Assembly: GCA_011089965.1 (NCBI GenBank)
Contig: JAANAU010000013.1
Span: 1-64,000 of the forward strand
DNA: 64,000 nt
Direction: 5' to 3'
From: Magnetococcales bacterium
GTDB lineage: Bacteria > Pseudomonadota > Magnetococcia > Magnetococcales > Magnetaquicoccaceae
A program made the position numbers and the translations under genes. The notes beneath the pieces are model-generated. The model saw only the letters and a program-made list of their open reading frames with translations. It searched no databases and was not told the DNA's origin. Positions 1-64,000 of this stretch are shown here, piece by piece; within the stretch, counting starts at the first letter, position 1; each line of letters starts with the position of its first letter.

Positions 1-440
1 TATTTTCAAATTTTATGGCACTACATTTAAAATCCAGGAATCTTACTTGATTAAATCTAATAAAATCAATATATTAGAAAAACGTAAAAATTTAAATCAT
101 TGGAAATGTGTTAAGAATGGGCTAATCCATGCATTGATTGCCGGACATGAATTTTTGCCTGTTTGGGCTTGACAGCGGATTCACGGACAGATAGTGTCCG
201 CTAATCAACGCACTGATTAGTATGGTAAATATCAACGCAAACGCCCGGCAACGTACCGTATCTGGTTTTCCATGTCCATGTTTGGTTTCCTCTTTTACAA
301 CCGGTGGTTCTATCTGGTAGTCTGTCCCGGTATTGACGTTCACTGCTGTACAAGGAGGAGATGTCCTGACCAAATCGGCATTGATCGGCTTTGATGGACG
401 ACTATTGATACATTCCATTGAATTAGAGGTCTGTTCAAAC
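1..440. other. Gene-free left end, AT-rich at first
   Basis: No convincing gene. The first 130 bases are AT-rich. Two short inverted repeats sit side by side at 184-200 (6-bp arms CGGACA/TGTCCG) and 201-220 (7-bp arms CTAATCA/TGATTAG). They could be a worn terminator or operator. The open frame that extends upstream of the next gene from 333 lacks family similarity. Confidence 0.4.
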
Positions 441-908
441 ATGCATCCCGTACGGCGAAAAGATCGCATCATCTCTGCCGAGGAGGTGGTGGAGATTCTC
501 ACGGCGGGCGAGTATGGTTATCTCGCCACCGTTGATGAACAGGGACAACCCTATGGTATTCCGCTGAGTTATGTCTATTGGCAGCAGGCGATCTATTTCC
601 ACTGTGCCATGACCGGACACAAACTAGATAATTTGGCCCAGCAGTCGAAAGTCTCCTTCTGTGTGGTAGGTAAAACTAAAGTCATACCAGATCGCTTCGG
701 AACCGAATATGAAAGTGCTTTGGTTATTGGTGTAGCTGGTGAGGTCCATGGCGATGAACGGCAGACGGCACTTGTTGCCCTTCTGGAAAAATATTGCCGT
801 GATTATCTGGAGGAAGGGATGTGTTACATCAAGCATAAAGAGAAGGCCACTCGGGTCTTCAGGATCACCGTTGACTATTTAAGCGGCAAGGCACGTAAAC
901 CTATATAA
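441..908 (+). CDS. Pyridoxamine 5'-phosphate oxidase-like flavin protein
   Basis: A 155-residue protein of the PNPOx-like split-barrel family, which binds FMN or a related flavin or deazaflavin. The N-terminal part (EILTAGEYGYLATVDEQGQP, then the PYGIPLSYVYW strand and a YFHCAMTGHKLDNL segment) is typical of the short NimA-like proteins often annotated as pyridoxamine 5'-phosphate oxidase family. These act as flavin reductases or nitroreductases rather than true PNP oxidases. The start at 441 (MHPVRRKDR) is chosen because the longer frame from 333 has no family similarity. It stands alone, with no operon partner visible. The substrate cannot be told from sequence. Confidence 0.8.
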   Translation: MHPVRRKDRIISAEEVVEILTAGEYGYLATVDEQGQPYGIPLSYVYWQQAIYFHCAMTGHKLDNLAQQSKVSFCVVGKTKVIPDRFGTEYESALVIGVAGEVHGDERQTALVALLEKYCRDYLEEGMCYIKHKEKATRVFRITVDYLSGKARKPI

Positions 909-1147
909 TATTAATTCGAGAATCTTTTTACACCATAGGATTTTTTTAACGTCTTGCATCACTGATAAGGTCGGTGTTGGATTGATAGGCACGGACCTTC
1001 CTGGTATTTTTGAGGGCGGTTACTGCCTCCCATAATAAAACCAGACATGGGCCGGGTGATCGCCTCATGAAAGGTATCTGTGCCTTGGGGGCATTACACA
1101 GGCGGCATCGGGCATCACCAACGCGCCCGATGCCACCGCCGCCAGTG

Positions 1148-1555
1148 TCATGCCGACTCCGGGATCGGGGGGATGCCCCACCGCTCGCGCTGTTCGCTCC
1201 AAAGCATCGGAAACGATTTGCGCAACTCCTCCCAGGTCATGATGTCCGGTTGCCGCCCGTCCAGGATGAGTTCGATGATGTCCGGTGCCAGAAGCGTCAG
1301 GCGCAGGATCTTGGCCATGTAGGAAGCGTCGGTCTTTTTGTACGCCGCCAGTTCCCGGACGGAGGCGAATTGCTTTCCCTCCAGGAGTTTCAGCCAGTGA
1401 TGCGCCCGTACCACCAGTTTGGCCAGAATGTCCTCCCGAGGCGGGGCCATGGCCATCCCTTCTGGAGCGATGATCAACGTGCGCCCCCCGCGCCTGCGCA
1501 TCTGCATGGGGATACTGACGATGATCGTACCGTCCCTGCTCAATTCCGCCTTCAT
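1148..1555 (-). CDS. Small HTH-like partner of serine recombinase
   Basis: A 135-residue protein whose start overlaps the stop of the recombinase remnant (ATGA, 1552-1555). A segment near the middle (KTDASYMAKILRLTLLAPDI, followed by IELILDGRQPD) matches the short helical protein regularly encoded just downstream of large serine recombinases in alphaproteobacterial elements. There it looks like a DNA-binding accessory factor. That family link is from memory of the motif. The role in recombination is inference. The gene appears full length, but its partner is truncated, so it may no longer be useful. Confidence 0.6.
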   Translation of the reverse strand: MKAELSRDGTIIVSIPMQMRRRGGRTLIIAPEGMAMAPPREDILAKLVVRAHHWLKLLEGKQFASVRELAAYKKTDASYMAKILRLTLLAPDIIELILDGRQPDIMTWEELRKSFPMLWSEQRERWGIPPIPESA

Positions 1556-2082
1556 GCCGCATACTCCTTTCCGTTCCCAAGACCGTTCAGTTCCCGAGCC
1601 AGCGTGTTCAGCCCGGTGGCGCGCAAATGCACCTGGACGCCGCTCTTTTCCACGTCCACCTTGCTGATGAGCAGTTGCACCAGCCGTTGCTGCTCGACCG
1701 GGAACAACTCATCCCAGACCGGTTCCAACCGCCGCAGGGCTTCGATCACGTCGCGTTCGTTGATCCCTTCCTCCGACTGCCAGGTCTTGACCACCATCTC
1801 AGGAGCGCGCAGCATGGTGCGCACTTGGCCAATGGCCACGGCCTCGATCTCTCCGGCGGGCACGGCGCGCAGGGGGCAGGTCTCGCGTCCGTGCTTGTCG
1901 GCCCCATGGCAGACGTAGTAGCGATAGAGCCGCCCCGTCTTGCGGGTAAACGTGGGGCGCATGGCCCGATCGCAGTGGTGACACCGGATGATCCCTTTCA
2001 GCAGGGATGGTGTCTGCACCCGAACCCGATCCGGGTTGTAATGGTTGATCAACGATCTGCGCAGCGAACAGACCGAGGCCAC
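1552..2082 (-). pseudogene. 3' fragment of large serine recombinase
   Basis: About 176 residues corresponding to the C-terminal part of a large serine (resolvase/invertase superfamily) recombinase. It has the recombinase zinc beta-ribbon, CHHCDRAM ... YYVCHG ... CPLRAVPAGEIE, followed by the helical C-terminal region. The catalytic resolvase domain (about 150 residues with the active Ser and Arg) and the central recombinase domain are missing. At about 2060-2100 the sequence changes to an unrelated outer-membrane-protein remnant on the other strand. The frame opens at a GTG, which is only the first available codon after the break. This is a decayed integrase of a mobile element, and its small downstream partner at 1148-1555 is kept. 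Confidence 0.75.
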
Positions 2083-2089
2083 TCGACAC

Positions 2090-2326
2090 GGGCTTTCCTG
2101 CTATGTAAAAAAGAGCTGGCAGAACGAAACCCCGCAGGCCGAGCTGTTCTCCCTCTACTACGCCGGGGCGGGGGATTATCTGTAGCTGCCTAAAATGGGC
2201 CACAAAATCAACGATGACGTGCGCACCTCTCTGGGTGTGGAACTCTATGGAGGCCATGACGACACCCCGTTGGGATCCTTGCGCCACAATTCGATGATGT
2301 TCGGCGAGGTGCGTTATGGGTTCTGA
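2090..2326 (+). pseudogene. Outer-membrane beta-barrel protein remnant (C-terminus)
   Basis: Read in the frame ending at TGA 2324-2326, this stretch encodes about 45 residues after an in-frame TAG at 2183-2185, and about 30 residues with the same character before it. The final segment ends in the strand MMFGEVRYGF, with the terminal Phe and alternating pattern of an outer-membrane beta barrel. The segments LFSLYYAGAGDYL and GVELYGG also look like barrel strands. A TGG to TAG change would explain the stop. There is no start codon and no signal peptide, because the upstream part is replaced by the recombinase fragment. Which porin family it came from is not certain. Confidence 0.5.
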
Positions 2327-2524
2327 TCAAGAGCATGGCTGAACAGTCCCTTGCGATTCGTGCGGGACCAACCCAGAATACCTCACTTTCAACCGTTCCA
2401 TGGCATCAGGCGCATATTGCCGGAGGGACTCATCGAAGGAATCGACGTCCAATGCCACGCGCAGGCCAATCTGGTTGATTGAGCAAGCCTGGATCGACCA
2501 CCCTCTGTGAGGCATTTCTGCACC

Positions 2525-3484
2525 ATGAACGCCCATGACCTCGGATACGGGAAATTGTTTTCCCACGCCTTGATGATGCAAGACCTTGTGGCGGGCTTCA
2601 TCCACGAGGAATGGGTGGCTGGACTGGACTTCAGCACGTTGGAGAAGGTGAACCCAATCTATGTGACGGATGACTTCCGAAAGAGAATCGACGATCTGGT
2701 CTGGAAAATTCGTTGGCAGGGGACGGATCGTTGGATCTTCATCTATCTGATCCTGGAGCCGCAATCCACGGTGGACGATACCATGGCCCTCCGCAATGGC
2801 CTGTACGAACTGTTGCTCTATCAGGATCTGATCCAATCCGGAAAAATTCTGGAAGGCCAAAAATTTCCACCCGTTGTCCCGATAGTCTTGTATAATGGCT
2901 CACAAAGATGGTCAGCGGCCATGGATCTCGCCGATCTGATCGAGGATTCCCCGCCCGGCCTGGAAGCCTACCGTCCGCGTATGCGCTACTTGCTGGTGGA
3001 CGAGCATCGGTATCAGGAAGGCGAACTGAAGCCCATGCGGAATGTCGTGGCGGCACTGTTCAGATTGGAGAAAAGCCACCGTCTGGAAGATGTCCGTCAG
3101 GTGCTTGAGGAGTTGGATGCGTGGTTGAAAAGCCCGGACCAGAGGGCACTGAGACGGGCGTTCGCAAAATGGTTGAGCCGGATTTTGTTGCCGAGACTGG
3201 CGAAGAAGAATGTACCCATCCCGGAGGCTATGCCGGAGATGGATGACCTGGAGGAGGTGCGTACCATGTTAGCCGAGACTGCGGAAAGCTGGACGAGGGA
3301 GTGGAAACGGGAAGGCCGTCATGATGGCAATGCTGATATGCTGCTTAAACTGATGCGTCGCAAGTTTGGCCAAACCCCAGACTGGGTGACTGAAAAGGTG
3401 CAGTCAGCGGAATTGGAACTGATCGAGAAATGGAGCGACAACTTCGTCTTTGCTAACTCGGTGGACGAGGTGTTCGCGTCTTGA
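2525..3484 (+). CDS. Rpn-family recombination-promoting nuclease / putative transposase
   Basis: A 319-residue protein of the Rpn (YhgA-like, transposase_31) family, PD-(D/E)XK endonucleases. The N-terminus (HDLGYGKLFSHALMMQDLVA) is the typical opening. DLVWKIRW, then IFIYLILEPQSTVD, supplies the acidic and E-x-Q residues of the nuclease core. PPVVPIVLYNG is the conserved strand that follows. The C-terminal 100 residues are charged and helical, as in other Rpn proteins, and end with a stretch rich in E and K. In E. coli, Rpn proteins nick or cut DNA and stimulate RecA-independent recombination, and newer work treats some as phage defence or toxin-like. It lies among broken mobile genes, consistent with acquired DNA. 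The start at 2525 drops six non-conserved residues. Confidence 0.85.
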   Translation: MNAHDLGYGKLFSHALMMQDLVAGFIHEEWVAGLDFSTLEKVNPIYVTDDFRKRIDDLVWKIRWQGTDRWIFIYLILEPQSTVDDTMALRNGLYELLLYQDLIQSGKILEGQKFPPVVPIVLYNGSQRWSAAMDLADLIEDSPPGLEAYRPRMRYLLVDEHRYQEGELKPMRNVVAALFRLEKSHRLEDVRQVLEELDAWLKSPDQRALRRAFAKWLSRILLPRLAKKNVPIPEAMPEMDDLEEVRTMLAETAESWTREWKREGRHDGNADMLLKLMRRKFGQTPDWVTEKVQSAELELIEKWSDNFVFANSVDEVFAS

Positions 3485-3832
3485 CTTGGCTCCGCGATGA
3501 TTGCTCACAATGCCCATTCAAGAGCCTTCGGATTCTCCATTCTCCGTTTACGTTCAAAAAGTTTGACGAGACGCTCATTGCCAGCTAAGCGGGAATCGAA
3601 ATGCAGGTCCACAGGTATCCGGCGGCGCAGAGGAAAAATTCCGACGCGCCACGGAAAAGCCTTTGCAGATCAGGCTGATTGGCGTACACTGCATCAATTG
3701 ACTACCAAGAGCACCTTCGAACAGATTCTCCAAGCCGGAAATTGGCGGTTACATTACGTTACGGAGAATGAGTTTGACGGCGTATCACTTGCTCCACCAA
3801 ATTTAAGTTCGCAGAGGTTCGCTGAAGTGCGC
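3485..3832. other. Gene-free stretch upstream of integrase; possible att core
   Basis: No gene is supported here. An open plus-strand frame (3497-3964) has no recognisable content and runs through a terminator. At 3792-3799 the string CTCCACCA looks like the 3' end of a tRNA or tmRNA. It is followed by two GTTCGC-like direct repeats (3806-3823) and a terminator, an arrangement common where P4-type islands insert at a tRNA 3' end. No tRNA body precedes it, so an attachment-site remnant is only suggested. Confidence 0.3.
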
Positions 3833-3867
3833 AAAGCCCGTAAAAATCAACCTTTACGGGCTTTTTT
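3833..3867 (+). terminator. Rho-independent terminator before integrase
   Basis: A perfect 11-bp stem (AAGCCCGTAAA at 3834-3844 with TTTACGGGCTT at 3853-3863), an 8-nt loop and a six-T run ending at 3867. No gene directly upstream uses it, so it probably marks the old edge of the integrated element. Confidence 0.75.
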
Positions 3868-3954
3868 GTGGCCAGGGACGTACGTTGACATCCGCAAGGT
3901 TGAACGGTATTTATCACGGTATCTCACCCATACCGCAAAGGAGATACCGTTACG

Positions 3955-4665
3955 ATGCCTCTGACAGATACCGCGATCCGCAACGCACGGATTCCCAACG
4001 GGAAAAAAATGCTCAAGCTGACCGATGGCGACGGAATGTATCTGCTCGTCAATCAGGCCGGACGGTACTTCCGATTTGACTTTGCATATGACGGCAGGCG
4101 CAAGACCCTGGCCCTTGGAGTCTATCCGGAAACCGGACTCAAGCTGACACGCGAGAAGCGCGACAAGGCGCGCCGATTGCTGGCGGAAGGCATCAACCCC
4201 AACGAACACCGCAAGATCGCCAAGGCCATGGACAAAAACCGCACGACGGACAGCTTCGAGGCCATTGCCCGCGAGTGGATCGCCAAGTTTTCACCCACCT
4301 GGGCGACCACCCACACGGACAAGATCATGGACCGACTGGAGCGTGACGCCTTCCCCTGGGTGGGAGGCCGCCCGATTCGGAAAATGGAAGCGCCAGAGCT
4401 TCTGGAGTGCGCACGGCGTGTCGAGGCCAGGGGCGCACTGAAATCCGTAAATCCAGAAACAGTGTCTATTGTGAATTCTCATAACGATCAAATAAATAAA
4501 AAGGGTACGCCCAATGATGCACAAGCCGCTTTCCTGTTTTATTGTTGTTTGAAGATGGAGTGCCTGCTCTGTTCCGGCGTTATTCGGCCATGCTTGAAAA
4601 GCATCGATACGGGTGGCTGCATGGCGATGGCAGTTAAATCAAAATCAGTTTCAACGTATCCATGA
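3955..4665 (+). pseudogene. Truncated P4-type tyrosine integrase
   Basis: The first ~160 residues match the N-terminal arm-binding domain (DUF4102: LTDTAIRNARIPNGKKMLKL, LALGVYPETGLKLTREKR) and the start of the core-binding domain (SFEAIAREWIAKF, RLERDAFPWVGGRPI) of P4-like phage integrases. After about position 4440 (RGAL) the family similarity stops and the frame runs on for 75 residues of unrelated, Cys-rich sequence. The catalytic domain with the R-H-R-Y residues (another ~200 residues) is missing. AAGGAG lies 11 nt before the ATG. The deletion joins this fragment to the molybdopterin genes, so flanking DNA of the former island, and perhaps genes upstream of moaD, was lost. Confidence 0.85.
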
Positions 4666-4682
4666 GGTTGCAACTAAACGAT

Positions 4683-4934
4683 ATGGCCCGACTACTGTAC
4701 TTTTCCTGGGTGCGTGAAAAAATCGGCACACCTGCCGAAGAGATCCCATTGCCTGCGGATGTGGTCACAGTAACCAGACTGCTTGATTTTCTGAGAGCCT
4801 GCACCCCAAGGCATGCCGAAGCTTTGGCCCATCCCACACTACGGGTTGCAGTCAATCAAACCCATGCCCGTGCAGATGACCCGGTATCCGACCAGGACGA
4901 GATTGCCATCTTTCCACCCGTGAGCGGAGGATAG
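4683..4934 (+). CDS. moaD: Molybdopterin synthase sulfur carrier subunit MoaD
   Basis: An 83-residue beta-grasp protein ending in SGG, the C-terminal Gly-Gly that is adenylated and thiocarboxylated to donate sulfur for the dithiolene of molybdopterin. The opening LLYFSWVREKIG and the late DQDEIAIFPPVSGG are standard for MoaD. The ATG at 4683 matches the usual family start. A possible ATG at 4662 would add seven residues. It is followed after 8 nt by mobB. Its usual partner moaE is not present, and the region just upstream is the broken integrase, so an upstream part of a moa operon may have been lost or lies elsewhere. Confidence 0.9.
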   Translation: MARLLYFSWVREKIGTPAEEIPLPADVVTVTRLLDFLRACTPRHAEALAHPTLRVAVNQTHARADDPVSDQDEIAIFPPVSGG

Positions 4935-4942
4935 TCCCCATC

Positions 4943-5467
4943 ATGCCATCCTCTCCTCCAGTCATTGGATTCGTGGCCCCAAGCGGCTCTGGCAAGACCA
5001 CCCTGATCGAACAGGTGATTACCCATCTGGTCGCTGCGGGGTTGCGCGTGGCCACGATCAAACATGGACACCACCCGGCAGATCCGGACATTCCTGGCAA
5101 GGATACCCACCGCTTTCGTCAGGCCGGGGCGCATACGGTGCTGTTTGCCTGCCCCGAACGTTGGTTCATGATCCAGGATCTGCATCAACAGCCGGAACCA
5201 ACCCTGACAGAACAGGTGGCCCGTTTGCATGGACACGATATCATCCTGGTGGAAGGCTACAAAGAGGAAGAACATCCCAAAATCGTCCTGCTGCGCCGCG
5301 CTGCCAGTGACCACAACCTGCATCGCACCCTGAAACAGGTGATCGCCGTGGCCACAGACGACCCGGAATCACTTGCGGAACTGCCTGTCCTGCCCTTGAA
5401 CGATCCTGGGGCCGTGGCAGAGTTCATTCGCTCCTGGATCCCTGCTCGATTAGAGGAACTGCCATGA
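4943..5467 (+). CDS. mobB: Molybdopterin-guanine dinucleotide biosynthesis protein B
   Basis: A 174-residue P-loop GTPase-like protein with a Walker A motif near the N-terminus (APSGSGKTTLIEQV), followed by RVATIKHGHH and KDTHRFRQAGA, which are characteristic of MobB. Late motifs are HDIILVEGYK and PKIVLLRR. MobB assists MobA in attaching GMP to molybdopterin to give the MGD cofactor of molybdoenzymes such as DMSO-reductase-type enzymes. It follows moaD by 8 nt and overlaps the next gene by 4 nt (ATGA), so the three are likely co-transcribed. Confidence 0.93.
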   Translation: MPSSPPVIGFVAPSGSGKTTLIEQVITHLVAAGLRVATIKHGHHPADPDIPGKDTHRFRQAGAHTVLFACPERWFMIQDLHQQPEPTLTEQVARLHGHDIILVEGYKEEEHPKIVLLRRAASDHNLHRTLKQVIAVATDDPESLAELPVLPLNDPGAVAEFIRSWIPARLEELP

Positions 5468-5985
5468 ATGCCATCAAAACCTTGACCGGGGATATCACCA
5501 AACTGGTGATGGATGCCATTGTCAATGCCGCCAATGCTTCGTTGTTGGGTGGGGGTGGGGTGGATGGTGCCATTCATCGTGCTGGCGGTCCGGCCATCCT
5601 GGCCGCATGCCAACAGATCCGTCAAACCCGTTTTCCGGATGGATTACCCAGTGGCGAGGCCGTGGTGACCACGGGTGGCAATCTGCCCACCCGTCTGGTG
5701 ATCCATACCGCCGGACCCATCTATCACTCGGATCCTGACCCGGAGGGCAATCTGGCACGCTGTTACCGACGTTGTCTGGAACTGGCCTTGGAGCATCGGG
5801 TCCAACGCATCGCCTTTCCCGGCATCAGCACCGGAGTCTATGGTTTTCCAAAAGAGGCCGCGGCCCGGATCGCCATCAACACGATCCGCGCCTTTCTTGC
5901 CGAACATCCGGAAATCGACATGAGCGTAACCCTGGTCGCCTTCTCACCGGCAGACGAAGAGATTCTGCAACGTCACTTGAAATGA
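5464..5985 (+). CDS. Macrodomain O-acetyl-ADP-ribose deacetylase
   Basis: A 173-residue macrodomain protein of the YmdB/MacroD type, with GDITKLVMDAIVNAANASL and then GGGGVDGAIHRAGG, the signature that binds ADP-ribose and positions the catalytic Asn/Asp. IAFPGISTGVYGFP is the second ligand loop. These enzymes remove the acetyl group from O-acetyl-ADP-ribose, and some hydrolyse mono-ADP-ribose from proteins. It overlaps mobB by 4 nt, which suggests translational coupling, though a functional link with molybdopterin synthesis is not evident. Its 3' end overlaps the convergent cytochrome gene by 13 nt. Confidence 0.93.
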   Translation: MNAIKTLTGDITKLVMDAIVNAANASLLGGGGVDGAIHRAGGPAILAACQQIRQTRFPDGLPSGEAVVTTGGNLPTRLVIHTAGPIYHSDPDPEGNLARCYRRCLELALEHRVQRIAFPGISTGVYGFPKEAAARIAINTIRAFLAEHPEIDMSVTLVAFSPADEEILQRHLK

Positions 5986-6281
5986 TAAAATGTGGCATTG
6001 AGATAAGCGACCACATCCGCCTCTTCTTCCGGGAACCATTTCGACTGGAGTACCTGTTGATTGCAGAAAGCCACTTGCGCTGTCAACTTCTCCAGGGAAT
6101 CTTTGCGGTTGGCACGTTGGTACAAAGCATTGGGGTTGCCATTGCCCTTGGCTGTATGACACTCGGTGGCACAACTGGCATCGTGCAAAGCCTTGCCCTT
6201 GACAGGATCAGCAGCCCAAGCCATCTGGATGCCGATCAGAAGCACGGCTGCTCCGATCCCCACATGTACGCCAGCTTTCAT
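5973..6281 (-). CDS. Small periplasmic cytochrome c with CX3CH haem site
   Basis: A 102-residue protein with a signal peptide (MKAGVHVGIGAAVLLIG ... AWAA) and one haem attachment site, SCATECHTAK. The two cysteines are separated by three residues (CX3CH) instead of the usual two. I re-read both strands at 6155-6180 and the spacing is correct in this sequence. The rest (RKDSLEKLTAQVAFCNQQ ... WFPEEEADVVAYLNATFY) matches class I cytochromes of the SHP/diheme-partner type, where the C-terminal helix is DVVAYLN. It probably shuttles electrons in the periplasm. The ATG at 6281 is chosen because it starts the signal peptide. It ends tail-to-tail over the macrodomain gene. Confidence 0.85.
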   Translation of the reverse strand: MKAGVHVGIGAAVLLIGIQMAWAADPVKGKALHDASCATECHTAKGNGNPNALYQRANRKDSLEKLTAQVAFCNQQVLQSKWFPEEEADVVAYLNATFYHFK

Positions 6282-6312
6282 GATTTTCAACTCCTGTGAC
6301 AAAGGATTGGAT

Positions 6313-7293
6313 ATGAACCCATACCATACACCCACAGAAGCCAAACATCCAGCCAACGTGCGTTCTGCCGATCCCACGGTTTCGATTCTGGTGGTGGGTG
6401 CCGGAGCAGTAGGCGGCTATTATGGGGCTGCTCTGGCCAAGGCTGGCGCCCGTGTGACCACGGTCCATCGTTCCGACTACGAGCACGTCCGCCAACACGG
6501 CATCCAGATCGACGCACTGGACCATTCCGAACATTTCCGGCCCCACCAGGTCATCAACCGGATCACAGCCGACCATGTTCCGGATTATCTGGTTGTGGCA
6601 CTGAAAGCCCTGCCTGACTCCCACACATCCGATCTCATTCGCCCGGCAGTTGGTCCCAACACGGTGATCGTGATGCTGCAAAACGGACTCCATGTCGAAG
6701 AGACGGTTCAACAAGCCTTTCCTGCCAACGAAGTGATCACAGCCATGGCCTTTGTCTGCCTGCAACGCAGTTCACCGGGTCACATTCGCCACTCCTGCCA
6801 TGGCCGGATCACGCTGGGGCGCTATCCCACAGGCATTTCGCCAGCCGTGCAGCAGCTTGGCCAACTGTTTGAGGCCGGTGGCGTACCCTGTCAATTGACA
6901 GACACCCCAATGACAGCCCGCTGGATCAAGCTGGTCTGGAACGCGGCCTTCAATCCGGTTTCCGTACTGGCCGGCCATGCCACAACCGCAGCGATTCTCG
7001 CCCAACCCGAAGGAGAGGCTCTGGTCAAGGCCATCATGGAGGAAGTGATTGCTGTGGCGCGTGCCCATGGCCATCCACTGCCGGACAGCCTGATTGACAC
7101 CCATTTGACTTCCACCCGTTCCATCCCTCCCTACCACACCAGCATGGCATTGGATCATATGCTGGGCCGCCCCCTCGAAACCGAAGTGATCCTGGGAGCG
7201 GCAGTACGGGCAGCCCAACAGGTCGGTATTGCCACACCCCTGCTGACCGGTCTGTATGGCCTGATGAAAATTCTGGAACGACGCGGGGAATGA
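6313..7293 (+). CDS. PanE/ApbA-type 2-dehydropantoate 2-reductase family
   Basis: A 326-residue NADPH-dependent reductase with the Rossmann signature VSILVVGAGAVGGYYGAAL about 25 residues in. It also has the conserved VALKAL strand, IVMLQNGLHVEE and a C-terminal ketopantoate-binding helical domain (RWIKLVWNAAFNPVSVL, then TEVILGAAVRAAQQVGIATP). PanE reduces ketopantoate to pantoate for coenzyme A. Several paralogues act on other 2-oxoacids, so substrate is not certain. The start at 6313 avoids a long upstream extension that is antisense to the cytochrome gene. The two genes diverge from a 31-bp gap, so they must share promoter DNA. Confidence 0.88.
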   Translation: MNPYHTPTEAKHPANVRSADPTVSILVVGAGAVGGYYGAALAKAGARVTTVHRSDYEHVRQHGIQIDALDHSEHFRPHQVINRITADHVPDYLVVALKALPDSHTSDLIRPAVGPNTVIVMLQNGLHVEETVQQAFPANEVITAMAFVCLQRSSPGHIRHSCHGRITLGRYPTGISPAVQQLGQLFEAGGVPCQLTDTPMTARWIKLVWNAAFNPVSVLAGHATTAAILAQPEGEALVKAIMEEVIAVARAHGHPLPDSLIDTHLTSTRSIPPYHTSMALDHMLGRPLETEVILGAAVRAAQQVGIATPLLTGLYGLMKILERRGE

Positions 7294-7318
7294 TAATCGA
7301 CAAATACGAAGAGTTCTA

Positions 7319-7459
7319 CTAATGCTTGATCCAGGAAACCAGGATCATCACTTGCACCACAGCCATCACAATCAATCCATATGCCCCGCCCACATACAGG
7401 GCATGCAAAACCTTCACCGTGAACTTGGAGCTTTCTTCCAGCTTCTGACCGGTACGCAT
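7319..7459 (-). CDS. Small single-span membrane protein
   Basis: A 46-residue protein (49 if started at the ATG at 7468) with one hydrophobic helix near its end (GAYGLIVMAVVQVMILVSW). AGGAG stands 11 nt before the ATG at 7459 and only 2 nt before the one at 7468, which favours the shorter form. It is the last member of the motA-motB-membrane protein run on this strand. I do not recognise the family. It may be an accessory stator or membrane factor, or unrelated. Confidence 0.5.
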   Translation of the reverse strand: MRTGQKLEESSKFTVKVLHALYVGGAYGLIVMAVVQVMILVSWIKH

Positions 7460-7606
7460 TGCCAGCATCTCTCCTCTTTTGAAATGCAGCGGGGTGAACG
7501 GTGATCGAAGAGAGATCCCCGGTGATCGAGCCACCCCAAACCCGACCACCCGGGACCGTTTCCTGCTTGACGCTTGCGATATCCATCAAGCAAGAAACAC
7601 TCCAAA

Positions 7607-8026
7607 TCAGAGATGTGACAGAAAAACGCCAATCGGGTTGCCTGCGGGCAGCACACCCATGGCAATCATGTTCAGGATGATCAGAACAATCAGCGCCGCG
7701 CTCAACTGGTCATCCTTGCGCCGCAGACGGGTGGCATTGAGAATCAACCCCCCAAAGGCCACCAAAGCGGTCAGAATCAGGAAAAGCCAACTCAAGGTCA
7801 TCAGATCGCGATTCCAGTTTCTTGTCACTCCCATATTCATGAGTCGGTGAAAAAACGACTCATCCGGCGGCTTGGCCATCTGGGCAAAGTACATGGCCAT
7901 GACCCAGAAGAGATATCCAACCCATTTGCACCACAACAGAGGATTGCCAGCCGGGTTGTATGCGGTCTTGCGCCGATTTTTCCTCTCTCTTGGGCCAGTG
8001 GACTGACCCGTCATCTGTGCTGCCAT
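7607..8026 (-). CDS. Unknown three-span membrane protein behind motB
   Basis: A 139-residue protein with a basic cytoplasmic N-terminus (GPRERKNRRK) and three predicted membrane helices, at about residues 33-50, 76-97 and 108-130. It starts 31 nt after the stop of motB with AAGGGG ten bases ahead of the ATG, so it is probably in the same operon. I do not recognise a named domain. Its position suggests a stator-linked or envelope function, which is inference only. Confidence 0.65.
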   Translation of the reverse strand: MAAQMTGQSTGPRERKNRRKTAYNPAGNPLLWCKWVGYLFWVMAMYFAQMAKPPDESFFHRLMNMGVTRNWNRDLMTLSWLFLILTALVAFGGLILNATRLRRKDDQLSAALIVLIILNMIAMGVLPAGNPIGVFLSHL

Positions 8027-8057
8027 CTGCTCATACCCCCTTGTTGCGTTGGATCGA

Positions 8058-8783
8058 TTAATCGAGCGGAGCCGAAGAGTCGCCTTCGCCCCGGACCTCC
8101 GAGGTACGCATCACACCGATTTCCACAATGAACATGGAGGGATCCTGACGCTCTTTGGGCATCTCTCCCACCTTTCTGGCCGGGGAGACCACCCGCACCC
8201 GCCGGGGATCAATACCGCCTTCACCGATCAGGTATTCGGCCACGGCCTGTGCCTCAACCATGCCGGCAGCCCACGGATTGAGCAGTCCGGCCAACGGCGG
8301 AGGTGGGGCAGCGTCGGGCAGTCCGGTCACCTGGATTTCATTGCGCAATCCTTGCAGCATATTGGCAATCTGGCTCAATTTCAACTTGCTATCCGGATGG
8401 ATCTCCAGACTTTTAGGTTTGAACAGGGTCTTTTTGGCCAGTTTCAGGAAAATGCCCTCTTTGGTTTCGCGCAGTTCGGCTTCGCCATTGTCCACCTGAT
8501 GCTGAACCATCAATTCCAGCTTTTCGATCAGTTGCACGAGTTTGATCTCTTGTTGGAAATCGACGCTCACCAGGCTGTCGCCCCCAACCGGATTGATCTG
8601 GTCTGAACTGTTCAAACCAAAGGCATTGCGCATCGTGCCTTGCAACTTCTTGAACTTCGTGGCATTCACCGTGGACATGGAGAAAAGGATCACGAAAAAG
8701 CAGAGAAGCAACGTTGCCATATCTGCCCAGGAGATGAACCAGAGCGGGGTTCCTTTCTTGCATGTCGGACATTTTTTGGCCAT
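8058..8783 (-). CDS. motB: Flagellar stator protein MotB/PomB-like
   Basis: A 241-residue MotB-type protein. The N-terminus (CPTCKKGTPLWFISWADMAT) carries the ion-carrying Asp at residue 21 of the single membrane helix, followed by LLLCFFVILFS. This form is closer to sodium-type PomB than to E. coli MotB. The C-terminal half should be an OmpA-like peptidoglycan anchor, but the usual loop with H-T-D and the N-x-x-L-S-x-x-R-A helix is poorly kept (TGLPDAAPPPP, NPWAAGMVEAQAVAEY). It lies 47 nt downstream of motA. Together they form the torque-generating stator in the inner membrane. The ion used is not proven. Confidence 0.9.
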   Translation of the reverse strand: MAKKCPTCKKGTPLWFISWADMATLLLCFFVILFSMSTVNATKFKKLQGTMRNAFGLNSSDQINPVGGDSLVSVDFQQEIKLVQLIEKLELMVQHQVDNGEAELRETKEGIFLKLAKKTLFKPKSLEIHPDSKLKLSQIANMLQGLRNEIQVTGLPDAAPPPPLAGLLNPWAAGMVEAQAVAEYLIGEGGIDPRRVRVVSPARKVGEMPKERQDPSMFIVEIGVMRTSEVRGEGDSSAPLD

Positions 8784-8830
8784 GATCGGCGATCCTTACA
8801 CATTATGATGGGTATTGGAAATCATCGCCA

Positions 8831-9586
8831 TCAGGCCATGGTTTCACGATGCTTGCGCGACAGGGCGGAAACCAGGGATTTTTCCAGGATACGCGGATTA
8901 ACCCCCCGCTGAATCCCCTGTACACCGTCCATGACCAGCTCATAGATCACCGCTTCATGGGTGCTGTAATGGTGCAGTTTGATACCGAACGGAATCACGA
9001 TCATGTTGGCGACGATGGCACCATACATGGTGGCGAGCAGGGCCGTGGCCATGGAGGGTCCAATGGCATCCGGGTTGCTCAGGTTGGAGAGCAGTTCCAC
9101 CATACCGATCAGCGTACCCACCATACCCATGGCCGGACCGGCCTCACCCATGCTTTCAAACATCACCACCCCCACATGGTGACGGATCTGCATGTATTCC
9201 AACTCTTTGGTTAAAATCTCACGCAGATATGCGGGGTCCACGCCATCGACGCAGAAATTGATGGCCGTCTTGAGTACCGGGTGATTGATCTGGACTTTTT
9301 CCAGCGCCAGGATCCCCTCTTTGCGGGCAATATTGGAACAGTTGATGATCTGTTCGATGATTTCCTTGGGATGCTCTTTGGGAATCTTGAACAGTTTCGA
9401 GAGGATCGCCATGGTGTTCATGATGTCATCGATGCTGAACTTGACGAAGGTGCTGGCGATCAGACCTCCCACCACCACGATCACTGCATGGAAACTCCAG
9501 AACAGGCCGATGTTGTGTCCCATCAAACCAAACGTGATCAATGCAGCGATCACCAAACCAATGACGGTTGAAATGTCAAGTTTCAT
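8831..9586 (-). CDS. motA: Flagellar stator protein MotA/PomA-like
   Basis: A 251-residue protein with four membrane segments: helices 1-2 at the N-terminus (STVIGLVIAALITFGLMGHN, HAVIVVVGGLIAS), then a large cytoplasmic loop with RKEGILALEK and TKELEYMQIRH, then helices 3-4 (GPAMGMVGTLIGMVELL, ALLATMYGAIVANMIVIPF). The loop before helix 3 contains the charged residues that touch the rotor protein FliG. Length and short N-terminus are those of the PomA type. AAGGGG sits 8 nt ahead of the ATG at 9586. An in-frame extension to 9670 has no family similarity. It is the first gene of the motAB operon. Confidence 0.93.
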   Translation of the reverse strand: MKLDISTVIGLVIAALITFGLMGHNIGLFWSFHAVIVVVGGLIASTFVKFSIDDIMNTMAILSKLFKIPKEHPKEIIEQIINCSNIARKEGILALEKVQINHPVLKTAINFCVDGVDPAYLREILTKELEYMQIRHHVGVVMFESMGEAGPAMGMVGTLIGMVELLSNLSNPDAIGPSMATALLATMYGAIVANMIVIPFGIKLHHYSTHEAVIYELVMDGVQGIQRGVNPRILEKSLVSALSRKHRETMA

Positions 9587-9851
9587 TCCGGACACCCCTT
9601 TATCCATATTCAAATTGTCAGAATTTTGACCGGCAGGCACGCACATCATCACAGCAACCGACCTTGGCATGTTCTAAAGCACAACCCGTACCAACTGAAT
9701 CAAGCATTATCAATTCATCACCCAATGAATCATGCCGTTGGTACGAAAATTGGAACCTGGACTCTGGGAGTTGCGCTCTCACTTAAGCAACAGGCAGGCT
9801 GTCGAATCTTTTATTTGTGAAGAGATCCCAATTCCGGCCCAGAACGTGATG
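9587..9851. other. Upstream region of motA, long inverted repeat
   Basis: No gene is seen. An 8-bp inverted repeat, GTACCAAC near 9687 and GTTGGTAC near 9734, encloses about 40 bases. Inside it, GAATCA occurs twice as a direct repeat. No clear sigma-28 promoter was found upstream of motA, so the promoter class is unknown. Confidence 0.3.
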
Positions 9852-9882
9852 AAAAAAAACGGACGCCGAATCAAGCCGTTTT
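9852..9882 (-). terminator. Terminator of the hemerythrin kinase gene
   Basis: On the minus strand, AAAACGG and CCGTTTT arms (9876-9882 with 9856-9862) enclose a 13-nt loop and run into eight T residues (the A run 9852-9859 on the given strand). It lies about 95 nt past the stop of the kinase gene. Confidence 0.7.
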
Positions 9883-9977
9883 GAAGGTGCCGCGAGCCGC
9901 GCCATTAATGTACAGGCTCAGGAGATCCCCTGATCGGAAAGGAGTACAGCAGAGCTGAAGAAGCCGCTCAATCCAAC

Positions 9978-12587
9978 CTATTTATGCATATGAATACATA
10001 TTCTTCCCATTTGTTGAATCACCTCCAGAAGCCGCTGTTTCTTGATAGGCTTGGTGATATATAGATCACAGCCCGCTTCCTGACTGCGATCCGCTTCCCC
10101 CTCAAGGGCGTGTGCGGTTAGAGCCACGACAGGAAGATGCTGGCGGCCTGTTTCCTGCTCCCACTTGCGGATGGCGCGGGTGGCGCTGTAGCCGTCCATC
10201 ACCGGCATCTGCACATCCATGAAAACCAGGTCGAACGGCTCAGCCTGAACCATCGCCAGTGCTTCAGCGCCATTGTTGACGATGGTCAACTGGTAGGATG
10301 TTGACCTGAGATAGGCGCTGATCAACATCTGATTCTCTTCAACATCCTCTGCCAAAAGAATGCGCAAAGGCCATTCATCAGCAGCTTTCGTCAAGGCCAC
10401 GGAAGATGGGGATGGATGGCTCACCTCTGGGGGTGCAGCCTCCCGTAAAGGCAAAAGCACTTGAAAGGTGCTGCCAAGCCCCACGGTGCTCTCCAGGCGG
10501 ATACTTCCACCCATCTGCTCCACCAGGAATCGAGCAATGGTCAATCCAAGGCCGCTGCCCCCATAGCGGCGGGTAATGCCTGAATCCGCCTGGGTGAAGA
10601 GTTCGAAGATGCGCTGCAAGTGTTCATGGCTGATACCGATCCCTGTATCCCGCACCGTGATATGAAGCATACTTGGCATACCTTTGACCACTGCCGCCAA
10701 CAGCCCGATTTCCCCCTGCTCGGTAAATTTGATGGCATTACCCAGCAAGTTGAACAGCACCTGTTTCAACCGCAAGTTGTCCCCCATGATCCAGCAGGGC
10801 ACATCCTCCCCTACCTGGCAAGTAAGAGCCAGCCCCTTGCCTTCGGCCACCACCCTCAGCATGTCACTCACATTTTGCAACAGTTCCACCACGGCCACAG
10901 GCTCCTCAACGAGCCGCAACTGGCCGGCCTCGATCCTGGAGAGGTCGAGAATCTGATTGATCAGTTCCAGGAGGTTGTTGCCGGCTTCCTGAAGCTTGGC
11001 CACGCAACCCCTCTGCTCCTGGTTCAGAGGGGATTCCAACAGCACGTCCCCCATGCCGATGACCACGTTCATCGGGGTGCGAATCTCGTGGCTCATGGCG
11101 GCCAGGAATCTGCTCTTGGCCTGGTTGGCGGCCTCGGCCTGCTCTTTGGCCTCGATCAGGGCCATTTGGGCACGCTTGTCTTCGGTGACGTCCAGCAGCA
11201 TGAAAATCAGCCACTCCACCGCTCCTTTGACATCTTTGACCGGATGCAGGGTCCAGTCCCAATAGGTGGTCCCCCACTCCGGATGGTCGGGAAATTCAAA
11301 CGGCTTGGCCAGGATGGTGAAGGAGTCGCCGCTGGCCACCACATGTCGGAAGATGGACTCATTCTCCGCATGCGGGTAGAGGTCAAAGTGGTTCTTTCCG
11401 GAGAAATAATCCGGCTCGAACCCGCAGGCCTTGGCGTAAGCGTGGTTGACGCGGATGAAATTGAACTCCCGGTCCAGGAACACCACGGAGAGGTGGGTGG
11501 TGTTGAAGAGTTTTTCCAGGAAATCATTGGAGCGGCGCAATTCATCAACCGCTCTTTCCGCTGCCTCCTTGGCCTGGTGCAACGCCGTTTCCACCTGTTT
11601 GCGTTCGGTGATGTCGCGGACATTCACCACAACCCCGCCGATGTCGGGATTCCCCAGTTGGTTTGAACCTCGTGCCTCCAGATACACCCAGCCGCCGTTC
11701 TTGCACCGGTGTCGGTACTCCGCGCCGCCAGACCCCGTCTTGATGATCTGCTGGAACGCAACCAGAACACGCTCCTGATCATCGGGATGGATCATCCGTT
11801 CGATTACCGGGATATCGACAAGTTCAGCGGGAACGTAACCGTGGCACCGCTCGGCGGATGGACTCACATAGCGCTGGATGCCGTCAGCGTCAAGGATGAC
11901 GATGGTGTCAAAGGAGTTCTGAATGAGCTGTAAGAAGCGCCGATCATTTGCCTGCGCCTCCTGACGGGAGCAGAGCAATGCTTCCTTGTCACGCCGATGC
12001 TCTGCCAGTTCACGCATCAACCGCAGGGTATTCGATGAGAGTGTGGAGTAGATCGACAGAATGATGTCGATCAATGCGCGCGCAGCTCCCCCCATTTGCT
12101 CTTTGGCCCGAAGCTTTGCAGACTCCAGCGACAATCCATCCTTGAGTGCCAATACCATGCAGGCCAGATAACGATCACTTTCCAAGATGTGGAACGCCAA
12201 CCAGCGGGCAAGGAAACCGAGGGTCTCTTCGGCCACTTCAGTCAGAAGCTTTGATTTCCTGGACGCTTCGAGGAAGGAGATTTCCTGCACAAAGGAGCGA
12301 TGGATGGCTTGGTGTTCAACCTCGACCGGGTCACCGGCAAGGTGTTCCCGCCAAACCGCCTCTTCGGTATCGAAGTGATAGACCGCATATTCTGCCAGTT
12401 CGGTAAGAATATTATCCAGGATCTTTGTCTCGGCGTTAAAGGCAACATGGCTTGCAAGAATATTAAGCAGTTGCACCAAATTCCGGTGCTGATGATCGAT
12501 CTCGGGCAATCCTGTATCGAAGTTGTCGTCCCACGGAAATATATCAATAGAATTCACATGTTCAGTTACATATTTGTCTAGATCCAT
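9978..12587 (-). CDS. Hemerythrin-PAS-PAS hybrid histidine kinase
   Basis: An 869-residue soluble hybrid kinase. Residues 1-150 form a bacteriohemerythrin domain with the di-iron ligands in place ([32 protein letters not shown]), so it probably senses O2 or redox state. Two PAS domains follow (about 215-330 and 350-480), then HisKA with MSHEIRTP, HATPase_c ([24 protein letters not shown]), and a C-terminal receiver with phospho-acceptor Asp in [12 protein letters not shown]. There are no membrane helices. AGGAG stands just ahead of two ATGs (12590, 12587), and the second has better spacing. Likely job: oxygen-linked phosphorelay, perhaps aerotaxis or c-di-GMP control. No dedicated phosphotransfer partner is adjacent. 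Confidence 0.93.
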
Positions 12588-12894
12588 CATATCTCCTCTG
12601 GAGTATTCCCGGGTTACATCATGGTCTTTCCCACGCTCCTGTGGTGGGTTAATCCGATTGGTTTAAAGAAAGGATGAGGCCATGAGCACCACTTTTCAAG
12701 TGCCCATGCCATCCCTGTTGGCCACAGGGGGGAAACCGCTCACGGACCTCCGGAGTTAAGGATCGCGGAATTGGCCATATCATAGCGCAGTTGCACCGCC
12801 GTGGCGACGAACCCAGTCGGATTGGCTGATCAGCATGGTGATGCCTCATCCTATTTCCCTTGCTCCCTATTTGGGAGCGTTGTATTCTTACGCA
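12588..12894. other. Region between hybrid kinase and higBA
   Basis: I see no intact gene. On the minus strand a short open stretch near 12740-12830 has protein-like composition but no start and no recognisable family. The right part must contain the promoter of higBA. Confidence 0.3.
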
Positions 12895-13197
12895 ATGAGA
12901 ATCATCGCCAAACGCACGCTACGGGAATTTTGGGAACGCGATCCGGCCAACCTGGATTGCAAGAGTGCTCTTGAAGCCTGGCATGCTCTTGTGGCCCAGG
13001 CAGACTGGCAAACCCCTGCCGATGTCAAGAATCAATTTCGCCATGCCAGCTTTCTCACGGGACATCGGGTTGTTTTCAACATTGCTGGCAACAAGTACCG
13101 GTTGGTTGTCAAGATCAACTATCCCTACAGCGTAGTGTACGTCCGTTTTGTCGGAACCCATTACCAATACGATCAGATCGATGCGGAGACCGTGTGA
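12895..13197 (+). CDS. higB: HigB-family mRNA interferase toxin
   Basis: A 100-residue protein of the HigB/RelE superfamily. The segments RIIAKRTLREFWERDP, WHALVAQADWQTPADVKNQF, VFNIAGNKYRLVVKINYPYS and VYVRFVGTHYQYDQID are the standard HigB pattern. HigB cleaves mRNA on the ribosome and arrests growth unless bound by HigA. The start at 12895 matches the family, because an upstream frame from 12835 adds non-conserved residues. The toxin gene comes first, as in other higBA loci, and its TGA overlaps the antitoxin ATG by one base. Confidence 0.92.
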   Translation: MRIIAKRTLREFWERDPANLDCKSALEAWHALVAQADWQTPADVKNQFRHASFLTGHRVVFNIAGNKYRLVVKINYPYSVVYVRFVGTHYQYDQIDAETV

Positions 13198-13571
13198 TGG
13201 AAATCCAACTCATTAAGACCGAACAGGACTATGACGCTGCGTTGGCTGAAGTGGAGCGACTGATGGATGCCGATCCCGACACACCTGAAGGAGATCGTCT
13301 GGATATCCTCACCACGCTGATCGCTGCTTACGAAGATAGGCATCATGCCATTGACCTGCCTGATCCTGTTGATGCGATCAGGTTCCGGATGGAACAGATG
13401 GGACTGAGTCGTAAGGAATTGGAACCATTCATTGGCAGCCGAGCGCGGGTGGCGGAAATTCTGAACCGCAAGCGACAACTCTCGCTGGAAATGATCCGTC
13501 GCCTTCACAAAGGACTGAAAATACCTGCCAACGTGCTCATTCAACCTACCCGTCAGGAGCATGCTTTGTAG
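13197..13571 (+). CDS. higA: HigA-family antitoxin (HTH)
   Basis: A 124-residue antitoxin with an acidic N-terminal half (EVERLMDADPDTPEGDRLDI) and a C-terminal XRE-like helix-turn-helix (MEQMGLSRKELEPFIGSRAR followed by VAEILNRKRQLS). It should neutralise HigB and repress the operon by binding its promoter. The ATG at 13197 shares one base with the toxin stop (TGATG), which indicates coupled translation. A GTG three bases earlier is possible but not needed. Confidence 0.92.
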   Translation: MEIQLIKTEQDYDAALAEVERLMDADPDTPEGDRLDILTTLIAAYEDRHHAIDLPDPVDAIRFRMEQMGLSRKELEPFIGSRARVAEILNRKRQLSLEMIRRLHKGLKIPANVLIQPTRQEHAL

Positions 13572-13956
13572 CGTTCTGAAGATCAATGCCCTGCTCAGTG
13601 GCCAGGCACACCAACCATCCCAACCTCCTTTGCCTGCGTCGTCCTCTGTAGTCTCGTGCTGACCAGGGCGGGAAGAATACACTCTTTAGTTTTTTTCTCC
13701 ATTCTCCGGCCTCAACCGACCAAGTGCAACTCAAGAACGTACTCCGGCTTTTCGCCACGGTGGGCCACTGGCCGCCCGTACACGAAAGTTCGGTCCAAAA
13801 TTCCAGGCCACTTCATATGAACGGTCCATAGCTTTTGGAGAATGTCGCCGGAGAGAAGAGAAAAAGGGCATTTTTCGACTCCTGCTTGTCCGGTTCCCGA
13901 CCGAATGCGTTTCCAGACCGGTTTGGCTATCTATTGAAAATACTGGAATTTTTCCC
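13572..13956. other. Gene-free stretch after higBA
   Basis: No coding region, RNA gene or repeat that I can support. Short open frames on both strands lack coding character. Confidence 0.4.
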
Positions 13957-13987
13957 ACAAAAAAAGCCGCTCCGAAAGGGCGGCTTT
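13957..13987 (-). terminator. Terminator downstream of tRNA-Lys
   Basis: On the minus strand an 8-bp stem, AAAGCCGC with GCGGCTTT (13980-13987 and 13963-13970), is followed by a run of T residues. It is placed 30 nt past the 3' end of the tRNA. Confidence 0.75.
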
Positions 13988-14016
13988 GGTGCTGAAAAAA
14001 TCTTGTCAAACAAAAA

Positions 14017-14092
14017 TGGTGAGCCGTACAGGAGTCGAACCTGTGACCCGCAGATTAAAAGTCTGCTGCTCTACCAACTGAGCTAACGGCCC
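14017..14092 (-). tRNA. tRNA-Lys (anticodon TTT)
   Basis: A 76-nt cloverleaf on the minus strand. The acceptor arms GGGCCGT and ACGGCTC pair with one G-T, the D arm begins TAGCTCAGTTGGTAGAGC, the anticodon loop is CTTTTAA (TTT), and the T arm contains GGTTCGACTCC. CCA is encoded. Confidence 0.96.
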
Positions 14093-14204
14093 CCATACAC
14101 GGGATGTCCCAACATCCAACCTGCTCCTTGTCGGGATCAATCCAGCCAATATAGCAGAGACTTGCCAGAAAGTGAACCCTGTTTGTGCAGGGATGGCATT
14201 TTTT

Positions 14205-14396
14205 TTACCGTTCATCCATCCAGGCCATCTGAATGGCCTCCAGGATCTTCTCATTGCAGCGTTCGGGGACATCCGCGAAATCGGGCAACCCCATCACCCA
14301 TTCCATCAAATCCGTAAAACGCACGGCCATGGGATCCTGATCCGGCATGGTATCTGCCAGGGCAATGGCGATGTCGATGGTATCGGTCCATTTCAT
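14205..14396 (-). CDS. iscX: Iron-sulfur assembly protein IscX
   Basis: A 63-residue acidic protein of the IscX (YfhJ) family, with KWTDTIDIAIALAD, then RFTDLMEWV and LPDFADVPE, which are hallmark segments. IscX binds the desulfurase IscS and iron and tunes the rate of cluster building. Its start overlaps the stop of fdx by four bases (ATGA). It is the last gene of the hscA-fdx-iscX operon, the order seen in the 3' part of ISC operons. Confidence 0.93.
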   Translation of the reverse strand: MKWTDTIDIAIALADTMPDQDPMAVRFTDLMEWVMGLPDFADVPERCNEKILEAIQMAWMDER

Positions 14397-14734
14397 GCGT
14401 CTCTTCCTTTCTTATCGACACGGATATTCACCGAATAAGGCGGAATGGTCACCACCAGTCCGTCCAGGGAGTCATCCAGAACGATCTGACACCCCAAACG
14501 ACTGGTGGCTGTCAAACCGAACGCCTTGTCCAACATATCCTCTTCCCGCTCATCCGCCGGATCCAACCGCTCGACCCACTCCGGATCCACGATCACGTGA
14601 CAGGTGGAACAGGCCACCGCCCCTTCGCATGCCCCTTCCAATGGAATCTCATGGTGATGCGCCACCTCCAGCAGGGTGTCCCCCGGCTCGGCCTCCACGG
14701 TTCGATTCATGGGCAGAAACGTCACCTTGATCAC
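14393..14734 (-). CDS. fdx: ISC-type [2Fe-2S] ferredoxin
   Basis: A 113-residue adrenodoxin-type ferredoxin. Cluster ligands are in CEGAVACSTCH (three Cys) and SRLGCQ (fourth Cys). The segment EPGDTLLEVAHHHEIPLEGA leads to the cluster loop. It supplies electrons for Fe-S cluster assembly on IscU. It begins 17 nt after hscA and overlaps iscX. Nothing unusual in the ligands. Confidence 0.95.
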   Translation of the reverse strand: MIKVTFLPMNRTVEAEPGDTLLEVAHHHEIPLEGACEGAVACSTCHVIVDPEWVERLDPADEREEDMLDKAFGLTATSRLGCQIVLDDSLDGLVVTIPPYSVNIRVDKKGRDA

Positions 14735-14751
14735 GTCCGTCTCTCCTCAAC

Positions 14752-16632
14752 TCATGCAAAATCATCCACCTTGCGACCGGTCATGGCCTGTTGCAGGCTC
14801 CGGTCCATACGCCTTTCGGCAAAAAAGCGGGTCTTTTGATCCATCTGTTGGATCCGCTCCTGAACAAGATCCACAGAGTCTCCCCGGGTTGCCTCCCACA
14901 ATGCCTGCATCGCCCCTTTGACCTGCTGCAACTCCGCCGCATCCAACAGATCGCCGTCCACACGCAAGGCCGCCTCAGCCGCAGCCAACACCCGATCCGC
15001 CTCCACCTTGGCCTCATTCCACAAACGCGCCTGCATATCCGATGCGCCATGACGCAACGCCTCGTGCAGCATGTCGGCAATTTCGTCTTCCGTCAACCCG
15101 TACGAAGGCTTGACCTTGATCGACTGCTCCACCCCGGTCGTCTCTTCCCGGGCGGAAACGGTCAACAAACCGTCCGCATCCACCTGATAGGTCACCCGAA
15201 TCCGGGCCGCACCCGCCGTCATCGGCGGAATGCCACGCAACTCAAAACGGGCCAGAGACCGACATTGACTGGCCAACTCCCGTTCCCCTTGCACCACATG
15301 AATGGCCATGGCGCTCTGACCATCCTTGAAGGTGGTGAAATCCTGCGCGCGCGCTGTGGGAATCGGGGCATTGCGCGGCACGATCTTTTCCACCAGATCC
15401 CCCATGGTCTCAATGCCCAAGGACAATGGTGTCACATCCAGCAACAACATCTCAGCCGGAATATTGCCCCCCAGACTCTCGGCCTGATGCGCTGCCCCCA
15501 ATGCCACCACCTGATCCGGGTCCAGATCCACCAAAGGTTCCCGCCCAAAAAATTCCGCCACCATGCGCCGCACCAATGGTACGCGCGTGGAGCCACCCAC
15601 CAACACCACACCTTGCAAGGCCGACGCTTCCACGCCCGCATCCTTGAGGACACGGCGACAGATCGGAATGGTTCGCCAGATCCAATCCCGCACCCCCTGT
15701 TCAAACTCCTGGCGCGTCATGCGACCGCTGTGAGCAGGCAGACCCGGCACATCAAAAACCACCTCCACCTCCCAGGACAACTGCTCCTTGACTGCCCGTG
15801 CCACTTTCCGGCAGGCCTGAAGCCAGCCCGGGTCCGGCTCCGTGACCCCGCTCTCTTCCATGATGCGCTGCATGATCCAGTGATCCAGATCATCCCCACC
15901 CAAGGCCGAATCCCCTCCGGTGGCCATGACCTGAAACAGCCCTTTTTCAAGCCTCAACAAGGAGATGTCAAAAGTGCCCCCACCCAGATCATAGATGGCA
16001 TACAACCCTTCGTTGCCCTTGTCCAATCCATAAGCCAGGGCCGCTGCCGTCGGTTCATTGAGCAGTCGCAACACCTCCAGACCGGCAACCCGTGCCGCAT
16101 CCTTGGTTGCCTGGCGTTGGGCGTCATCAAAATAGGCCGGAACCGTGATCACCACCCCATGCAGAACACCCCCAAGAGCATCTTCAGCACGTTTTTTCAA
16201 AACTTTGAGAATCTCAGCCGAGACCTCTACCGGCGATACACGGGTATCCCCTACCACAATACGCACCATCCCCCCATCGCCAGCCTCCAGAACATAGGGA
16301 GTGGTCGACAAATGGTGGCTGACATCCGCCAATCCCCGTCCCATGTAACGCTTGACCGATGCGATGGTTGTCTGCGGATGGGTCACAGCCACCCGGCGTG
16401 CCGCCTCCCCAACCCGCACACTCCGATCCTCACCATAATGGACAACCGAAGGCAAGGCGCACACCCCATCTTCATCCGGTATGCACAAAGGCTTGCCATC
16501 CAATCCAATGGCAGCCACCAAAGAATAGGTGGTACCCAGATCCATGCCCACCACCCGTTTGTGCCCACCAGGTCCACTCTGATGCGGCAGCAGCGACTGC
16601 CCCGGCTCCATGATATCCAACAGCACATCCAT
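14752..16632 (-). CDS. hscA: Fe-S assembly chaperone HscA (Hsp70 class)
   Basis: A 626-residue Hsp70-family ATPase. The ATP phosphate loop is [16 protein letters not shown]. Further motifs are [47 protein letters not shown] and [15 protein letters not shown]. The substrate-binding part begins with [16 protein letters not shown]. Length and lid fit HscA better than DnaK (about 640, with a Gly/Met-rich tail absent here). With the co-chaperone HscB it helps release clusters from IscU. Here it is the first gene of its operon, preceded by an AT-rich promoter region (16680-16735). No hscB, iscS, iscU or iscA is adjacent. Confidence 0.93.
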
Positions 16633-16751
16633 GAATCAGCTCTCTCCTGATAAACGCGACACAAACCTGCGCACGGCCGAGAAAACAATCACTTTACTTA
16701 ATAAAATAAAAATAATATATACTATCAAAACACTCTGAAAAATGAGCCTGA

Positions 16752-16798
16752 AAAAAAGATCCCCCTCCTTGGCTTCAGGCAGGCCTCGTGAGGGGGAT
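16752..16798 (-). terminator. Terminator of the Cache-protein gene
   Basis: On the minus strand, arms ATCCCCCTC and GAGGGGGAT (9 bp; 16790-16798 and 16759-16767) run directly into seven T residues. It begins 9 nt after the Cache gene stop and separates that gene from hscA. Confidence 0.8.
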
Positions 16799-16806
16799 TG
16801 GATGGC

Positions 16807-17253
16807 TTACTTGTAGTAACCCACGAAACAGACCTGATCACCCACCTTGGTCACAAAACTGACCTTCTGCACCGGGTCGGTGGTGTCCGGGCGTGGCCAC
16901 ATATAGCTGACCTCGCTGATTTTGCCCTCTTGAGCCACTTTGTACATCTCTTCGCCAAGCGCCTTGCCGGCCTTGTCTTTCAGCTCTTTCAGGCTCTTTC
17001 CAACCAGCTTCGGATGGGCAGTGAACGTTCCCGCAGCATCGCCGCATCCCGGATAAAGATCACGATCCTTGAAGCCCCCCTCCCCTTTGACAAACATGTC
17101 CAGGGCTTTGGCTTTGTCGGCCTTGAGCGCAACGACCGCCTTTTCCAGCATCGCTTTGGCCTCGTCCGCTGTACCGAACTGGTTGGCATGGGCAGAGGTT
17201 CCAATCCCAATCATCATGGCCAGCATTGCGCCGGCAAATACAGTATGCTTCAT
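16807..17253 (-). CDS. Secreted single-Cache-domain protein
   Basis: A 148-residue protein with a signal peptide (MKHTVFAGAMLAMMIGIG ... AHA) and one small Cache (sCache) domain. AKAMLEKAVVALKADKAKAL is the long helix, GGFKDRDLYPGCGDAAGTFT the ligand pocket, HPKLVGKSLKELKDKAGKAL the typical loop, and VSYMWPRPDTTDPVQKVSFV with VGYYK the C-terminal strands. Such stand-alone periplasmic Cache proteins bind small ligands and are found beside chemoreceptors or kinases, but none is adjacent here. It has its own terminator. The ATG at 17253 is chosen for the signal peptide. Confidence 0.85.
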   Translation of the reverse strand: MKHTVFAGAMLAMMIGIGTSAHANQFGTADEAKAMLEKAVVALKADKAKALDMFVKGEGGFKDRDLYPGCGDAAGTFTAHPKLVGKSLKELKDKAGKALGEEMYKVAQEGKISEVSYMWPRPDTTDPVQKVSFVTKVGDQVCFVGYYK

Positions 17254-17539
17254 CTTTCCAACCCCTCCTTCTTGGTCAATGAGCGGGTGGCCAATGCTGA
17301 CGCCTTGACTGCTCCGCAACCTCCCACAGGATTGTGGAAGGGCAAGAATAGCATGCACGCCAGCCAGCCGCAAAGGAGAACGCATCGAAAATGCTGCGCC
17401 ATTGTTTGTATTGGAAATGGAACGTCGGCACAACGGCAGACATCGGCCATCAGAGCAGCCTATAAAACCTCGCAAGAACCCATGATGACATGATCTGTTG
17501 GAATCCAGTTGATCGATAGGGCTGCGATGTTTTTTCTTG

Positions 17540-17588
17540 TTGACACGCCCTGAAGGATGGCATAGTTTATGTTGCATCGCAGCATAAA
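17540..17588 (+). promoter_or_regulatory. Phasin promoter with PhaR-like palindrome
   Basis: TTGACA at 17540-17545 and TAGTTT at 17563-17568 are separated by 17 bases. Overlapping the -10 end is a palindrome (17566-17588) with 10-bp arms broken only by one G-T pair, centred on TTGC-ATC-GCAG. This is one base away from the CTGC-N3-GCAG sites bound by the phasin repressor PhaR in Paracoccus and Rhodobacter. Seen directly: spacing and palindrome. Inference: PhaR binding. Confidence 0.5.
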
Positions 17589-17631
17589 CAGAGTTCAACA
17601 TTCCCACCGCCACCTTGCAAGGGGATCGACC

Positions 17632-17991
17632 ATGGAAAACAAAGAAATCATTGAAAAAATGACAGAGATGAGCAGATTCGTGATCGAATCCATTGCAGAG
17701 ATGAGAAAGATCAACGAAAACATTATATCTCAACTTGCCGCCCAGCAGATCGAAGCTGTTGAAGAGTTCAATTCAACGACCACACGGCAACTCAACGAAC
17801 TGGCCACTGTCCAATCCCCCATGGAACTTCTGGGCACCCAGACCGAAATTGCTACCGAAGTGGCCAAGGATGTGAAGGAGCATGCCTTGCGCGTCATCCA
17901 CATCCTGACGGAAAGTCAAAATGAACTCCGCGAATTTGTGGACAAAAACATTCAGCAGTTCGTGGACAAGGCTTTGGCCTCGACTCGATAG
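17632..17991 (+). CDS. Phasin family protein
   Basis: A 119-residue all-helical protein without Cys or signal peptide. The segments KEIIEKMTEMSRFVIESIAE, AAQQIEAVEEFNSTTTRQLN and PMELLGTQTEIATEVAKDVK match the phasin_2 family, which coats polyhydroxyalkanoate granules. AAGGGG lies 9 nt ahead of the ATG at 17632. It is transcribed alone. A PhaR-like operator lies upstream (17566-17588), which supports a storage-granule role. No PHA synthase gene lies in this window. Confidence 0.85.
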   Translation: MENKEIIEKMTEMSRFVIESIAEMRKINENIISQLAAQQIEAVEEFNSTTTRQLNELATVQSPMELLGTQTEIATEVAKDVKEHALRVIHILTESQNELREFVDKNIQQFVDKALASTR

Positions 17992-18002
17992 ACGGAGGCA
18001 AT

Positions 18003-18032
18003 ATCCCCTCTGGTTTTCTCTCTGGAGGGGAT
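18003..18032 (+). terminator. Hairpin after phasin gene
   Basis: Arms ATCCCCTC (18003-18010) and GAGGGGAT (18025-18032) enclose a 14-nt loop, 12 bases past the phasin stop. There is no T run after it, so it may act as a weak terminator or mRNA-stabilising hairpin. Confidence 0.5.
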
Positions 18033-18094
18033 TGTCATGCACCACAGGGGATCGGGTGTTGGGGCTGGGATTGTGATGCTTGAACAAACCAGAA

Positions 18095-18185
18095 TGGCGG
18101 AGAGAGAGGGATTCGAACCCTCGATACCCTTTCGAGTATAACACCTTAGCAGGGTGCCGCCTTCAGCCGGCTCGGCCATCTCTCC
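18095..18185 (-). tRNA. tRNA-Ser (anticodon GCT)
   Basis: A 91-nt class II tRNA on the minus strand. It starts GGAGAGATGGCCGAG and ends CTCTCTCCG with CCA encoded. The anticodon loop CTGCTAA gives GCT. There is a long variable arm (TATACTCGAAAGGGTAT) and a T arm with GGTTCGAATCC. Confidence 0.96.
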
Positions 18186-18323
18186 GTTAGAGTGCTTCCG
18201 CGAGTATGGCTGGATCGGGTTCAGTTTGTCAACCATCATTGCTGCCCACCCCACAGAAAAAATTCAACACACCCCTTGACTGACCAACCAGACCTGTGTA
18301 TAAATGGCTCTGATAAGCAGCAA

Positions 18324-18400
<77 letters not shown>

Positions 18401-18424
18401 TTTTAATAAAATGATTCTTTCACG

Positions 18425-18455
18425 ACGACCGCCTGCCAGGCGGTCGTGTCATTTT
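18425..18455 (+). terminator. Terminator of tRNA-Ile
   Basis: A 9-bp GC-rich stem, ACGACCGCC with GGCGGTCGT (18425-18433 and 18439-18447), with a 5-nt loop is followed by GTCATTTT. It lies 24 nt past the tRNA. Confidence 0.65.
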
Positions 18456-18604
18456 GAAAGCCGGGTGCACCGCCTCTGCCGTGCATTCCAAACGTCGGCT
18501 CCCCTGCCCGCTCCCCCTTGAACCTCCCCCCCATTTGCTTCGATAATCAACAACAGCTCTCAGCCTGATTGACCACAAATCCCGCACCTCATTGGAGTCA
18601 CAGC

Positions 18605-19675
18605 ATGCCCGATCTGTTCAGCCCTTTGCGCCTTGGCCCCTTGACTGTTCCCAACCGCATCTTCATGGCACCATTGACCCGCTGCCGGGCCGATGAGGGC
18701 CATCTGGCCAGCCTGTTGATGGCCGAACATTACCAGCAACGCGCCACAGCCGGACTGCTGATTGCCGAAGCCACCATGGTGATGGAGGGCCATTCGGCAT
18801 TCTGGCACGAACCAGGCATCCACTCTTCGGCCCAGGTTGCAGCCTGGAAACGGGTGACAGAGGCTGTGCATGCGGCCCAAGGTCGCATCTTCTTGCAGCT
18901 CTGGCATGGTGGCCGCGCCTGCCACCCGGAATTGAACGGTGGAGCACAACCGGTGAGCGCCAGCCCGTTGGCCATTGCCAACGACACGGTCCACACGCCA
19001 AAAGGCAAGCTGCCGTATGTCGAACCACGCCCGCTGGCAGACAGCGAAATTCCTGCCATCATCGAAGGATTCAGAGTGGCTGCGGAAAACGCTCTGGCTG
19101 CCGGTTTTGACGGCGTGGAGATTCACGGTGCCAACGGCTATCTGTTGGATCAATTTCTGCGGGACGGCACCAACAAGCGCGTACCCCCTTATGGCGGCTC
19201 GCTGGAGAATCGGGCACGGCTGCTGCTGGAGGTGATCGAGGTCGTGACCCGTGTCTGGGGCGGCGAGCGGACCGGGGTGCGCATCTCCCCGCTCAACGGT
19301 TTCAACGACATGAGGGACAGCGATCCGATTGGTCTGGCGACCTGGCTGGCTGGCCGCCTCAACGCCTATGGATTGGCCTATCTGCATCTGATGCGGGGCG
19401 ATTTCCTGGGACAACAGAGCGGAGATATCATCACGCCGGTACGGGCCAATTTCCAGGGGGTGTTGGTGGGCAACATGGGATATGCACCGGATGAAGCGCA
19501 CCACGCCATCGAAACCGGTCTCCTGGATGCCGTGGCCTTTGGAACGGCCTTCCTGGCCAATCCAGACCTCCCGGCCCGCATTCGGGCCAAGGCACCGTTG
19601 ACCCCCCCGAATCCTGAGACCTTCTATTCACCCGGCCCTGAAGGGTACAATGATTACCCGGTCTGGCGCGATTGA
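18605..19675 (+). CDS. Old yellow enzyme-type alkene reductase (NADH:flavin oxidoreductase)
   Basis: A 356-residue TIM-barrel flavoprotein of the OYE/NemA family. LFSPLRLGPLTVPNRIFMAP opens the barrel and binds FMN. FLQLWHGGRACHP is characteristic, and GFDGVEIHGANGYLLDQFL contains the His/Asn pair that binds the oxygen of the substrate. The phosphate site is in VLVGNMGYAP and AVAFGTAFLANPDL. Members reduce activated C=C bonds of enals, enones, N-ethylmaleimide or nitro esters with NAD(P)H. GGAG lies 9 nt before the ATG. The response-regulator gene follows after 5 nt and may be co-transcribed. Confidence 0.92.
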   Translation: MPDLFSPLRLGPLTVPNRIFMAPLTRCRADEGHLASLLMAEHYQQRATAGLLIAEATMVMEGHSAFWHEPGIHSSAQVAAWKRVTEAVHAAQGRIFLQLWHGGRACHPELNGGAQPVSASPLAIANDTVHTPKGKLPYVEPRPLADSEIPAIIEGFRVAAENALAAGFDGVEIHGANGYLLDQFLRDGTNKRVPPYGGSLENRARLLLEVIEVVTRVWGGERTGVRISPLNGFNDMRDSDPIGLATWLAGRLNAYGLAYLHLMRGDFLGQQSGDIITPVRANFQGVLVGNMGYAPDEAHHAIETGLLDAVAFGTAFLANPDLPARIRAKAPLTPPNPETFYSPGPEGYNDYPVWRD

Positions 19676-19680
19676 AGTTC

Positions 19681-20811
19681 ATGAGTGGAACAGAAATGAC
19701 CACCGAAACGGAAAAATTCAAAATACTGCTGGTGGATGACGAACCGACCAATCTCAAGCTGCTGCGGGAGGTGTTGCGCCACGATTACGCCCTGGTCTTT
19801 GCCCGCAACGCCGAAGAGATGTTGCAGCATGCTGCCGAAGGCCCGGATCTGATCCTTCTGGATGTGATGATGCCGGCCATGGATGGCTACGAGGCGTGCG
19901 CCCGCCTCAAGGCCAACCCGGTCACGCGCGACATTCCCGTCATCTTTGTCACGGCGCGCGTGGAGATCGAAGACGAAGTCCGGGGGTTGGAGGTCGGGGC
20001 TGTCGATTACCTCACCAAACCGATTCAGGGAGCGATTGTGCGGGCGCGCGTGCGCAATCATCTCCAGTTGCGCCAGGCGCGCCGCATTATCGAACGTCAA
20101 AATGAGGAGTTGCGCACCGCCGCCCGATTGCGGGACGATGTGGAACAGATCGTGCGCCATGACCTGAAAGGACCGTTGAATGCCATCATCGGCATGCCCG
20201 GAGCCTTGATCGCCGACTGGAAACTGGATGAAGAGCGTGCCCACTCCCTGCAAATCATCGAAGATGCCGGTTTCCGCATGCTGGAGATGATCAATCGCTC
20301 TTTGGATCTCTACAAAATGGAACGGGGCAGCTATTCGGTCCAGGCCCAACCCGTGGATCTGTTGCTGGTATTGCGCCGCATCCACTCCGAGTTGCACCGC
20401 ATGATTCACACCAAACGGTTGCAACTGGAGATCCGGGTGACCGGAGAGCCGATTGTGGAAGGGGAGACCTTTCTGGTGTTGGGCGAGGAGTTGTTGTGTC
20501 ACTCCATGCTGTCGAATCTGTTGAAAAACGGGGTGGAGGCCTCACCACGCGGCTCCCGGTTGCAGGTGGAGCTGGACTCTTTGCCATCCGGCATGGCCCG
20601 CATCCGTGTTGGCAACCAGGGCAGCGTCCCGGAGACAATCCGCGACACTTTTTTCCACAAATATATCACCTCTGGCAAAAGCCAAGGGGTGGGATTGGGC
20701 ACCTATTCCGCATGGCTCATTGCCACCACCCTGGGTGGAGCCATTCGGTTGAATTGCAGCCAAGAGGGGGAAACCACCATTGAGATCGATCTCCCCCGTC
20801 CACCTCAGTGA
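19681..20811 (+). CDS. Receiver-histidine kinase fusion protein
   Basis: A 376-residue soluble protein. Residues ~15-135 are a CheY-like receiver (ILLVDDEPTN, phospho-acceptor Asp in LILLDVMMPAMDGYE, Lys in YLTKPI). A coiled coil (RRIIERQNEELRTAARLRDD) follows, then a HisKA-like helix with the phospho-acceptor His in IVRHDLKGPLNAIIG. The HATPase_c domain has LLKNGVEASPRG (N box) and a degenerate G1 region (RIRVGNQGSVPE) but a good GVGLGTY G2 motif. The order receiver-first marks it as a phosphorelay kinase controlled by another kinase. The ATG at 19696 is also possible (GGA seven bases ahead). It ends 7 nt inside a convergent gene. Confidence 0.88.
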   Translation: MSGTEMTTETEKFKILLVDDEPTNLKLLREVLRHDYALVFARNAEEMLQHAAEGPDLILLDVMMPAMDGYEACARLKANPVTRDIPVIFVTARVEIEDEVRGLEVGAVDYLTKPIQGAIVRARVRNHLQLRQARRIIERQNEELRTAARLRDDVEQIVRHDLKGPLNAIIGMPGALIADWKLDEERAHSLQIIEDAGFRMLEMINRSLDLYKMERGSYSVQAQPVDLLLVLRRIHSELHRMIHTKRLQLEIRVTGEPIVEGETFLVLGEELLCHSMLSNLLKNGVEASPRGSRLQVELDSLPSGMARIRVGNQGSVPETIRDTFFHKYITSGKSQGVGLGTYSAWLIATTLGGAIRLNCSQEGETTIEIDLPRPPQ

Positions 20812-21149
20812 ACCGCGTGCAGATCCCGCGTCTGGGCCACACCGGCAGAATAACCCCACTTCTCTTTCATCTCATAGGCGGTTTCGATAATCTCATCTTC
20901 CGGGATATTCAAATAGTTGGAGATCACACTGGTCCGCCAATAGGGTTCACCGTGATCATCATAGCCGGTGGGGGCCGGATGGGGTCCGAAGATCTCCTCC
21001 ATGGCCTGACGCATGGCCTGCCGGACTTGCGGCTCTTTGCTCATGGCCAGATACTCCCAGGCATCGTCGAATGCCGGGTGTTGCGGGCCGATCTCCACAA
21101 TGGAGAGGGCCTGATTGATCCAGGATTCCATAGGGGTTGCAGATATCAT
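20805..21149 (-). CDS. Conserved small protein of unknown function
   Basis: A 114-residue acidic soluble protein, with no signal peptide, no Cys and no recognised domain. It contains GYDDHGEPYWRTSVISNYLN followed by IPEDEIIETAYEMKEKWG, which looks like a folded helical domain. The start could be at 21149, 21167 or 21131. Its 3' end overlaps the convergent kinase gene by 7 nt. I do not know a function. Confidence 0.6.
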   Translation of the reverse strand: MISATPMESWINQALSIVEIGPQHPAFDDAWEYLAMSKEPQVRQAMRQAMEEIFGPHPAPTGYDDHGEPYWRTSVISNYLNIPEDEIIETAYEMKEKWGYSAGVAQTRDLHAVH

Positions 21150-21436
21150 CGAATGGGTCACTCCCAAGCGTCAACCGTGAAACCATACGCGCAGGATGCG
21201 CGACTGCCTACACAAAGCACTGTGCATTAATGCAACTTCCATGCCGCACAAAAGATACCCATCGCTCTCCTCAACCAGCCCCCACCGCATCCGGTACGGC
21301 AAAAAATGCCCGACTCCTGGCCGGACTCAAGGCCAAAATTGCCGGATCCATACACTTGACCGCCATCCACTCTTGCCGGAAGATACCCCATCATCCACAA
21401 ACCAATAACCACAGACCTCCAGGAGGCAGACAAAGC

Positions 21437-22303
21437 GTGCTGAAATTTCTGAAACGGTGGTTGGGGGGGGGAAAGAGGGAGAACTGGGATGAAGATGATG
21501 AAAATGAAGATGAAGATGAAGAAGATGAAACCCTTCCAGCCATCGACGCACCGCCTGTGGCACGATTTCATCCCCAGATCCCCGCGCACACCCGCGTCTA
21601 TGTCATCGGAGACATCCATGGCCGTGCCGACCTGTTGCGCCAACTGCACGATCTGATCCGCGCAGACTGGTCAGAGCTGCCCACCGAATGGCGCAAGGTG
21701 GTGGTCTACCTGGGAGATTACATCGACCGGGGGGAAGAGAGCAAACAGGTGATCGATCTGTTGCTGGATGACCCCCTGCCCGACTGCGAACGCATCTTTC
21801 TCAAAGGCAACCACGAAGCCGAGTTGCAGGACTTTCTGGTCAACCCGACCGGAGGCCATCTGTGGACCCAATTCGGAGGCATGGCCACAGCCCTGAGCTA
21901 TCAGGTGCATGTCCCCCCGATGATCTCTGCCGAAGAACGAATGCGCACATTGCGCGATCAACTCCTGGAAGCCATGCCCACATCACACCAGGCATTCTTC
22001 TCTTCCTTGCGTTTCCGGTATGAACTGGGAGACTACTACTTTGTCCATGCCGGAGTGCGTCCCGGCATCCCGTTCAATCGGCAAAGACCGCCGGATCTGT
22101 TATGGATCCGGGAACCGTTCCTGCTGCACGACACGCCCATGGAGAAAATGGTCGTGCATGGCCATACAGTGATGGAGTCCCCGGTCCAGGCCCCCCATCG
22201 CATCGGCATCGATACCGGTGCCTGGTATTCGGGACGATTGACCTGCCTGATCCTGGAAGGGGGTGACCAACGGTTCCTGATGACCGGTCCAACCCCCAGA
22301 TAA
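21437..22303 (+). CDS. PPP-family serine/threonine protein phosphatase
   Basis: A 288-residue calcineurin-like phosphoesterase. The metal and catalytic motifs are all present: VIGDIHGRADLL, YLGDYIDRGEESK, FLKGNHEAEL, VHAG and VVHGHTV. This set matches bacterial PPP phosphatases (PrpA/ApaH-like) that act on phosphoproteins or dinucleoside polyphosphates. Residues ~18-33 are a run of Asp, Glu and Asn, and a basic amphipathic segment (LKFLKRWLGGGKR) precedes them, so the N-terminus may touch the membrane. The GTG at 21437 is preferred because AGGAGG lies 10 nt ahead. It is the first gene of the FimV/actin-like run and is separated from it by 81 nt. Confidence 0.88.
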   Translation: MLKFLKRWLGGGKRENWDEDDENEDEDEEDETLPAIDAPPVARFHPQIPAHTRVYVIGDIHGRADLLRQLHDLIRADWSELPTEWRKVVVYLGDYIDRGEESKQVIDLLLDDPLPDCERIFLKGNHEAELQDFLVNPTGGHLWTQFGGMATALSYQVHVPPMISAEERMRTLRDQLLEAMPTSHQAFFSSLRFRYELGDYYFVHAGVRPGIPFNRQRPPDLLWIREPFLLHDTPMEKMVVHGHTVMESPVQAPHRIGIDTGAWYSGRLTCLILEGGDQRFLMTGPTPR

Positions 22304-22384
22304 TCGAATGGAACTTGTCGTCACGCGCATGCAAGGGTATGCTGTCACTCATCTTTGGCATGGGGCCATGCGTTTTCCACTGTC

Positions 22385-23968
22385 ATGAAGGACAACACCG
22401 TGAACAAACGCCCGATTTGGATTGCCCTGCTCTTGGGGTGGGCATGGGGTCACCCTGGAGATCTGGCTGCCTTTGGCGTCGGAGAGGTGACGATACTCAC
22501 GACCACACCCAAAAAATTTCGGGCCGAAATCCCCGTGCGTCTGAGCGAAGGCGAAACCCTCAAACAGGTCCAGATCGGCTCTGCCACCGATTACCTGGCC
22601 ATGGGAGTCACCCGCACCAGGGCACACGACGGCCTGACCGCCAGGTTGGTGGAAAAAGATGGCGAAACCCGTATCCTGATCAGCTCCAACTCCCCGGAGG
22701 CTGCCAAAGGCTTTGATCTGATTCTGCGGGTCACCTCCTCCAAACACACCAACTTCCCGGTATTCAAAATCCCGGCCCTTGCCAAAACCGAACCTGCCAC
22801 GGAACAAAAAGTCATCAAACAGGTGGCAGAAAATGTCACCCTGCCAGCGGCCATCACCACTGCCTCACCGGATGACAAGGCGGCTGCGGATGCCAATGCC
22901 AACCTGAAGAGCGCCCAGAAACTCGCAACCGCCACCCCGACAACCAAACCATCCGGCGCCATCACCCCCGGAATGCGCCAATACGGACCGGTCCGCGCCG
23001 GCGATACCCTGACATCGATTGCACGGGGATTGCTCGTCAAAGGAATGACGCTGCATCAACTCATGGCAGCGATCTACGAACGCAACCCGGAACATTTCCT
23101 CTCCGGCAACATGAACAATCTGATCTCCGGCGGCACCTTGAAAATCCCGGCCACCGAAGAGATCAAGGCCATTCCGGACCGTCAGGCGCGCGTTTTGTGC
23201 ATGGCCCACTTCAAAGCCTGGGAACAGATGCAGGCCGGACAGAACGTCCCCTTGCCGCCACAAAATGTGCTGCTGGCTGCTGAAGAGGCGGCCAAACACC
23301 CCCAGACAGCAACAACCGAAACGCCTCCAACCAAACCACCGGTCGAGGAGCAGCCTGCTCTGCAATCCCAACTGCAAAGCGCAGCCCCACCCGGTGCCAG
23401 CAACCTGGAAAATGTCCTGGTGCGCTTGCAGAGCCAACTCGGCGAGTTGACCGAAGTGATCAAAAATGGTCAAACCCAACAGGTCAAACTGGAGTCCCGC
23501 GTCTCAGCCCTGGAGCTGGCAAAGGCGGATAACGAGGCATTGGCAAAACGGGTGGCCCATCTGGAACAGGTGGTCAACCAAACGACCACACTACGAACAG
23601 CGGATGGATCCGCCCCGATCCCCATCGAAAGCCGCACCATTGCCTTCAGTTGGTTCGGGGTGTTGTTTGCCGGTCTGGGCGCACTCTTTGCCGGTTGGCT
23701 GGTGTGGACCGGACGACGCTGGAATCGTCAGGCACAACAGGATGGTTTGCGCAAACTGCTGACCGTGACCGCCAAGGAGTATCCGGAGGTCGCCAAAGAG
23801 ATCCTGCGCGAGATGGATCCTGGTCCCACCCCCTTCATCCCATCGATTCTTGCCGGCAAACTGGATGGCGTACCGCCACCGGCGGGCAAAAAACTGGTCC
23901 ATGGCAACGTCTTGCACAGCGTCCAACGGCTGAACGCCCTGGAAGCGGATCGGGGAGAGTCGAAATGA
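22385..23968 (+). CDS. FimV/HubP-like membrane protein
   Basis: A 527-residue protein. The N-terminus is hydrophobic (RPIWIALLLGWAWG) and probably a signal peptide, so the body is periplasmic. Around residues 198-255, YGPVRAGDTLTSIARGLLVK, MTLHQLMAAIYERNPEHFL and NNLISGGTLKIP match the FimV core region, a LysM-like peptidoglycan-binding module. An Ala/Pro/Thr-rich linker and a coiled coil (VRLQSQLGELTEVI ... VAHLEQVV) lead to one membrane helix near residue 420 (FGVLFAGLGALFAGWLVW) and a cytoplasmic tail. FimV/HubP proteins are polar hubs for pili, flagella and chromosome origins. A GTG at 22400 has a better ribosome site (GAAGGA, 8 nt). The stop overlaps the next start by ATGA. Confidence 0.8.
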   Translation: MKDNTVNKRPIWIALLLGWAWGHPGDLAAFGVGEVTILTTTPKKFRAEIPVRLSEGETLKQVQIGSATDYLAMGVTRTRAHDGLTARLVEKDGETRILISSNSPEAAKGFDLILRVTSSKHTNFPVFKIPALAKTEPATEQKVIKQVAENVTLPAAITTASPDDKAAADANANLKSAQKLATATPTTKPSGAITPGMRQYGPVRAGDTLTSIARGLLVKGMTLHQLMAAIYERNPEHFLSGNMNNLISGGTLKIPATEEIKAIPDRQARVLCMAHFKAWEQMQAGQNVPLPPQNVLLAAEEAAKHPQTATTETPPTKPPVEEQPALQSQLQSAAPPGASNLENVLVRLQSQLGELTEVIKNGQTQQVKLESRVSALELAKADNEALAKRVAHLEQVVNQTTTLRTADGSAPIPIESRTIAFSWFGVLFAGLGALFAGWLVWTGRRWNRQAQQDGLRKLLTVTAKEYPEVAKEILREMDPGPTPFIPSILAGKLDGVPPPAGKKLVHGNVLHSVQRLNALEADRGESK

Positions 23969-24408
23969 TCAAATGGTTGCGCGGATTGCTGGTGGGTTTG
24001 GGATTGGGATTTGCCCTGTTTTACGCCAGCGGTCAGGCGAGCGAGGTCTATCATGGGGCATTGGCCTTGATGGTGTTGGCAGGCGTCCTGATCCCTCTGG
24101 AACAGCAGGATCGCCGCCTGGACCGATTGTACACCATGATGAAGGAGATCGACCAACAGATGAAAAGGCTGGATCAACAGCTGACATCCCTTCAGACCCG
24201 CCTCGAAACTCCGGTGGAAGAGGAAGACGAGGAAGACGAGGAACCGGTCCCGCGCTTTGAAATCCGCGAAGACCCCCGTTTCCTTCCCGCCGTACAGCCG
24301 GGCATCAATGAAGGACGCCCCGGCATGGCCCATGAACGCCGTACCGTGGAACGCAGCGTGGAGGATCTGGCCCGCAAGCTGGCATCCATGCAGCGTGGCG
24401 ACGGCTGA
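23965..24408 (+). CDS. Membrane-anchored coiled-coil protein
   Basis: A 147-residue protein with two close hydrophobic segments (LRGLLVGLGLGFALFYA and ALALMVLAGVLIPL) followed by a coiled coil (RLDRLYTMMKEIDQQMKRLD ... LTSLQTRLE). An acidic hinge (EEEDEEDEE) and a basic helical end (RTVERSVEDLARKLASMQR) follow. No named family. Its ATG lies inside the stop of the FimV-like gene (ATGA), so the two are almost certainly co-translated and likely interact. The actin-like gene follows after 79 nt. It may be a membrane tether for that filament (inference). Confidence 0.75.
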   Translation: MIKWLRGLLVGLGLGFALFYASGQASEVYHGALALMVLAGVLIPLEQQDRRLDRLYTMMKEIDQQMKRLDQQLTSLQTRLETPVEEEDEEDEEPVPRFEIREDPRFLPAVQPGINEGRPGMAHERRTVERSVEDLARKLASMQRGDG

Positions 24409-24487
24409 CCGTTGACATACCTGTACATTTGGCCTAATTCTCATGCCTGTTCAATTCCATAAAACCCATCAACAGGATAACCGGCTC

Positions 24488-25576
24488 ATGAGCACCTCTC
24501 CCGAAGATCCGGCACCCGCCGTGGTTCCAGCCGCACCTGCTGTCCCACCTGTGGTTCGCCCCGCTGCCACCCCACTCCACACCTTGAATCTGGGCCTGGA
24601 TGTGGGCACCATGAATCTGGTGTGCGCGCGGGCCAATGCCTCGGGCCGCATCGAAATCGCCAATCTGCGCAATGTCTTTCTGACCGTGGATGATGTCAAC
24701 ATCGAAGGGATGGATCTCTCCAAAATCAGCCATGCCCGCATCGATGACAGCACCTTCATCCTGTCACATGACGCTTATAACTTTGCCAACATCTTCGGAC
24801 ATCGCCTCAGCCGCTCCATGCAAAAGGGGATGATCAGCCCGGAAGATATCAATGCCACGGACATCCTGGCCGTGATGATCCGGGAGCTGTTGTCCATCGA
24901 ACCCGGCTCCAAACCCGGCAAATGCGTCTATTCGGTTCCCGGGGATCCGGTCAACTCCAAATCCAATGTCCTGTACCATCGCAACATCCTGGGACGAATC
25001 ATCGAAGAGATCGGCTTTGAACCCGAAGCCCTCAACGAAGCAACCGCCATCATCTATGCCGAATGTGCCGATTCCGACTTTTCCGGCATCAGCATCTCGT
25101 TTGGTGCGGGCCTGACCAATATCGCCGTGGTCTACAAGTCGATTCCGGTACTGGAGTTCGCCCTGGGGCGCGGTGGCGACTGGATCGATGACAATGTGGC
25201 CATGGCCCTGGGCACCATTCCCAACCGCGTGGTGGCCATCAAGGAGAAGGATTTCCATCTGGATCGCTTTGATCTGGGCCGCAAAAAAGAGCGCAAGGTG
25301 CGCGAGGCCCTGGGATTCTACTACAAGAATCTCATTCAGTACGTGGTCAAAAGCTGTCATCAGGAGTTGAGCCGTCGCGACCTGGATCTGGGCTTCCCGA
25401 ATCGCATTCCCTTGATCATCTCGGGCGGCACATCGTTGGCTGGCGGATTTCTGGACGACATCCGCACCCAGGTGGAAGAGAGTACCTGGCCTCTGGAGCT
25501 GTCCGAGGTGCGGTATGCCAGCGATCCGTTGAGCTGTGTGGCCCAGGGGTGTCTGATCAAATCCCTGAAACAGTAG
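24488..25576 (+). CDS. Divergent actin-like ATPase
   Basis: A 362-residue protein of the actin/Hsp70/MreB ATPase superfamily. After a Pro/Ala-rich N-terminus of about 30 residues come the phosphate-1 loop (NLGLDVGTMNLV, residues 34-45), a central CVYSVPGDPVN strand, a phosphate-2 loop (ISFGAGLTNIAVV, about 203-215) and an adenosine loop (LIISGGTSLAGG, about 309-320). In the phosphate-2 loop the usual Asp is Ser204. It is not a close match to MreB, ParM, FtsA or the magnetosome protein MamK, as far as I can judge by eye. The start at 24488 has AGGA ten bases ahead. Neighbours suggest a membrane-linked cytoskeletal job. Confidence 0.8.
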   Translation: MSTSPEDPAPAVVPAAPAVPPVVRPAATPLHTLNLGLDVGTMNLVCARANASGRIEIANLRNVFLTVDDVNIEGMDLSKISHARIDDSTFILSHDAYNFANIFGHRLSRSMQKGMISPEDINATDILAVMIRELLSIEPGSKPGKCVYSVPGDPVNSKSNVLYHRNILGRIIEEIGFEPEALNEATAIIYAECADSDFSGISISFGAGLTNIAVVYKSIPVLEFALGRGGDWIDDNVAMALGTIPNRVVAIKEKDFHLDRFDLGRKKERKVREALGFYYKNLIQYVVKSCHQELSRRDLDLGFPNRIPLIISGGTSLAGGFLDDIRTQVEESTWPLELSEVRYASDPLSCVAQGCLIKSLKQ

Positions 25577-25586
25577 TGAACCGATC

Positions 25587-26378
25587 CTGATCTCCTTTAT
25601 TCGCACATTCAAACGCCGCCGCATACTCCAGGCCATCTCTCCGGATCACCAGAGATGGTCGGAGATGCTGGCACAGAACGCCCTGTTCACCGGACTCTCC
25701 CCCTCCGAACAGTGGCGGCTGCGTCAACTGGCCGAGATCTTTCTTTATGAGAAGAACATCGACCTGGTGGGCGGATTGGATCTCAAGCACCACCAGCGAT
25801 TGCTGTTGGCTGCCGTGGCCTGCCTGCCGATTCTGGAGCTGGGACCGGATGCCTACGACAATTGGCAAACCCTGATCGTCTATCCCAGGAAATTCATTCC
25901 CGGTCAATCCGAGGTGGACGCCATGGGTGTGGTCCATCCCCCCACACCCAGAATCGGCGAAGCGTGGCCCGATGGTCCGGTCATCCTCTCCTGGAAGGAT
26001 GTCGAACGCGATCTGCTTGGGGATTGGGACTACCCCATGAATGTGGTGATCCATGAGATGTGTCACCAGCTCGATGTGCGCAACGGCGGGTTTGATGGCA
26101 TGCCCAGCCTGCCGCACGATCTGGATCCACGGGTGTGGGTGCGGCAGTTTACGACGACCTTCAAGGCATTACGCCAAAGTGTGGCCCGGGGTCAACCTCT
26201 GCCACTCGATCCATACGCCCTGGAATCACCCGCCGAATTTTTTGCCGTGGTCGGAGAGACTTTTTTTGTGGCTCCAGATCTCCTGATCCAGCTCTGTCCG
26301 GAGATCTATCCCCTCTTGCAGACCTATTTTCGACAGGATCCGTATCAACGAATCAAACAAGGGAGTGGATATCAATGA
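25587..26378 (+). CDS. mtfA: MtfA-type zinc peptidase, probably non-ATG start
   Basis: The metallopeptidase core is clear: NVVIHEMCHQLD (HExxH) and a downstream YALESPAEFFAVVGETFF with the third zinc ligand Glu. IVYPRKFIPGQ and PVILSWKDVERD are further MtfA motifs. E. coli MtfA cleaves peptides and binds the repressor Mlc. The first ATG (25665) would cut off a conserved N-terminal helix. The frame stays open back to 25569, and the upstream residues (ISFIRTFKRRRILQAISPDH) look like the family N-terminus. CTG at 25587 or ATT at 25599 are the only candidates, so a rare start codon, or a sequence error, must be considered. It overlaps cysM by ATGA. Confidence 0.82.
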   Translation: MISFIRTFKRRRILQAISPDHQRWSEMLAQNALFTGLSPSEQWRLRQLAEIFLYEKNIDLVGGLDLKHHQRLLLAAVACLPILELGPDAYDNWQTLIVYPRKFIPGQSEVDAMGVVHPPTPRIGEAWPDGPVILSWKDVERDLLGDWDYPMNVVIHEMCHQLDVRNGGFDGMPSLPHDLDPRVWVRQFTTTFKALRQSVARGQPLPLDPYALESPAEFFAVVGETFFVAPDLLIQLCPEIYPLLQTYFRQDPYQRIKQGSGYQ

Positions 26379-27259
26379 AAACATTAGAGACATGTGTGGG
26401 CAATACACCACTGGTGGACTTGACCCGATTGACCGCATCCTTGCGCGGTACACGCATTCTGGTCAAACTGGAAGGCAACAACCCTGCCGGATCGGTCAAA
26501 GACCGGGCGGCTTTGAGTCTGTTTGAAGGAGCCGAAAGACGTGGCATCCTGCAACCCGGCAGACGCATCATCGAACCAACCAGCGGCAATACCGGCATTG
26601 CCTTGGCCATGATCGCCGCCCGCAAAGGGTATTCGATAACATTGGTTATGCCTGAAAACATGACCCTGGAACGACGGGCAATCATGCAGGCATATGGTGC
26701 CCAGTTGGAATTGACCCCGGAAGCCGGCAGCATGGAAGGGGCGATTGATCGGGCACGGGCCATGGTGGAGGCTGGCGAAGGGATCTCGTTTGATCAATTC
26801 TCCAATCCCGACAACTGGTTGGCCCACTATCGGACCACAGGACCGGAAATCTGGATGCAGACCAATGGTCAGGTGACCCATTTTGTCAGCGCCATGGGAA
26901 CCACCGGCACCATCATGGGGGTATCCCGCGCCCTGAAAGAGCGCCATGCCGGAATTCAGATCATCGGCGTGCAGCCGGATGCCGAATCGCGCATTCCGGG
27001 TATTCGCCGCTGGCCAAAAGAGTATCTGCCCAAGATCTTTGAGCCGCAACGGGTGGATCGGATCCTGGATGTCCACGAAGAGGAAGCCAAGGCAGTGACC
27101 CATCGTCTGGCACGAGAAGAAGGGATCTTTGCCGGTCACTCGGCAGGCGGGGCAGTGGCAGCAGCCATGCGGCTGGCCGAAGAGTTGACCGAACCGGGCA
27201 TGATCGTCACGGTTCTGCCGGATCGTGGAGATCGTTATCTCTCCAGTTCGTTGTTCTGA
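26375..27259 (+). CDS. cysM: Cysteine synthase B
   Basis: A 294-residue PLP enzyme. NPAGSVKDRAAL carries the PLP Lys, PTSGNTGIALAMIAA is the substrate loop, and SAMGTTGTIMGVSRAL binds the cofactor phosphate. The length and the C-terminal FAGHSAGGAVAAAMRL fit CysM rather than CysK. The enzyme makes cysteine from O-acetylserine and sulfide, or S-sulfocysteine from thiosulfate. Its ATG overlaps the mtfA stop, so it is translated with that operon. Other sulfur genes (metX, cysB, a TusE-like gene) lie 26-31 kb away. Confidence 0.95.
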   Translation: MKTLETCVGNTPLVDLTRLTASLRGTRILVKLEGNNPAGSVKDRAALSLFEGAERRGILQPGRRIIEPTSGNTGIALAMIAARKGYSITLVMPENMTLERRAIMQAYGAQLELTPEAGSMEGAIDRARAMVEAGEGISFDQFSNPDNWLAHYRTTGPEIWMQTNGQVTHFVSAMGTTGTIMGVSRALKERHAGIQIIGVQPDAESRIPGIRRWPKEYLPKIFEPQRVDRILDVHEEEAKAVTHRLAREEGIFAGHSAGGAVAAAMRLAEELTEPGMIVTVLPDRGDRYLSSSLF

Positions 27260-27289
27260 AACCGAATCGAGACATGGAGAAGTCCGGAG

Positions 27290-29287
27290 ATGGGGATTGC
27301 CACGGATCTGATCATCATTGTTCTGGTTGCGTTGTTGGGGGGTGGGATTGCCCATCTGTTCCGGCAACCTCTGATCCTCGGCTATATCCTGGCCGGCATC
27401 GCGGTTGGCCCGCATACCGGCGGCGTGACCATCACCCAGATTCACGATATCGAACTGTTGGCCGAGATCGGGGTGGCGCTGTTGCTGTTTGCCCTGGGAT
27501 TGGAGTTTTCATTTCAGGAGTTGCGCCCGGTCCGCCGGGTGGCCCTGATCGGCACTCCCCTGCAACTGGCTGCCAGCCTGTTGTTGGGGTATGGTCTGGG
27601 GCGTCTGGCCGGACTCTCCTGGAATGTGAGCCTGTGGTTCGGAGCCATGGTGGCCTTGTCCAGCACCATGGTGATCCTGAAAACCTTGATGAATCAGGGT
27701 TGGATGGGCACCCTCTCCAGCCGCGTGATGATCGCCATGCTGATCGTGCAGGATCTGGCGGTCGTACCGATGATGATCATCCTGCCCCAACTGGACAATC
27801 CGGACATGGGTTTGCAGATCCTGGGTTGGGCAGCCCTCAAGGCCGTACTGTTTCTGGTGGTGATGGTGGTCGTGGGCACACGCCTGTTGCCATGGCTGAT
27901 GGGTCGGATTGCCCGGTGGAACTCCCGCGAAATGTTTATGCTCTCCTTGCTGGCCGTGGGGCTGGGCGTGGGATATGCCACCTGGCTGGTCGGTCTCTCT
28001 TTTGCTCTGGGTGCCTTTGTCGCCGGTATGGTACTGGCCGGCTCCCATTATGGCCATCAGGCATTGAGCGATATCACGCCGGTACGGGATCTGTTTGCCA
28101 TGCTCTTTTTCGTGTCAGTGGGCATGATGCTGGATCCAGCTTTTCTGCTGGATCACCTGGGGCTGGTGGCCTGGCTGGTCGTGCTGGTGAGTCTGGGCAA
28201 AGGGGCAATCTTTTTTGGCGTGGCCCGTCTGTTCGGCTATGGCAATGTCGTGCCCTGGGCCATGGGGTTGGGGCTGTTCCAGATCGGTGAGTTCGCCTTT
28301 GTGATTGCCCGAATCGGCCATGCGGACGGGGCACTGGATCGGAATGCCTATGCCCTCTTTTTGACGGTGACCATCGTGACCATGCTGTTGACCCCGCTCA
28401 TCTCCAGCATGACCGGACCGCTCTATGCCTGGATGCGGCAACGTCATCCGAAAAGTCCACGCACCACCATCACTTTGCCCACCGAAAAGCTGCACGATCA
28501 TGTGATCGTGATTGGGGCGGGCCGGGTGGGACGCCAGGTGGTGGAGCTGTTGGGACGGGCAGGGGTCACCCGCATTGCCGTGGAAGCCGACTCACACCGG
28601 CTGGAACAGGCCCAACAGGCTGGGCTGCCGGTGGTCTATGGCGATGCCACTCAGGAGACCATCCTGCACGCAGTCGGCCTGAAACAGTGCCGCCTGCTGA
28701 TCGTTACCCTCCCGGATCTGATCTCCTCCCGCACCGTGGTGGCCAGAGTCAAAGCACTGGCCCCCTCACTGCGCATCATCTCGCGGGTTTCCGGAGAAGA
28801 ACAGATCGATCAACTGCGTGAACTGGGGGCACCGGATGTGGTTTGGCCCCATCTGGAAGGGGGGCTGGAGATCTCACGGCTCGCCTTGACCCGCCTGGGT
28901 GTACCACCCGGGGCCATTCACCGTCTGGTCTGGGAAGCACGAGACCGCTGCTATGCCGACGTGGGCGACCCGGAAACCACCCCCTTGTTCCCGCCCCCAC
29001 ACCAGGCGGAAGCCTCCCTGCTGGATCTGGCATGGATTCCGATCCAGCAGGGTTCTGACCTGGACAGCCAAACCATTGGCACCATCGATGTGCGCAAAAA
29101 CAGCGGTGTGGCCATTCTGAGCATCTGGCGTCACGGCGCGTTCATCCACAATCCCGGTGCCGACTTCTGTCTGGCTGCTGGCGATCTGGTGGCCATTGTC
29201 GGCCCGGACCAGGGACGCAACCAGTTCCTGGTTTGGTCAACCCAGCCAGCCATTGCCACGGCACCCGGCTTCGACCACTCTTCTTGA
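27290..29287 (+). CDS. Kef-type CPA2 cation:proton antiporter with TrkA domains
   Basis: A 665-residue protein. About 390 residues form a CPA2 Na+/H+ exchanger domain with a dozen membrane segments ([58 protein letters not shown]). Then comes a TrkA-N/RCK domain ([20 protein letters not shown], then [15 protein letters not shown]) and a TrkA-C domain at the end. This matches KefB/KefC and YbaL-like K+ efflux systems gated by nucleotide or glutathione adducts. No KefF/KefG partner is next to it. It starts 30 nt after cysM. The ion is likely K+, by family only. Confidence 0.92.
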
Positions 29288-29350
29288 CTTTTAACAATAG
29301 TCAATCACAGTCGCTACCCAGTGCCATGACCGCCGACGTGACCACACCTG

Positions 29351-31030
29351 TTACAACTTCTGTTCGATCTTGCTCCAGGCATCCCGCAATCCGACCGTGC
29401 GATTGAACACCGGCGCACCCGGACAGGAGTCCCGATCCCGATGAAAATAACCCAAACGCTCAAACTGATATGGCAAAGCAACCGACTCCTCAGCCAGGAT
29501 CGGCTCAAAACGACAGCCGCTCACAATCTCCATGGAGTCGGGATTGACATGATCCACGATCTCACCTTTCAAGGCATCAGGCTCCGGCATGGTGAACAAC
29601 GGAGCATACAAACGCACCTCTCCCACAACCGAACGGGTGGCTGAAACCCAATGAATCACACCCGCCACCTTGCGACCCACAGGATTGGCATTCAAGGTGG
29701 CTGGATCGTGTTCGCAACGCAACTCCACGATCTCTCCTGTCACCGGATCCTGGATCACCTCGCGACAGCGTATCACATAGGCATTGCGCAAACGCACCTC
29801 GCCTCCGGTCACCAACCGCTTGTACTGTTTGGGCGCGGTTTCGCGAAAATCCTCCTGCTCGATAAACAGCTCACGGGTGAAACAGATCGTCCGTTTGCCC
29901 ATGGCCTCGTTCTGCGGATGGATGGGAGCGGTCAAAAACTCTTCATGCCCTTCCGGCCAGCTCTCGATCACCACCTTCAAGGGCCGCAGCACGGCCATGG
30001 TCCGTGGGGAACGGGCCTCCAGATCACTGCGCAGACAGTTTTCCAATAACGCCAACTCCACCCGGTTGGGGGATTTGGAGATCCCGATGCACCGACAAAA
30101 CTCCCGGATCGACTCCGGAGTATACCCCCGTCGCCGCAATCCGGAGATGGTTGGCATGCGCGGATCATCCCAGCCGGCCACCATGCCCGATTGGACCAGG
30201 GCATTGAGCTTGCGCTTGCTCATCACCGTGTATTCCAGTGAGAGCCGGGAAAACTCGATCTGACGCGGACGACACGGCAGATCCAACTGATCGAGGATCC
30301 AATCATACAGTGGACGATGGTCCTCAAACTCCAGAGTGCAGAGCGAATGGGTCACACACTCCAAGGCATCCGAAATCCCATGCGCATAATCATAGGTGGG
30401 ATAGATGACCCACGCATGACCGGTACGATGGTGCTCGACCCGTCGGATCCGATACAAGGCAGGGTCGCGCATGTTCATGTTGGGAGAGGCCATGTCGATT
30501 CTGGCCCGCAACACCCGCGCCCCGTCCGGGAACTCCCCGGCCCGCATCCGCCGGAACAGATCCAGATTCTCTTCCACCCCACGGTCGCGATACGGACTGT
30601 CACGTCCAGGTTCGGTCAATGTGCCGCGATACTCCCGCATGGCACTCGGGGAGAGATCACAGACATACGCCTTGCCTTTGAGAATCAACTCCTCGGCATA
30701 ATGATACAACGGCTCAAAATAATCCGACGCAAAATATTTGCGCTCCTCCCAGTCAAAGCCCAGCCAACGGACATCCTCCTGGATTGCATCCACATATTCG
30801 ACATCCTCTTTTTCCGGATTGGTATCGTCGAAACGCAGATTGCACTGCCCGCCCGCATGTTCCGCTGCCACGCCGAAATTCAAACAGATGGATTTGGCAT
30901 GACCAATATGCAGATAACCATTTGGTTCCGGAGGGAAACGGGTCTGAAGCCGCCCGCTGTTCACTCCGTTTTTCAGATCCTGGTCAATGATATCGCGTAT
31001 GAAGTCCGCGCTTTCGAGGGAATCAGTCAT
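29351..31030 (-). CDS. glnS: Glutaminyl-tRNA synthetase
   Basis: A 559-residue class I aminoacyl-tRNA synthetase. The HIGH signature is in [20 protein letters not shown] and the KMSKS loop is VMSKRKL. Further GlnRS segments are [20 protein letters not shown] and [20 protein letters not shown]. The C-terminal beta-barrel anticodon-binding part is complete. A direct GlnRS implies that Gln-tRNA is made without GatCAB for this tRNA. It follows a coiled-coil gene after 65 nt on the same strand. Confidence 0.96.
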
Positions 31031-31095
31031 GATGGAAACGTACCGGCAGTTCGAGGGTGATTCATGAGTTGAATTTCAAAATGCAAGAAACACAC

Positions 31096-31464
31096 CTACT
31101 CTGAATGGCCACTCACCGCCATCCGGCGCATCAACTCCTCCTGGCGATCTGCCAACAGATGCAAACGGGTGTGAATATCGGTCAGGGTCATGTTCAGAGA
31201 GTTCAGCAACTCGTTCTGATTGGCAAAAATGCGATTGCTCTCCTCCTCCTGCTCTTCGGCCTTGCGCAACAACTCCTCTTGCTGGGAGATCAACTCGGGC
31301 AGAGCGGAGGTGCATTGTTCATAACGGGCACGGGTGGTCCGTTCCAATTCATCCATGCGTGCCACCAGTGTGGCATGACGCTGATAGAGTTGATCGACCC
31401 GGACATGCAACTCGCCCGCAATCGCATCACACCCCATGGGAAAGAAACGCTTCTCTTTGGCCAT
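31096..31464 (-). CDS. Unknown coiled-coil protein
   Basis: A 122-residue soluble protein made mostly of a long coiled coil (YQRHATLVARMDELERTTRA, ISQQEELLRKAEEQEEESNR, LTDIHTRLHLLADRQEELMR). GGAGG lies 5 nt before the ATG. It lies between the FlhB-C-like gene and glnS on one strand. I do not recognise it. Its position behind an export-apparatus-like protein makes a flagellar role possible. Confidence 0.65.
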   Translation of the reverse strand: MAKEKRFFPMGCDAIAGELHVRVDQLYQRHATLVARMDELERTTRARYEQCTSALPELISQQEELLRKAEEQEEESNRIFANQNELLNSLNMTLTDIHTRLHLLADRQEELMRRMAVSGHSE

Positions 31465-31517
31465 CACCGCCTCCCGGAATTGATTTTTCGCAAGAGCCGC
31501 ACTCTAGCATGCCTTAA

Positions 31518-31829
31518 TCAATTCGGGAAGCTTTTGTTCATGCGATAGACATAGGCCAACACCTCAGCCACGGCCTTGTACAGGGTTGGCGGAATGGTTT
31601 CACCCACCGGGATCTTGCCCAGCAGATCGACCAGATCCGGATCTTCCATCATGGTGACCCCGGCATCACGTGCCTTTTTCATGATGGTTTCGGCAATCAG
31701 ACCGCGCCCGGAAGCGGTGACGCGCGGGGCTGTATCCTGTTGACGCTGATAGCGCAATGCCACTGCCTTGCGCCGATACAAAGCCCGCGCACCGGCGTTC
31801 TCCCCTCCCCCCTCTTTGGAATCGCTCAT
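31518..31829 (-). CDS. FlhB C-terminal-like protein (FlhX type)
   Basis: A 103-residue protein equal to the cytoplasmic C-terminal half of the flagellar export switch FlhB. RRKAVALRYQRQQDTAPRVT, ASGRGLIAETIMKKARDAGV, DPDLVDLLGKI and IPPTLYKAVAEVLAYVYRMN follow FlhB(C) in order. The NPTH autocleavage site of FlhB is absent, so it resembles the already-cleaved fragment. Such FlhX proteins can replace the C-terminal part of FlhB in export switching. It follows the CorA-like gene by 24 nt. No full flhB is in the window. Confidence 0.85.
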   Translation of the reverse strand: MSDSKEGGGENAGARALYRRKAVALRYQRQQDTAPRVTASGRGLIAETIMKKARDAGVTMMEDPDLVDLLGKIPVGETIPPTLYKAVAEVLAYVYRMNKSFPN

Positions 31830-31853
31830 GTTCCCAGTCACCCCATCCCCGGC

Positions 31854-32870
31854 CTACAACCAACCAAACCGCCGAAAGAGCCACAACTCGCACAGCCCCA
31901 CCCCGAGCAACAACAATCCCTCCATGGTGAATCCATGCTCGGTGGGAAACCAATGGCTGTCGGCATTCAGATACAAACCACTGACATTGCTGCCAAACCA
32001 ACCCACAATAAAGGAAAGCGGCATGAAAAAGACCGACATCATGGTCAATTTGAACACGAGATTGTTCAACCCCTCATTGATGGCATTGGCCACCGAATCC
32101 TGAATGATCCCGGCAGTGTCACGGATCTCATCCAGATCTTCCATATGCCGGGTGGTTTCGTTCACCACCTCCTGCAACCGGGGGTTGAACTCGGCACCCA
32201 CCCAGGGGGACTCCTCTCCCATCAATTTTATGATCGCCTCCCGTTGCGGTGCCAGATAACGCCGCAAGGCCACGGCAGCCACGCGCAGATCCCCCAACTG
32301 TTGACGGATACGCGGGCCATTGCGGCGGGTTTCCGAGGGTTCATGCGCGGTCAGGGTGTAATGTTCCATCTCATCCAGTTGCAGGCGCATCTTCTCCAGA
32401 ATCGGCTCCATGCGGGCAGTCAGATGCTCCAGCAGCGTCACCAACAGCTCTGCCGGGCTGTGAGGACCGCCCCGGCTCTCCAGGGCACGCCGCACCCCAT
32501 CGATGAAATGGATGCGCCGCCCGCGCACACTGATCACCCCGGTTCCGTCCACCCATACACGCAATGCCACCATGTCGTGAAAATCATGCCCGGCATTTTC
32601 ATTCACGATTCGCAACAGCAACACAGCCCCATTGCCAAAACGCACATAACGGGGACGGGTCTCTTCTGCCAGCAACACCTGGATGGCACCTGCCTCCAAA
32701 CCAGATCGCTGCCGGATCCAATCCAGGGCACCCGGGGCGGTCCGATTCAAATGCAACCAGTACGGTGCCAGCCCGTTCACCCCATGAGGGCTGACCCGCG
32801 ACCACTCGACCGCCTCCCCGCCTCCGTGGCCATCAAAATGCCAACCAAGAATCAATGGATTGGTATTCAT
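31854..32870 (-). CDS. CorA/ZntB-family divalent cation transporter 1
   Basis: A 338-residue protein. A large cytoplasmic domain (SGLEAGAIQVLLAEETRPRY, the helical willow ARMEPILEKMRLQLDEMEHY and IRDTAGIIQDSVANAINEGL) is followed by two membrane helices (MSVFFMPLSFIVGWFGSNV and LLLLGVGLCELWLF). The pore signature at the end of helix 1 is GSN, where CorA has GMN and ZntB mostly GVN. CorA proteins carry Mg2+, Co2+ or Ni2+; ZntB carries Zn2+. The altered middle residue points to the ZntB side, but ion choice is not certain. It is first in a minus-strand run with the FlhX-like gene. Confidence 0.88.
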   Translation of the reverse strand: MNTNPLILGWHFDGHGGGEAVEWSRVSPHGVNGLAPYWLHLNRTAPGALDWIRQRSGLEAGAIQVLLAEETRPRYVRFGNGAVLLLRIVNENAGHDFHDMVALRVWVDGTGVISVRGRRIHFIDGVRRALESRGGPHSPAELLVTLLEHLTARMEPILEKMRLQLDEMEHYTLTAHEPSETRRNGPRIRQQLGDLRVAAVALRRYLAPQREAIIKLMGEESPWVGAEFNPRLQEVVNETTRHMEDLDEIRDTAGIIQDSVANAINEGLNNLVFKLTMMSVFFMPLSFIVGWFGSNVSGLYLNADSHWFPTEHGFTMEGLLLLGVGLCELWLFRRFGWL

Positions 32871-33218
32871 CCGTCCTCATCTGGACTCCAAGTACAATAA
32901 GACATTGAGCATGATACGATAACTGACCCATGCAATTCACGGACCACTCACAATCAAACAATCCGGCAATCAACAATTTTAAATTTTATCTCTCCTTGCT
33001 CAGATAACTATAGATTATAAATTTCATCATACATACAACTTGACAAAATATAGAGGATCGTGTATTATGTTTCAATTAAGTTTCAAACAACAAAATCCTG
33101 TCCAGACTTTCTCAATTCACAATCCAATCGCCAAACATATACTCCATCGGACAACAGGTACGCACCGCTGTCGTGCCAAATCATTCAACAGAACGGCATC
33201 TCAAGGCAGGCCAAAGCC
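32871..33218. other. Divergent intergenic region, AT-rich
   Basis: No gene is seen. It is AT-rich between 32970 and 33060 and should contain divergent promoters for the CorA-like gene and the pilin-like gene. A plus-strand frame open from 33060 joins the pilin-like gene but has no recognisable content before 33219. Confidence 0.4.
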
Positions 33219-33656
33219 ATGAATATACCCCTCATCACCGCACTCGGTTCCGTCCTGACCATCCTGATTACCAGCGTCGGGTATTATGATTACCGCTACA
33301 GCCAACGCCTGGCCCAGACACAGAAGCTGGAAGAGCAACGCAACGAGGCACGCGAAGGGTTGCTGGAGTTGGCCAAACGTCAAGAAATTCATTTCTCCAC
33401 ACACAACACCTATACAACGGACCTGTCCGCACTCGGTTATACTGATATCGAGGATCTCAGCGTACTGACGCCGCATGGATGGTATCGATTGATCATTCCG
33501 TCTGCGGACAACACCCGTTTCATACTCGCCGCCGAACCCCAGGGAGAACAGACTGGAGATGCCAAATGCGGTGCCTTGACCTTCAGCAAGGAAGGTCAGG
33601 CCAAAGGAGCGCGCGGCAGTGACGGCACGGCCTGCTGGTCCAGCACACCCGATTGA
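33219..33656 (+). CDS. Pilin-like protein without type IV leader
   Basis: A 145-residue protein. An N-terminal membrane helix (LITALGSVLTILITSVGYY) passes into a basic, helical stretch (QRNEAREGLLELAKRQEIHF) and then a beta domain (GWYRLIIPSADNTRFILAAE, then a Cys pair in AKCGALTFSKE and GTACWSS). The C-terminal domain with its disulfide closely resembles type IV minor pilins of the PilE group. The usual prepilin leader (G-F-T-L-x-E) is missing, so PilD probably does not process it. It may be a pilin-derived membrane anchor protein. No other pilus gene is adjacent. Confidence 0.65.
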   Translation: MNIPLITALGSVLTILITSVGYYDYRYSQRLAQTQKLEEQRNEAREGLLELAKRQEIHFSTHNTYTTDLSALGYTDIEDLSVLTPHGWYRLIIPSADNTRFILAAEPQGEQTGDAKCGALTFSKEGQAKGARGSDGTACWSSTPD

Positions 33657-33712
33657 CCCCGCATATATTAAACCGCACCCATTTCGGGATACGTCGTTGA
33701 TGTCAAGGGGGT

Positions 33713-33859
33713 CCAGGGGCCTATGACCCCTGGTGGGATCCAAGGGCAAAGCCCTTGGTGGGGTTTGGGGCAACGCCCCAACAAAACAAATTACACATTC
33801 CAAAATGGTTTTGGTTTAAAACATTAAAACATTAAAATCCTGGGGGATGAATCCCCCAG
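33713..33859 (+). repeat. Array of four GC-rich hairpins
   Basis: Three perfect hairpins stand in a row: arms CCAGGGG/CCCCTGG (33713-33733), CCAAGGGC/GCCCTTGG (33740-33758) and TTGGGGC/GCCCCAA (33765-33781). After 58 AT-rich bases comes a fourth, CTGGGGG/CCCCCAG (33840-33859). No other copy lies in this window. It looks like a REP-type genomic repeat and may stop transcription between the pilin-like and mgtE genes. Confidence 0.7.
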
Positions 33860-33936
33860 ACCCCCTCTTTTCTTTCAATAATTGGATATTCATACTCGGC
33901 TCAGGAATCACCAAACAGCCTCTAAGGAAACATATA

Positions 33937-35769
33937 ATGGCCCAAGATCGCATCGGCGTCATGCTGGAGACGGTCACACGTCTGTATCGCAAGCAATCGC
34001 TGCCCCACCTGGAAAACCTGCTCGCCAAAAGTGCCGAACAGGATCTGACGGCTTTGTTCCGTCTGATGCGCGATGAGGAGAGCACACGGATTCTCACCCT
34101 CCTGCCACGCGCCAAGGCCGCACGGGTCTTGCGCACCCTCACCCTGGAACAACAAATCAAGATCGTCTCTTTGGCAGAAATGCGCGAGATCCAACCCATC
34201 CTGGAGGAGTTGACCGCAGATGAACTGACCCCGATTGCCGAACGCCTGGATAAATCCAAACAAAATCCACTGCACATCATCATCGCCATGCGGCAACTCC
34301 CTGCCAACATGATCGATGATCGCATGATGGGCCGGACAAATGGGGAAATCAACGCCTCTGACCTCCCTGCCGACGGGTCAACACAGCAATTATCATCAAC
34401 ATCCATCAACACGCGCCCGCCACAAAATCTGGAAAAGGCGCAAATCCTGGTCGAAAACATTACCACTCTGTATGCAAAACAGGCAACGCGCACCCTGCAA
34501 AACATCTTTGCCAAAGCCTATCCTGCCGATCTGGCCGCTGCCCTGGAGATGCTGCCCCAGGAACAGGTGGTGGAGCTTTTTCTGCTCATCCCTGACAACG
34601 ATCAGAAAGCCAGGGTCATCGGAGAACTGGAAGCCACACTGCAAACCGAAATCATTCGTTCCCTCCGCACCGAAACCATCGTGCCTATCGTTGTCTGTCT
34701 GGCACCAGACAAACGCACCGACCTGTTCAACCATCTGGACCAGGAACTGGCGGATACACTCCTCAATCAACTGGATCAAGAAACCAAATCCGAGGTTGAA
34801 AACCTGCTGAAATATCCGCCGGAGAGCGCGGGGGGCATGATGACCTCGCAATTTTTCGCCTTGCCGGAAGAGACCCTGGTCTCGGAAGCCATTGCCGCAG
34901 TACGCACCCTGCCCACCTATGAGATGGTCTTTTATCTCTATGTCACGGACGAATCAGGCCGGCTGACCGGCGTCAGTTCACTGCGTCAACTGCTGCTGGC
35001 CAACCCCCACAAACCGTTGCGGGAGATGATGAATCCCCGCGTGGTCAAGACCTACACCCATACCCCCCAGAATGAGGTGGTCGAGATGGTGCGCCACTAC
35101 CGGCTGTTGGGGGTCCCGGTGGTGGATGAAATGGAGGTCATGGTCGGCCTGGTGACCGTGGACGACATTTTTCCCGTGTTCCAGGAAGAGGTGACCGAAG
35201 ACATGTTGAAAATGGCCGGAGCACACAGCGATGAGATCTCTGCCGACTCCTCGTTGCCGATCATACGCATCCGCCTTCCGTGGCTGTTGTTGGTTCTGGT
35301 CGGTGGCATGGCCGGTGTGGGCATCTATCATTACTTTGAAAAAGAGGTACTGGAAATGATCTATCTGATCTATTTCCTGCCAGTGGTCACGGCCTTGGCT
35401 GGGAATGTCGGCAACCAGTCGGCCACAGTGGTCATCCGGGGATTGCGCACCGGAGAAATCAAGGTCAATGCCTTCTGGAAAATTTTCGTACGCGAAGTCG
35501 GGGCCGGAAGCCTGATGGGTCTACTGGCCGGGCTGCTGTTAGGATTGACCGCCTTTCTCATGTTCCAGAATATCGATCTGCTGGTAGTGATCACCGTCGC
35601 CGCAACGGTCACCATCACGCTGAGCAGCATGATTGCCACCACCGTGCCTTTGCTGCTGGTACGCAAAGGAGGCGATCCCACGGCATTGACCGGTCCCATG
35701 TTGACCACAATCATCGATGTCTCCGGTATTGCCAGCTACTTCTTGAGCGCACACATCTTTATCGACTGA
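33937..35769 (+). CDS. MgtE-type Mg2+ channel with duplicated N domain
   Basis: A 610-residue protein, about 160 longer than usual MgtE (450). The extra length is a second MgtE N domain: residues ~1-120 (YRKQSLPHLENLLAKS ... LRTLTLEQQIKIVSLAEM) and ~165-290 (YAKQATRTLQNIFAKAYPAD ... DLFNHLDQELADTLLN) are both superhelical N domains, joined by a polar linker. A tandem CBS pair follows (LVSEAIAAVRT; VVKTYTHTPQNEVVEM), then five membrane helices with GNVGNQSATVVIRGL and the pore Asp in LTTIIDVSGIASY. AAGGA lies 8 nt before the ATG. MgtE closes when Mg2+ fills the cytosolic domains. Confidence 0.9.
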   Translation: MAQDRIGVMLETVTRLYRKQSLPHLENLLAKSAEQDLTALFRLMRDEESTRILTLLPRAKAARVLRTLTLEQQIKIVSLAEMREIQPILEELTADELTPIAERLDKSKQNPLHIIIAMRQLPANMIDDRMMGRTNGEINASDLPADGSTQQLSSTSINTRPPQNLEKAQILVENITTLYAKQATRTLQNIFAKAYPADLAAALEMLPQEQVVELFLLIPDNDQKARVIGELEATLQTEIIRSLRTETIVPIVVCLAPDKRTDLFNHLDQELADTLLNQLDQETKSEVENLLKYPPESAGGMMTSQFFALPEETLVSEAIAAVRTLPTYEMVFYLYVTDESGRLTGVSSLRQLLLANPHKPLREMMNPRVVKTYTHTPQNEVVEMVRHYRLLGVPVVDEMEVMVGLVTVDDIFPVFQEEVTEDMLKMAGAHSDEISADSSLPIIRIRLPWLLLVLVGGMAGVGIYHYFEKEVLEMIYLIYFLPVVTALAGNVGNQSATVVIRGLRTGEIKVNAFWKIFVREVGAGSLMGLLAGLLLGLTAFLMFQNIDLLVVITVAATVTITLSSMIATTVPLLLVRKGGDPTALTGPMLTTIIDVSGIASYFLSAHIFID

Positions 35770-35781
35770 ACGAGGCCCAAC

Positions 35782-36783
35782 ATGAGCACTGACGCAGGCG
35801 GAACAATCTATGCCTACCAGATCGACAAATCCGGCAAGGCCCAAGCCATCGGCTGGCACGAAATCCGCAATTGGAAACCGGAAAACGGCTACTATTGGCT
35901 GGTCAGCCGCCCTGACGGGGCCGAAACCCGACGCTGGCTGCAATCCGAAAGCGGCCTGGAGCCTGAGGTGGTCAACACGCTGTTCAGCAACGACAATCGT
36001 CCACAGTCGATTTTCAGCAATACCGGCACATTGATCGCCCTGCGCGCGGTCAATCAAAGTGTCAGCGACGAAAACGACGACGAATTGACCTGTGTCAACA
36101 TCTGGGTGGACAACTCCAGGATTATCACCATCCGAACCCGCAAAATCCTGGCTTGCGACGATGTGCGCAATGAAATCAAAGAGGGAGAGATTCCAAGGGA
36201 TACTGGAGAACTCTTCTCACGTCTGGTGGATCGGATCATGATCCGTCTGGCTCCCTTTACCAGCCGGATCGATCATGAACTGGATCTTCTGGAAGACAAG
36301 ATCCTGCTCTCCCCCACCACCGGCAACAGCCACCATGAACTGTCGGTGATGCGCCATCGAATCATCACCGCCCGCCGCTTTCTGGTGCCCCAGCATGGAG
36401 TACTGAGTTCATTATACAGTGATCGCGCCTTTTGGCTGTCCGATCCCTGCAAACGACAACTGCGCGAAGCCAACAGTCACATCAATCGCGCCATTGAAGA
36501 TATCAATGCCTGTCGCGAACATGCGGCTCTGTTGCAGGATGAGATCATGGCGCGCATGGATCGCAGCATGAACCGCACCATGAAGATCGTGGCAGTCTTC
36601 ACCGCCTTTCTCTTGCCCATGAATGCTGTCACCAGTCTGTTGGGCACCAACATCGAAGGGATTCCAGGACAGGCCGGAACCAATGCGCCCTACGGTTTTT
36701 TGTTTGAATGTCTGGGACTGTTCCTGCTGATGGTGGTCAGTTACTTCGTCTTCAAGAAGCTGAAATGGTTTGACGAGGATTGA
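35782..36783 (+). CDS. CorA/ZntB-family divalent cation transporter 2
   Basis: A 333-residue CorA-superfamily protein, with cytoplasmic NIWVDNSRIITIRTRKIL, the helical ARRFLVPQHGVLSSLYSDRA region, and two C-terminal membrane helices. The first ends in MNAVTSLLGTNIEGIPG, where the pore signature is GTN instead of GMN. That, with the IEGIPG loop, places it nearer ZntB. It starts 12 nt after the MgtE gene and is clearly in its operon. It shares about the same length and layout with the copy at 31854-32870. Confidence 0.9.
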   Translation: MSTDAGGTIYAYQIDKSGKAQAIGWHEIRNWKPENGYYWLVSRPDGAETRRWLQSESGLEPEVVNTLFSNDNRPQSIFSNTGTLIALRAVNQSVSDENDDELTCVNIWVDNSRIITIRTRKILACDDVRNEIKEGEIPRDTGELFSRLVDRIMIRLAPFTSRIDHELDLLEDKILLSPTTGNSHHELSVMRHRIITARRFLVPQHGVLSSLYSDRAFWLSDPCKRQLREANSHINRAIEDINACREHAALLQDEIMARMDRSMNRTMKIVAVFTAFLLPMNAVTSLLGTNIEGIPGQAGTNAPYGFLFECLGLFLLMVVSYFVFKKLKWFDED

Positions 36784-36802
36784 TCCTCAAGAATCAAGAG
36801 CA

Positions 36803-36832
36803 CTCCCGGGGCCTGCATCCATGCCCCGGGAG
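36803..36832. terminator. Bidirectional hairpin between corA2 and mgtE2
   Basis: A perfect 10-bp stem (CTCCCGGGGC 36803-36812 with GCCCCGGGAG 36823-36832) and a 10-nt loop, centred between two convergent genes. There is no T run, so termination strength is uncertain. Confidence 0.6.
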
Positions 36833-36846
36833 CGGCATGATCGGGT

Positions 36847-38253
36847 TTACAGACCAAAGACAAAAAAGGCCACGGTCAGATAGTTGATCGACCCGACCAT
36901 GTCGATGAAGGCCAAAGCCAAAGGACCAGCCGCCACCGCCGGATCCGCCCCCAGCCGTTTGAAGAAAAACGGCAACGACATGGCAATGGCCGCAGAAAAG
37001 GTGATACTCAGGGTCATGGCAATACCGAGCGTGATGGACAACAGATGATTATGGAAAATCCCATAGGAAGCGGCAGCCAGACAAACGCCATACACCCCTC
37101 CCTGAATAATGTTGATTCCCAACTCCTTGAACAACAATTTGAAGAAATGAGCATTGTGGATGGTGCCCAATGCCAGACCGCGCACCACCACGGCCCCGGT
37201 CTGACTTCCGGCATTGCCCGACATGCCGATCACAATCGGGAAGAAGAAGGCCAGCTGCACCACCTTCTCCAGGGTATGCTCAAACCCTTCCAGAATGGCT
37301 GAAACCATCAAGTATGCAACAAAAGCGGTGATCAGCCACGGAACACGGGTACGGAAGATGGCAAACGGGGATTGGGACAGCACATTGGTATCCTTGGTGC
37401 TGGCAATACCGGCCATTTTCAAGATGGCATTCGTATTTTCTTCCTGGATGATTTCAATCAGATTGTCGATGGTGATCTGCCCCACCAACACCCCGAACTC
37501 ATCCACCACCGGAATGGCCAACAAACGGTAGCGGGTGATCATGTTGGCCACCATGCCTTGGGGAGTATCGACATGGACCTTGATCAAACGGGTGGTGGTA
37601 AACTCACGCAAAGTCTTTTTCGGATCGGCGAGAATCAACCGGCGCAGAGAGCACACCCCGATCAGACGTTGCATGTCATCCAGGACATAAAGATAAAAAA
37701 TCGAATCATGCTCGGACAACGCCTGCACCGCCAATATGGCATCCCCAGCCGTGGTCTGATCCGACATGGCAATGATATTGGTCTCCATCAGACTGCCGGC
37801 AGTGCCCGGTTTGTAGGAGATCAATTCATTGCTGACATCCGGTTCCAAAGCCTGGTTCAAGGCATCCTCCAACCGTTTGGAGATCTCGGGATCCAATCCG
37901 GTAAAGGCCATCTCCCGCACTTCGACCGGCAAGGTCAACAACATCTCGACGATCTTTTCAACCGGAGTCTGGGAGATCACAAAGCGCCGATGGTCGTCAT
38001 CCAGCTCGGTCATGACCAGAGCCGCATGTTCGGGTGGCGCGACCTTGGAAAAGATCTCCAGGGCGCGATGCTCGGGAAAGCCGTTCAAAACCGAACCGAT
38101 GTCTGCCGGTTTGAGTTTGCTCAACAGTTGTGTCAAATGCGTCGAGGCCCCACGCCGATGCAAACGCACAATGGCCTCGGCAATATTGTTTCTGGTGGTC
38201 TGCGATTGGGACTGGGCTGCCGGTTTATTGTCATCCAAAACCATCATGGCCAT
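36847..38253 (-). CDS. MgtE-type Mg2+ channel (second copy)
   Basis: A 468-residue MgtE. The N domain (RRGASTHLTQLLSKLKPADI) is followed by two CBS domains (TAGDAILAVQALSEHDSIFY; RLIKVHVDTPQGMVANMITR) and five membrane helices with MSGNAGSQTGAVVVRGLALG. The pore Asp is in LALAFIDMVGSINY. GAGGT lies 7 nt before the ATG. It follows the third MgtE gene by 54 nt on the same strand, so the pair is probably one operon. The GNAGSQTG motif departs from the GNxGNQSx of classical MgtE. Confidence 0.92.
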   Translation of the reverse strand: MAMMVLDDNKPAAQSQSQTTRNNIAEAIVRLHRRGASTHLTQLLSKLKPADIGSVLNGFPEHRALEIFSKVAPPEHAALVMTELDDDHRRFVISQTPVEKIVEMLLTLPVEVREMAFTGLDPEISKRLEDALNQALEPDVSNELISYKPGTAGSLMETNIIAMSDQTTAGDAILAVQALSEHDSIFYLYVLDDMQRLIGVCSLRRLILADPKKTLREFTTTRLIKVHVDTPQGMVANMITRYRLLAIPVVDEFGVLVGQITIDNLIEIIQEENTNAILKMAGIASTKDTNVLSQSPFAIFRTRVPWLITAFVAYLMVSAILEGFEHTLEKVVQLAFFFPIVIGMSGNAGSQTGAVVVRGLALGTIHNAHFFKLLFKELGINIIQGGVYGVCLAAASYGIFHNHLLSITLGIAMTLSITFSAAIAMSLPFFFKRLGADPAVAAGPLALAFIDMVGSINYLTVAFFVFGL

Positions 38254-38307
38254 GGCGTTAACCTCATGGGAATCAAATCAATGGAAACCAAATCAACGGG
38301 GATTCGC

Positions 38308-39705
38308 CTACAGCCCGTATACCAGTGTTGCAATCAACAGATAGTTGATCACCCCCAGGACATCGACCGTGGTCAACACATACGGACCACCGCCAACCGC
38401 CGGATCATGCCCCAGCTTCTGCAACAACAAAGGCAGACTGGAAGCAATCACACCAGCATAGGTGATGTTGCTCAAAATGCTGATGCCAACCACAAAGGCC
38501 AATGTGGTACTTTTGAAGACCACCATGGCATATCCCGACAAACACAACCCATAGAACAACCCGATCAGAACTCCGGTCTGAGTCTCCTTGAACAACAAGG
38601 CAAAATAATCGCTCACCTTGATCATCCCAGTGGCCAGTCCACGTACCGCCACCACGGCGGTCTGACTGCCGACATTACCAGCCATACCAAAAATCATCGG
38701 CATGAAAAAACTCAACTGGATCACCTTGGACATGGTCTCCTCAAACATACCCAGGATCCACGCTGCGGACAGCCCGCCCAGAAAGGGGGCAACCAACCAG
38801 GGCAAACGGGTTCTGGCCACGCTGGCGATGGATTCGGACAGGATGCTCATTTTGTGTTCGGCATCGGCACCCACCGATTTCATCATCGACTGGGTGTCTG
38901 CATCCTGGATCACATGGATCAAATCGTCCACGGTGATGATCCCGCGCATCACCCCCTGGTCATTGACCACCGGAATGGCCATGATGTCCAACTCCGTGAC
39001 CAGTTTGGCCGCATCGGTCTGGGGCGTATCCACGTTGACGGTATGAACCCGATCATCCATGATGTCGCGCACCAGACGATCCGGACGGTTGAGCAGCAGG
39101 CGACGCAAGGAGCTGACCCCGGTCAGACGCTGGTGTTCGTCCAGAACATACACATAAAAAACAAATTCGTGGTAATCCAATCCCCGCACGGCATCCAGGG
39201 CTTCACGGGCCGTACAAGTCTCCTGAACCGCAAAGAACTGCGAGTTCATGATATGGCCTGCCGTATCCGGGAGGTATTGCAGCAGAGTCTGCACCTCCTT
39301 TTGGCTCTCCCGGTCCAAAGCATTCATCAGATGCTGACCAATCTCAGGATTCAGCTGACCAATAATATGGCCACGAGTATCAGGAGGCATGCTTTCAAGA
39401 ATAGCAACCGCCCGATCCAAACCACAGGTCGATATGATGTGAATCTGAAAGTCTTCGCTCAGCTCTTTGAGAGTTTCACCCGCCAGTTGCGGAGCCACGA
39501 TCTGATCGAAGATCTCTTTGGCCTCGTCCAGATCTTCGGAAGAACTGATGACCAAAGCGATATCACCCGGCAACAGCTTGGCGAGTACGCGAGAAAGCTG
39601 GGCTGTGGCCCCTTTTCTGTTGAGACGACGAATGGTCTCGACAAACATGGGGGCATGACTGGTTTCCATGGGGGCTTGCGGTTCATCAACCACGATCATG
39701 CTCAT
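38308..39705 (-). CDS. MgtE-type Mg2+ channel (third copy)
   Basis: A 465-residue MgtE. The N domain (RKGATAQLSRVLAKLLPGDI) precedes two CBS domains (TAREALDAVRGLDYHEFVFY; HTVNVDTPQTDAAKLVTELD) and a five-helix channel with MAGNVGSQTAVVAVRGLATG. The pore Asp is in VLTTVDVLGVINY. The start at 39705 (MSMIVVDEP) lines up with the start of the second copy (MAMMVLDDN). Other ATGs at 39717 and 39735 are possible. It is the upstream gene of the mgtE pair. Both copies look like an old duplication. Confidence 0.9.
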   Translation of the reverse strand: MSMIVVDEPQAPMETSHAPMFVETIRRLNRKGATAQLSRVLAKLLPGDIALVISSSEDLDEAKEIFDQIVAPQLAGETLKELSEDFQIHIISTCGLDRAVAILESMPPDTRGHIIGQLNPEIGQHLMNALDRESQKEVQTLLQYLPDTAGHIMNSQFFAVQETCTAREALDAVRGLDYHEFVFYVYVLDEHQRLTGVSSLRRLLLNRPDRLVRDIMDDRVHTVNVDTPQTDAAKLVTELDIMAIPVVNDQGVMRGIITVDDLIHVIQDADTQSMMKSVGADAEHKMSILSESIASVARTRLPWLVAPFLGGLSAAWILGMFEETMSKVIQLSFFMPMIFGMAGNVGSQTAVVAVRGLATGMIKVSDYFALLFKETQTGVLIGLFYGLCLSGYAMVVFKSTTLAFVVGISILSNITYAGVIASSLPLLLQKLGHDPAVGGGPYVLTTVDVLGVINYLLIATLVYGL

Positions 39706-40402
39706 CTCTTCTGACATCCTTCCCAAGCGGTTCATGGAGGAGAATGGAGGCACAATTTTCCAACCATCCTCACGATGACGAAACAACACCCATTCTGCAA
39801 ACGTCTGGCAACCGATGGCGCATGACGACTGGGGGAGCAGTCCGTCAACCCAGCACCATGACAGCAACCCTGGCCAGCCCGATTGTCAACAGGCTCACAT
39901 GGTCAAATTGAATTCATTTGGCTTTTATTGGATCAGCCGATGCTCGCGTACACAGGAGAGTCAAACCCTTGAGATGGCAAGCATGCGATTTCTTCCTGGA
40001 AGGTATCCCGGGAAGTCAGTCTGGAGCAGATTGGAAGGCAGGGGTTCGAAGGAGATGGGATGATCTTAGACGAACCGTTGCACTGTCCAACGGCAAACCA
40101 GAGTCGCAACCATGAATGTGTCCACACATCCTCCAATAGTAGTTGATACGTATTTTCCAGTGTAACCGGTCTGATGAGCGGACGTCAAGATTCAACATTG
40201 CTTAAGATCACAAAAAAAGCGACACTCTCTGTATGAATCAGGTCAAAGGCACAAAATCATCTGTGAAAGGCTTGAAACCACGCCGCGCAACAGATACTCT
40301 AAAGATTCTGAATTCAACGCCCATTGCTTTTTAGACATGCAGAACCTAAAGCAAACGAGTGCGGAGCGCAACACCCAACATTGGCATCCAAGGCAAACAG
40401 AG
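39706..40402. other. Long divergent intergenic region
   Basis: About 700 bases between the divergent mgtE and universal-stress genes without a coding region I can support. I looked for an M-box or other Mg2+-sensing RNA upstream of mgtE and did not recognise one. Confidence 0.4.
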
Positions 40403-41254
40403 ATGACTGACAACGACTTCGCGGTGAATGAACCTTGCAAGGTGATCCTCCTGGCCACTGACGGCTCGGAATTCTCAGCCGGCGTCGAACGGGTGGGGAT
40501 GGAACTGGCAGCCCAGAACCAATCCCGATTGCATCTGTTACGCCTGTTGCTGGCGGAAGAGGGTTCGGATGCCGCCATTGTCGAAGAACAGGATGCCACC
40601 TTGAGTCTGGAGGGTTTGGGCGCTCTCTGTACGGCCCAGAATATCGAACATGTGCCTGTGCTGCGTCGTACCGAGGATCCGGCCCAGGGCATTCTGGCCG
40701 CTGCACGTGAAATCAACAGTCAGCTGATCATCATCGGACGCCGTGGACGACGCGGATTGGCCAAGCACAATGTCGGCGAAGCCACCACACGCCTGCTGGA
40801 CAAACTGGAACGGTCGGTTCTGGTGGTGCCCCGTTTGTTCTCCTATTGGAGCAGCGGCGTCCTGTTGGTGATGGATCACGAAGAGACCGAGGGGGATCAG
40901 GCAGCCCTGGCTGCCATTCAACTGGCCAAAGGTGCCAACATCCCCTTGACCGTCCTCCTGGTCACGGAAAAGGGGGATGAGGAGAATCGCGAAGCCAACC
41001 AGACCGTCAATCGTCTGGTGGCCATGGCCCAGTTGCAAGGCGTGGAAGCAGAGGGTCTGATCCAGTCCGGCGATATGGATGAAGTCACCCTGGAAGTGGC
41101 CAGACAACGCTCCGACGATCTGATCGTGTGCGAACCCCGGGACCGCTCGATGCTGGATCGTCTCTTCCATATCAACAAACTGGTCCAACTGGTCGGCAAG
41201 GCCCATTGTCCGGTGCTGGTCGTACAAAGCCACCCCAAAACCGACAACAACTGA
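40403..41254 (+). CDS. Tandem universal stress protein (UspA)
   Basis: A 283-residue protein with two UspA domains. The first runs from VILLATDGSEFSAGVERV to the ATP-binding loop IIIGRRGRRGLAKHNVGEAT and SVLVVPR. The second runs from GVLLVMDHEETEGDQAALAA to DDLIVCEPRDRSMLDRLFHI and CPVLVVQS. The first domain keeps the G-x2-G-x9-G-(S/T) nucleotide loop; the second has lost most of it. The start at 40403 follows AAGG by ten bases. It stands alone, with a hairpin behind it. UspA proteins respond to starvation or stress. Confidence 0.88.
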   Translation: MTDNDFAVNEPCKVILLATDGSEFSAGVERVGMELAAQNQSRLHLLRLLLAEEGSDAAIVEEQDATLSLEGLGALCTAQNIEHVPVLRRTEDPAQGILAAAREINSQLIIIGRRGRRGLAKHNVGEATTRLLDKLERSVLVVPRLFSYWSSGVLLVMDHEETEGDQAALAAIQLAKGANIPLTVLLVTEKGDEENREANQTVNRLVAMAQLQGVEAEGLIQSGDMDEVTLEVARQRSDDLIVCEPRDRSMLDRLFHINKLVQLVGKAHCPVLVVQSHPKTDNN

Positions 41255-41303
41255 GACCCTCCTGCAATACGCCAAAACAAACCGGATTGGTTGCACCAAA
41301 GGA

Positions 41304-41329
41304 AGCATGGAAGAATCGGCTTCCATGCT
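41304..41329. terminator. Hairpin between uspA-like and fliK-like genes
   Basis: A perfect 10-bp stem (AGCATGGAAG 41304-41313 with CTTCCATGCT 41320-41329) with a 6-nt loop lies between two convergent genes. No T run follows. Confidence 0.5.
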
Positions 41330-41449
41330 CTTGAAGCAAGATACGTCGCAGATCCGGTCAGGCACCAGACCGGGTGACACCCCTCCGACTCTCTGGACCC
41401 AAGAGAGAACGGAAGGCTCTGGCTTTCGATCTTCTTGACCAGTCCGTCT

Positions 41450-42586
41450 TCACACCTCGGTCTGGAATCCGCCGCCCATCCCCAGGAATCTGGCCCGCTC
41501 AGCCTTCATCCCGCCTGTCCCGAGCATGGTGAGATCCAAGGCACGCAACGGCAAACCGGCAGCCAACAGATTCTCACGCAATGCCCGCACCTCCCCGCGC
41601 AAAAATGCCAGTGCATCTTCGGCACCAGTGGCAATCCCAATGGCCAACATCCCTTCCCCGAATACCAAACGGGCCTGCACCATGCCCAGGCGCGTCATGT
41701 TCAAAGAGAGCAGCACCGATAACACCGACTCCTCACCACGCCGCCCGCCTTTGCGCCGCTTTTCCTGCTCCTTGCGCCATACCACTTCGCCCAGACCGCC
41801 TTCATTCAACCAGAACAACCGATAGCCCAACAAGGCGGCACCATCCTCTGGTGTCGGCACCATCTGGGGCAGAAGTTGTTGCAAGGCCAACAGATCGCCC
41901 AAACGGTGCATGGCATGACGCGCCCCGGCCACCTCGCTGCCCTCCGCCCCGGCTCCAGAAGAGGCCACCATTGTGGACGCTCCCCCCCTGCTTTGTTCCT
42001 GATGCAAGATATCCGCTGCCTGACGCACCAAACGCACGGCATTCACCACCTCTTGCCGACTGCCCCCCTCCAGCAAACGGGTCAAACCCGAAAGATCGCC
42101 CTTGAACAACTCCTCACCGGAAAGATTGGGCAGAGCCTGACGCAGCACGGCATCCAAAGTCTCCCGTCCAGCCAGAATCAGGGGTGCGCGTCCGGTCGCC
42201 GTGGTGGCGGCACCACGCGACAGCCCGGACAACACCAACAGTCGGTTCAACAGCTCTGGCGCACGCGCAACGCTCTGTTCGGCATTCTGCGCCAACAGCG
42301 CTGCCCCACCCGATTCACTGGCCACGACACGAACGCTGATCTCCGGAGCGAGCCGCGTCACTTCCAGCGTCACCTGTTCACCAACCTGAAGGGAATGACC
42401 ACCAGAAAACGATAAACCACTGCCATTGGGAAAACGGATGATCCCCTGACCATCGGCACCCACCTGTACGATCCGACCTGCCAGAAGACGCCCCTCCATC
42501 AATTCGGGAGGGGCTGGAGAGGCATAAAGCTGAGAGGAGAGCGCGGCAGCGTCTCCCGGTGGAAGCGGGATGCCCGATAAAATCAT
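41450..42586 (-). CDS. Flagellar hook-length control (FliK) C-terminal-like protein
   Basis: A 378-residue protein. The N-terminal third has a small barrel (RIVQVGADGQGIIRFPNG ... GEQVTLEVTRLAPEISVRV), the middle is helical and Ala-rich. The C-terminal part (VLSVLLSLNMTRLGMVQARL, then IATGAEDALAFLRGEVRALR) is the strand-helix pattern of the FliK C domain (flagellar hook-length control). It is last in the flhA-flhF-flhG-fliA-DUF2802 run, with 16 nt to the gene before it. It is shorter than typical FliK, so another FliK may exist elsewhere. Confidence 0.72.
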   Translation of the reverse strand: MILSGIPLPPGDAAALSSQLYASPAPPELMEGRLLAGRIVQVGADGQGIIRFPNGSGLSFSGGHSLQVGEQVTLEVTRLAPEISVRVVASESGGAALLAQNAEQSVARAPELLNRLLVLSGLSRGAATTATGRAPLILAGRETLDAVLRQALPNLSGEELFKGDLSGLTRLLEGGSRQEVVNAVRLVRQAADILHQEQSRGGASTMVASSGAGAEGSEVAGARHAMHRLGDLLALQQLLPQMVPTPEDGAALLGYRLFWLNEGGLGEVVWRKEQEKRRKGGRRGEESVLSVLLSLNMTRLGMVQARLVFGEGMLAIGIATGAEDALAFLRGEVRALRENLLAAGLPLRALDLTMLGTGGMKAERARFLGMGGGFQTEV

Positions 42587-42602
42587 CGACCCACTCCCGG
42601 AA

Positions 42603-43112
42603 TCACTCTTCGCGCTCCTCCTGCTGACTGCGTTGGAGCCGTTTCAACAAACTCACCTCTTCGACCGCCAAACCGGTTTCCGCCACCACCCGATCCTCAT
42701 CCACTCCATTGGCCAGAAGCAAACGGGCCTCGCGATAGGCATCGGCCATACTGGCTGGCCCACCGCTGTTTTCCGACATCTTGGTGGCATGTCCCACTGC
42801 CATGGTCATGCCCATCGGAGTCGGACGGGTGATGAAACGCAAATCCGCCTGAATGCCCTGCAAATCCTTTTGCAAATCCTTGTGAATCTGCTCAGGAATG
42901 GCCCGAATGGCCGTCTCCAGACGCTCTTCCAGATTGGCGATCTCCCGACGAATGGCATTGACCTGCTCCGTGGTATCGACCGGCTCGACATCCGGTTCAG
43001 CCCGGCTGGCCTTCAGCTCCTCCCGCAGCTTCTGCACTTGCAGAAAAACCAGCGAGACGGCCAGATAAAGGGCTATGAAACAAACGACAACGAGGAGATT
43101 CCAAATATTCAC
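42603..43112 (-). CDS. DUF2802 membrane protein
   Basis: A 169-residue protein with one N-terminal membrane helix (LLVVVCFIALYLAVSLVFLQ), a coiled coil (VNAIRREIANLEERLETAIR) and a C-terminal helical DUF2802 motif (ADAYREARLLLANGVDEDRV, VAETGLAVEEVSLLKRL) that looks like a helix-turn-helix. DUF2802 proteins are often encoded in flagellar or chemotaxis operons and their role is not known. Its ATG overlaps the fliA stop (ATGA). Confidence 0.82.
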   Translation of the reverse strand: MNIWNLLVVVCFIALYLAVSLVFLQVQKLREELKASRAEPDVEPVDTTEQVNAIRREIANLEERLETAIRAIPEQIHKDLQKDLQGIQADLRFITRPTPMGMTMAVGHATKMSENSGGPASMADAYREARLLLANGVDEDRVVAETGLAVEEVSLLKRLQRSQQEEREE

Positions 43113-43888
43113 GTGATTCGCCCCAATACCCGTTTCATCCGCGCCCGCATGCGCATCGCGGCCTTGCTGTGCAGTTGGGAGATACGCGACTCGGTCAAGC
43201 CGAGCACCTCCCCGATTTCACTCATGGTCAGCTCTTCAAAATAGTAGAGCGTGACAACCAAACGTTCTTTCTCCGGCAAGGCGGTGATCGCCTCTGCCAA
43301 TGAGTAGCGCAATTGATTCAATCCGATGCTCTCCACCGGATCCACGATGTCCGGATCGGCCAGCATCTCCATGACATCCCACTCCTCCTCATCCAGAGAG
43401 GGACGCAGATCGTCAAATGACAGAATGGCAATACCCCGCACCGCATCCAGATTGCGATAGAACTCATCCATGGAGAGTCCCAGGTGGGCTGCCACCTCCT
43501 GATCCTCCACAGATTTGCCGCTTTGCCCTTCCAGCAACAGATAGGTCTCCTGGATCTGGGCAGCAGACTGACGGACAGCGCGCGGCACCCAGTCCATGGA
43601 ACGCAACTCATCCAGAATCGCTCCGCGTACGCGAAACTCGGCATAGGTCTGAAACTTGATCCCGCGATGGGGATCAAATTTGGACACTGCATCAATCAAC
43701 CCCAGAATGCCCACCTGAATCAGATCATCGATATCCACCGATTGCGGCAGCTTCATCGAAATCCGACTGGCAACATATTTGACGATTGGGGCATATTTCA
43801 GGATCACCTCATCCCGGGACAAACCTTCCCAGGTTTGACCCTGATCGTTATCCGCCGGATCCCGGACGCTCTCCACCTTCTTGGACAC
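43109..43888 (-). CDS. fliA: Flagellar sigma factor sigma-28 (FliA)
   Basis: A 259-residue sigma-70-family factor. Region 2 has YAPIVKYVASRISMKLP and DIDDLIQVGILGLIDAVSKF; region 3 and region 4 follow, with LPEKERLVVTLYYFEELTMS and IGEVLGLTESRISQLHSKA. It directs late flagellar gene transcription. The GTG at 43888 is chosen because AAGGAGGGG lies just ahead. The frame from 43993 would be an unsupported extension. Its start lies 17 nt past flhG, matching the flhF-flhG-fliA order of polarly flagellated bacteria. Confidence 0.94.
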   Translation of the reverse strand: MSKKVESVRDPADNDQGQTWEGLSRDEVILKYAPIVKYVASRISMKLPQSVDIDDLIQVGILGLIDAVSKFDPHRGIKFQTYAEFRVRGAILDELRSMDWVPRAVRQSAAQIQETYLLLEGQSGKSVEDQEVAAHLGLSMDEFYRNLDAVRGIAILSFDDLRPSLDEEEWDVMEMLADPDIVDPVESIGLNQLRYSLAEAITALPEKERLVVTLYYFEELTMSEIGEVLGLTESRISQLHSKAAMRMRARMKRVLGRIT

Positions 43889-43905
43889 GATCCCCTCCTT
43901 CACGA

Positions 43906-44856
43906 TCACGACCCGGAATGCCCCAGAGTATCCTGCAACAAACGTCGCCAGAAAAAGATCATGCGCCCTTCTTCCTGACGTTTCTCGCGCCACAGCCGCA
44001 TCAAATTGGCTGCCAGTTTCTGGAATGATTTCGACACCACAGCATCCGGATGCGCAATCAATACCGGTTTCTGCTGCCGCACCGACTGGGCAAGCAGAGC
44101 ATCATCGGGAATCGATCCGACAAAATTCAAGACGATGTTTAAAAACTTGTCCGCAACCTGTGACAGAGTGCGATAGACATCCTTGGCCTCGTTCTCTTCC
44201 CGGACCTGATTGACCACCAGATCAAAATGCGAGGCGCGATGGTTCAGGAACAACACCTTCATCAGGGCATAGGCATCGGTAATGCTGGTGGGATCAGGCG
44301 TGACCACCACCATGATCCGCTCCACGGCCAAAACAAAAAACCGCACATTCTCAGAGATCCCGGCCCCGGTATCCACCAGCACCACATCAAAATCCGCATT
44401 CCAATGATCGATATGATCCATCAGGGCCAATTTCTGCTCCTCGGTCAAAGCCGAAAGCCCGGCCACCCCTGAAGCTGCCGGCAGAATGGTGATCCCTTCC
44501 GGTCCTGGTATGGCCACGTCATCCAGGGTCAGGCGACCTTCGAGCACATCCTGTATGGTGTAATCCGGTGTGGGAATCCCCAAAACCACATCGATATTGG
44601 CCAATCCAAGATCAGCATCGATCAGCAACACTTTCAGCCCCTGACGGGCATACTGGATGGCCAGATTGACCGTCACCAGGGTCTTGCCCACACCTCCCTT
44701 GCCACTGGTGATGGCCATGGTATGGGGCACCCGACGCTGGGAAAGCTCCTCGTTGACCGGTGGCTTGGCCAAAGGCCCGCGCGACAACGCTCCAGCCTTG
44801 CGCCGTTCGGCCAATTCCTTCAGTGTCGCGACTTGATTGTCCAGATCCTTAATCAT
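43906..44856 (-). CDS. flhG: FlhG/FleN flagellar number regulator (MinD-like ATPase)
   Basis: A 316-residue ParA/MinD-class ATPase. The deviant Walker A is SGKGGVGKTLVTVNLA, Walker A' is LLIDADLGLANIDVVLG and the switch is VVLVDTGAGI. An N-terminal Q/K region (NQVATLKELAERRKAG) is where FlhG touches FlhF. FlhG limits flagellum number and location by activating the FlhF GTPase and, in some species, by antagonising FleQ. It lies 113 nt downstream of flhF. The ATG at 44856 is used; the frame runs further but with no family content. Confidence 0.93.
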   Translation of the reverse strand: MIKDLDNQVATLKELAERRKAGALSRGPLAKPPVNEELSQRRVPHTMAITSGKGGVGKTLVTVNLAIQYARQGLKVLLIDADLGLANIDVVLGIPTPDYTIQDVLEGRLTLDDVAIPGPEGITILPAASGVAGLSALTEEQKLALMDHIDHWNADFDVVLVDTGAGISENVRFFVLAVERIMVVVTPDPTSITDAYALMKVLFLNHRASHFDLVVNQVREENEAKDVYRTLSQVADKFLNIVLNFVGSIPDDALLAQSVRQQKPVLIAHPDAVVSKSFQKLAANLMRLWREKRQEEGRMIFFWRRLLQDTLGHSGS

Positions 44857-44969
44857 GACTCCCCCGCCACCGCAACAACCCGTTTCCGGAATGCGCTGGA
44901 TCAGCACGGATCAAAAAGTTGGTATCAGATTCAATTTATGCAATTCGCATTCCAGAAAGAATCCACGGT

Positions 44970-46175
44970 TCAAGCATCCAGGTCACGCTCTTCCAGAAAC
45001 CAGCGTGCCATGCTCTTGGGCGACATCCAACCCAGATTTTCTGGCACCCGTTGTCCATCGGTATACATGGTCAAAGGCAATCCGGCCCGCACCGCCACAT
45101 TCAAAATTCCACCATAGGTGACCGTCTCATCCAGTTTGGTAAAGATCAAACCCGTTGGCCTCAACACCGAAAAACGTCGGAAAATCGCCTGTTGTTCGGT
45201 CTCACGCACATTGGCCGCCATGGTCAGGATCACCTCGCGGTCATCGCCCATGATCGGCAACAATCCGGCAGTGGAGTTCACCTGACGCCGATTGTACGGG
45301 CTGGAACCCACGGTATCGACCAGCACGAAATCGCAGCGATTCAACGAATGCAGACCCGCCTTGACTTCAGACAAGGTACGGGCCACCACCAGCCGCACCT
45401 GCAAAAGTTTGGCATAGGTCTCCAGTTGCGCCACAGCCCCCACGCGGAAGGTATCCAGCGTGATCATGCCCACGGAACGTTGACGGTTCAAAATCAGATC
45501 TGCCGCCACCTTGGCCAACGTGGTGGTCTTGCCCACACCGGTCGGACCAACCAGCACAATCACCCGCGACTTGCCATCCAACGGATCACGGAACTTCAAG
45601 GTGCGTGAAAAAGCCACATCCAAACCGCGCTCCTTGCCCACCTGATCCATCATGGCAATCTTGCGGGCAATCGGCTCTTCCACCCCATGCATCAACAACA
45701 TCCCATAATGGCGCTTGCCCATCATGTCCAATCCAGAGGCATCGCCCACCAACGGATATTCCGGAGGCAGTTCACCCATGGTCGGCACAATCGGCATGGG
45801 CAATGGCGGCTCGGCTGGCGGGGTGGCAGCCGCCGTGCGACCCGTGGCACGCACGGCAGGTTGGGCTGCCGCACGCTCCGCACGACGCGGGTCCACCCCA
45901 CGTGAAGCCGGGAGTTCGGGTTCAGACCGGTCAATGGGATCATCCACCACTGCCGAAAAGCGTCCAGGCTCGGCCCGCGCAGCCCCGCTCCCCCCTTGAG
46001 CTGACGGACTGGGACACGCCGTCACCTCGATCATGGTTTTGCCCAGCGCCAATCCCCCTGGCCCTTTTTCACGAATACTCCGCGTGGATAGAATCACCGC
46101 ATCGGGGCCTAACTGCTCCTTGACAATCTGGAGCGCCTCGCGCATGTCACGCGCCTGAAATTTAGATATGTTCAT
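44970..46175 (-). CDS. flhF: Flagellar placement GTPase FlhF
   Basis: A 401-residue SRP-type GTPase. The N-terminal B domain is MNISKFQARDMREALQIVKE and LGPDAVILSTRSI, followed by a Pro/Ala-rich linker. Then comes the NG domain: IVLVGPTGVGKTTTLAKVAA (G1), MITLDTFRVGAVAQLETYA, FVLVDTVGSSPYN (G3), LIFTKLDETVTYGGILN (G4). FlhF marks the site of polar flagella. It lies 38 nt after flhA in the same operon. Confidence 0.95.
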   Translation of the reverse strand: MNISKFQARDMREALQIVKEQLGPDAVILSTRSIREKGPGGLALGKTMIEVTACPSPSAQGGSGAARAEPGRFSAVVDDPIDRSEPELPASRGVDPRRAERAAAQPAVRATGRTAAATPPAEPPLPMPIVPTMGELPPEYPLVGDASGLDMMGKRHYGMLLMHGVEEPIARKIAMMDQVGKERGLDVAFSRTLKFRDPLDGKSRVIVLVGPTGVGKTTTLAKVAADLILNRQRSVGMITLDTFRVGAVAQLETYAKLLQVRLVVARTLSEVKAGLHSLNRCDFVLVDTVGSSPYNRRQVNSTAGLLPIMGDDREVILTMAANVRETEQQAIFRRFSVLRPTGLIFTKLDETVTYGGILNVAVRAGLPLTMYTDGQRVPENLGWMSPKSMARWFLEERDLDA

Positions 46176-46213
46176 GCTACGGTCAGTTCCTTGACTGTTG
46201 TGTCGTCACGCAC

Positions 46214-48286
46214 TCAGGAAAGCGTCACTGTTCCAAGCGAGTGTACCGGAATGTTCGTGGGAATTTCGTTTTGCGACAGCACCGCCAGATGCGGCAAGGT
46301 GGACTCCGATGCCTGTTTGAAGAACGGACGCGCCCGCGCCCCGGTGATGATCACCGGCTGCTGCACCTGCGAGGCCACCCGATCCACAGACTCCCGGATG
46401 CGCGTCAACAACAGGCTGGCAGCACGGGGTGCCAATGACAGATAGGAACCATACTCGCCATCCACAATCGCCTCATTGACCAGATTCTCGGCATCCGCTC
46501 CCAGAATCAACGCCATCAAACGGCCTTCATCATCGAGATACCGGGTGACCAGAGAACGCGCCAAGGCCTGACGGGTCAACTCCACCAGTTGCGACGGCTG
46601 TTTGACCACCCGGGCATAATCGGAAATGGTCTCTAAAATCGTGCTCATGTCGCGCACCGAAACCCGTTCGCGCAACAGCCCCTGCAACACCTTCTGCAAG
46701 GTTCCCAAAGTGATGATATGCGGAATCAACTCCTCGACCAACTTGGGTTGGGTTTTGGCCGTCAAATCAAGCAGATTCTGGACCTCTTGGCGATTCAGCA
46801 TCTCATGGGCATGGGTATGGACCAACTCCGTGATATGGGTGGCCAGCACCGTAGCAGGATCAACCACCGTATAGCCCATCATTTCCGCCCGCTCGCGATC
46901 ATTGGCGGCAATCCACAAGGCTGGCAGTCCAAAAGCCGGTTCCACAGTCGGGATCCCATCGATCCGTCCGGTCACCGCCCCTCCTTCCATGGCCAGATAT
47001 TGCGACGGTTTCAACTCTCCGCGTCCCACTTCCACGCCACGAATCATGAAGGCATACTCCCCGGGCCGGAACTGGAGATTATCCTTGATATGAATCGGCG
47101 GCACCACAAAGCCCATATCCGAGGCAAACTGCTTGCGAATCGCCCGGATCTTTTCCAACAGCGTCCCTTGTTGACTCTCATCCACCAGAGAGATCAGGCC
47201 ATACCCCACATCCAGACGCAGCAGATCCAGAGCCAGATAATTCTCAATCGGCTCTTCCACCATGGCCTCGCTCTGGGCACGGATGGTCTCTTTGCGGGCG
47301 GTCATCAATTCCGCCTTTTCCAACCGCTTGAAGAGGAAGTAGGACCAACCACCCAACAACATGGCCAGAATGGCAAATGGAACCGTCGGCATGCCAGGCA
47401 GCAATGCAAAGAGACCAAGCACAGCCGCACTCAACAGAATCACGCGGGGTTGGGCCGTGAGTTGACCACCAACATGCTCACCGAGATTCTCATCCGATGA
47501 GGCGCGTGTGACCAGAAAACCTGCTGCCGTGGAGATGACCAGAGCCGGGATCTGGGCAACCAGACCATCACCTACGGTCAGGATGGTATAAATATTGGCC
47601 GAATCGGCAGCCGACAGGCCATGCTGCCCGACACCAATGATGAAACCACCGATAATATTGATGAAGGTGATGATGATGCCGGCAATGGCATCTCCGCGCA
47701 CAAATTTCGAAGCACCGTCCATGGCCCCGAAGAACTCGGACTCTTGTTCGATCTCGCGCCGCCGGGTCTTGGCCTCGCCTTCGGAGATCAACCCCGAATT
47801 GAGATCCGCATCAATGGCCATCTGTTTGCCGGGCATTTTGTCCAAGGTGAAGCGGGCCGCCACTTCGGCGATACGTCCCGCACCTTTGGTGATGACCACA
47901 AAGTTGATGATCACCAGAATGCCGAAGATGATCATACCGACAACCGGATTGCCCCCCACCACAAACTGACCAAACGACCGGATCACCTCACCCGCCGCCC
48001 CTTCGCCCTCTGCGCCATGGAGCAGAATCAGACGGGTGGTGGCGATATTCAGCGCCAACCGGAACATGGTCGTGATGAGCAGGATGCTGGGAAACGAAGA
48101 GAAATCCAATGGCCGATGCACATACACCGTTGTCAGAAGGATGACGATCCCGAGCGATATATTGACGGACAATAATATATCCAATATCCAGGATGGCACA
48201 GGGATGATCATCACCGCCAACACCACGATGATGCCCGCAGCCATGACGATATCGTTGAAACCCTTGAATCGATTTAAGAATGACAT
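46214..48286 (-). CDS. flhA: Flagellar export gate protein FlhA
   Basis: A 690-residue protein. The N-terminal half has about eight membrane helices with the FHIPEP signature (RFTLDKMPGKQMAIDADLNS). The C-terminal half is the cytoplasmic ring that receives chaperone-substrate complexes. FlhA forms the export gate with FlhB in the flagellar type III secretion system. The ATG at 48286 has AGGA 5 nt ahead. An upstream frame to 48361 lacks family similarity. It heads flhA-flhF-flhG-fliA-DUF2802-fliK-like. Confidence 0.96.
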   Translation of the reverse strand: MSFLNRFKGFNDIVMAAGIIVVLAVMIIPVPSWILDILLSVNISLGIVILLTTVYVHRPLDFSSFPSILLITTMFRLALNIATTRLILLHGAEGEGAAGEVIRSFGQFVVGGNPVVGMIIFGILVIINFVVITKGAGRIAEVAARFTLDKMPGKQMAIDADLNSGLISEGEAKTRRREIEQESEFFGAMDGASKFVRGDAIAGIIITFINIIGGFIIGVGQHGLSAADSANIYTILTVGDGLVAQIPALVISTAAGFLVTRASSDENLGEHVGGQLTAQPRVILLSAAVLGLFALLPGMPTVPFAILAMLLGGWSYFLFKRLEKAELMTARKETIRAQSEAMVEEPIENYLALDLLRLDVGYGLISLVDESQQGTLLEKIRAIRKQFASDMGFVVPPIHIKDNLQFRPGEYAFMIRGVEVGRGELKPSQYLAMEGGAVTGRIDGIPTVEPAFGLPALWIAANDRERAEMMGYTVVDPATVLATHITELVHTHAHEMLNRQEVQNLLDLTAKTQPKLVEELIPHIITLGTLQKVLQGLLRERVSVRDMSTILETISDYARVVKQPSQLVELTRQALARSLVTRYLDDEGRLMALILGADAENLVNEAIVDGEYGSYLSLAPRAASLLLTRIRESVDRVASQVQQPVIITGARARPFFKQASESTLPHLAVLSQNEIPTNIPVHSLGTVTLS

Positions 48287-48410
48287 GATATTCCTCGCTC
48301 CCAAGTCTCCGCGATGACCCGACGGGGCCAGACCGGAAAATCCCTGCAAACCTGGAAGCAACTTCCATGCCTATTACTAAAGCATCCCTGAACCACCCAA
48401 CCGTCCAACC

Positions 48411-49736
48411 TTACGCCAGATGAACGCTGACCAGGAAACCGCCCAACTCCGAAGAACGCCCCAGGGTGATCTCCCCTTCATAAAAGGTGACGATATCCCG
48501 GGCAATGATCAATCCCATGCCTGTGCCGATGCGACTCTCATCCAGACGTTTTCCGCTCCACTGCCGCAGTATCGCCAGTTGGTTCTCATCCACCCCGGGA
48601 CCGTCATCTTCAATGGTCAACCAGAAACCACCCTCGTTCCCTGCCGACAGGAGCACCCTGGAGCGCGCCCACTTGCAGGCGTTATCGGCGAGCGTACCGA
48701 TCAGTTCCAAAAAATCATCCCGGTTGCCCGGACAACGCAACGCCTCAGGAACCTGCATGACAATCTCCAACTCCTTGTCGAAATACATCAGATCCAAAGC
48801 ACGCACCATGGCCGGGAGTTCCTCCCCCAGACAGAACCACTCCCCTGCTGCCGAACGACCCATCAGGGCTGCACGCCGCAGATGACGTTCGATCAGCCGT
48901 TCCATCAACCCGGTCTGCTCGGTCAACACCTCTTGAATCGCGGGCAACTCCCGCAGCTTCGGGGATGCGGCCAGATGCAACAACACCGTTACCGGAATGC
49001 GCAAGGTATGACCCACATGGGACAAGGTACGCCGCACCTTGCGCCCATACCGCTCCTCGGCATGCATTTGACGTTCGATCAGCGCCATCATAGGTTGCGT
49101 CTCTGCCGGTCCTTCGGGCAGACGCCGACTGCCACCCCCCTCTTGCCAACGGGCCAACTCCTGATGCAACTGCGAAAAACACTCAAACGCCTGATTGATA
49201 TACCACCAGACCAGGGCCGCAATCATCAACAATAAAAGAGATGCAAATAAAAGATTAATAAAACGCCAACTGCGCAGCACGGACTTGTGCAATGCATGAG
49301 CTTGTCCAACGGCAACGATCAGTTCACCGCGTGGCAACACAGAGGAGATCACCACCACCCACATCTCCCCACCTCCGGGTTCCTGACGTTTCCACTCCAT
49401 CCGCCCACCCTGAACCAACTTCGGCAGCAGGAGCGATTCTCCACCCAAGGAGGGAGAGAGAAAACGTCTGACCTCGGATTGGGCAGCGCGCCACTCCCAT
49501 TGGCAATACAAACCCGATCCCGGTTGCTCCAGACAGGGATTGTCCGGCAGCCGATCCCCGTGCATACCACTGACCAACAGCATACGCATGTGATCTGCCT
49601 GCCGTGCGATCTCCCGCCAGCTCATGGCGTCGGCCAACCCGTGCAACAGACGGTCGTGAACGGCAAACAGAATCAAAAAAATCGCAAACAAAAGCGCCGA
49701 CAAACCAACCCGAAGTTGGCTGGCCACCGATTTCAT
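48411..49736 (-). CDS. Membrane histidine kinase (OmpR-system)
   Basis: A 441-residue kinase. Membrane helix 1 (LRVGLSALLFAIFLILFAVH) and helix 2 (FINLLFASLLLLMIAALVWW) frame a 130-residue periplasmic sensor. The HisKA region has SHVGHTLRIPVTVLLH and the HATPase part has LIGTLADNACKWAR, IEDDGPGVDENQ and GTGMGLIIA. The layout resembles PhoQ/TorS-like kinases. It overlaps its response regulator by ATGA, so the two are partners. Stimulus unknown. Position next to the P-II/DUF1538 genes is discussed in the findings. Confidence 0.9.
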   Translation of the reverse strand: MKSVASQLRVGLSALLFAIFLILFAVHDRLLHGLADAMSWREIARQADHMRMLLVSGMHGDRLPDNPCLEQPGSGLYCQWEWRAAQSEVRRFLSPSLGGESLLLPKLVQGGRMEWKRQEPGGGEMWVVVISSVLPRGELIVAVGQAHALHKSVLRSWRFINLLFASLLLLMIAALVWWYINQAFECFSQLHQELARWQEGGGSRRLPEGPAETQPMMALIERQMHAEERYGRKVRRTLSHVGHTLRIPVTVLLHLAASPKLRELPAIQEVLTEQTGLMERLIERHLRRAALMGRSAAGEWFCLGEELPAMVRALDLMYFDKELEIVMQVPEALRCPGNRDDFLELIGTLADNACKWARSRVLLSAGNEGGFWLTIEDDGPGVDENQLAILRQWSGKRLDESRIGTGMGLIIARDIVTFYEGEITLGRSSELGGFLVSVHLA

Positions 49737-50410
49737 GGGCCAGGCTCCGGTACGTGCAACTGATAGCCTTGCCCCCGAAGCGTACGAATCCACTCCTCTC
49801 CGATCTTCTTGCGCAAACGCATCACGTGGGTCTCAATAATGGCCAGATCCGGCTCGGCATCTTCGGCATACAGATGCATGTACAAGGTCTCTTTGGAAAG
49901 AACCTGCTGTTGATGCAATAAAAGACAGCGCAGCAACTTGAACTCCATGGCCGACAGCGAAATGGTCTGATCCGGTCCCAAAAAAACCTGACGACGGGAT
50001 TCATCGAGAGTCAACGGACCGACATGCAAATGGCCTTGTTGGGTTTTGGTATGGCTGCGACGCAGCAGAGCACGCAGACGACTGGTCAACTCCTCCAGGT
50101 GGAAGGGTTTTCCCAGATAATCATCGGCCCCGGCATCGATCCCTGCAACACGCTCTTTCCAGGAGTTGCGCGCCGTCAGGATGATGACGGGCAAGGGGTT
50201 GCGGGCACGCCGCCAGTTGGCCAGGATCTGCAATCCCGAATATCCCGGCAGTCCCAGATCCAGGATGGCCAGGGCATACAGGGGATCATACCCCAACGCT
50301 TCGCCACTGGCTCCATCCTGCACCACATCGACGACAAACCCTTCACCCGTCAGATGCTGACGGATCGTTGCGCACAGTTGCGGATTGTCTTCGATCAGCA
50401 GCACACGCAT
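49733..50410 (-). CDS. OmpR-family response regulator
   Basis: A 225-residue regulator. The receiver has VLLIEDNPQL, phospho-acceptor Asp in LAILDLGLPGYSG and Lys in DYLGKPFHLEEL. A C-terminal winged helix follows (LSAMEFKLLRCLLLHQQQVL; ETHVMRLRKKIGEEWIRTLR). It lies ten nt downstream of the P-II gene and upstream of its kinase, overlapping it. Likely target: neighbouring transport genes, by inference. Confidence 0.93.
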   Translation of the reverse strand: MRVLLIEDNPQLCATIRQHLTGEGFVVDVVQDGASGEALGYDPLYALAILDLGLPGYSGLQILANWRRARNPLPVIILTARNSWKERVAGIDAGADDYLGKPFHLEELTSRLRALLRRSHTKTQQGHLHVGPLTLDESRRQVFLGPDQTISLSAMEFKLLRCLLLHQQQVLSKETLYMHLYAEDAEPDLAIIETHVMRLRKKIGEEWIRTLRGQGYQLHVPEPGP

Positions 50411-50420
50411 CGGAAAGGTC

Positions 50421-50792
50421 TCATTTGGAGGAGGTCTGTTTCTCCATGACACTGGGATGTCGAGCAATCCGCTGGAAATGGGCCAACTGCGGTTCGATCC
50501 CCACAGCCCGAATCACCGGCAGGTTCATGGCAATCCCTGTGCCATGGCGATCCAATTGTCCGGTCTGATGGATGACATCCAGGATATGGTCTGCCAAACC
50601 GGCCTCCAGAAAAAAAACGATCACGTCGGTTTGCATGTTGAGATCCAGACCAAAAAAGGTCTTGGCCTCGTGGATACCGGTGCCCTGCGCGGGAATCACC
50701 GTAGAGCCGGTCGCCCCGGCAGCCTTGGCCGCACGAATGATGCGATCCGTCAGTTCTGTCTTCACCATGCAGAGGACCAGATTGAATTCCAT
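50421..50792 (-). CDS. P-II family protein with non-canonical T-loop
   Basis: A 123-residue P-II family protein. MVKTELTDRIIRAAKAAGAT and HGTGIAMNLPVIRAVGI are the alpha1 and C-terminal motifs of P-II, and the second is part of the nucleotide site. The T-loop is unlike GlnB/GlnK: the uridylylation Tyr51 (in GAEYxVDF) is missing and the loop reads PAQGTGIHEAKTFFGLDLN. It therefore is not regulated by GlnD in the usual way. GGGAG precedes the ATG by nine bases. It is 19 nt downstream of the DUF1538 pair. Likely role: ATP/ADP-dependent control of that transporter (inference). Confidence 0.88.
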   Translation of the reverse strand: MEFNLVLCMVKTELTDRIIRAAKAAGATGSTVIPAQGTGIHEAKTFFGLDLNMQTDVIVFFLEAGLADHILDVIHQTGQLDRHGTGIAMNLPVIRAVGIEPQLAHFQRIARHPSVMEKQTSSK

Positions 50793-50811
50793 GGAACGAT
50801 TCTCCCGCATC

Positions 50812-51600
50812 CTATGAGTGATCTCTTTGTTGTCTCTGTTGCTGCCAGGTGGCCAGTTGGGCATATCCCATCACGGTCATCATGGGAAAGAGACTGGCGA
50901 ACGCAATCAAACCAAATCCGTCAATCGCCGGATTGCGACCCGGCACTGTGGACGACAATCCAATCCCCAGGGCCGTGACCAACGGCACCGTAACCGTGGA
51001 GGTAGTGACACCACCGGAGTCATACGCCAAAGAAATAATAAATTTTGGGGCAAACCAGGTCTGAATCACGACGAAAACATACCCCACGACAATATACATG
51101 GCCAGCGAGGTGCCGGTCACGATACGAAAACAGCCCAAAGCAATACCGATGGCCACACCAATGGCCACAGCCACCCGCAACGGCAATTCCTGAATGGTTC
51201 CCCGTGAAACCTGATGGGCCTTGTAGGCTACGGCAATCAAGGCCGGTTCAGCGATGGTCGTGGCAAATCCGATCAGGGCACCAAACAGATACAGCCAACC
51301 ATAAGCGCTCCAGTCACTGCCCGGCGGCACCTCTTTGGAACCGAACAGAAACTCCGGTGCCGAAAGCTGGGTGGCCATCAGCTTGCCAATGGGAAAAAGC
51401 GCCTTCTCCAGCCCAACCAGAAACAGGGTGATGCCGATCAACACAAACAACACCCCCAAGGCCAACCGTTTGGGATGGGGCAACGCATGACGCAAAACGA
51501 ACAACTGGAAAAAGACGATCAACACCACAATGGGTGCAATGTCGATGATGGTATCCAGAAAGGTGTCCTGCATCAATTCCAGAGTTTTGTCCATACCCAA
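50812..51600 (-). CDS. DUF1538 membrane protein A
   Basis: A 262-residue protein with six or more membrane helices. The typical DUF1538 motifs are IGFATTIAEPALIAVAYKAH, LPLRVAVAIGVAIGIALG and AYDSGGVTTSTVTVPLVTAL, followed by STVPGRNPAIDGFGLIAFAS. DUF1538 is a predicted transporter; many genomes have one double-length protein, here split into two half-length genes. It follows the other DUF1538 gene by 3 nt. Substrate unknown. Confidence 0.9.
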   Translation of the reverse strand: MGMDKTLELMQDTFLDTIIDIAPIVVLIVFFQLFVLRHALPHPKRLALGVLFVLIGITLFLVGLEKALFPIGKLMATQLSAPEFLFGSKEVPPGSDWSAYGWLYLFGALIGFATTIAEPALIAVAYKAHQVSRGTIQELPLRVAVAIGVAIGIALGCFRIVTGTSLAMYIVVGYVFVVIQTWFAPKFIISLAYDSGGVTTSTVTVPLVTALGIGLSSTVPGRNPAIDGFGLIAFASLFPMMTVMGYAQLATWQQQRQQRDHS

Positions 51601-51603
51601 CCC

Positions 51604-52353
51604 CTATTTGATCCCAAAAACCATGACCCCGTATGCCATTACAAAAATCATGGGCGTCAGTGAGGCGAATGCAATCAGGCCAAAGCCATCGATCATCGGG
51701 TTGCGTCCCCGAATCGAGCTGGCCAGACCGATCCCCAAGGCGGTCACCAGAGGAACGGTAATGGTCGAGGTGGTGATCCCTCCAGAGTCATAAGCAATGC
51801 CAATGATCTCCCTTGGCGCCATCAAGGTCTCCATCATCACAACCACATAGCCACCGATGATCAGGTATTGGACCGGCCACCCCTTGATGATGCGCAAGGC
51901 ACCCATGGCAATGGCAAATCCCACCGACAGTGCCACCGAAATGCGCATGCCAAAGGCATACTCTTCCATGCCCTTTTCTCCCCCCGGGGGGAGAAGACCG
52001 GCCCCACTGGCCACGCGCGCAGCCTCATCGGCCACGGCAATCAAAGCCGGTTCGGCCACGGTGGTCGAAAAACCCAGACCGAACGAAAAAGTCAACAACC
52101 AGAAGAGGCTGTTCCTCTTGGCAAAGTTGTACGCCATGGACTCGCCAATCGGGAACAGTCCGATCTTCAATCCCTCGACAAACAGCGCCAGCCCGATCAA
52201 CACCAGGACAGCTCCAACCAGAATCTCCTGCACATCGGGTATGGGTTGACCGATGACCGCGTATTGAAACACGGCCACCACGACAATCACCGGCAGGAAG
52301 TCCCGTCCCGCCTCCTTCAGCCGTTCCAAAAACCAACAGATCACCGTGACCAT
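51604..52353 (-). CDS. DUF1538 membrane protein B
   Basis: A 249-residue paralogue of the next gene, with LGFSTTVAEPALIAVADEA, RISVALSVGFAIAMGALRII and AYDSGGITTSTITVPLVTAL, then ASSIRGRNPMIDGFGLIAFA. GGAG lies 8 nt ahead of the ATG at 52353. ATG at 52359 is also possible. Both halves share the AYDSGG-TTST and GRNP-IDGFGLIAFAS repeats, so they probably form a heteromeric or pseudo-symmetric transporter. Confidence 0.9.
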   Translation of the reverse strand: MVTVICWFLERLKEAGRDFLPVIVVVAVFQYAVIGQPIPDVQEILVGAVLVLIGLALFVEGLKIGLFPIGESMAYNFAKRNSLFWLLTFSFGLGFSTTVAEPALIAVADEAARVASGAGLLPPGGEKGMEEYAFGMRISVALSVGFAIAMGALRIIKGWPVQYLIIGGYVVVMMETLMAPREIIGIAYDSGGITTSTITVPLVTALGIGLASSIRGRNPMIDGFGLIAFASLTPMIFVMAYGVMVFGIK

Positions 52354-52415
52354 GCACATCTCTCCGTAAACAAGCGGACGCACTCAACTCAGAATGAATC
52401 CAACGTTGAACACAA

Positions 52416-52937
52416 TCACGGACTGGTCGCCGGTTTCTGGACATGGACGACCTGTCCACGACTGGCAAACGCCTGCGCCTGCGTACCCCAATGATAGACC
52501 TGGACTGTTTCCATGATCGGCTGATTGATGGGCTGATCGGAGTGCCACACCACCATGAAGTTGGCACCGGTGCCCCCGTGTTTTTCCCGATTCTCGACAA
52601 AAAAATCCGCCGTGGCCAAAGGTTGCAAGACAACCGGACCGGGCAGATATTGGCGCAGCAGTTGCCCGACAGAGTTATAATATTCCACGGATTTGATGAT
52701 CATGGGATAGACCGGATCCGTGCTGCGCACACTCAACATGGAGGAGAGCAACACCCGTTCCGGCTGACCCAGTTCATTGAGGTTGCCATGCAACAACGAT
52801 GAGTAGACCGGCACATAAACCGTCTGTCCTGTCGATAACGAGTACTGCTCCATGGCAGCAACCCCTGTGGCCACAAAAGGCACGAAAACGATCAAAACCC
52901 AGGCAATCCGTGCAGGAATACGGCGGAAACGGCTCAT
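52416..52937 (-). CDS. Secreted DUF3124 protein
   Basis: A 173-residue protein with a signal peptide (IAWVLIVFVPFVATGVAAM). The body matches DUF3124: GQTVYVPVYSSLLHGN, LSVRSTDPVYPMIIKSVEYY, then PLATADFFVENREKHGGTGA and NFMVVWHSDQPINQPIMETV. Members are periplasmic or lipoprotein-like, with unknown function. It is the first gene of the minus-strand run that continues with DUF1538 and P-II. Confidence 0.85.
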   Translation of the reverse strand: MSRFRRIPARIAWVLIVFVPFVATGVAAMEQYSLSTGQTVYVPVYSSLLHGNLNELGQPERVLLSSMLSVRSTDPVYPMIIKSVEYYNSVGQLLRQYLPGPVVLQPLATADFFVENREKHGGTGANFMVVWHSDQPINQPIMETVQVYHWGTQAQAFASRGQVVHVQKPATSP

Positions 52938-53196
52938 TGGACGACTCCTTCACTCCTCGTTTGGAAAATGGAATCCGGCTGTCTGTTCTTCGGTGGTTCG
53001 CCCTCAGTGTAGCCTGCCTGCCTGACATTTCCCTGACAACCCGGTCAAAAAGCCCAACCAGACATTTTTTTCTTCCTCCACCCTCAAGAAAGTCAGGCTG
53101 CTGCAATCCGATCCCCCTTCCCTTGCAGACGGAAAAGTCCGTACAATGGGCCGTCCATGCCCATTCAGGCTTTGCCACGACCTTTCAAGAAATCCA

Positions 53197-54390
53197 ATGA
53201 ACACGACCGAACCATCATCCGCACCCCGCTCTGTCGGGATTGTCCAAACCCAATATGTGGAGCTGTTCACAGACGACACCACGGCCTTGCATCTGGATTG
53301 CGGGGCAGCTCTGGCCCCGGTGCGGGTTGCCTACGAGACCTATGGCCAACTGAACGCTGACAAAAGCAATGCCGTGTTGATCTGTCACGCCCTCTCCGGC
53401 AATGCCCATGCTGCCGGACGCCACAGCGAGGAGGATCGCAAATCCGGCTGGTGGGACAACTATATCGGTCCAGGCAAGCCGTTTGACACGGATCGTCTTT
53501 TCATTATATGCAGCAACAACCTTGGTGGATGCGACGGCACCACCGGTCCTTCGAGCATCCATCCGGAGACCGGACGCCCCTTTGGTTTGCAGTTTCCCAT
53601 GATCACCATCGCGGACATGGCCCGGTTGCAAAAAGCGTTGATCGATCATCTCGGCATCACGCAACTGTTGGCCGTGGCAGGCGGCTCCATGGGCGGCATG
53701 ATCGCATTGCAATGGGCGTTGGACTATCCGGATGCACTCCGTTCTGCCCTCATCATCGCCTCCACGCCCCGCCTGTCGGCCCAGAACATCGCCTTCAACG
53801 CCGTGGCACGCCAGGCCATCATGGTGGACCCACACTTCAATGGCGGTGATTATTACGGAGAGGATGTACCCAGACCGGTCAACGGCCTGGCGTTGGCCCG
53901 CATGGTGGCCCACATCACCTATTTGTCAGAAAAAGGATTGCATGAAAAGTTCGGACGCAAACTCCAGGATCGACGGGAACTCTCCTTTGGTTTTGAACGG
54001 GACTTTGCCGTGGAGAGCTATCTGCACTACCAAGGCTCCTCCTTTGTGAACCGGTTTGACGCCAACACCTACCTCTACATCACCAAGGCCATGGACTACT
54101 TCGATCCCTTCCCGGATCCGGAGACCGCTGCCAAACGGATTCAACAGATCACGGCCCGCCTGTTGGTGATCAGTTTCGATACCGACTGGCGTTTCGACAC
54201 CTCACGCTCCAAAGAACTGGTCAAACTGCTCAACTGGCATCAGAAGACCGTCACCTTTGAGCAGTTCCGCTCCAAACATGGCCACGACGCCTTTCTGATC
54301 GATGATCCGTTGTATATGGAGACCTTAAGCTCATTCCTGAAACGGCTCCATCAGGAGTTGCGTCATCCCTTAGCCCGCGTGCCCCTCTGA
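53197..54390 (+). CDS. metX: Homoserine O-acyltransferase MetX
   Basis: A 397-residue alpha/beta hydrolase. ALHLDCGAALAPVRVAYETY is typical of MetX, NNLGGCDGTTGPSSIHPETG precedes the active site, and VAGGSMGGMIALQWAL contains the nucleophile Ser164. The Asp is in VISFDTDWRFDTSRSKE and the His in KHGHDAFLIDDP. It acylates homoserine with an acetyl group, or with succinyl in some proteobacteria, in methionine synthesis. It is monocistronic here, with a 12-bp stem hairpin behind. The acyl donor cannot be decided by eye. Confidence 0.94.
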   Translation: MNTTEPSSAPRSVGIVQTQYVELFTDDTTALHLDCGAALAPVRVAYETYGQLNADKSNAVLICHALSGNAHAAGRHSEEDRKSGWWDNYIGPGKPFDTDRLFIICSNNLGGCDGTTGPSSIHPETGRPFGLQFPMITIADMARLQKALIDHLGITQLLAVAGGSMGGMIALQWALDYPDALRSALIIASTPRLSAQNIAFNAVARQAIMVDPHFNGGDYYGEDVPRPVNGLALARMVAHITYLSEKGLHEKFGRKLQDRRELSFGFERDFAVESYLHYQGSSFVNRFDANTYLYITKAMDYFDPFPDPETAAKRIQQITARLLVISFDTDWRFDTSRSKELVKLLNWHQKTVTFEQFRSKHGHDAFLIDDPLYMETLSSFLKRLHQELRHPLARVPL

Positions 54391-54442
54391 TCGTGTCCAA
54401 ACGGCACCAGGCCCCGACAATCATGAACGCTCAAGCCTGATC

Positions 54443-54476
54443 CCCCTGGTGCGGCTTTTGGCCACCGCACCAGGGG
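54443..54476. terminator. Strong hairpin between metX and tusE-like gene
   Basis: A perfect 12-bp stem (CCCCTGGTGCGG 54443-54454 with CCGCACCAGGGG 54465-54476) with a 10-nt loop separates convergent genes. It probably terminates both. Confidence 0.7.
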
Positions 54477-54496
54477 TCATCCGCCTCATCCGAGCA

Positions 54497-54832
54497 TCAG
54501 TCGCAACGACACGGCATGGGCAGTCCGGCGATCTTCAGGGCCTGCATGAACGGTCCGCACGGATACAACGTATACAGATAACGGATATTGGCCCGCTCTT
54601 TTCCCAACCGCTCGCCCACCTTCTTGAGCAGATCCCGGATCATCGGCACCACGTGATTGTTGAGATGGTATTCGCGCAGAATGTCGATCACCGCCCAATG
54701 CTCCTCGGTCATCTCCAACCGCTCACGCCGGGCAATCTCCAACCCAACCTCCGGGCACCAATCGCGAGGATTTTGCAAAAAACCATTCATACTCAATGGA
54801 TAAACCTGGCCATGCACCGTCACATTCGTCAT
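54497..54832 (-). CDS. TusE/DsrC-family sulfur-relay protein
   Basis: A 111-residue protein of the TusE/DsrC family. QNPRDWCPEVGLEIARRERL, MTEEHWAVIDILREYHLNNH and RYLYTLYPCGPFMQALKIAG are the family segments. The penultimate Cys (C110), which carries persulfide, is present. The second Cys of true DsrC, eleven residues earlier, is Leu99. Two extra Cys, C92 and C108, lie close by. It therefore looks like a TusE-like protein with an altered Cys tail rather than a sulfite-reductase partner. AAGGAG is ten bases ahead of the ATG. Upstream 54930-55000 is very AT-rich. Confidence 0.87.
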   Translation of the reverse strand: MTNVTVHGQVYPLSMNGFLQNPRDWCPEVGLEIARRERLEMTEEHWAVIDILREYHLNNHVVPMIRDLLKKVGERLGKERANIRYLYTLYPCGPFMQALKIAGLPMPCRCD

Positions 54833-55010
54833 TGTTCGCTCTCCTTCATGCACGTGGAAGTCTGAATGCGCACCACATCCCCAACCAGAACATGTCGGAG
54901 TTGATGCACAGATTGTGCGGTGCATGATAGCAAACCCAAAAAATAAATGATAATAATATAAAAATATTATATAATCTCCACCAGTGCTGAAATGCATGAT
55001 TTTAACAAAA

Positions 55011-57428
55011 TTATTCTGTTGTATTTGGATCCTCCATCACCTGCACTGGACGGGCAAAACCAAAACCGTTGCGTCCGTTCTGCTTGACCCAGTACATGGC
55101 CTGATCGGCCCTCTCCAGCAAAACATCAACGCTTGCACCATGCTCCGGGTAAAAGGCAATGCCGATGCTCACGCCAATGGAACAGCGGGTATCCAGGATC
55201 ACAAACGGTTCCACCAGGGCATGGACGATCTTTTCCGCCACAATGGCGATATTGAGTGGATTGTGCTGTTCACAGATCAACAGTGCGAACTCGTCTCCAC
55301 CCAACCGGGCGAGCAGATCTGACCCACGCAAGGTGTGACGGAGGCGTTGCGTCACCTGAATGAGCAACTGATCACCGGCAGCATGGCCCAAGGTGTCATT
55401 GACCTGTTTGAATCGATCCAGATCCAGCATCAACACTGAAAAGCTTTCCCGGGTGCGCTGTGCCGTGGCCAGCAGTTGCCGGGCATGCTCCAGAAACAAC
55501 ATGCGGTTGGGCAAACCGGTCAAGGCATCGTGATGGACCAGACGCTGGAGTTCCTCTTCCATCCGTTTGCGCTCGATGACTCCAGCCAGGGTGTTGGCAA
55601 TGGTGGCAAGCAGGGCGATCTCATCCGGATTGCGCGCATGATCGGCATGGAGCCGCAACAGCAACACCCCCAACGGACGCTCGGAAGAAAAAATCGGCAC
55701 GCAATAGTGACGATGCCTCCGGGCTTCGGAATGGGTGACCACATGACGCGGATCGTCATCACCGGCAAAAAGGATCTGTCGCGTCTGCAAGGCCGCACCA
55801 CACAAACAGTGCCCGGCAGGAACCACCGCGCAGGCACGCTGCTCATCCTCGGAAAAACCGATCTGGGCCGCCAGATGCAGACCGCCCTGCTCTGGATCAA
55901 CCAGAAACAACGCCACATCGTTGTTCCAAACCTTGAGCCAGGGAATGGTGCGGATGATCCGCAACGCCGTCAGCAGATAAGCCTGCCGGGACATCGGAAT
56001 CAAGGAGGTCTCCAGCAAGGCGTTGAGCGCGATCCGGGACATGATGCCGCGAATGTCCGCATTCTCAAGCCGATCCAGATTGCTGGCCAACATGTTGACC
56101 ATGGATCCGATCTCATCCAACTGATCGCCATTGCCCAGCAGAGTCACGCGCCGGGTATAATCCCCTTCGGCGCACCCCTGCAAGGCGTGGACGATTTGTC
56201 GCGAACGTCCCACCAGCCACCGCAGAAACCACAGAATCGATCCGGCCAGAAGCAAAGGGGCCAGAAGAGTGACCTGAATCAGTGTGACATGATTCTTCTC
56301 CACCACCTGCCGGGCATCGGCAGCAATCTCACCGCGCAGCAATCCGGCAGGGGAGGAGAGCCGTTCCACGTCGCGCAACACCTGGGCTGCCGCCAGATCC
56401 ATGCGACCACGTGCCACACGCCAGGCAGCATGCTCTTCAAAGAGCATCTGCAACAAAGCGTACAACGCATCCGGTCCTTCGGTCAGCAAAGGCGGGATCC
56501 GCGAAAAATGGAGCTGCAACTCCTGAAATAACGGTTCCCATTCGGAATCGGCATGAACCGACTTCTGCAATTGGGCCAAAGCAGCACGCATCACCCCAAA
56601 CGCCTGATCCATGCCGTTGGCCCGAATGCTGATCAGTTGATCCTGCGCGCGCTCCATGATCAACTGTCGACTCAACAATGCCAGGGTCAGACTGGCATGG
56701 CGGATCGTATCCGTGGCCTCGCGCACATCCGGAAGAGCAGCGATCCAACTCTCCTGAATCAAACGCCGGGTCTGATCGTCCCACGGCTCCTGAGTCAATA
56801 ACGGCTTCAAACGCCGCCTGGCCCTCTGGGTCTCCAGACGCGCCTTGCCAGCCAAAGCCTCTGCGTTGCGAATCATCTCCCCGGCCTCGTGCTCCAGTTG
56901 ACCGATGCGGATCGTCAAGGTGGCCACCAACTCCTGCCAACGACCTTGCCGGATCGACAACTCGTCATCGGCACGCAACAGTTGTCCGAAATCCCGATCC
57001 AGTTCACCAAGAGTCTCCCGGGAGGCCGGAAACCGCTCCAGCAGTTTATCCAGAACGTGCCGCTCGGCCTGGAACTCCGCTTCCAACGATGCACGAGAAA
57101 ACAACCGGCCAGAGTCAACCGGAATCTCCGGATTGACCGGCTGGTGCCGTCGATCCGCCAGACGCATCACAACCACCACAATGCCGCGCACGGCCTCGCT
57201 GACCGGAAAGGCCTCTTCCAGCAGCTCTTCTTGATAGCTTGCCAGTCGCTGGTTGGAGAGCCAAGCCACGGTGGTCAACAACAGCATGGCTGTGACGCTC
57301 AACACCCCCAATCCCACCAGCATGCGACGGATACTCAGGGTGACTCCAGATGCCCGGAACAATCCATTCCCTATCGCGGCAACCGTTCCCGGCCTGGTCG
57401 TCATGCAGCACCATTCCTTCCCATGCAA
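55011..57428 (-). CDS. HAMP-GAF-GGDEF diguanylate cyclase
   Basis: A protein of 805 residues (797 if started at 57404). Membrane helix 1 (MLVGLGVLSVTAMLLLTTVA) and helix 2 (VTLIQVTLLAPLLLAGSILW) enclose a 320-residue periplasmic helical sensor. A HAMP domain (VHALQGCAEGDYTRRVTLLG) leads to a GAF-like domain (IPWLKVWNNDVALFLVDPEQ ... RRHRHYCVPIFSS). A GGDEF domain ends it, with DALTGLPNRMLFLEHARQL, DLDRFKQVNDTLGH and RLGGDEFALL. The active site is intact, so it should make c-di-GMP. There is no EAL domain. It stands alone, divergent from cysB. Confidence 0.94.
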   Translation of the reverse strand: MHGKEWCCMTTRPGTVAAIGNGLFRASGVTLSIRRMLVGLGVLSVTAMLLLTTVAWLSNQRLASYQEELLEEAFPVSEAVRGIVVVVMRLADRRHQPVNPEIPVDSGRLFSRASLEAEFQAERHVLDKLLERFPASRETLGELDRDFGQLLRADDELSIRQGRWQELVATLTIRIGQLEHEAGEMIRNAEALAGKARLETQRARRRLKPLLTQEPWDDQTRRLIQESWIAALPDVREATDTIRHASLTLALLSRQLIMERAQDQLISIRANGMDQAFGVMRAALAQLQKSVHADSEWEPLFQELQLHFSRIPPLLTEGPDALYALLQMLFEEHAAWRVARGRMDLAAAQVLRDVERLSSPAGLLRGEIAADARQVVEKNHVTLIQVTLLAPLLLAGSILWFLRWLVGRSRQIVHALQGCAEGDYTRRVTLLGNGDQLDEIGSMVNMLASNLDRLENADIRGIMSRIALNALLETSLIPMSRQAYLLTALRIIRTIPWLKVWNNDVALFLVDPEQGGLHLAAQIGFSEDEQRACAVVPAGHCLCGAALQTRQILFAGDDDPRHVVTHSEARRHRHYCVPIFSSERPLGVLLLRLHADHARNPDEIALLATIANTLAGVIERKRMEEELQRLVHHDALTGLPNRMLFLEHARQLLATAQRTRESFSVLMLDLDRFKQVNDTLGHAAGDQLLIQVTQRLRHTLRGSDLLARLGGDEFALLICEQHNPLNIAIVAEKIVHALVEPFVILDTRCSIGVSIGIAFYPEHGASVDVLLERADQAMYWVKQNGRNGFGFARPVQVMEDPNTTE

Positions 57429-57621
57429 TGAAATGAAACACTCAAAATAACACAGATCCAGGAAACCTGCTTAACAAATCACAGCGCCCACCCGGTTTTT
57501 TTGCACTGCACAAAAATGGACTTGCAGTGCCAACCGAACCAAAATATGATAATAACAACATAGAACCATTATATAAACATGTTTCACGATACCCTATGCA
57601 CACAAACAACTGGAAAATAAT

Positions 57622-58539
57622 GTGAAATTCCATCAACTCAAATACCTTTGCGAAGTTGCCCGACGCGGACTGAATGTCACAGCAGCCTCGGAACGGTTGC
57701 ACACGTCCCAATCCGGAGTCTCCCGCCAGATTCAACTGCTGGAAGAAGAACTCGGGGTTGAGGTGTTCGTGCGCAATGGCAAACGGTTGGTCGGGGTCAC
57801 GGAGTCCGGACAACTGATTCTGGAAATCGCCAAAAGGATCCTGCATGACACGGAAAACCTGCGCATGGTGGGTCGGGAGTTCAGCACCGAAAGTCGGGGC
57901 AGTCTGACCATCGCCACCACCCATTCCCAGGCCCGTTACACCCTGCCCCGGGTCATTCCAGCCTTCATGCAGAAGTATCCCAATGTTCGTCTGCGGTTGC
58001 ATCAGGGCAGTCCATCCCATGTGGTTGAACTGGTCGCCTCCGGACAGGCCAATCTGGGCATTGCCACGGAATGGATCGCAGAAAACAAAGAGCTGTTGAG
58101 TCTGCCCTGCATGGAGTGGCAACATCTGGTGATCACGGCGGTCGGCCATCCTTTGACGCGCACCTCCCCGCTGCGACTTGACATGCTCTCCTGCTATCCC
58201 CTGATCACCTATGATCGCGGCTTTGCAGGACGCGCCAAGATCGATCTGGCCTTTCAGGAGAACGGCTTGACCCCTAATATCGTTCTGGAGGCCATCGATG
58301 CGGATGTGATCAAGACCTATGTGGAGTTGGGCCTGGGTGTCGGCATAGTCGCGGAAATCGCCTACGATCCCATCCGGGACAAGGGAGTTGAGGCCATCAG
58401 CACCGGAGGGTTGTTCGGCATGCACACCACCCGCGTCGGCATCAAAAAAGGGTCGCATCCGGCACGCTATGTCATCGATTTCATCGAGCTGCTCGCCCCG
58501 AAACAGTCGCGCGCCGATATCGAAACCCGTCTGCTGTGA
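57622..58539 (+). CDS. cysB: CysB-type LysR regulator of sulfur assimilation
   Basis: A 305-residue LysR regulator. HTH at the N-terminus (QLKYLCEVARRGLNVTAASE, RLHTSQSGVSRQIQLLEEEL), then the effector-binding domain starting SLTIATTHSQARYTLPRVIP. The ATTHSQARYTLP motif is characteristic of CysB/Cbl, which sense N-acetylserine, sulfate or thiosulfate. The start codon is GTG at 57622; the ATG at 57619 runs straight into a stop. It is divergent from the diguanylate cyclase gene. It may control cysM and other sulfur genes here. Confidence 0.93.
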   Translation: MKFHQLKYLCEVARRGLNVTAASERLHTSQSGVSRQIQLLEEELGVEVFVRNGKRLVGVTESGQLILEIAKRILHDTENLRMVGREFSTESRGSLTIATTHSQARYTLPRVIPAFMQKYPNVRLRLHQGSPSHVVELVASGQANLGIATEWIAENKELLSLPCMEWQHLVITAVGHPLTRTSPLRLDMLSCYPLITYDRGFAGRAKIDLAFQENGLTPNIVLEAIDADVIKTYVELGLGVGIVAEIAYDPIRDKGVEAISTGGLFGMHTTRVGIKKGSHPARYVIDFIELLAPKQSRADIETRLL

Positions 58540-58567
58540 TGCACGCAGGCCAAACCACCCCAGTCAC

Positions 58568-58605
58568 GCGGCTGCCGGGGAAGAAAAAAACGCCCCGGAA
58601 GCCGC
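58568..58605. terminator. Hairpin between cysB and receiver-only gene
   Basis: Arms GCGGC-TG-CCGGGG (58568-58580) and CCCCGG-AA-GCCGC (58593-58605) form a stem with one internal 2-nt bulge, followed by no clear T run. It lies between convergent genes. Confidence 0.6.
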
Positions 58606-58629
58606 TTGCACCGCAATCATGATCAACCA

Positions 58630-59028
58630 TCATGAACGAAACAGCAGTTGATCGATCTTCTGGATCAGAACGCGCGGCTCCACCGGCTTTTCAATGAACG
58701 CCTCCACCGGCATGAAATCGCTACTGATATCGCTCTCCGAAAAACCGAAGGAAAGATTGCTGCGCTGATTGACCGCAGAGAGAATCAATACCGGAATCCG
58801 TCCCACCTCTGCGTCCTGATTGAGCAACCGGGCCGCCTTGAATCCGGCCTGGGAATCTTCGGGCATCATGATGTCCAAAATGATCAGGTCTGGATGAAAG
58901 GCGCGCACCTCATCCAACAGATGACTGGTATCCCCCTTGATCGCCACCTCATGTCCGGTACTCTCCAGGATCATGCTCAGATTGTCGGTGATATCCTGGT
59001 CGTCATCGATAATCAGAATTCTTGCCAT
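58630..59028 (-). CDS. Receiver-only response regulator
   Basis: A 132-residue CheY-like protein. IIDDDQDITDN binds Mg2+, LIILDIMMPED carries the phospho-acceptor Asp, ILSAVNQR the conserved Ser, and FIEKPVEPRVL the Lys. There is no output domain. Its start overlaps the end of the kinase gene by 26 nt, so it is translated with it. It may act by protein contact, or as a phosphate sink. Confidence 0.93.
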   Translation of the reverse strand: MARILIIDDDQDITDNLSMILESTGHEVAIKGDTSHLLDEVRAFHPDLIILDIMMPEDSQAGFKAARLLNQDAEVGRIPVLILSAVNQRSNLSFGFSESDISSDFMPVEAFIEKPVEPRVLIQKIDQLLFRS

Positions 59029-60460
59029 GGTCGTCTCCTGACTTTGGTTGGTACGTTAAACGGGTGAGCGTGACGCTGAAACGGGAACCGGCACCCAATT
59101 GACTGGTCACATGGATCTCACCACCATGCAGCCGGATGATCTCCCGGACCAGAGCCAATCCCATGCCGCTGCTGTTGGGATTGAAACGCACGGCATTATT
59201 GGAACGAAAATGCTCCTCGAATATCTTGTCGAGGTGATCCTCGGGAATGCCGATGCCGTGATCCACGATATGCAATGTCACCTTGTCCGCCGCGCGATTC
59301 AGCGTGACATCGACCGTTCCACCCGGATGGGAATAGTTCACGGCATTGCGCAACAGATTGGAAATCATGGTGCTCAGGTGCTCCCTGGAAGCCATCATGT
59401 AACAGGGGGCCTTCCTGGAAAGAAAGGTGACCTCGATCCCTTTGGGTTGACCGATCAGCCGGGCATCCTCCACCTCCTTGACGAGTATGGACATCAGATC
59501 GGTTTCCGTCAGACCGACATTAGACGGAGAAAGGGTGCGCAGGTTGCTCAGATGGATGATGTCTGCGATCTTTTCCATCAACAGATCGCACCGTTCCCCG
59601 ATGCGCTCCACCACCTGTTTGGCCTTGTCGGGCAAAGGACCGCAATAACCGTCACGCAGGGTGTAGACATAACTCTTGATGGCGGCAAAAGGGGCCTTGA
59701 GTTCATGGGTGGCCCGCAGCGTGATCTGCGACTTCTCCTGGTCAAGGAGCTGCAAACGATGAAACGCCTCTTCCAGTTGGCGTTCGCGCATCAACAAAAT
59801 GGCCGTGATGTCCCCCACCAGATACCAGCAGATCAAAAAGGCCGCCGAAATGCCCAGAATGTAACTGGCCGTGACCACCAGACTGGAACTGATCCCCATC
59901 ACCTTCATGGTGTTATCAAAAATCGAGATGGTCGGCACCCATCCCATGTACTCCAGCAGAATCGGCAAACTGGCAAAAAAGATCCCGACCCAGGTCATGA
60001 CAAAACTGTAAGAACGGGAAAAAAAAAGAGTCAGAAGAATGATATGGGGCAGAAACAGAATCAGGATCGGCGTCTCCACCCCCCCAAGCCCATAGGTGAG
60101 GATCGAAAGATTGACATAGTCGGTCAACACCTGAAAGCTCAAAAACCGACACAACCGCCGCTTGGAAGGTTGTTCCGTGATCAGGTTTTTGGCCATGCGC
60201 GCATACATGATGTTGCTGAGAGCCAACAGCACACCCACCACCAAGAAAAATCGGTAATCGACCACAAAACGGGGGGTGTCCTGCAAAGGCGGCAACAGCG
60301 CCCACAACGCCCCCAGAAAACACAAACCGGCAGCATTCCAGCGGGTGCGAATGAACCACCAACCCCGGTCAGACATCTCGGTGGTGCGCAACCCCTTTTC
60401 ACATACGCTGGTATCCCACTCCAGAAAGGGGAAATCGCTTTTGGTCGGAGTTGCACGCAT
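59003..60460 (-). CDS. Multi-span membrane histidine kinase, coupled to hyp operon
   Basis: A 485-residue kinase with about six membrane helices (WNAAGLCFLGALWALLPP; VVDYRFFLVVGVLLALSNIM; IFFASLPILLEYMGW; SSLVVTASYILGISAAFLIC). HisKA has RATHELKAPFAAIKSYVYTL. HATPase has SNLLRNAVNYSHPGG, VDHGIGIPEDHLDKIF and SSGMGLALVREI. There is no periplasmic domain, so the sensor lies in or near the membrane. The ATG at 60460 is one base past the hypB stop. A shorter start at 60376 is possible. It may tune hydrogenase synthesis. Confidence 0.92.
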   Translation of the reverse strand: MRATPTKSDFPFLEWDTSVCEKGLRTTEMSDRGWWFIRTRWNAAGLCFLGALWALLPPLQDTPRFVVDYRFFLVVGVLLALSNIMYARMAKNLITEQPSKRRLCRFLSFQVLTDYVNLSILTYGLGGVETPILILFLPHIILLTLFFSRSYSFVMTWVGIFFASLPILLEYMGWVPTISIFDNTMKVMGISSSLVVTASYILGISAAFLICWYLVGDITAILLMRERQLEEAFHRLQLLDQEKSQITLRATHELKAPFAAIKSYVYTLRDGYCGPLPDKAKQVVERIGERCDLLMEKIADIIHLSNLRTLSPSNVGLTETDLMSILVKEVEDARLIGQPKGIEVTFLSRKAPCYMMASREHLSTMISNLLRNAVNYSHPGGTVDVTLNRAADKVTLHIVDHGIGIPEDHLDKIFEEHFRSNNAVRFNPNSSGMGLALVREIIRLHGGEIHVTSQLGAGSRFSVTLTRLTYQPKSGDDHGKNSDYR

Positions 60461-60461
60461 C

Positions 60462-61232
60462 TCAGGTCACCAGATCCTCCAGAAAATCGATCCAAGCCTC
60501 CAGTCCAAAGCCGGTACGCGCACTCAACTCGAAAATCCGGGCATCGGGTCGCACCTGACGAATCGCCGCCCGACAACTGGAGCGATCCCAGTCAAGATGC
60601 GGCACAAGATCCCATTTGGTCACCACCACCACCGGGGAACGCTGAAACAATACCGGATACTTGACCGGCTTGTCCTCACCCTCGGTCACCGAAAGCAAAG
60701 CAACCTTGACATGCTCGCCCAGATCAAAAGCGGCTGGACAGACCAGATTCCCCACATTCTCGATGATGAGCAGTCGCTCCTTTCCGTGGTCCGACAACAA
60801 CTCCGGCAGCCGCTCTCCCACCATGACAGCATCCAGATGACAGGCATTGCGGGTTTCGATCTGCACCACCCCGGCTCCACGTCCCTGCAAACGCTGCGCA
60901 TCATGATCGGTCTGGAGATCCCCGACGATCACGGCACACCCCACCCGTCCCTGCAATCGCTCCAGGGTGCGCTCCAGAAGCAGGGTCTTGCCCGCCCCCG
61001 GAGACGAGATCAGATTGATCGCCCGAATGCCCCGTTCATCCAACCAGCGCCGATTGCGCGCAGCCTGTTCATCGTTGCGGGACATCACCCGGGTGGCCAA
61101 CGAAATGGTGCGTCCAGGCAGTTGGACTGGGTCATGGTCATGGTCATGACCATGACCATGACCATGATGGTGCGTATGGTCATGACCGTGCCTGCCGGTG
61201 TTGCCAACCTCACAACCGCAATCCATGCACAT
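60462..61232 (-). CDS. hypB: Hydrogenase nickel-insertion GTPase HypB
   Basis: A 256-residue GTPase. The N-terminus has CMDCGC (high-affinity Ni site of the CxxCGC type) and a His/Asp-rich tail for nickel storage. The G domain has ISSPGAGKTLLLERTLERLQ (G1), IVGDLQTDHDAQRL (G2), IIENVGNLVCPA (G3) and VVVTKWDL (G4). Works with HypA to load nickel into [NiFe] hydrogenase. It overlaps hypA by one base, and the kinase gene starts right after it. Confidence 0.95.
   Translation of the reverse strand: MCMDCGCEVGNTGRHGHDHTHHHGHGHGHDHDHDPVQLPGRTISLATRVMSRNDEQAARNRRWLDERGIRAINLISSPGAGKTLLLERTLERLQGRVGCAVIVGDLQTDHDAQRLQGRGAGVVQIETRNACHLDAVMVGERLPELLSDHGKERLLIIENVGNLVCPAAFDLGEHVKVALLSVTEGEDKPVKYPVLFQRSPVVVVTKWDLVPHLDWDRSSCRAAIRQVRPDARIFELSARTGFGLEAWIDFLEDLVT
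61131..61190. repeat. Hexamer-like repeat in hypB His-rich tract
   Basis: Repeated CATGAC/GTCATG units code for the alternating His/Gly/Asp tract of hypB. The repeat lies within the gene and may vary by slippage. It is not a CRISPR array. Confidence 0.6.
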
Positions 61233-61576
61233 CAGGTCACCTCCAGGGAGCGCAGAATCAGATCATTTCCGGCGATGATCTCCACCTGACCGGAAGCGCA
61301 GGAACCGCAATACAACAAACAAGGCTCAACAGCCTCGGACTCCGTACCACAAGCCATACAGCGCAAACGCACCGGCAACTCTTCCACAATCAATTCCGCT
61401 CCGGCAACCGGAGTCCCCTCAATGGCCAAAGGGAAACAGAATGCCAACGCCCGACCATCCACCCCGCTCAACGCCCCCACAGAAACGGTAACCTGCCGGA
61501 CCGATGCAAATTTTTCTCGTTCCATGCACTCCCGGACCTGTTCCACCAGCGCCATGGCCACGCTCAATTCATGCAT
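61232..61576 (-). CDS. hypA: Hydrogenase nickel-incorporation protein HypA
   Basis: A 114-residue HypA. It starts MHELSVAMALVEQV with the Ni-binding His2, and has a Zn site CMACG ... CLLYCGSC. It delivers nickel with HypB. Its ATG overlaps the hypE stop by one base (TGATG). An upstream frame extension is antisense shadow of hypE. Confidence 0.95.
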   Translation of the reverse strand: MHELSVAMALVEQVRECMEREKFASVRQVTVSVGALSGVDGRALAFCFPLAIEGTPVAGAELIVEELPVRLRCMACGTESEAVEPCLLYCGSCASGQVEIIAGNDLILRSLEVT

Positions 61577-62586
61577 CAGCAGATCCTCGGCAGCAACTCG
61601 CCGCTGGGAACATCCACCACCCGTTCTCCGGCAATGGCACTCTCCAGGATCACCCGTCCGCCATGTTCCCCGGTCACGATCCCCACCTCCCGGGCATCTC
61701 GACCTTCCGGCAGGGTGTGCCAGATGTCGAGAATCCCATCGGCCACGCTGGCGGCACACACCAAAACCAGACACCCCTCGGAGGCCACATGCAACAGATC
61801 CAACCCCATCATCTCTGCCAAGGCGGAAGCTGCCGGAGAAAACGGCAGATCCCGTGCCCGGATGCGCATGCCGAAACGTTGTCCGGCAGTCATCTCATTG
61901 AGTATGGTGGCCAATCCCCCCCGGGTCGGGTCACGCATGAAACGCACCCCCGCAGCCAGCTCTGCCATCCCCTCCACCAGACGATGCAACGGGCGGGAGT
62001 CGCTTTTCGGGGAGTGTTCTGCCGGAAACCCCTCCCGGGCAGCCAGGATCGCCGCACCATGATCCCCCAGACAACCGCTGACCAACACCTTGTCCCCTGG
62101 CTGAATCTGCGCAATGCTCAGGGAAAAACCGGGCAGTGCTGCACCGATCCCGGAGGTGGTGATGTAGATGCCATCGCATTGGCCCCGTTTCACTACCTTG
62201 GTATCACCGGTCACCACAGCCACATCCGCGTGATCGGCTGCCAGACGTATCGCATCCAGCACCCGCCGCAACGTCATCACCGGCAACCCTTCCTCCAGGA
62301 TCATGGCCAAGGAGAGCCAACGCGGACGGGCACCACTCACCGCCAGATCGTTGACCGTGCCATGCACAGCCAGATCCCCGATACACCCTCCCGGGAAAAA
62401 GAGCGGCTGCACCACAAACCCATCGGTGGTGAAACACACATTGCGGCCAGAGAGCTGCAAAGAGGCTGCATCCGGCAACGTTGCCAATGGCCCGGAGCCA
62501 AAACGGCTCAGGATCTCCTCGGCGATCAGACGTTGCGACAGCCTGCCCCCGCCACCGTGGGCCAAGAGAATCTGTTCCTCACTCAT
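61576..62586 (-). CDS. hypE: Carbamoyl dehydratase HypE
   Basis: A 336-residue AIR-synthase-like ATPase. LAHGGGGRLSQRLI and FTTDGFVVQPLFFPGGCIGD are the N-terminal ATP and partner segments. The chain ends in LLPRIC, the C-terminal Cys that carries thiocyanate made with HypF. HypE supplies CN to the Fe-CN assembly on HypC-HypD. No hypF is in the window. It overlaps hypD by 8 nt. Confidence 0.96.
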   Translation of the reverse strand: MSEEQILLAHGGGGRLSQRLIAEEILSRFGSGPLATLPDAASLQLSGRNVCFTTDGFVVQPLFFPGGCIGDLAVHGTVNDLAVSGARPRWLSLAMILEEGLPVMTLRRVLDAIRLAADHADVAVVTGDTKVVKRGQCDGIYITTSGIGAALPGFSLSIAQIQPGDKVLVSGCLGDHGAAILAAREGFPAEHSPKSDSRPLHRLVEGMAELAAGVRFMRDPTRGGLATILNEMTAGQRFGMRIRARDLPFSPAASALAEMMGLDLLHVASEGCLVLVCAASVADGILDIWHTLPEGRDAREVGIVTGEHGGRVILESAIAGERVVDVPSGELLPRIC

Positions 62587-63694
62587 CGCGCCTCTTCAAG
62601 GATGCAAAACGATACTCTGCCGCACAACTCCCCTCGGAACTCACCATGCACGGGCCAAGCGGCTTCTCCGGCGTACAGGCAACCCCGAACAACCCACACT
62701 CCGATGGCATGATCTTGCCCTTCAACACCTCGCCGCACAGACAACGCGGATTGGGACGACCTGACGGGATGTCGATGCCAAAACGGATGCAGGCATCATA
62801 ATCCGCCAGATGCGAACGCAGCTTGAAACCACTCGCCGGAATGACGCCCAGGCCACGCCAGGAGACCTCAACCGGCTCCAGATAACGCTCCATCAAACCC
62901 AAAGCCTGTGGATTGCCGCCCGGGCGTACCACCCGATTGTATTGATTGTCCACGAACGCCCTGCCCGCCACCCGCTGTTGCAGCAACCCCTCAACCCCTT
63001 GCAGGATGTCCAACGGCTCAAACCCGGAGACCACACAGGCCACGCCATGGGTTGCGGCATAAGGACGATACGCATCCGCGCCGATGATGGCGCTGACATG
63101 GGCCGGACAGAGAAACCCGTCAATGCGGATCCCGGGATCGACCAGCAGGGCATCCAGAACCGGCGGCACCCGTTTGAAGGCCGTCAACAACGACAGATTG
63201 CCGATCCTTTGACGAATGGCGCCATCCAGCATGGCCACCACCGGTGCCACGGTGGTCTCGAAGCCAACCGCCAGAAACACCACCTCCTGATCCGGATGGG
63301 TACGGGCCAGTTCCATGGCCGTGGCCGAAGAATAGACGCTTTCGATGGCATACCCCATGGCCCGCGCCTGAGCCAGAGTGGACCGGGAACCGGGAACCCG
63401 CATCATGTCGCCAAACGTGACGATGATCCGACCCGCTTCGGCCAAAGAGATCGCGGCATCCACGTAACCGGGGTCGGTCACACAGACCGGACAACCAGGT
63501 CCGCTGACCAGCCGTACCCCGGAAGGCAGAAATCCACGAATGCCGAAGCGGGCAATGGCCATGGTGTGACTGCCGCACACCTCCATGAAACAGGCATCCT
63601 TCCCGCCATGGGCCAATTCGGCCCCCAAACGGGCCAGAGAGTCCCGATAGTGGGCAGCCACCGCCGGATCGCGAAAACCTTCGATATAGTTCAC
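62579..63694 (-). CDS. hypD: Hydrogenase Fe-CN2-CO assembly protein HypD
   Basis: A 371-residue Fe-S protein. MEVCGSHTMAIARFGI and SGPGCPVCVTDPGY are the iron-binding cysteine motifs. The [4Fe-4S] ligands include PRCLCGEVLKGKIMPSEC near the C-terminus. It assembles Fe(CN)2CO with HypC. It overlaps hypC by ATGA and hypE by eight bases. Confidence 0.96.
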   Translation of the reverse strand: MNYIEGFRDPAVAAHYRDSLARLGAELAHGGKDACFMEVCGSHTMAIARFGIRGFLPSGVRLVSGPGCPVCVTDPGYVDAAISLAEAGRIIVTFGDMMRVPGSRSTLAQARAMGYAIESVYSSATAMELARTHPDQEVVFLAVGFETTVAPVVAMLDGAIRQRIGNLSLLTAFKRVPPVLDALLVDPGIRIDGFLCPAHVSAIIGADAYRPYAATHGVACVVSGFEPLDILQGVEGLLQQRVAGRAFVDNQYNRVVRPGGNPQALGLMERYLEPVEVSWRGLGVIPASGFKLRSHLADYDACIRFGIDIPSGRPNPRCLCGEVLKGKIMPSECGLFGVACTPEKPLGPCMVSSEGSCAAEYRFASLKRRDE

Positions 63695-63978
63695 GTTTCA
63701 GATTCCCGACCCATTCTGGAAGGAGCCACCAGGCGGGCCGGTTGACCGGTTTCCTGCTGGTGCAACGCAGCCAGGTGCCGGAACAGTTTCAAACGTTCAT
63801 CCGCTTCGTGCGTATCGAGCCGTTCAATGGCATAACCGGCGTGAATCAACACATAATCGCCGGTCTGTGGCCCATCGATCAGCATCAGGCTGACCTCATG
63901 ACGCACCCCGTCCAGTTCCACGGTGCCAAGTTCATCATCCCGGATCGCAACAATCTGCATGGGCACGGCAAGACACAT
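63691..63978 (-). CDS. hypC: Hydrogenase maturation chaperone HypC
   Basis: A 95-residue HypC/HupF. It starts MCLAVPMQIV; Cys2 (after Met removal the N-terminal Cys) binds the Fe-CN centre. QTGDYVLIHAGYAIERLDTH is the standard C-terminal motif. It is the first of hypCDEAB. The hydrogenase genes or a promoter should lie to the right of 63978. Confidence 0.95.
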   Translation of the reverse strand: MCLAVPMQIVAIRDDELGTVELDGVRHEVSLMLIDGPQTGDYVLIHAGYAIERLDTHEADERLKLFRHLAALHQQETGQPARLVAPSRMGRESET

Positions 63979-64000
63979 CGTTCACTCCACTTTTCCAGCC

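Follow-up and report, generated by a model that had tools for sequence, protein, structure and literature searches.

A volactin-family actin of Magnetococcales, related to volactins of large tailed phages and encoded beside membrane proteins with a shared tail module

Volactin has so far been described as an archaeal actin of shape and tissue. The papers found describe it for haloarchaea only, and the sole characterized member is VolA of Haloferax volcanii (HVO_2015), whose filaments are dynamic in vivo, growing and vanishing rapidly (PMC10869688); we found no experiment on a bacterial or phage volactin. The authors of that work suspect that filament tethering uses binding factors yet to be identified (PMC10869688). 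A second comparison is with Mad28, an actin-like protein that deep-branching magnetotactic bacteria encode in the magnetosome island. Two changes set it apart from MamK, Asp to Ser in the phosphate-2 loop (xxxSxGxGxx) and xExx in place of xEPx (PMC10653835). MreB and MamK share the actin fold and both retain the phosphate-2 Asp. Among phages, large nucleus-forming jumbo phages encode the cytoskeletal filament protein PhuZ, an analogue only, having a tubulin rather than an actin fold. The accessible part of a 2026 jumbo-phage review (PMC13282480) contains no mention of a phage actin of the volactin family, and the accessible jumbo- and huge-phage literature mentions tubulins and no volactin-type actins.

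The locus described here encodes a volactin-family actin behind two membrane proteins. It lies in a 64,000-nucleotide stretch of DNA (the window) from a Magnetococcales MAG, whose close relatives found by search bear the same order name. The features, all on the forward strand, are as follows:

22385..23968, + strand: FimV-like protein, 527 aa, with a FimV_N domain, a weak LysM and one transmembrane segment (about residues 419–440)
23834-23851, + strand: tail motif FIPSIL of the FimV-like protein
23909-23947, + strand: terminal helix of the FimV-like protein, VLHSVQRLNALEA
23965..24408, + strand: TMcc, 147 aa, directly upstream of volactin, with a hydrophobic N-terminal segment, a predicted coiled coil, an acidic linker and a C-terminal module
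24280-24294, + strand: tail motif FLPAV of TMcc
24355-24393, + strand: terminal helix of TMcc, SVEDLARKLASMQ
24488..25576, + strand: volactin-family actin (PF25216), 362 aa, from an uninterrupted ORF, a Pfam match and an AlphaFold2 model
within 24488..25576, + strand: Pro/Ala-rich, disordered volactin N terminus, about residues 1–30
24593..24616, + strand: phosphate-1 loop GLDVGTMN, with Asp38 invariant in the family alignment
25031..25048, + strand: connecting segment LNEATA, with invariant Glu184 where MreB has its catalytic Glu (family and profile alignments)
25094..25120, + strand: phosphate-2 loop ISFGAGLTN, with family-invariant Ser204 instead of Asp (family and MreB profile alignments)
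25415..25435, + strand: adenosine motif IISGGTS (family alignment)

The protein matches the Pfam volactin profile PF25216 at 240.5 bits (E 4e-71, profile positions 2–319 of 321), far above the gathering cut-off of 35 bits, whereas MreB_Mbl scores 12.4 bits, under its cut-off of 27. The AlphaFold2 model, built with family members, is a confident actin fold (pLDDT 87.6, pTM 0.84), for which Foldseek finds MreB (E 1e-15), MamK and BeeR as the best PDB structures; a sequence search of the PDB gave no useful match. The top viral structure in BFVD is Gp506 of phage G, at 14% identity. Strong constraint is evident among the volactin relatives (dN/dS 0.06–0.11), and the ORF is a genuine volactin and a real, constrained gene. 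It shares with VolA the Pfam family, the phosphate-1, phosphate-2 and adenosine signatures and the phosphate-2 Ser, and is 35–39% identical to haloarchaeal volactins. It differs in its bacterial host, its kinship with a phage clade and the FimV-like and TMcc genes upstream. As membership of the family is plain, no new kind of protein is involved. Elsewhere in the same genome there are separate genes for MreB and for three MamK-type actins, so volactin is an additional actin. Assignment to MreB is excluded by the low MreB_Mbl score and by Ser204, to MamK by the separate MamK-type genes and the non-magnetosome nature of the neighbours examined, and to ParM or FtsA by the Pfam and structure comparisons.

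A preliminary description, made from the DNA letters, had proposed an actin-like ATPase with intact phosphate-1 and adenosine loops, unlike typical MreB, ParM, FtsA or MamK, and had named archaeal volactin among the proteins to compare in a phylogeny; all of this is upheld by the data above. Its central observation, that Ser204 replaces the usual phosphate-2 Asp, is also correct. In a profile–profile alignment with MreB, Ser204 aligns with the Asp in VVDIGGGTTEV (E 1.7e-6), and neither a substitute Asp at another position of that alignment nor placement in an ordinary MreB clade was found in the alignment and profiles. The data do not support reading the substitution as peculiar to one protein and as impairing hydrolysis or turnover. 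Ser occupies this position in 126 of 126 distinct aligned volactins (haloarchaea, Omnitrophota, Magnetococcales and viruses), and the aligned Haloferax loci carry the same loop. Asn183, Asn211, Asp231, Asp234, Lys252, Glu253 and Gly313-314 are invariant alongside Asp38 and Glu184. Such invariance rules out a damaged or one-off loop. Because Ser is family-wide and the Haloferax filaments are dynamic, the change does not mean that the filaments are dead or frozen. The phosphate-2 Ser is therefore a signature of the volactin family and no sign of a broken filament; it may still alter the chemistry of hydrolysis. One viral homologue (L187, on a 167 kb contig) carries an intein-like insert, about 400 aa long, exactly between SFGSGMT and the N of this loop; inteins usually sit at conserved active-site positions.

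In other actins, the phosphate-2 Asp helps to place the Mg-water. The earlier idea can thus be extended to the whole family, with Ser giving a slow or non-hydrolysing actin that builds static scaffolds, and Mad28, reported with the same change, polymerizes stably with ATP-γ-S (PMC10653835). We regard this as unlikely: Glu184 is retained, the Ser is invariant across the 126 rows, and rapid filament growth and loss in Haloferax sits badly with a static scaffold.

The stop codon of the FimV-like gene overlaps the TMcc start (ATGA), and both proteins end in a related module with the consensus [FY][IVMF]P-x-[IVL], a linker and a terminal amphipathic helix. The two tails score 43.2 against each other (shuffles ≤22.5). 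The TMcc tail also matches the nearer set of phage partners, proteins encoded just upstream of phage volactins, at 33.5 (300 column shuffles, ≤17.9); its match to a larger partner set is weak, 16.6 versus 15.5 for the reversed control. The two partner sets score 41.6 against each other (shuffles ≤23.9). The module was spotted post hoc. Of the 64 ORFs of the window, only those of TMcc and the FimV-like protein, beside volactin, have the motif near the C terminus. Across the volactin-positive families examined, the FimV-like tail keeps its form. In a fold of the readthrough concatemer, tail confidence is only moderate (about 65–74 pLDDT). We considered TAG recoding that would fuse the phage partner to volactin and set it aside; the in-frame TAG is more plausibly an ordinary stop codon, since the L129 volactin itself ends in TAG. 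The tail of the haloarchaeal upstream protein has only weak similarity to the module, and we claim no haloarchaeal partner tail. Haloarchaeal loci (for example L019, L026 and L029) do have an upstream protein of ~300 aa, ending in repeated VDDAV..L..L.GG helices, as a possible volactin partner.

Gene order around volactin is conserved within its genus, the neighbours being the FimV-like gene, an M90 peptidase and cysM-, kefB- and glnS-like genes. This conserved, housekeeping-type setting rules out a recent prophage in the window. Across 61 relatives, volactin has a patchy distribution, present in 15 genomes and absent from 46. TMcc occurs in 14 of the 15 positive and none of the 46 negative genomes (Fisher 7e-13, ignoring kinship, most positives being of one genus). 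It is not always adjacent: in family f4 volactin does not adjoin TMcc, and in genome G020 TMcc lies on a different contig, next to a FimV-like gene. Of the volactin-negative genomes, G011 and G013 have FimV-like tails without the FIP motif and G017 keeps it; volactin may be missed in G017, as the contig stops ~130 bp past the FimV-like gene.

Volactins are common in large tailed phages. Scanning IMG/VR returned 66 volactin loci, 17 of them on contigs above 200 kb, and a phage record collection added two huge-phage genomes (485 and 595 kb). A large terminase (phrog_2) shares the record with volactin in 15 of the 18 IMG/VR records that were tested, and both huge phages encode one as well. A T4-type Gp23 capsid is encoded by one huge phage; of the five nearest viral contigs tested for it, four have a match, in two cases below the curated cut-off. 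Around the nearest phage volactins lie genes for a phage-type RNA polymerase beta, a helicase, a UvsX-like recombinase, a ribonucleotide reductase and a baseplate hub. PHROGs v4 contains no family matching volactin. A second phage group (L182, L192, L172 and others) has a different conserved upstream protein, HHWLTYG...YADHLLFERLYN, which by eye resembles ferritin/Dps proteins. Downstream of volactin the group has a conserved gene of ~380 aa, for which the one case tested (L137) had no PHROG match.

In three IQ-TREE trees (67, 66 and 52 rows), Magnetococcales volactins form one clade (100/100) nested among the phage volactins. The preliminary description had called for a phylogeny with MreB and MamK; including these as a very distant outgroup in one tree left the nesting unchanged. 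Closest to this clade stands phage L190 together with L012, a MAG contig whose volactin adjoins a phage-like RNA polymerase gene; phages L130 and L132 come next. An AU test rejects the phages as a single clade excluding Magnetococcales (p=0.005); the immediate sister node has moderate support (96/79, or 95/82 with the outgroup). The phage-to-bacterium direction depends on the root, whose placement is uncertain, and on a handful of phage rows with long branches. Volactins occur in several cellular lineages (haloarchaea, Omnitrophota and Magnetococcales), and given the uncertain root, phages could instead have obtained volactin from Magnetococcales-like hosts, in reverse or separate transfers. 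This seems improbable to us, as the phage rows L190, L130 and L132 successively subtend the Magnetococcales clade with and without the outgroup.

The phage relatives, together with membrane-protein tails like those of viral neighbours, suggest a cytoskeleton borrowed from a virus. The reading that we think probable is of a phage-derived, membrane-tethered volactin module, domesticated by some Magnetococcales. An ancestor of these bacteria would have gained volactin from a large tailed phage and retained it as a cellular gene. Its product most likely forms dynamic, ATP-dependent filaments, as predicted from its family. The C-terminal modules of TMcc and the FimV-like protein would dock onto volactin and so tether the filaments to the inner membrane, probably at the pole or another spot marked by the FimV-like landmark. 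Phages would pair volactin with soluble partners, zinc-motif or coiled-coil proteins whose tails are related. The most economical model that we can propose is a filament held by the two docking proteins, which would serve as a positioning cytoskeleton anchored at the membrane or the pole. More tentatively, and with rather less assurance than the domestication itself, phages may run a volactin cytoskeleton with a dedicated docking partner, a counterpart of the PhuZ spindle, and some Magnetococcales may have taken over the pair and coupled it to a polar landmark, the FimV-like protein.

In the journals covered, which are not all, we found no earlier description of volactin in Magnetococcales and large phages, of the nesting or of the shared tail module. 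Presence in phages and fixation in a bacterial order change the history of volactin and suggest that cytoskeletons are carried from one domain to another by phages. For volactin tethering, the shared tail module offers a concrete candidate.

The family-wide Ser raises the question of whether the magnetosome actin Mad28 is itself a volactin. Compared by description, the Mad28 motifs fit ISFGAGLTN and LNEATA; both of its reported departures from MamK are present in the Magnetococcales protein (PMC10653835), which makes a Mad28-like second magnetosome actin, placing chains in Magnetococcales cocci, a fair rival. In RS-1, chains are misplaced when mad28 is deleted (PMC12748827). Several observations nevertheless leave this doubtful, and less probable than the alternatives above. 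No magnetosome genes were recognized among the neighbours examined (18605-31030 of the window), only the 15 of 61 relatives carry volactin although MamK-type actins are separate genes, and Pseudomonadota are reported to lack mad genes (PMC12713370). In Omnitrophota, considered as a possible bridge to Mad28, the MamK-like actins lie in settings not recognizable as magnetosome clusters. An anti-phage decoy is very improbable. In that reading the domesticated actin would join the filaments of incoming volactin phages and so poison their cytoskeleton. The Magnetococcales protein is akin to phage volactins, and hybrid filaments of related PhuZ tubulins are reported to be non-functional (PMC13282480), but the gene evolves slowly (dN/dS 0.06–0.11), keeps a fixed setting with the FimV-like gene and has no recognized defence genes among its neighbours.

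Other volactin loci have arrangements of their own. Omnitrophota contigs L023, L031, L041, L045, L047 and L076 carry tandem volactin pairs, the second with an N-terminal extension of ~150 aa. Upstream of the pairs stand a coiled-coil gene and a ParA-like ATPase gene, more coiled-coil genes follow behind them, and some genomes have two such sets. A small gene before one Omnitrophota pair (L230:12106-12396) encodes HIPGIQSERIDISKDLDNALELILLMQ, which resembles the Magnetococcales and phage tail module. In Haloferax gibbonsii (L015:7607-8917), a tubulin-like gene, CetZ-type by eye, lies ~650 bp downstream of volactin, making actin and tubulin homologues neighbours in this archaeon.
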